The translations under genes were made by a program, and so were the position numbers. A DNA stretch of 13,597 nucleotides from Actinomycetota bacterium (lineage in GTDB: Bacteria; Actinomycetota; Thermoleophilia; Solirubrobacterales; 70-9): positions 1 through 13,597 of the forward strand of contig VAYL01000136.1 in NCBI GenBank assembly GCA_005884305.1, in the 5' to 3' direction. The notes beneath the pieces were generated by a model that was given only the letters and a program-made list of their open reading frames with translations, was not told the DNA's origin and did not search any database. Position 1 is the stretch's first letter. Every line of letters begins with the position of its first letter. Below, piece after piece: positions 1-13,597 of the stretch.

Positions 1-1
1 C

Positions 2-1129
2 ATCTACAACAAGACGAGCAACACCCCGATCGGCACCGGGACGTTGAACTCGCTGGTCGGTGCACCGAGCTCGGTCAGTGTGTTCGACCCGCAGATCATG
101 TGGGACGCACAGACGAACCGGTTCTACTTCGCGTCGGACGCCGTCGTGAGCAGTTCCGACAACCGCGTCGCGTTCGGGTTCAGCAAGACGGCGACGCCGA
201 CGAGCGCCGCCGACTGGTGCAAGTACAACGTCGGATTCAATGCGACGTTCCCGGATTATCCGAAGCTCGGCGACAGCAAGTTCTTCGCGATCATCGGCAC
301 GAACCTGTTCAACTCGAGCGGTAGTTTCGTCGGGTCCGATATCCAAGCGATCTCGAAGCCCGGCGGCGGCAGCACGTGTCCGGCCGCAACGTCCTTCAAG
401 TTCGGGACCGGTTGGGCCGTCGCCCGGACCCTGGGGCTGCCGAGCACGCAGCTCAAGCTGTACCAGGTGACGCGCAGCAGCACCGGTAATCCCGTCATCG
501 GCACCACGCCGACGACTGTGACGGTGCCGAGCTACACGATCCCGCCGTCGGTCCCGCAGAAGGGGACGTCGTTCAAGATCGACAGCTCCGACACCCGCAA
601 CACCCAGGCCCAGGCCGCGATCGACCCCGGACACGGGAGCAAGTTCGCGCTCTGGACGCAGCACACGGTCAAGGGCGGTGCCGGCGCCGAGGTGCGCTGG
701 TACGAGATCAACCCGGCGACGCACTCGCTGATTCAGAGCGGGAAGGCGACGAGCCCGTCCCTGTACGAGTTCAATGGCGCGATCGCCCCGAACCGTCAGG
801 TCGGCGGGAGCACCAATGCCCGTGGGAACTCGATGCTGATGAACTTCAACACGAGCTCATCGACGACGTTCCCGTCAATCAAGATGGTGTCCAAGGTCGG
901 AACCGGTGCGCAGTCCGGCCAGGTGGCGGTGTTCAACGGCACGAAGCCGCTCACCGGTTTCGACTGTACGGCGCCGGCACCCAACCCGTGCCGCTGGGGC
1001 GACTACGCGGCGGTGACGCCCGATCCATCGACGGCCAACCTCATGTGGAACGTCAGCCAGTTCGGCAACGGAACGGCGTCGTCGACCTTCGCAACGTCGA
1101 AGACCCTGAACTTCGTCGCCAAGCCGTAG
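2..1129 (+). CDS. secreted sialidase-like beta-propeller protein, 5' end outside window
   Basis: The frame is open from base 2 to the TAG at 1127-1129, so this is the last 375 residues of a longer protein. The TTG at 44 is internal and not a convincing start, because the reading frame continues upstream with similar composition. Visible landmarks are FDPQIMWDAQTNRFYF near the start, a DYPKLG segment, and RWGDYAAVTPDP close to the end. DPxxxYDxxxxRW-, YPxLG- and WGDY-type phrases of this sort occur in exported sialidase/BNR-like propeller proteins of Actinobacteria. The sequence is rich in Ser, Thr, Gly and Asn with few charged stretches, as expected for an exported beta protein. No catalytic residue set can be assigned, and the signal peptide would lie outside the window. 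The exact function is unknown. The fold call is by motif memory only. Confidence 0.8.
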   Translation: MYNKTSNTPIGTGTLNSLVGAPSSVSVFDPQIMWDAQTNRFYFASDAVVSSSDNRVAFGFSKTATPTSAADWCKYNVGFNATFPDYPKLGDSKFFAIIGTNLFNSSGSFVGSDIQAISKPGGGSTCPAATSFKFGTGWAVARTLGLPSTQLKLYQVTRSSTGNPVIGTTPTTVTVPSYTIPPSVPQKGTSFKIDSSDTRNTQAQAAIDPGHGSKFALWTQHTVKGGAGAEVRWYEINPATHSLIQSGKATSPSLYEFNGAIAPNRQVGGSTNARGNSMLMNFNTSSSTTFPSIKMVSKVGTGAQSGQVAVFNGTKPLTGFDCTAPAPNPCRWGDYAAVTPDPSTANLMWNVSQFGNGTASSTFATSKTLNFVAKP

Positions 1130-1153
1130 GCGGCGAAATTCCCGTCGTTCGCG

Positions 1154-1188
1154 AGAGGCCCCGCCGCGCTAGGCGGGGCGGGGCCTCT
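1154..1188. terminator. GC-rich hairpin between convergent genes
   Basis: Perfect 12-bp arms (AGAGGCCCCGCC at 1154-1165, GGCGGGGCCTCT at 1177-1188) enclose an 11-nt loop. A second, inner pairing of CCCCGCC with GGCGGGG (1159-1165/1172-1178) is also possible. It lies 24 nt after the stop of the propeller gene and covers the last codons of the opposing zinc-ribbon gene (stop at 1169-1171). There is no T-run, so it would be a U-tract-less terminator, as is common in high-GC Actinobacteria. Confidence 0.55.
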
Positions 1189-1381
1189 GCGCGTTCTGGC
1201 CCTTGCTTGCCTGGGGCCCGCGGCTCGCTCGGCCGCGGCCACCCGCATAGCGCATGGTGTCGAGTGGATCCCTGACGGGCTCGCCCAGGGGCTTCCCGCA
1301 CGACGTGCAGTGATCGAGGTCCTCCCAGCCCTCCATCGTGAAGTTCTCCGCCCCGCAGTGCGGACAGTGCATGAGTGGCAT
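1169..1381 (-). CDS. small zinc-ribbon protein
   Basis: A 70-residue protein. Two CxxC knuckles, CPHC (residues 6-9) and CTSC (residues 25-28), sit 15 residues apart and form a typical zinc ribbon. After residue 45 the tail is basic and low-complexity (Arg, Gly, Ala, Pro, Gln). I chose the ATG at 1381 because GGAGGT (reverse strand, 1389-1394) lies 7 nt upstream; a TTG at 1405 would place that Shine-Dalgarno inside the gene. The gene is convergent with the upstream propeller gene and divergent from the ART-like gene. Proteins like this often act as nucleic-acid or protein-binding adaptors, but nothing here shows a partner. Confidence 0.7.
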   Translation of the reverse strand: MPLMHCPHCGAENFTMEGWEDLDHCTSCGKPLGEPVRDPLDTMRYAGGRGRASRGPQASKGQNAQRPRPA

Positions 1382-1436
1382 GCCGGCCACCTCCGGCGCG
1401 TCCAACGCCTAGCTACGGGAGGGTCCGACCTCCGCC

Positions 1437-1464
1437 GTATTTGATCCTTTCAGCTCGGGCGCAA
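1437..1464 (-). promoter_or_regulatory. weak candidate promoter for the zinc-ribbon gene
   Basis: On the reverse strand TTGCGC (1464-1459) stands 16 nt before AAATAC (1442-1437), about 55 nt ahead of the ATG at 1381. Both boxes match the sigma-70-type consensus poorly, so this is only a position to test. Confidence 0.2.
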
Positions 1465-1532
1465 CTGCACCGTCACCGTGCCAAACGATGTCACACATCG
1501 CACGATCCTGCAAGCCCCCATGCTCCAGACCG

Positions 1533-1538
1533 TATAAC
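1533..1538 (+). promoter_or_regulatory. candidate -10 box for the ART-like gene
   Basis: TATAAC stands out in a GC-rich intergenic region, 40 nt before the ATG at 1579. No good -35 box lies 16-18 nt upstream. The rest of the 197-bp gap between the divergent genes at 1381 and 1579 shows no other clear signal. Confidence 0.3.
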
Positions 1539-1578
1539 GCGCTTGGCACCGAGCGTTCGTGGGTATCGACCACCCACG

Positions 1579-1944
1579 ATGCGGCTCTACCACGTGACCG
1601 ACCGCGGCTCGGCCGAGCGGATCAGCGACGAGGGCTTCCAGGACACCGAGGTCATCCACGACGATCGCGAGATCCTGATCGGCGTGTGGCTGTCCGATCG
1701 ATGTCTGGCGGGCGAGGACGACGTCGGCCCCCGGCTCGGCCCCGCCCCGGACGTCGCGCTATGGCTCGACATCCCGGCCGAGCAGGTCGAGCCATACGAG
1801 CGGATCGACCGCGAGAAGCCCTACCGAGAGTTCTGCGTTCCGGCCGACGTGGTCGGTGAATACGAGATCGGCGGCCTCCAGGACCTGGAGGAGTTCGAAG
1901 TTGAAGAGCGGCGCCGCCGTGGGCAGGCGCTCGAGGCTCCGTAG
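1579..1944 (+). CDS. small protein resembling ADP-ribosyltransferase-fold enzymes
   Basis: A 121-residue protein beginning MRLYHVTDRGSAERISDEGF. The opening pattern (LYHxTxxxxAxxIxxxGF) is the first strand and helix of many small ADP-ribosyltransferase-fold proteins, in which the His (H5 here) contacts NAD. GVWLSDR (residues 35-41) and KPYREFCVPADVV (80-92) follow, and E84 is a candidate for the catalytic Glu. The open frame extends back to 1375, but the upstream residues are low-complexity. The ATG at 1579 starts exactly at the conserved motif, and no Shine-Dalgarno is visible, so translation may be leaderless or nearly so. No antitoxin or partner gene is adjacent. Activity, substrate and biological role are unknown; the assignment rests on motif resemblance only. 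Confidence 0.7.
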   Translation: MRLYHVTDRGSAERISDEGFQDTEVIHDDREILIGVWLSDRCLAGEDDVGPRLGPAPDVALWLDIPAEQVEPYERIDREKPYREFCVPADVVGEYEIGGLQDLEEFEVEERRRRGQALEAP

Positions 1945-2102
1945 AACTCAGCCGGCCGAGTCTGGATGGCTCGCCTGCGGCGCGCCGGCGGGCGGTGTTC
2001 CGGGCGGTGGCGGTGGTCCCCAGCTCGCCCGAGCGCTGCCGGTTATCGGGACGGGCGGACCACCGATGACGCTCGCGCCCGTGGTGGCGTCCGCGACCGC
2101 CT

Positions 2103-3494
2103 TCACCCGGGAGAAGATCTCGCGGGCATCGAGACGCGCACCCCGGGGTCATCCTGCTCGGGTCCGGAGCTTCCGCTTCCCCCTCTCTCGGCGCTGGGAG
2201 CGCGGCCGTCGCCATTTCGAGACGCGACCCGCTCCTCGTCCTCCCCGTGAAACGGCGGCGGCTTCGGCCGCGGCGTCCCACCCGGGAATGCCAGCCTCAG
2301 GATCGTGCGCTGCACCATCCCGAGCTGCTGGAGGAAGGGTCCCGTGTTGTACGGGAGCTCGTATCGCTCACAGATCTCCTTCACCCGAGGCGCGATCTCC
2401 GCGTAGCGGCTGCTGGGCATGTCCGGGAAGAGGTGGTGCTCGACTTGGTAGCCCAGATTGCCGCTTGCAACGTGGAAGAACGGGCTTCCCTCGATGTTGG
2501 CGGCGCCGACGAGCTGGCGCACGTACCACGCACCGCGCGTCTCGTCCTCGACCTCCTCCTGCGTGAACGTGTACGTCTGGTCCGGGAAGTGGCCGCAGAA
2601 GATGATCGCGTACGCCCAGATGTTGCGGACGATGTTCGCCGTGACGTCGGCGCGCACCGTGTTGCGAAACGCCTCGCTACCGGCCGCGATCGCGCTGCCG
2701 GCCGCTTCGCGAAGGCGCTCGTTGCGCCGTGATCGCCGGGATAGCCAGCGCCGGGGGCTGGTCTCCCTCCGCTTGTCGCTACGCAATGCCGCGAAGCCGA
2801 ACTGGACAGCCGCTGCCGCGGCGGCGCTCACCAGGGGCCATGCGATGTAGTCCTTGATGATCTGCGTCCTGGCCTTGCCCGCGATTCCCTTCAATTCTCG
2901 GCGGAGCTGCTTCTTCGACTTCTCGCCCTTGCGGATCGCCTCGAAGTCCAGATCGTGCACCGCCACGCCCCACTCGAACAGGAACATCAGGAGCACGTTG
3001 TAGAAGGGCTGGGCGAGGTAGACCGGGTGCCAGTTCTGATGCGGATCGATCCGCATGATCTCGTAGCCGAGGTCCTTGTCCTTGCCAATGATGTTCGTAT
3101 ACGTGTGATGGACGTAGTTGTGGGAGTGCTTCCAGGCCTCCGCGGTGGAGGCGGTGTCCCAATCCCACGTGGAGGAATGGATCTGCGGGTCGTTCATCCA
3201 ATCCCACTGGCCGTGCAGGACGTTGTGCCCGATCTCCATGTTCTCGAGGATCTTGGCCGCCGATAGGGCGCTGGTTCCGGCGAGCCGTGACGGCCAGAAC
3301 CGTGAGCCGAGAAGCAACGCACGGCCTATGACGGCTAACCGGCGGTGCATCTCGATCATGCTCGTGATGTAGCGCCGGTCGCGGTCACCGAGGTCGGAAT
3401 AGACCTCGTCGTGGATCGCGTCGAACTCGCGCCCTAACTCCTCGATCTGCTCCTCGCTGAGCCGCGCCAGCGGGCTCTCGATGTCGGTGGTCAA
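2103..3494 (-). CDS. DesA3-like membrane acyl (stearoyl-type) desaturase
   Basis: A 463-residue integral-membrane di-iron desaturase. All three histidine boxes are present: HNVLH (90-94), HNYVHH (125-130) and QVEHH (350-354), with a further His in CGHFPD (300-305). The closest family I recognise is mycobacterial DesA3, which introduces a delta-9 double bond into acyl chains at the membrane using electrons from a dedicated reductase. That partner lies immediately upstream (gap 22 nt, same strand), so the two form an operon. The TTG start at 3494 is supported by GGAAAGGGG 5 nt upstream; the nearby ATG at 3499 is out of frame and stops after two codons. Two oddities stand out. There is an Ala-rich then strongly basic segment at about residues 224-280. 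The hydrophilic C-terminal tail of about 55 residues after LRLAFPGG (399-406), where I expect such enzymes to end, is also unusual. Function is well supported; exact regiochemistry is inferred. Confidence 0.9.
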   Translation of the reverse strand: MTTDIESPLARLSEEQIEELGREFDAIHDEVYSDLGDRDRRYITSMIEMHRRLAVIGRALLLGSRFWPSRLAGTSALSAAKILENMEIGHNVLHGQWDWMNDPQIHSSTWDWDTASTAEAWKHSHNYVHHTYTNIIGKDKDLGYEIMRIDPHQNWHPVYLAQPFYNVLLMFLFEWGVAVHDLDFEAIRKGEKSKKQLRRELKGIAGKARTQIIKDYIAWPLVSAAAAAAVQFGFAALRSDKRRETSPRRWLSRRSRRNERLREAAGSAIAAGSEAFRNTVRADVTANIVRNIWAYAIIFCGHFPDQTYTFTQEEVEDETRGAWYVRQLVGAANIEGSPFFHVASGNLGYQVEHHLFPDMPSSRYAEIAPRVKEICERYELPYNTGPFLQQLGMVQRTILRLAFPGGTPRPKPPPFHGEDEERVASRNGDGRAPSAERGGSGSSGPEQDDPGVRVSMPARSSPG

Positions 3495-3516
3495 GCCATC
3501 CCCTTTCCGTCGACTG

Positions 3517-4611
3517 TCAAAGTGCGATCTCGATCGGGCCCTCGGGCGCGTTGATGCACGTGCGCACCATCTCCCCCTCCTGTCCGACGATCTTTCCGTT
3601 GCGCAGGTCGCGGACGCGACCCGAGCAAAGCCTTCCGATGCAGGTGTGGCAGATGCCCTCCCGGCACCCGAATGGCAGCTCCAGCCCCGCCTCCTCGCCG
3701 GCCACCAGGATCGGCGCGGACCCGTCCGACTCAGCCTCCGCCTCGCTCTGGGTGAACTTGATCGTCCCGCCTTCGCCGTCCTCCCACTCGCCGAGCTTCG
3801 GCTGGAAGCGCTCCATCCGCAGGCGCTCCAGGTCGCACTCTCGCTCCCACTGATCCGTCAGGGCGTCGAGCAACTCGCCGGGGCCCGACGCGAATGCCTC
3901 CCGTTCGCGCCAGTCCGGGCACAGGCGGTCCAGGTCGCTCGGCTCCATGCGGCCCTGCTCTCCGGTGAGCTGTATGTGGAGCCGGTAGCCGGAGTGTCGC
4001 TCGTTCAGATTCGCGAGACGATCGCCGAAGATGACATCGTTGGGGGTGCGATCGGAGTGCAGGTGGACGATGTCCCCGATCGCATCCTGGCGGTCCAGGT
4101 GGCGCAGCATGCTCATAATCGGGGTGATCCCGCTGCCGGCAGTGATGAAGAGAATCGACCTCGGCGGCGGATCCGGAAGCGTGAAGTCGCCCTCGACGCC
4201 GCCGAGCCGGAGGACCTCCCCGGGACGCGCCTTCCGCAGTAGATAGGGCGTGACCTTTCCGCCCTCCACGAGCTTTGGGGTCACGCTGACGCACCCGCTC
4301 GGATGGTCGGGGTCCGACGTCAGCGAGTAGGCGCGCCAGTGAAAGACCCCGTCTACGACCACGCCGATCCGGATGTACTGGCCCGGTTGGTGCCCTTCCC
4401 ACTCGTAGCCGGGGCGGATCACGATCGTTGCCGCATTGCCCGCCTGCCGCTCGATGCGTTCGACCCGCCCGCGCAACTCCTGCGTGGACCACAGCGGGTT
4501 GATCAACTCGAGGTAGTCGTCCGGGAGGAGCGGCGTAAAGAGCGCGCGCATGGCGCCCAGCGCCCTTCGCCGGACCGGAGGGACCTTTGGTGTCGCGGCG
4601 CGCTCAGCCAA
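3517..4611 (-). CDS. FAD/NAD(P)H reductase with C-terminal 2Fe-2S ferredoxin domain (desaturase electron donor)
   Basis: A 364-residue three-domain oxidoreductase. The FAD-binding barrel carries RAYSL (93-97). The NAD(P)-binding domain carries GSGITP (159-164) and FASGP (240-244). The plant-type ferredoxin domain at the C-terminus carries cysteines C316, C321, C324 and C352 (C-x4-C-x2-C-x27-C). This order matches the mycobacterial Rv3230c-type reductase that feeds electrons to DesA3. The desaturase gene follows 22 nt downstream, so the pair should work as one NAD(P)H-to-desaturase chain at the membrane. The longest start is TTG at 4611, which has no Shine-Dalgarno. An ATG at 4551 (residue 21), preceded by GAAGGG at 11 nt, is an alternative, and the PLLPDDYLELINPLWS region that I expect to be conserved begins only after it. 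Function is strong; the start is uncertain. Confidence 0.9.
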   Translation of the reverse strand: MAERAATPKVPPVRRRALGAMRALFTPLLPDDYLELINPLWSTQELRGRVERIERQAGNAATIVIRPGYEWEGHQPGQYIRIGVVVDGVFHWRAYSLTSDPDHPSGCVSVTPKLVEGGKVTPYLLRKARPGEVLRLGGVEGDFTLPDPPPRSILFITAGSGITPIMSMLRHLDRQDAIGDIVHLHSDRTPNDVIFGDRLANLNERHSGYRLHIQLTGEQGRMEPSDLDRLCPDWREREAFASGPGELLDALTDQWERECDLERLRMERFQPKLGEWEDGEGGTIKFTQSEAEAESDGSAPILVAGEEAGLELPFGCREGICHTCIGRLCSGRVRDLRNGKIVGQEGEMVRTCINAPEGPIEIAL

Positions 4612-4622
4612 TGTCGCTCAGC

Positions 4623-4628
4623 ATTACA
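4623..4628 (-). promoter_or_regulatory. candidate -10 box for the reductase-desaturase operon
   Basis: TGTAAT on the reverse strand (one mismatch to TATAAT) lies 12 nt before the TTG at 4611. It sits next to the 15-bp palindrome at 4633-4647, which would cover the spacer region. No good -35 box is seen. Confidence 0.25.
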
Positions 4629-4632
4629 TCAG

Positions 4633-4663
4633 TCCATGTGACATGGAGTTGTGACATGGAGTT
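4633..4663. promoter_or_regulatory. palindromic operator candidate with tandem 13-bp repeat
   Basis: TCCATGTGACATGGA (4633-4647) is a perfect 7-1-7 inverted repeat. Its right half is part of a 13-bp unit, GTGACATGGAGTT, which is repeated exactly in tandem (4638-4650 and 4651-4663). The element lies 22-52 nt upstream of the reductase start, where a repressor would block the operon's promoter. Known bacterial desaturase-reductase pairs (for example the DesT-controlled pair of Pseudomonas) are regulated by TetR-type proteins on palindromes of about this size. No regulator gene is present in the window, so the identity of the binder is unknown. Confidence 0.5.
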
Positions 4664-4675
4664 ATGGCCTCTACC

Positions 4676-4696
4676 TACCCGCGCCTCTGGCGGGTA
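4676..4696. promoter_or_regulatory. 7-7-7 inverted repeat in the divergent intergenic region
   Basis: Perfect arms TACCCGC (4676-4682) and GCGGGTA (4690-4696) enclose a 7-nt centre. It could be a protein-binding site or an RNA hairpin. It lies between the reductase-desaturase promoter side and the nitronate monooxygenase gene. Confidence 0.35.
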
Positions 4697-4735
4697 AGCG
4701 GGAACTCCTCCGCGCGCTGGACACTAGCCCAATTT

Positions 4736-4759
4736 GATACAGGTCGCTTCACTTGTATC
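4736..4759. promoter_or_regulatory. GATACA-N12-TGTATC inverted repeat upstream of nitronate monooxygenase
   Basis: Six-base perfect arms (4736-4741, 4754-4759) are separated by 12 nt, in an AT-richer patch about 72-95 nt upstream of the ATG at 4831. The patch includes TTGATA (4734-4739), a possible -35 element. The spacing would suit a dimeric regulator. Support is only the symmetry and the location. Confidence 0.3.
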
Positions 4760-4830
4760 GTCCCCTTGCGCCCTCCTCAGACGGCGTTGCGCCGCCGCGT
4801 CAACCTGGCCGGGGCTAAGCTCGACCGCCG

Positions 4831-5877
4831 ATGGTTCTCGACGATCTCGCGGTGCCAATCGTTCTGGCGCCCCTGGCCGGCGGCCCGTCGACGCCCGAGC
4901 TGACCGCCGCGGTGTCCGAGGCCGGGGGACTCGGCTTCCTGGCCTCCGGGTATCTCTCAGCGGAGACAACGCGAGACCGGATCGAGGCCGTTCGCGAGCT
5001 CTCGAGCCGGCCTTTCGGCGTGAACGTGTTCGTACCGGACGACTCCTCCCCCGATCCGCAAGCTGTCGCCGCCTATCGGGATCGGTTGCGGGCCTGGGCC
5101 GATCAGCGGGGTGGGACGATCGGCGAGCCGCAGACGACGGACGACGACTGGGATCGAAAGCTCGAGCTGCTCACGGCCGACCCCGTGAGCGTCGTGTCGT
5201 TCACGTTCGGGTGCCCGAGCCGCGAGGTGATCGAGTCCCTGAAGGCCGCGGGATCCGAGGTCTGGCTGACGGTGACGAACCCGGACGAGGCGGCCGAGGC
5301 ACGCGGGGCGGGCGCCGATGTACTGGTGGCTCAGGGGGCGGAGGCCGGCGGTCACCGCGCGTCGTTCGTCGACCGCCCCGGATTGCCGGTCTACGGGCTG
5401 CTCGCGCTGCTCCAGATCCTCGCCAGGACCGAGTCGCTGCCGCTCGTCGCCTCGGGCGGGATCGCAACGGGCGCGGGATTGGCGGCGGCGCTTTGCGTCG
5501 GAGCTCGAGCCGGTCAGTGCGGAACCGCGTTCATGCTCTGCCCGGAGGCCGGGACCTCACCGGCGCACCGCGAGGCGCTGCGCTCGGGCACGGACACCGC
5601 CCTGACCCGTGCGTTCACCGGCCGTCTCGCCCGCGGAATTCGCAACGAGTTCATGGACGAGCACAGCGACCGCGCGCCGATCGCCTACCCGCAGCTCCAC
5701 TACGTGACCGCGCCGCTGCGAAAGGAGGCGCGTGAGCGGGGCGACGCCGGGGCGATCAACCTCTGGGCAGGCGAGGCCCACCAGCTGGCGGAGGAGCGGC
5801 CGGCCGCCGAGATGGTTCAGTCACTCGCCGCCGAGGCCCGCGAGGCGCTCGAGACCTCGCGCCGGCTGATCGACTAG
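4831..5877 (+). CDS. nitronate monooxygenase (2-nitropropane dioxygenase family)
   Basis: A 348-residue FMN-dependent TIM-barrel enzyme that oxidises alkyl nitronates such as propionate-3-nitronate to carbonyl compounds and nitrite. The family signature AQGAEAGGHRASF lies at residues 167-179, with the catalytic-base His at 175. VASGGIATG (206-214) and GTAFM (231-235) are the phosphate-binding loops for FMN, and the N-terminal PIVLAPLAGG (9-18) is the first barrel strand. The C-terminal part (YVTAPLRKEA, INLWAGEA) is also typical. The length is normal and all key motifs are intact. The ATG at 4831 is used; no strong Shine-Dalgarno precedes it. The gene is divergent from the desaturase operon across 219 bp and converges with the next gene, with only 7 nt between the two stop codons. 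A role in detoxification is known for the family; the substrate here is not shown. Confidence 0.93.
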   Translation: MVLDDLAVPIVLAPLAGGPSTPELTAAVSEAGGLGFLASGYLSAETTRDRIEAVRELSSRPFGVNVFVPDDSSPDPQAVAAYRDRLRAWADQRGGTIGEPQTTDDDWDRKLELLTADPVSVVSFTFGCPSREVIESLKAAGSEVWLTVTNPDEAAEARGAGADVLVAQGAEAGGHRASFVDRPGLPVYGLLALLQILARTESLPLVASGGIATGAGLAAALCVGARAGQCGTAFMLCPEAGTSPAHREALRSGTDTALTRAFTGRLARGIRNEFMDEHSDRAPIAYPQLHYVTAPLRKEARERGDAGAINLWAGEAHQLAEERPAAEMVQSLAAEAREALETSRRLID

Positions 5878-5884
5878 CTACGCG

Positions 5885-6475
5885 CTAGCAGAGGGCGCCG
5901 GTCGGATGGGAGGACCCGGCCGCCGCGATGTCCAGGTAGTGCGGCAAGCCCAGCCGGTAAAGGAAGCGGCCGAACGTCTGGCCTGAGTGCGTCGCCTTGC
6001 CCTCCTTGTAACAGGGCGAGGCGCGGGTGGAGCCATCCTCGTTTGCCCAGCCGGTCTCGATGTACGGATAGCCGGGCAGCGCCACCGCGATCCGCTGTCC
6101 CGCGTCGACGCGCTTGCCGGCCGGTGCGATCTGTCGCAGATGCTCGGCGACGTACACGATCTCGCCCTTGTGCCTCCCGCTGATCAGCTGGTACCAGAGG
6201 TAGCGGCCATCCGGCCAGCCCGACTTGGCGGTCGAGCCGAGGATCCTCGCCGCCCCGATCGCCAGGACGGGCGAGCGGCGGTTGGGGATCATGTCGACAC
6301 CCATGTCGATCCGCCCGGGGGACCAGCTCCCCTTCTTGAACGGGTTGACGTAGGCGTCGACCTTGCTGGCCCCGGCGGCGACGAAGCCAACGACGAGTAG
6401 CACCGCCGCCGCGACTGTCCATGCCCGCGAAAGCACTCTGATCCTGCCCCACAGCAGGCTCACGGACCCTGGCAT
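5885..6475 (-). CDS. exported degenerate LytM/M23-like protein
   Basis: A 196-residue protein with a hydrophobic N-terminal segment (about residues 19-35, signal peptide or anchor). One domain follows, starting at YVNPF (42-46). RIDMGVD (55-61), YVAEHL (108-113) and IETGWA (139-144) align by eye with the three metal-site regions of M23/LytM endopeptidases (HxGxD, HxH-type half, HLHFE). However, the first His is Asp (D57) and the last His pair is missing. The protein is therefore more likely a non-catalytic wall-binding or regulatory relative than an active zinc endopeptidase. The phrase PDGRYLWYQL suggests a group conserved in this lineage. I used the ATG at 6475; a GTG at 6463 is possible. 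It converges with the nitronate monooxygenase gene and is divergent from a second protein carrying the same kind of domain. Confidence 0.75.
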   Translation of the reverse strand: MPGSVSLLWGRIRVLSRAWTVAAAVLLVVGFVAAGASKVDAYVNPFKKGSWSPGRIDMGVDMIPNRRSPVLAIGAARILGSTAKSGWPDGRYLWYQLISGRHKGEIVYVAEHLRQIAPAGKRVDAGQRIAVALPGYPYIETGWANEDGSTRASPCYKEGKATHSGQTFGRFLYRLGLPHYLDIAAAGSSHPTGALC

Positions 6476-6629
6476 CGGCAGACTCGTCCGGTCCCTTTAA
6501 TGCCCCTCGCCTGGGAGCGGGCTCGCCGACGGTCTCAGACGGGGCCATGCAAACCCGGTTGCACCCCCATGTCCAGTGGCGTCGGCGCCAGACCGCATGA
6601 GTACCTTCGCCCGTCGGCGGCGAAGGCTG

Positions 6630-7844
6630 ATGACGAAGCCGACAAATCAATCTTTCCGGTGGCTGCCGTGGGCTGCGGGTCTCACGGCGCTCCTCGCGCT
6701 GGTCATGGTGGGCTTCCACGCCCCACCGGCGGCAGCCGGCCAACTCTCTGATCAGCTGGCCGCGAAGCGACATCAGCTCCAGGCGGACAGGGCCCGCCAG
6801 CTCGCGCTCTCGAGCTCGCTCGAGCGCTATTCGTCCGAGATCAGCCGGATCGAGGACCAGGTGGCGGCGCTCAGAGCTCGCGAAGCGCAGGTGAAGCGTC
6901 AGCTCGCGAAGAAGCGGGCGGAGCTTCAGCAGGCCCTCGTGCGTTTGGAACGAGTGCGCCGCCGGCTTCACCGCGCCATGGGCGTGCTGAAGCAGCGCCT
7001 GGTGGACGCGTACGAGGTGAACCGGCCCGACGTGATGACGGTGATCCTGAAGTCACGCGGCTTCGATCAGCTCGCGTCGCGCTACGCGTACGTCCAGGCG
7101 CTCGAGCACCAGGACACCGCGATCGTTCAGCGGACACGGCGACTCCGCGACGAGGTCCATACGACGGTCGTGCGAATACGCGATGCCCGCCGGCGCCTCG
7201 CCGCCAAGCGCGATGAGCTCGTCAGCACCGAGAGCGCCCTCGAATCGCGGCAGAGCTCGCTGGCGGCCGCGCGGAACCGAAAGCAACAGTTGCTCGCCAC
7301 GGTTCGCTCCAACAGCGCCCAGCTTCAAGGCGACATCTCCGACATCGAGGGGAGGATCGAGGCGGCGAAAGCACGCCGCGCCGCCGCCGCCCAAGCCGCA
7401 GCCGCCTCGAGTTCGATCCCGGCTCCCTCGTTCTCGGCCGAGCTCGGGCCGATCCCACCCGGCCAGGCGATCTCGCCGTTCCCGGCTTCGATCCCGGTCA
7501 CGTGGGGGCGAACCGACCAGGGCGTCGACGGCACCACTACGCCGGGTGCGCCGCTCCTGGCCATGGGCTCGGGCACGGTGACGATCGGACACGACCCCGC
7601 CGGCTTCGGCGACTCCTATCCGATCCTCAGCACCTCGTTCGGCGACTTCTACTACGGGCACTGCGTCCCGACCGTGGGCGACGGCGCGCACGTTTCGATC
7701 GGCCAGCCGATCGCGACCGCCCACACCGGCACGTGGGGAAACTCGACGACGCCCGGCGGGTTCGAGATCGGTGCTTGGCCTCCCGGGGACATGAGCGCCG
7801 GCGCCGCGATCCGCGACTGGCTGATCGGGCTGCCCAGGCGCTGA
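6630..7844 (+). CDS. exported coiled-coil protein with degenerate M23-like domain (EnvC/PcsB-like architecture)
   Basis: A 404-residue protein from the ATG at 6630: signal peptide (hydrophobic core about 12-28, Ala-rich end PPAAAG), a long coiled coil (about 38-270), a short Pro/Ser linker, then an M23-like domain (290-404). The segment RLVDAYEVNRPDVMTVILKS in the coil is typical of PcsB/EnvC-type proteins, which activate or perform peptidoglycan cleavage at division. In the C-terminal domain RTDQGVD (294-300) has Asp where M23 enzymes have the zinc His, YYGH (341-344) keeps one His, and GGFEIG (376-381) lacks the HLH pair. Catalysis by the usual mechanism is doubtful. The frame is open back to GTG 6576 and ATG 6597. 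I chose 6630 because GAAGG precedes it and the signal-peptide layout is best, but the spacing is short. A 42-nt gap with a hairpin separates it from the next gene. Confidence 0.85.
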   Translation: MTKPTNQSFRWLPWAAGLTALLALVMVGFHAPPAAAGQLSDQLAAKRHQLQADRARQLALSSSLERYSSEISRIEDQVAALRAREAQVKRQLAKKRAELQQALVRLERVRRRLHRAMGVLKQRLVDAYEVNRPDVMTVILKSRGFDQLASRYAYVQALEHQDTAIVQRTRRLRDEVHTTVVRIRDARRRLAAKRDELVSTESALESRQSSLAAARNRKQQLLATVRSNSAQLQGDISDIEGRIEAAKARRAAAAQAAAASSSIPAPSFSAELGPIPPGQAISPFPASIPVTWGRTDQGVDGTTTPGAPLLAMGSGTVTIGHDPAGFGDSYPILSTSFGDFYYGHCVPTVGDGAHVSIGQPIATAHTGTWGNSTTPGGFEIGAWPPGDMSAGAAIRDWLIGLPRR

Positions 7845-7845
7845 G

Positions 7846-7873
7846 CGGACCCGTCGCCGGCGCGCTGGGTCCG
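7846..7873 (+). terminator. hairpin after the coiled-coil gene
   Basis: Seven-base perfect arms CGGACCC (7846-7852) and GGGTCCG (7867-7873) with a GC-rich 14-nt loop start right after the stop codon. The next gene begins 13 nt later and there is no T-run, so it may attenuate rather than end transcription. Confidence 0.4.
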
Positions 7874-7886
7874 TAGGGTTCGCAGC

Positions 7887-8825
7887 GTGGCTCACGGCAC
7901 GCATGACTTCGAGGACGACGCGCGCAACGAGGGCATCCTCATCTGGGTGAACGGCGAGCTCGTGTCTCGCGAGCGGGCTGTCGTGTCGGTGTTCGACGCC
8001 GGCTTCGTCCTCGGTGACGGAGTCTGGGAGGGCTTGCGCGTGTCGGCGGGACACCCCGCCTTCCTCGAGCGCCACCTCGACCGCCTCTTCGCGGGCGCGA
8101 AGGCGATCATGCTGGACGTCGGCAGCAGTCGCCGCTAGCTGACGGAGGCGATCTACTCAACGCTGCGGGCCAACGACATGACCGACGGCGTGCACGTGCG
8201 GCTCATGCTCACCCGCGGGGTCAAGGCCACCCCCTACCAGGATCCGCGTGTGACGGCGGGCCCTGCGACCGTCGTGATCATCGCCGAGCACAAGGAGCCG
8301 CGGCCGGCCACGGTGAACGAGGGCATCACGCTGTACACGACGCACGTGCGCCGCGCGGCGCCCGATGTGCTCGACCCGAAGCTCAATGCCCACTCGAAGC
8401 TCAACGACATCACCGCCTGCATCCAGGCCTACACCGCAGGCGCCGACGAGGCGCTGATGCTCGACCCGCACGGATTCGTCGCGACGTGCAACTCTACGAA
8501 CTTCTTCATCGTCGCCGGCCCGGCCGACGCGCCGGAGGTGCTCACCTCCGACGGTCGCTACTGCCTCGCTGGGATCACCCGCGCCAACGTGCTTGAGATC
8601 TGCCGCGCCAATCGCATCCCGGCGCGCGAGACGACCTTCAGCCTCACCGACGTCTACGCCGCCAGCGAGGCCTTTGTCACCGGGACCTTCGCCGGCGTCG
8701 TACCGGTCCGATCCGTCGACGGGCGCACCATCGGCGATGGCCGCAGAGGGCCGGTGGTCGAGCGCCTTGAGGGCCTTTACGGCGAGCTCGTCGAGGCCGA
8801 CGTGGCGGCCCGCGTCCCGCCGTGA
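7887..8825 (+). pseudogene. class IV (BCAT/D-amino acid type) PLP aminotransferase interrupted by an in-frame TAG
   Basis: Codons from GTG 7887 to TGA 8823-8825 read as one class IV aminotransferase, about the normal 300-residue length, except for TAG at 8136-8138 (codon 84). Before it lies the N-terminal domain with GFVLGDGVWEGLRV (GxGxxEGxR-type opening). After it, in the same frame, the sequence continues LTEAIYSTLRAND and then the catalytic domain. There, Lys in HSKLND (codon 8397-8399) is the expected PLP-binding lysine, and GFVATCNSTNFFIV is the expected loop, with Thr where most relatives have the PLP-contacting Glu. A single base change of GAG, CAG or AAG to TAG explains the break. 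ATG 8178 could allow restart downstream, but that product would lack the N-terminal domain. TAG is an ordinary stop in neighbouring genes, so recoding is unlikely. The gene overlaps the next one by GTGA. Confidence 0.85.
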
Positions 8826-9553
8826 GCGACGTCGTCCGCGTGGCGACGTGGTCCGGCCCGCGGAGCATCTCCACCGCGATGATGCGTTCGTTCGAGAACC
8901 GTCCGGACGCGGTCGTCGTCGACGAGCCCCTGTATGCCGCCTACCTCGCCCGCACCGGCATCGACCACCCGGTGCGCGAGGCCGTGATCGCCTCGCAGCC
9001 CACGGACCTCGCCACGGTGATCGCCGGCCTCTTCGCGCCCCTGCCGCCCGGCCGCCGCGTTCACTACGCCAAGCACATGGCGCACCACGTGTCCCGCGAC
9101 ATGGACCTGAGCTGGACGCTGGACTTCCGCAACGTGCTGCTCATCCGCGAGCCATTCGAGGTCGTCGCCTCTTATGTGCGTGCCCGGGAGACCTGCGAGC
9201 CGGACGACATCGGGCTGCCGCAGCAGGGGTGGCTCATGGAGCTGTGGGACGAGCACGATCTCGACGTGCCGATCCTCGATGCGAGGGACTTCCTCCGCGC
9301 GCCCGAGGCGCACCTGCGCTGGCTGTGTGAGCGGCTCGGTATCCCGTTCACCGCCCGGATGCTGTCCTGGGCCCCGGGCCCGCGCGAATCCGACGGAGTC
9401 TGGGCGCCGCACTGGTACGCCGCGGTGTGGTCCTCCACCGGATTCGAGCCGCTTCGCCCACGCGAGGTGGCCCTGTCCGATCACGACGCCGCCGTCGCCG
9501 AGGCATGCCGCCCGGTCTACGAGACGCTGCATGCCCGCCGCGTGCGGGTCTGA
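8822..9553 (+). CDS. sulfotransferase-like protein paired with the aminotransferase
   Basis: A 243-residue P-loop-like sulfotransferase-family protein. ATWSGPRSISTAMMRSFENR (residues 8-27) fits the 5'-phosphosulfate-binding loop of PAPS-dependent sulfotransferases. RNVLLIREPFEVVASY (103-118) fits the 3'-phosphate motif with Arg and Ser. VVDEPLYAAYL (32-42) and GVWAPHWYAAVWSSTGF (near 197-213) are further landmarks that I associate with the sulfotransferase-like domain of plant BCAT-like fusion proteins. The GTG start overlaps the TGA of the aminotransferase (GTGA at 8822-8825), which implies translational coupling; no separate Shine-Dalgarno is seen. No membrane segment is visible, so it is cytoplasmic. 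The sulfate acceptor is unknown, and true sulfotransferase activity is not established for this subgroup. A strong hairpin follows the stop. Confidence 0.82.
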   Translation: MSDVVRVATWSGPRSISTAMMRSFENRPDAVVVDEPLYAAYLARTGIDHPVREAVIASQPTDLATVIAGLFAPLPPGRRVHYAKHMAHHVSRDMDLSWTLDFRNVLLIREPFEVVASYVRARETCEPDDIGLPQQGWLMELWDEHDLDVPILDARDFLRAPEAHLRWLCERLGIPFTARMLSWAPGPRESDGVWAPHWYAAVWSSTGFEPLRPREVALSDHDAAVAEACRPVYETLHARRVRV

Positions 9554-9572
9554 GCGGTGTCGGCGCTGGGGA

Positions 9573-9601
9573 GGGCGCCGGGCTCCAGCAGCCCGGCGCC
9601 C
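9573..9601. terminator. bidirectional terminator hairpin
   Basis: Perfect 12-bp arms GGGCGCCGGGCT (9573-9584) and AGCCCGGCGCCC (9590-9601) with a 5-nt loop lie in the 54-nt gap between two convergent genes. There is no T-run on either side; stem strength and placement are the support. Confidence 0.7.
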
Positions 9602-9607
9602 AACCAC

Positions 9608-10060
9608 TCAGCGAATCAGGTGAAAGACGAAGTCGAACTTGGTGCCGGCCGGATTGTGGTACTTGAGCCTCATCTGACCGCGCGCATTGCGGTACGCGCC
9701 GGTGCCCCCGGTGATCGCGAGGGTGCTGTTGCTCGTGTCATAGAAGGGACCCTCGACCGTGATCTGCCCCCTCGGCAGGAACGTGGTCCACATGCACTCC
9801 CATGACTTGCCGACGACGATGCGGACGCACGATCCCTGATCGGTGCCCACCTTCTTCGTGTCGGCGGCGTTGAACACCCTGTTCGCAAACGTGAGGATGT
9901 TGCCGGCGTGATCGGCCTTCGTTCCGTTGGTAACGGCATCCGTGGTCGCGTGCTCGACCACTGTGATCGTGTGACGAGATCTGTGATGCGCGCTCCCGTT
10001 CACCGCGCTAACGAGCACCACCGAAGCCGTCAGAAGCGCGACTGCAAGAATCCGCTTCAT
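9608..10060 (-). CDS. exported allene-oxide-cyclase/dirigent-like barrel protein
   Basis: A 150-residue exported protein. The ATG at 10060 is chosen because AAGGAGGT (reverse strand, 10072-10065) lies 4 nt upstream; the GTG at 10066 lies inside that Shine-Dalgarno. Residues 1-24 form a signal peptide ending NGSA, followed by a His/Arg-rich start of the mature protein. The mature part is beta-rich: VFNAADTKKVGTDQGSCVR, FLPRGQITVEGPFYDT, LAITGGTGAYRNARGQM and FDFVFHLI. The GGTGxYxxARG phrase near the end is the hallmark of the allene-oxide-cyclase/dirigent barrel superfamily. Bacterial members are mostly uncharacterised and should not be assumed to cyclise allene oxide. Two cysteines (SCVR, WECMW) could form a disulfide outside the cell. 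A structured leader of about 140 nt precedes it. Confidence 0.8.
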   Translation of the reverse strand: MKRILAVALLTASVVLVSAVNGSAHHRSRHTITVVEHATTDAVTNGTKADHAGNILTFANRVFNAADTKKVGTDQGSCVRIVVGKSWECMWTTFLPRGQITVEGPFYDTSNSTLAITGGTGAYRNARGQMRLKYHNPAGTKFDFVFHLIR

Positions 10061-10205
10061 CTCCACCTCCTTGTGTCCAGCCGGCAGGAGCCACGTACTG
10101 GCATGACCCCCAGCCGGCGTGCTTTGCCGGGTATCGGCTCAACCCCCCTTGGGGTTTGTCCGACGCTATCGCGTTCTCGGCACCCCGGGGGAGCGGCCCC
10201 GGCCG
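10061..10205 (-). other. structured leader/intergenic region ahead of the barrel-protein gene
   Basis: This 145-nt gap between two same-strand genes holds several small hairpins. They are CCGGGG/CCCCGG (10185-10202), just after the PPOX stop and probably its terminator; ACGC/GCGT (10163-10174); AACCCC/GGGGTT (10141-10156); and CCGGC/GCCGG around GTGCTTT (10114-10130). A 9-base direct repeat, CCAGCCGGC, occurs at 10077-10085 and 10110-10118. The Shine-Dalgarno of the barrel gene is at 10065-10072. No known riboswitch can be confirmed by eye. Confidence 0.35.
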
Positions 10206-10571
10206 CTAGACCGTCCGCGCGCTGCGGCCCGCTCCGAGGCCCCAGCTGACGATCCGCTCCGGATGAATTCGGATCAGTGGCGTCGGCAGGCGGATCGCCT
10301 CGCCTCGCCCACGGACCTCGATTCCCCGCGGTCGCCACGGGTCGGTGCTCTCGAGGTCGTCGATCACGATTGCGACGCGGCCGCCCCGGGCGACGTCGCG
10401 GAACTTCTTCGACCGCTCCAAGTCGCGGCCGCCGACGTCGATCGTCTCCCGTGCTGCGTTATAGATCCAGCCGACCGGGACGACGTGCGGAGTGCCATCC
10501 GCGCCGACGGTCGCGATCCGGCCCAGCTGCTGCCCGCCGCGTAAGTATCGAAGCTCGGCGTCGGTAAACAC
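10206..10571 (-). CDS. PPOX-class F420-dependent oxidoreductase
   Basis: A 121-residue protein of the pyridoxamine-5'-phosphate-oxidase-like split-barrel family. It begins FTDAELRYLRGGQQLGRIATVGADGTPHVVPVGWIYN, a start I know from actinobacterial F420-binding PPOX proteins. TIDVGGRDLERSKKFRDV (43-60), VAIVIDDL (66-73) and DPWRPRGIEVRGRGE (77-91) follow, and it ends with RIHPERIVSWGL. Such proteins are small dimers that use the deazaflavin F420 (some use FMN or haem) in cytoplasmic redox reactions. The natural substrate is usually unknown, as here. GTG at 10571 is the start and no clear Shine-Dalgarno is seen. Gene context (barrel protein downstream, beta-helix protein divergent) does not suggest a pathway. 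Confidence 0.85.
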   Translation of the reverse strand: MFTDAELRYLRGGQQLGRIATVGADGTPHVVPVGWIYNAARETIDVGGRDLERSKKFRDVARGGRVAIVIDDLESTDPWRPRGIEVRGRGEAIRLPTPLIRIHPERIVSWGLGAGRSARTV

Positions 10572-10584
10572 GCTCGACCCGGGA

Positions 10585-10755
10585 TCATGTCACCAGGGTG
10601 CGCCGCGGCAAAGTCTGTCGTGCGCGTCCAGAGGTGGGCTCCAACCACGACCAGATGTCGAGTATCTGCTCTCGCTGGCCCAGATTCTCAGCGCGATTCA
10701 CCAGCTCGACAAGCGCCTTCGCGATCTCGCCCTCGCTGGCTTCATCGAAGCGCAC
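10585..10755 (-). other. possible small ORF upstream of the PPOX gene
   Basis: GTG 10755 to TGA 10585 encodes 56 residues beginning VRFDEASEGEIAKALVELV and including ILDIWSWLEP. The sequence is amphipathic and balanced, roughly three quarters of codons end in G or C, and the stop lies 13 nt before the PPOX start, as in an operon. Against it: no Shine-Dalgarno, no family I recognise, and an in-frame TGA 33 nt upstream of the GTG. It could be a real small gene or a decayed fragment. The rest of the 274-nt gap (10572-10845) holds only the Shine-Dalgarno of the next gene. Confidence 0.25.
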
Positions 10756-10845
10756 GGCCTCAAAGAAAGCCCTCGAGGTGGGGTAGGGTCGTCACGTTGT
10801 CGAGGAGGGTTCCCCCTGGGACGGGTGGCTCTGCAGGAGGTCAGA

Positions 10846-12111
10846 ATGAACCACGCACCACTCGGGCTGAAGTGGCGCCTCGGAGTCTCGTCTGGCCTCT
10901 GTGCATTCCTCGTGCTCGTGACGGGAAGCGCCGCCGGCGCGGCAACCTTCAAGGTCACGAACACGCGCGATTCCGGGTCCGGGTCGCTGCGCCACGCGAT
11001 GCGGGCCGCCAACGCCAATGGCAGCGGACTGGACAAGATCAAGATCAGGACGTCCGGGACGATCCACGCGCGCTCTGAGATCTTCATCCGCACTGACGTT
11101 GAAGTGCGCGGGCCGGGCGCCGCCAAGCTGGCGATCAGAGGACAGGCCGGTCGGGAACAGTTTCCCCGGGCCATCCTCGACGACTTCGGCGCCAAGCCTT
11201 ACCCGTCGGTCACGGTCAGCGGTCTTACCCTCGAGCGCGGCGGCGCGGGCCTGGTCAGCCGCGGTAACTGGACCCTGTTGCGGTGCGTGGTGAAGGACAA
11301 CTCCGGCCACGGCGTCATCAATGAGGGCAATCTCACGATCCGACACAGCAGGCTGACCGGAAATGGAGGGGGCGCTGCCGTCACTGCCGTCGACTTTGGC
11401 GGCCACGGCGGTCTCGTCGTCTCGCGCAGCACCCTGACCCGAAATGCCGTGAAGTTCGGGGGATACCCACACCGCATAGCCGGAGGCGTCACCGTTAAGC
11501 CCGGCGGGAGGGCGATCGTGAGAGCTAGCACCGTGAGCGACAACGTCGCTCGCCTAGGCGGTGGGATCTTTGTCGCCAACGGCGGCGCCGCCACCATCTC
11601 GCGGAGCACCCTGAGCGGCAACTCCGCCACCGAATCGGGTGGCGGGGTCTCCAGCTTCGGCGAACTGACTCTGCTGCAGAGCACCCTTAGCGGAAACTCG
11701 GCGCCCAATGGCGGGGCGATCGTCGCGGCCGCAGGTTCGATCGAGAGCACGATCGTTGCGAACTCGCCATCCGGCGGTGACTGCGTTGGCAGCATCGTCT
11801 CCCAGGGCCACAATCTTGCCGACGACGGCACATGCAACCTCACGGGCCAGGCCGATCAGCCAAACACGGAGCCGCTGCTTCGTCCGCTCGACGACTACGG
11901 CGGATCGACTAAAACGTTCGCCCTTCGGCCATCAAGTCCGGCAGTGGACGCGGGGTTCGCTCAGGGCGCGAATAGCGATCAGCGCGGGCTTCCGCGGATC
12001 GTGGACTACCCCGGCGTCTCCAAGGCTGTCGGCAGTGACAACTCCGATATCGGGTCCTTCGAGCTACGGGCGCCTACCACTGATCGCTTCGGCCGTGACG
12101 CTGGGAAGTGA
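10846..12111 (+). CDS. exported right-handed beta-helix protein with CSLREA-like start and choice-of-anchor-Q-like end
   Basis: A 421-residue protein. GGAGGT at 10836-10841, 4 nt before the ATG at 10846, sets the start, although the frame is open much further upstream. Residues 1-33 form a signal peptide (core GVSSGLCAFLVLVTGSAAG, then AA). The mature protein opens with TFKVTNTRDSGSGSLRHAMRAANAN, the CSLREA-like segment found before beta-helix domains. The middle consists of repeated short strands of the type (S)RSTLSGNSATxxGGGxx..., for example VSRSTLTRNAV, SRSTLSGNSA and LQSTLSGNSA, which are coils of a parallel beta helix. The end, LRPSSPAVDAGFAQGANSDQRGLPRIVD...DIGSFEL, matches the choice-of-anchor-Q type C-terminal domain. 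It is probably surface-bound or secreted; the ligand is unknown. It converges with the broken propeller gene. Confidence 0.85.
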   Translation: MNHAPLGLKWRLGVSSGLCAFLVLVTGSAAGAATFKVTNTRDSGSGSLRHAMRAANANGSGLDKIKIRTSGTIHARSEIFIRTDVEVRGPGAAKLAIRGQAGREQFPRAILDDFGAKPYPSVTVSGLTLERGGAGLVSRGNWTLLRCVVKDNSGHGVINEGNLTIRHSRLTGNGGGAAVTAVDFGGHGGLVVSRSTLTRNAVKFGGYPHRIAGGVTVKPGGRAIVRASTVSDNVARLGGGIFVANGGAATISRSTLSGNSATESGGGVSSFGELTLLQSTLSGNSAPNGGAIVAAAGSIESTIVANSPSGGDCVGSIVSQGHNLADDGTCNLTGQADQPNTEPLLRPLDDYGGSTKTFALRPSSPAVDAGFAQGANSDQRGLPRIVDYPGVSKAVGSDNSDIGSFELRAPTTDRFGRDAGK

Positions 12112-12224
12112 TCGCTGAAGCGGCGAGCATGTGCACGGGACCGCCTACTCCCAGTAGCTCAAGCTGGAGCTGGACACGCCTCAAGGCGCTCGAATCGGTC
12201 ACGCAGAGGAAATCGAGTCCTTGG
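12112..12224. other. intergenic segment with two small hairpins
   Basis: This gap between the beta-helix stop and the restored stop of the propeller gene contains AGCTC/GAGCT (12156-12171) and CGCCT/AGGCG (12177-12188). They may serve as a weak terminator for the convergent genes. No gene is seen. Confidence 0.3.
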
Positions 12225-13410
12225 CTATTTGTGCTTGTGCGTATGACTGACGAACGCGATGCACTGGCCCTGATTGCGGAATCGGGGAAAAGATCGCCAA
12301 CCTCCCTTCTTGCACTGATGCTTCTCGGCGGGTACGCGGGGCGCTCCTGACCCGCGGGCACCGTCGGCGGGCTCTTCAGCGACAGCGTCCCGTCTGAACC
12401 GACGCTGTACTGGGAGACCTCATCGCTGCCGAAGTCGGCGACGTAGAGGCTCCTCCCGTCGGGGGTCAGCGCGAGGCCGCGGGGGAAATCGCCCGTATCC
12501 ACCGCCGCCGGGCTCTTCGGGGTCAGGGTGCCGTCGGCAGCGACGTCGTACTGGTCGATTTGATTGCCGGCAAAGCCGTTGCCAAAGGTGATCGAGGCAT
12601 AGAGGCTCCGCCCGTCTGGGCTCACCGCGAGGTTCCCCGCGATTCGGCTGTCCCCGACCGCGGGAGGGTTCTTCGGCGACAGCTGCCCGCCGGGGCCGAC
12701 GTCGTACTGCGAGATTCCCAAAAAGCCGGCGTAGACGCTCTTGCCATCCGGGCTCACCAAGACGTCAAGCGGGCTGGTGTCATCTTCGACAGAACTGCTC
12801 TCCGAGAGAGTCCCATCGGGTCCGACCGCGTACTGGACGATCTCGAGACCCTCGCCGCAGGCCACATAGACGTTCTTGCCGTCGGGGCTGATCGCCATCG
12901 CCGCCGGCTCACAACCACCGGTGTCGAGCGACGGTGGGGACTTCGGTGAGAGCTGCGAGGAAGATCCTCCTCATCCCCGATATTGCCCACGTAGACGCTC
13001 TTGCCGTCGGGGCTCACCACGATGTCGCGGGGAAGGCTCCCGGCGGACACCGAGGGGGGGTTCTTCGGCGAGAGTCCTCCCCCGGCGCCGACGTCGTATT
13101 CGAAGACGCCGCCGCCGAAGGCCGTCGCGTAGGCACTTTTTGCGTCGGGGCTGATCGCGATCCCGTTGGGGCGGCTTCCAGCGGCGACAGTGGGAGGAAC
13201 CAGCGGCGCCAGCAGTCCGCCCGCGCGGACCTCGAACTGAGAAATGTTGTCGCTTGAGAGGTTGGTGACGTAGGCGAACGGCGCGGCCTGGGCCGGGGCA
13301 GCAGCTGCGGCGAGCGCGGCGGCCACAACCAAGGCAACAACCGCGGTACGGCCTCGGCTCACGCTCGGGCCGGACATCGTGGTCAGGCTGGGCCAATGTC
13401 GCTGCCGCAT
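12225..13410 (-). pseudogene. exported 7-bladed beta-propeller (lactonase-like) gene with two frameshifts and a CKxGGW C-terminal tail
   Basis: Three pieces in three frames make one protein. Piece 1 runs from the ATG at 13410 (AAGGGGGGT 6 nt upstream; signal peptide ending APAQAAPFAYVTN) to about 12965, giving blades 1-2 and the start of 3. Piece 2 runs from about 12957 to about 12350, giving the rest of blade 3 through most of blade 7. Piece 3 runs from about 12345 to the TAG at 12225-12227 and encodes VPAEKHQ then CKKGGWRSFPRFRNQGQC and a short His/Lys end. Blades repeat the pattern ISPDGKSVYV...QYDVGxGGxLSPKxPPxV. At the first break an expected SQYDVGxGG is missing, consistent with loss of about 19 nt. 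At the second the last strand of blade 7 is missing. Each break is a net loss of 1 mod 3. The function would be an extracellular scaffold or YncE/lactonase-like protein. It is either a decayed gene or one affected by sequence errors. Confidence 0.8.
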
Positions 13411-13510
13411 GATGAGACCCCCCTTGGTGTCGGAAGGGCGGAAGGCCAAATTCGTCGGCAGGTCCGTCAGGGCGAGTCGGCAGGTCTCGGCGATCCACCG
13501 ATGAAGACCG

Positions 13511-13539
13511 ACCCTCTCACTCGGGGTGGTGCGAGTCAA
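13511..13539 (-). promoter_or_regulatory. candidate promoter of the propeller gene
   Basis: On the reverse strand TTGACT (13539-13534) is followed after 17 nt by GAGGGT (13516-13511), about 100 nt before the ATG at 13410. The -35 box is good and the -10 is weak (TAnnnT-like). Its position argues against the more upstream TTG start of the open frame. Confidence 0.35.
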
Positions 13540-13597
13540 GGGCGTCAGGAATCTGGGCTCTACCGCTGCCCGTAGTAGCGGCGAAGGTTCACCGTTC

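What the first reader, a model, noticed from the sequence alone, without database searches (positions are those of the whole stretch)
7887..9553. Aminotransferase and sulfotransferase-like genes coupled as separate ORFs, matching a fused plant protein
The class IV aminotransferase and the sulfotransferase-like gene share a GTGA overlap. From memory, plant BCAT-like proteins 1 and 2 (Arabidopsis At3g05190 and At5g27410) carry a sulfotransferase-like domain joined to an aminotransferase domain, with phrases similar to VDEPLYA and DGVWAPxWY. A bacterial two-gene version of that fusion implies that the two proteins act together on one substrate, perhaps an amino or keto acid with a sulfate or phosphate group. 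The reaction is, to my knowledge, undescribed.
Basis: partly seen in the sequence, partly recalled or inferred. Interest (0 to 1): 0.7.

Follow-up and report, generated by a model that had tools for sequence, protein, structure and literature searches.

The report
Lysine-less aminotransferase paired with sulfotransferase
Two neighbouring bacterial genes match the two halves of a protein found in land plants, and their 'aminotransferase' half has lost the lysine that such enzymes need, so the pair is probably an uncharacterised sulfate-transferring enzyme rather than an amino-acid transaminase.

Summary
The gene pair is real, and so is the plant match. ST (8822-9553) is a Sulfotransfer_5 (PF19798) protein with a PAPS-sulfotransferase fold and both PAPS-site motifs. 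Plant 'BCAT-like protein 1/2' are ST-AT fusions. The window ST aligns to plant ST halves at 31-41% identity, the AT at 40-43%.

The unexpected result: the AT is not an ordinary transaminase. The Schiff-base lysine is Asn in 59 and His in 11 of 70 readable copies (window included), and His in all 120 listed ST-AT fusions. All 12 unpaired class IV homologues tested keep Lys. In 197 genomes of the phylum, window-type ST and Lys-less AT occur in the same 12 genomes, always adjacent. Of 80 other ST loci, 71 have AT within about 1.2 kb; 8 of the remaining 9 genomes have it elsewhere.

Best reading: a PAPS-dependent sulfotransferase with a re-purposed, non-transaminating AT partner that binds the acceptor or a phosphorylated ligand. 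The acceptor is unknown. The window's AT may be broken by the stop or by sequence error. Lysine loss in the isolated protein was already known (PDB 7z79; N174K mutant 9j32).

The parts
7887..8135 (+). AT-like gene, 5' piece (83 aa, GTG start); PF01063 start (23.6 bits, under the Pfam cut-off); holds Arg66 of the HLDRL motif (phosphate-cup Arg, role recalled)
8136..8138 (+). in-frame TAG stop inside the AT-like frame; no other listed AT match has a stop inside
8139..8825 (+). AT-like gene, 3' piece (228 aa plus TGA), PF01063 101 bits; pN/pS 0.19-0.32 against L002, L004, L005, L006 (0.30 and 0.46 against the more distant L007, L008); intact pairs 0.22-0.32
8385..8387 (+). codon for Asn167, the position of the PLP Schiff-base lysine in class IV transaminases (Asn174 in PDB 7z79, mutated to Lys in 9j32)
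8484..8486 (+). codon for Thr200, aligned to the Glu that 12 of 12 Lys-type homologues have (pyridine-N1 Glu, role recalled)
8822..8825 (+). GTGA overlap: GTG start of the ST over TGA stop of the AT
8822..9553 (+). [not shown]
8855..8875 (+). ST residues 12-18 GPRSIST, equivalent of the 5'-phosphosulfate-binding motif (role recalled); Arg14 and Ser17 in 95 of 95 non-paralogue rows
9140..9175 (+). ST residues 107-118 LIREPFEVVASY, equivalent of the 3'-phosphate-binding motif (role recalled); Arg109 and Ser117 in 95 of 95 non-paralogue rows

Best explanation
The pair is one functional unit: a PAPS-dependent sulfotransferase (ST) working with a Lys-less, non-transaminating class IV aminotransferase-like partner (AT). 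The ST binds PAPS and transfers its sulfonate to a small acceptor. The AT has lost the Schiff-base lysine, most simply once at the base of its clade, and re-purposed the PLP pocket. It keeps the phosphate cup (Arg66, Thr231, Thr267) and has its own conserved residues (His103, Lys113, Glu134, Asn202, Thr204). It most likely binds and presents, or activates, a phosphate-bearing ligand or acceptor for the ST. In land plants, Mesostigma, some other eukaryotes and some bacteria the two halves are fused as ST-AT. SHOWN: homology to the plant fusion, near-obligate co-occurrence, lysine loss, intact PAPS motifs, sulfotransferase fold in the model, a PAPS-making enzyme in every ST genome of the phylum sample. 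INFERRED: physical contact, sulfonate transfer, the AT holding the acceptor, the acceptor's identity. The window's own AT copy carries a stop that is either a recent mutation or a sequence error.
For: Lys loss: the phmmer alignment puts Asn opposite K of IKSLNYLNN, and the PDB holds the wild-type Asn form and its N174K mutant. 70 of 70 readable copies, window included, lack Lys (59 N, 11 H; 2 more rows are fragments without the site). So do 8 of 8 non-adjacent partners, 11 of 11 partners of the phylum sample besides the window, and 120 of 120 listed ST-AT fusions (His). 12 of 12 class IV homologues not beside an ST, from the same phylum sample, keep Lys and Glu. The Lys-less ATs form one side of a 100/99 branch, with H and N subgroups each 100/99. 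Linkage: of 80 ST loci, 71 have AT within about 1.2 kb (60 AT>ST, 6 ST>AT, 5 convergent), and 8 of the other 9 genomes hold a Lys-less AT elsewhere. Phylum sample: same 12 of 197, all adjacent. Fusions: 120 of 120 listed are ST-AT order, including plant BCAT-like 1/2. ST: fold, motifs. PAPS supply: APS kinase at E <= 1e-10 in 22 of 22 ST-family genomes against 76 of 175 others. Distant PF19798 paralogues lie with ATP sulfurylase and APS kinase genes, one of them fused to ATP sulfurylase. No third conserved neighbour.
Against: No activity, ligand or complex is shown. The AF2 model of a natural fusion has mostly confident domains but pTM 0.55 and a linker (246-255) under pLDDT 50, so the domain arrangement is not supported. 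The AT type (N or H) does not follow the ST tree: at least 6 and 4 label changes are forced by starred branches, so the halves are not strictly co-inherited. In 8 of 80 genomes the AT lies elsewhere, and in 1 of 80 none was found (MAG, ST 307 bases from a contig end). The APS-kinase excess is confounded by kinship: 15 of the 22 genomes are one family. 30 near relatives of the window's genome lack a close match to the AT (their best matches are at 30-35% identity). In the AT tree four control rows have very long branches, and the root is only the midpoint. Phosphate-cup and PAPS-residue roles are recalled, not tested.
Confidence: 0.6

Rival explanations
1. Lysine-independent PLP/PMP chemistry assisted by sulfation. 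The AT pocket still holds PLP or PMP non-covalently, with His or Asn (or another residue) replacing Lys, as in the Lys-to-His PMP enzymes ColD and E1 (recalled). The ST installs a sulfate that then acts as a leaving group, so the pair catalyses a sulfation-driven elimination.
For: Phosphate-cup residues are kept in 84 of 84 Lys-less rows. The H type also keeps the N1 Glu (22 of 22). The closest ST structures are the olefin-synthase ST domains 4gox/4gbm, and retinol dehydratase and LGS1 also appear, all enzymes in which sulfate is used to drive a further step (partly recalled; LGS1 from its PDB title).
Against: The N type loses the N1 Glu (Thr/Ser) and both types lose the Tyr of the pocket, which argues against normal PLP chemistry. 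Structural kinship shows no reaction; tyrosylprotein sulfotransferases match about as well.
Confidence: 0.2
2. The AT is a catalytically silent scaffold or sensor (pseudoenzyme) that only stabilises or regulates the ST; the ST alone defines the reaction.
For: No catalytic Lys in any copy whose site was read. Two different replacements (N, H) serve with one ST clade.
Against: Many pocket residues are invariant or nearly so across bacteria and plants, more than a mere scaffold would need.
Confidence: 0.15
3. Ordinary branched-chain or D-amino-acid transaminase next to an unrelated sulfotransferase; adjacency by chance.
For: PF01063 membership and NCBIfam matches, all under the NCBIfam cut-offs; one source (JGI) names close homologues 'branched-chain amino acid aminotransferase'.
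Against: No catalytic Lys, AT within about 1.2 kb in 71 of 80 loci and beside ST in 12 of 12 genomes, and fusion in plants.
Confidence: 0.03
4. For this window only: the AT copy is a pseudogene, so the pair is dead in this organism.
For: In-frame TAG at 8136-8138.
Against: pN/pS of both pieces against the near relatives is like that of intact copies. GC3 is 0.90-0.91. The same contig has another broken gene (beta-propeller), so sequence error is plausible. The ST is intact.
Confidence: 0.4

Closest known systems
   Same: Same two domains (PF19798 + PF01063), VDEPLYA-like and DGVWAPxWY motifs, no catalytic Lys
   Different: Fused in one chain in the order ST-AT, with His at the Lys site and Glu at the N1 site; the window has separate genes in the order AT>ST, with Asn and Thr. 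No paper listed in my searches describes the function of the plant proteins; one passage seen treats a soybean copy as an amino-acid metabolism gene.
Aminotransferase-like protein of Variovorax paradoxus, PDB 7z79, and its N174K mutant 9j32
   Same: Closest solved relatives of the window AT (227 and 224 bits; next 121), Asn at the Lys site in 7z79
   Different: Solved alone; the PDB titles do not mention a sulfotransferase. No paper on it was found in the held library.
Class IV (fold-type IV) transaminases: BCAT, DAAT (e.g. 5e25, 1i1l)
   Different: Schiff-base Lys, pocket Tyr and (N type) the N1 Glu are replaced; His103, Lys113, Glu134, Asn202 and Thr204 are conserved in the Lys-less rows and not in the 12 controls
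PAPS sulfotransferases, especially olefin-synthase ST domains (4gox, 4gbm) and tyrosylprotein sulfotransferases
   Same: Fold and PAPS-site motifs
   Different: 13-18% identity over the aligned residues; paired with an aminotransferase-like protein instead of a polyketide synthase or the secretory pathway (those contexts recalled)
PF19798 paralogues with ATP sulfurylase and APS kinase (L107-L111)
   Same: Same Pfam family (checked in L107, L110, L112), 27-36% identity
   Different: No AT beside them; separate clade 100/100; lack the DG and Tyr of the DGVWAPxWY motif

Membership tests
Fold-type IV / class IV PLP aminotransferase (BCAT, DAAT) | Aminotran_4 sequence family and fold | tested here: met
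   [not shown]
Fold-type IV / class IV PLP aminotransferase (BCAT, DAAT) | Schiff-base lysine | tested here: not met
   Asn167 in the window; 70 of 70 readable copies lack Lys; controls 12 of 12 Lys
Fold-type IV / class IV PLP aminotransferase (BCAT, DAAT) | Glu at pyridine N1 (role recalled) | tested here: not met
   Thr200 in the window; N type Thr/Ser in 62 of 62, H type Glu in 22 of 22
Fold-type IV / class IV PLP aminotransferase (BCAT, DAAT) | PLP phosphate cup (Arg of HLxRL, Thr of GITR, Thr of GT; roles recalled) | tested here: met
   Arg66, Thr231, Thr267 in 84 of 84 Lys-less rows
Fold-type IV / class IV PLP aminotransferase (BCAT, DAAT) | transamination activity | not testable with these tools
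   needs an assay
PAPS-dependent sulfotransferase | P-loop sulfotransferase fold | tested here: met
   [not shown]
PAPS-dependent sulfotransferase | 5'-phosphosulfate and 3'-phosphate binding motifs | tested here: met
   GPRxxST and LIRxPxxxxxS: Arg14, Ser17, Arg109, Ser117 in 95 of 95; residue roles recalled
PAPS-dependent sulfotransferase | PAPS made in the same genome | tested here: met
   APS kinase in the window's genome (C92) and in 22 of 22 ST-family genomes of the sample
PAPS-dependent sulfotransferase | sulfonate transfer to an acceptor | not testable with these tools
   needs an assay
Plant BCAT-like protein 1/2 (ST-AT fusion) | both domains homologous | tested here: met
   window ST 31-41%, AT 40-43% identity to the plant and algal rows printed
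Plant BCAT-like protein 1/2 (ST-AT fusion) | one chain, order ST-AT | tested here: not met
   separate overlapping genes, order AT>ST
Plant BCAT-like protein 1/2 (ST-AT fusion) | His at the Lys site | tested here: not met
   window has Asn; listed fusions His in 120 of 120

The most novel reading that the evidence does not exclude
An uncharacterised sulfur pathway shared by land plants and many bacterial phyla: a Lys-free PLP-pocket protein and a PAPS sulfotransferase form one enzyme in which the AT pocket holds an amino-acid- or pyridoxal-type intermediate and the ST sulfonates it. This gives either a sulfation-driven elimination or a C-sulfonation of an enamine, the reaction type proposed but, as far as I recall, not assigned to a gene for the serine/sulfate route to cysteate and taurine in algae. 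If so, the 'BCAT-like' name that land-plant genomes carry is wrong about the reaction.
Probability: 0.15. Interest if true: 0.88.

Novelty: new variant of a known kind. Interest (0 to 1): 0.68.

Why it matters
Sequence databases hold this protein for land plants from liverworts to grasses, often under an aminotransferase name. The evidence here says that the aminotransferase half lacks the usual lysine, and that in bacteria it goes with a sulfotransferase in nearly every genome examined. That changes what to assay: PAPS as donor, a sulfated product, and both halves together. The bacterial two-gene form gives small, separable parts for doing so, and the existing crystals (7z79, 9j32) are, by their titles, of the AT alone.

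Tried and rejected
Chance adjacency: rejected. Ordinary BCAT: rejected on the lysine. The Lys two residues upstream (Lys165) as a substitute: rejected, since that position is Arg in 19 of 62 N-type rows and Arg in 7z79. Natural AT-ST fusions among the best hits: the seven printed are single-member entries, and by my reading of their letters each has out-of-frame stretches in or next to the domains, so I did not count them as natural fusions. A third conserved gene in the neighbourhood: not found among ORFs of 120 aa or more; apart from ST, AT and their overlapping frames the largest cluster is in 8 of 80 loci (response-regulator-like by my reading). Contamination of the MAG by the window's contig: not settled. 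GC and tetranucleotides resemble four other contigs, but also foreign loci; near relatives lack the pair, and only 1 of 8 relatives has a close copy of the neighbouring NMO gene. ST and AT trees as mirror images: not so. Serine/sulfate taurine route in the literature: none of the 15 papers listed of 25 holds '2-aminoacrylate'. Halotolerance: PMC10040529 (passages seen) lists 'Aminotransferase class IV' and 'Sulfotransferase' as consecutive clusters with the same coefficient 0.81 as the other clusters in the passage; a weak lead, family not checked. Rfam: no match in the window at the gathering threshold. Structural listings: no judgement is drawn from families absent.

Full report
WHAT IS IN THE WINDOW. 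The aminotransferase-like (AT) frame begins at GTG 7887 and ends with TGA 8823-8825. Pfam places the ST in PF19798 Sulfotransfer_5 (194.8 bits) and both AT pieces in PF01063 Aminotran_4 (23.6 bits, below the cut-off, and 101.3 bits). The stop looks recent or erroneous. Third-position GC is 0.90-0.91 in both pieces. pN/pS against L002, L004, L005 and L006 is 0.21-0.36 for the short piece and 0.19-0.32 for the long one (0.27-0.46 for the more distant L007 and L008), against 0.22-0.32 for the long AT piece between intact copies. The same contig carries a beta-propeller gene cut by a frame break: one 274-aa piece aligns over 67% of its length to relatives of 412-413 aa, the two best apart from itself.

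THE PLANT CLAIM. A query of ST and AT of L073 in the order ST-AT, padded with X so that only longer proteins qualify, gave 699 proteins at E <= 1e-10 among 7995 scored candidates, of which the best 120 were listed. They include bacterial fusions (P0122 is named for Phycisphaerae; [quoted passage not shown] Liverwort proteins, Mesostigma and other eukaryote-survey entries are also present; the Mesostigma and Euglena sources of P0167 and P0236 are my reading of their labels. All 120 have the order ST-AT. In the plant and algal rows printed the window ST aligns to the ST half at 34-41% (31% in the odd 937-aa entry P0130) and the window AT to the AT half at 40-43%.

THE MISSING LYSINE. The alignment of the AT to solved structures puts Asn where the archaeal BCATs 5mqz and 5e25 have the K of IKSLNYLNN. 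The closest solved chain, 7z79, also has Asn, and 9j32 is aligned identically but with Lys there. The titles read 'aminotransferase-like protein from Variovorax paradoxus' and '... mutant N174K', and the position agrees (174). So the depositors knew of the missing lysine, and I claim no priority for that. What the present data add is its extent. Of 72 AT rows (71 partners and the window) 70 are readable there, and none has Lys: 59 Asn, 11 His. All 120 listed fusions have His. Twelve class IV homologues that are not beside an ST (the eleven weaker matches and one of the window's own genome) all have Lys and the N1 Glu. In a tree of 96 rows the Lys-less rows are one side of a 100/99 branch of length 1.25, and the His and Asn types each form one side of a 100/99 branch (four control rows have very long branches, and the root is the midpoint). 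The pocket is rebuilt rather than decayed. Arg66, Thr231 and Thr267, the phosphate cup by recall, are kept in 84 of 84. His103, Lys113, Glu134, Asn202 and Thr204 are nearly invariant in the Lys-less rows and absent from the 12 controls; Lys136 is conserved too, but 6 of the 12 controls also have it. The pocket Tyr is gone in both types, and the N1 Glu is kept in the His type only.

CO-OCCURRENCE. AT is within about 1.2 kb in 71 of 80: AT>ST in 60 (56 of these with matched ends no more than 44 bp apart), ST>AT in 6, convergent in 5. Every readable AT>ST locus has Asn, and every ST>AT or convergent locus has His. For the other 9, a genome search found a Lys-less AT elsewhere in 8 (7 above 400 bits, 1 at 323 bits, site read) and none in 1. 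Hosts include Actinomycetota, Pseudomonadota, Planctomycetota, Chloroflexota, Myxococcota and Fidelibacterota. In a sample of 197 genomes of the window's phylum, 12 have an ST at E <= 1e-39, and exactly the same 12 have an AT above 390 bits, the next AT being at 296 bits. In all 12 the two are on the same strand within about 110 bp, and in all 12 the Lys site was read: 9 Asn (window included) and 3 His. Thirty nearer relatives have no close match to the AT, so the pair is patchy and may move. No third gene is conserved around it.

MECHANISM. My reading is a two-part sulfotransferase. The ST brings PAPS, and the AT, unable to form the internal aldimine, uses its surviving phosphate cup and new polar residues to hold the acceptor or a phosphorylated cofactor next to it. 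Fusion in plants and some bacteria, and near-obligate pairing elsewhere, argue that the halves act on one substrate. Against strict one-to-one evolution, the Asn/His label needs at least 6 and 4 changes on the ST tree, so either AT type seems able to serve. The model of the fusion P0121 (pLDDT 86.2, pTM 0.55, linker below 50) does not establish how the domains face each other. The acceptor is unknown. I rank a PLP/PMP-based, sulfation-driven reaction as the main rival.

LITERATURE. Ten searches of the held library listed no paper that describes the function of the pair, holds 7z79 or the two Arabidopsis codes, or joins PF19798 with aminotransferase and sulfotransferase. I saw passages only of PMC10040529, PMC11625862 (lists PF19798 in a table) and PMC9557928 (treats a soybean BCAT-like 2 gene as amino-acid metabolism). 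Subscription papers are mostly not held, so a description of the Variovorax protein may well exist.

VERDICT. The plant parallel is right. The implied transaminase reaction is most likely wrong. The pair is a widely conserved, apparently uncharacterised enzyme made of two known folds, one of which has lost its defining catalytic residue.

Noticed in passing
window 12074-13539 (-): A YVTN/lactonase-type beta-propeller gene is broken across two minus-strand frames; the 274-aa piece aligns over 67% of its length to its two best relatives, 412-413 aa long. Suggests sequence errors or decay on this contig.
   Followed up: partly
window 9608-10066 (-): Small secreted-looking protein matching allene oxide cyclase / AOC-like barrel / dirigent families (PF06351, PF18678, PF03018).
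   Followed up: no
window 2103-4611 (-): Fatty acid desaturase next to a FAD/NAD/2Fe-2S reductase on the same strand; possibly one operon.
   Followed up: no
window 10206-10571 (-) and L002:11036-11422: A PNPOx_N-type gene lies downstream of the pair in the window and in L002 (80% DNA identity); no such DNA match in the other six near loci compared, some of them short.
   Followed up: no
L002:4794-6001: In this Solirubrobacterales MAG, AT and ST are 1.2 kb apart instead of adjacent; the stretch between was read but not annotated.
   Followed up: partly
L107, L108, L109, L110, L111: Distant PF19798 sulfotransferase gene with ATP sulfurylase and APS kinase genes, some with a TauE-type transporter nearby: a possible separate PAPS-to-product operon with no AT beside it.
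   Followed up: partly
L110:7481-9457 (-): One open frame of 659 aa joins Sulfotransfer_5 and ATP sulfurylase domains; open frames of 626-727 aa over ST matches in G071, G199 and G209 may be alike, unchecked.
   Followed up: partly
window 6576-7844 (+): Coiled-coil-like protein with a weak M23 peptidase match towards the C-terminus (19.4 bits, under the cut-off), just upstream of the pair.
   Followed up: no
P0001, P0002, P0003, P0016: Database 'AT-ST fusions' that contain out-of-frame stretches by my reading, probably indel errors in assemblies.
   Followed up: partly
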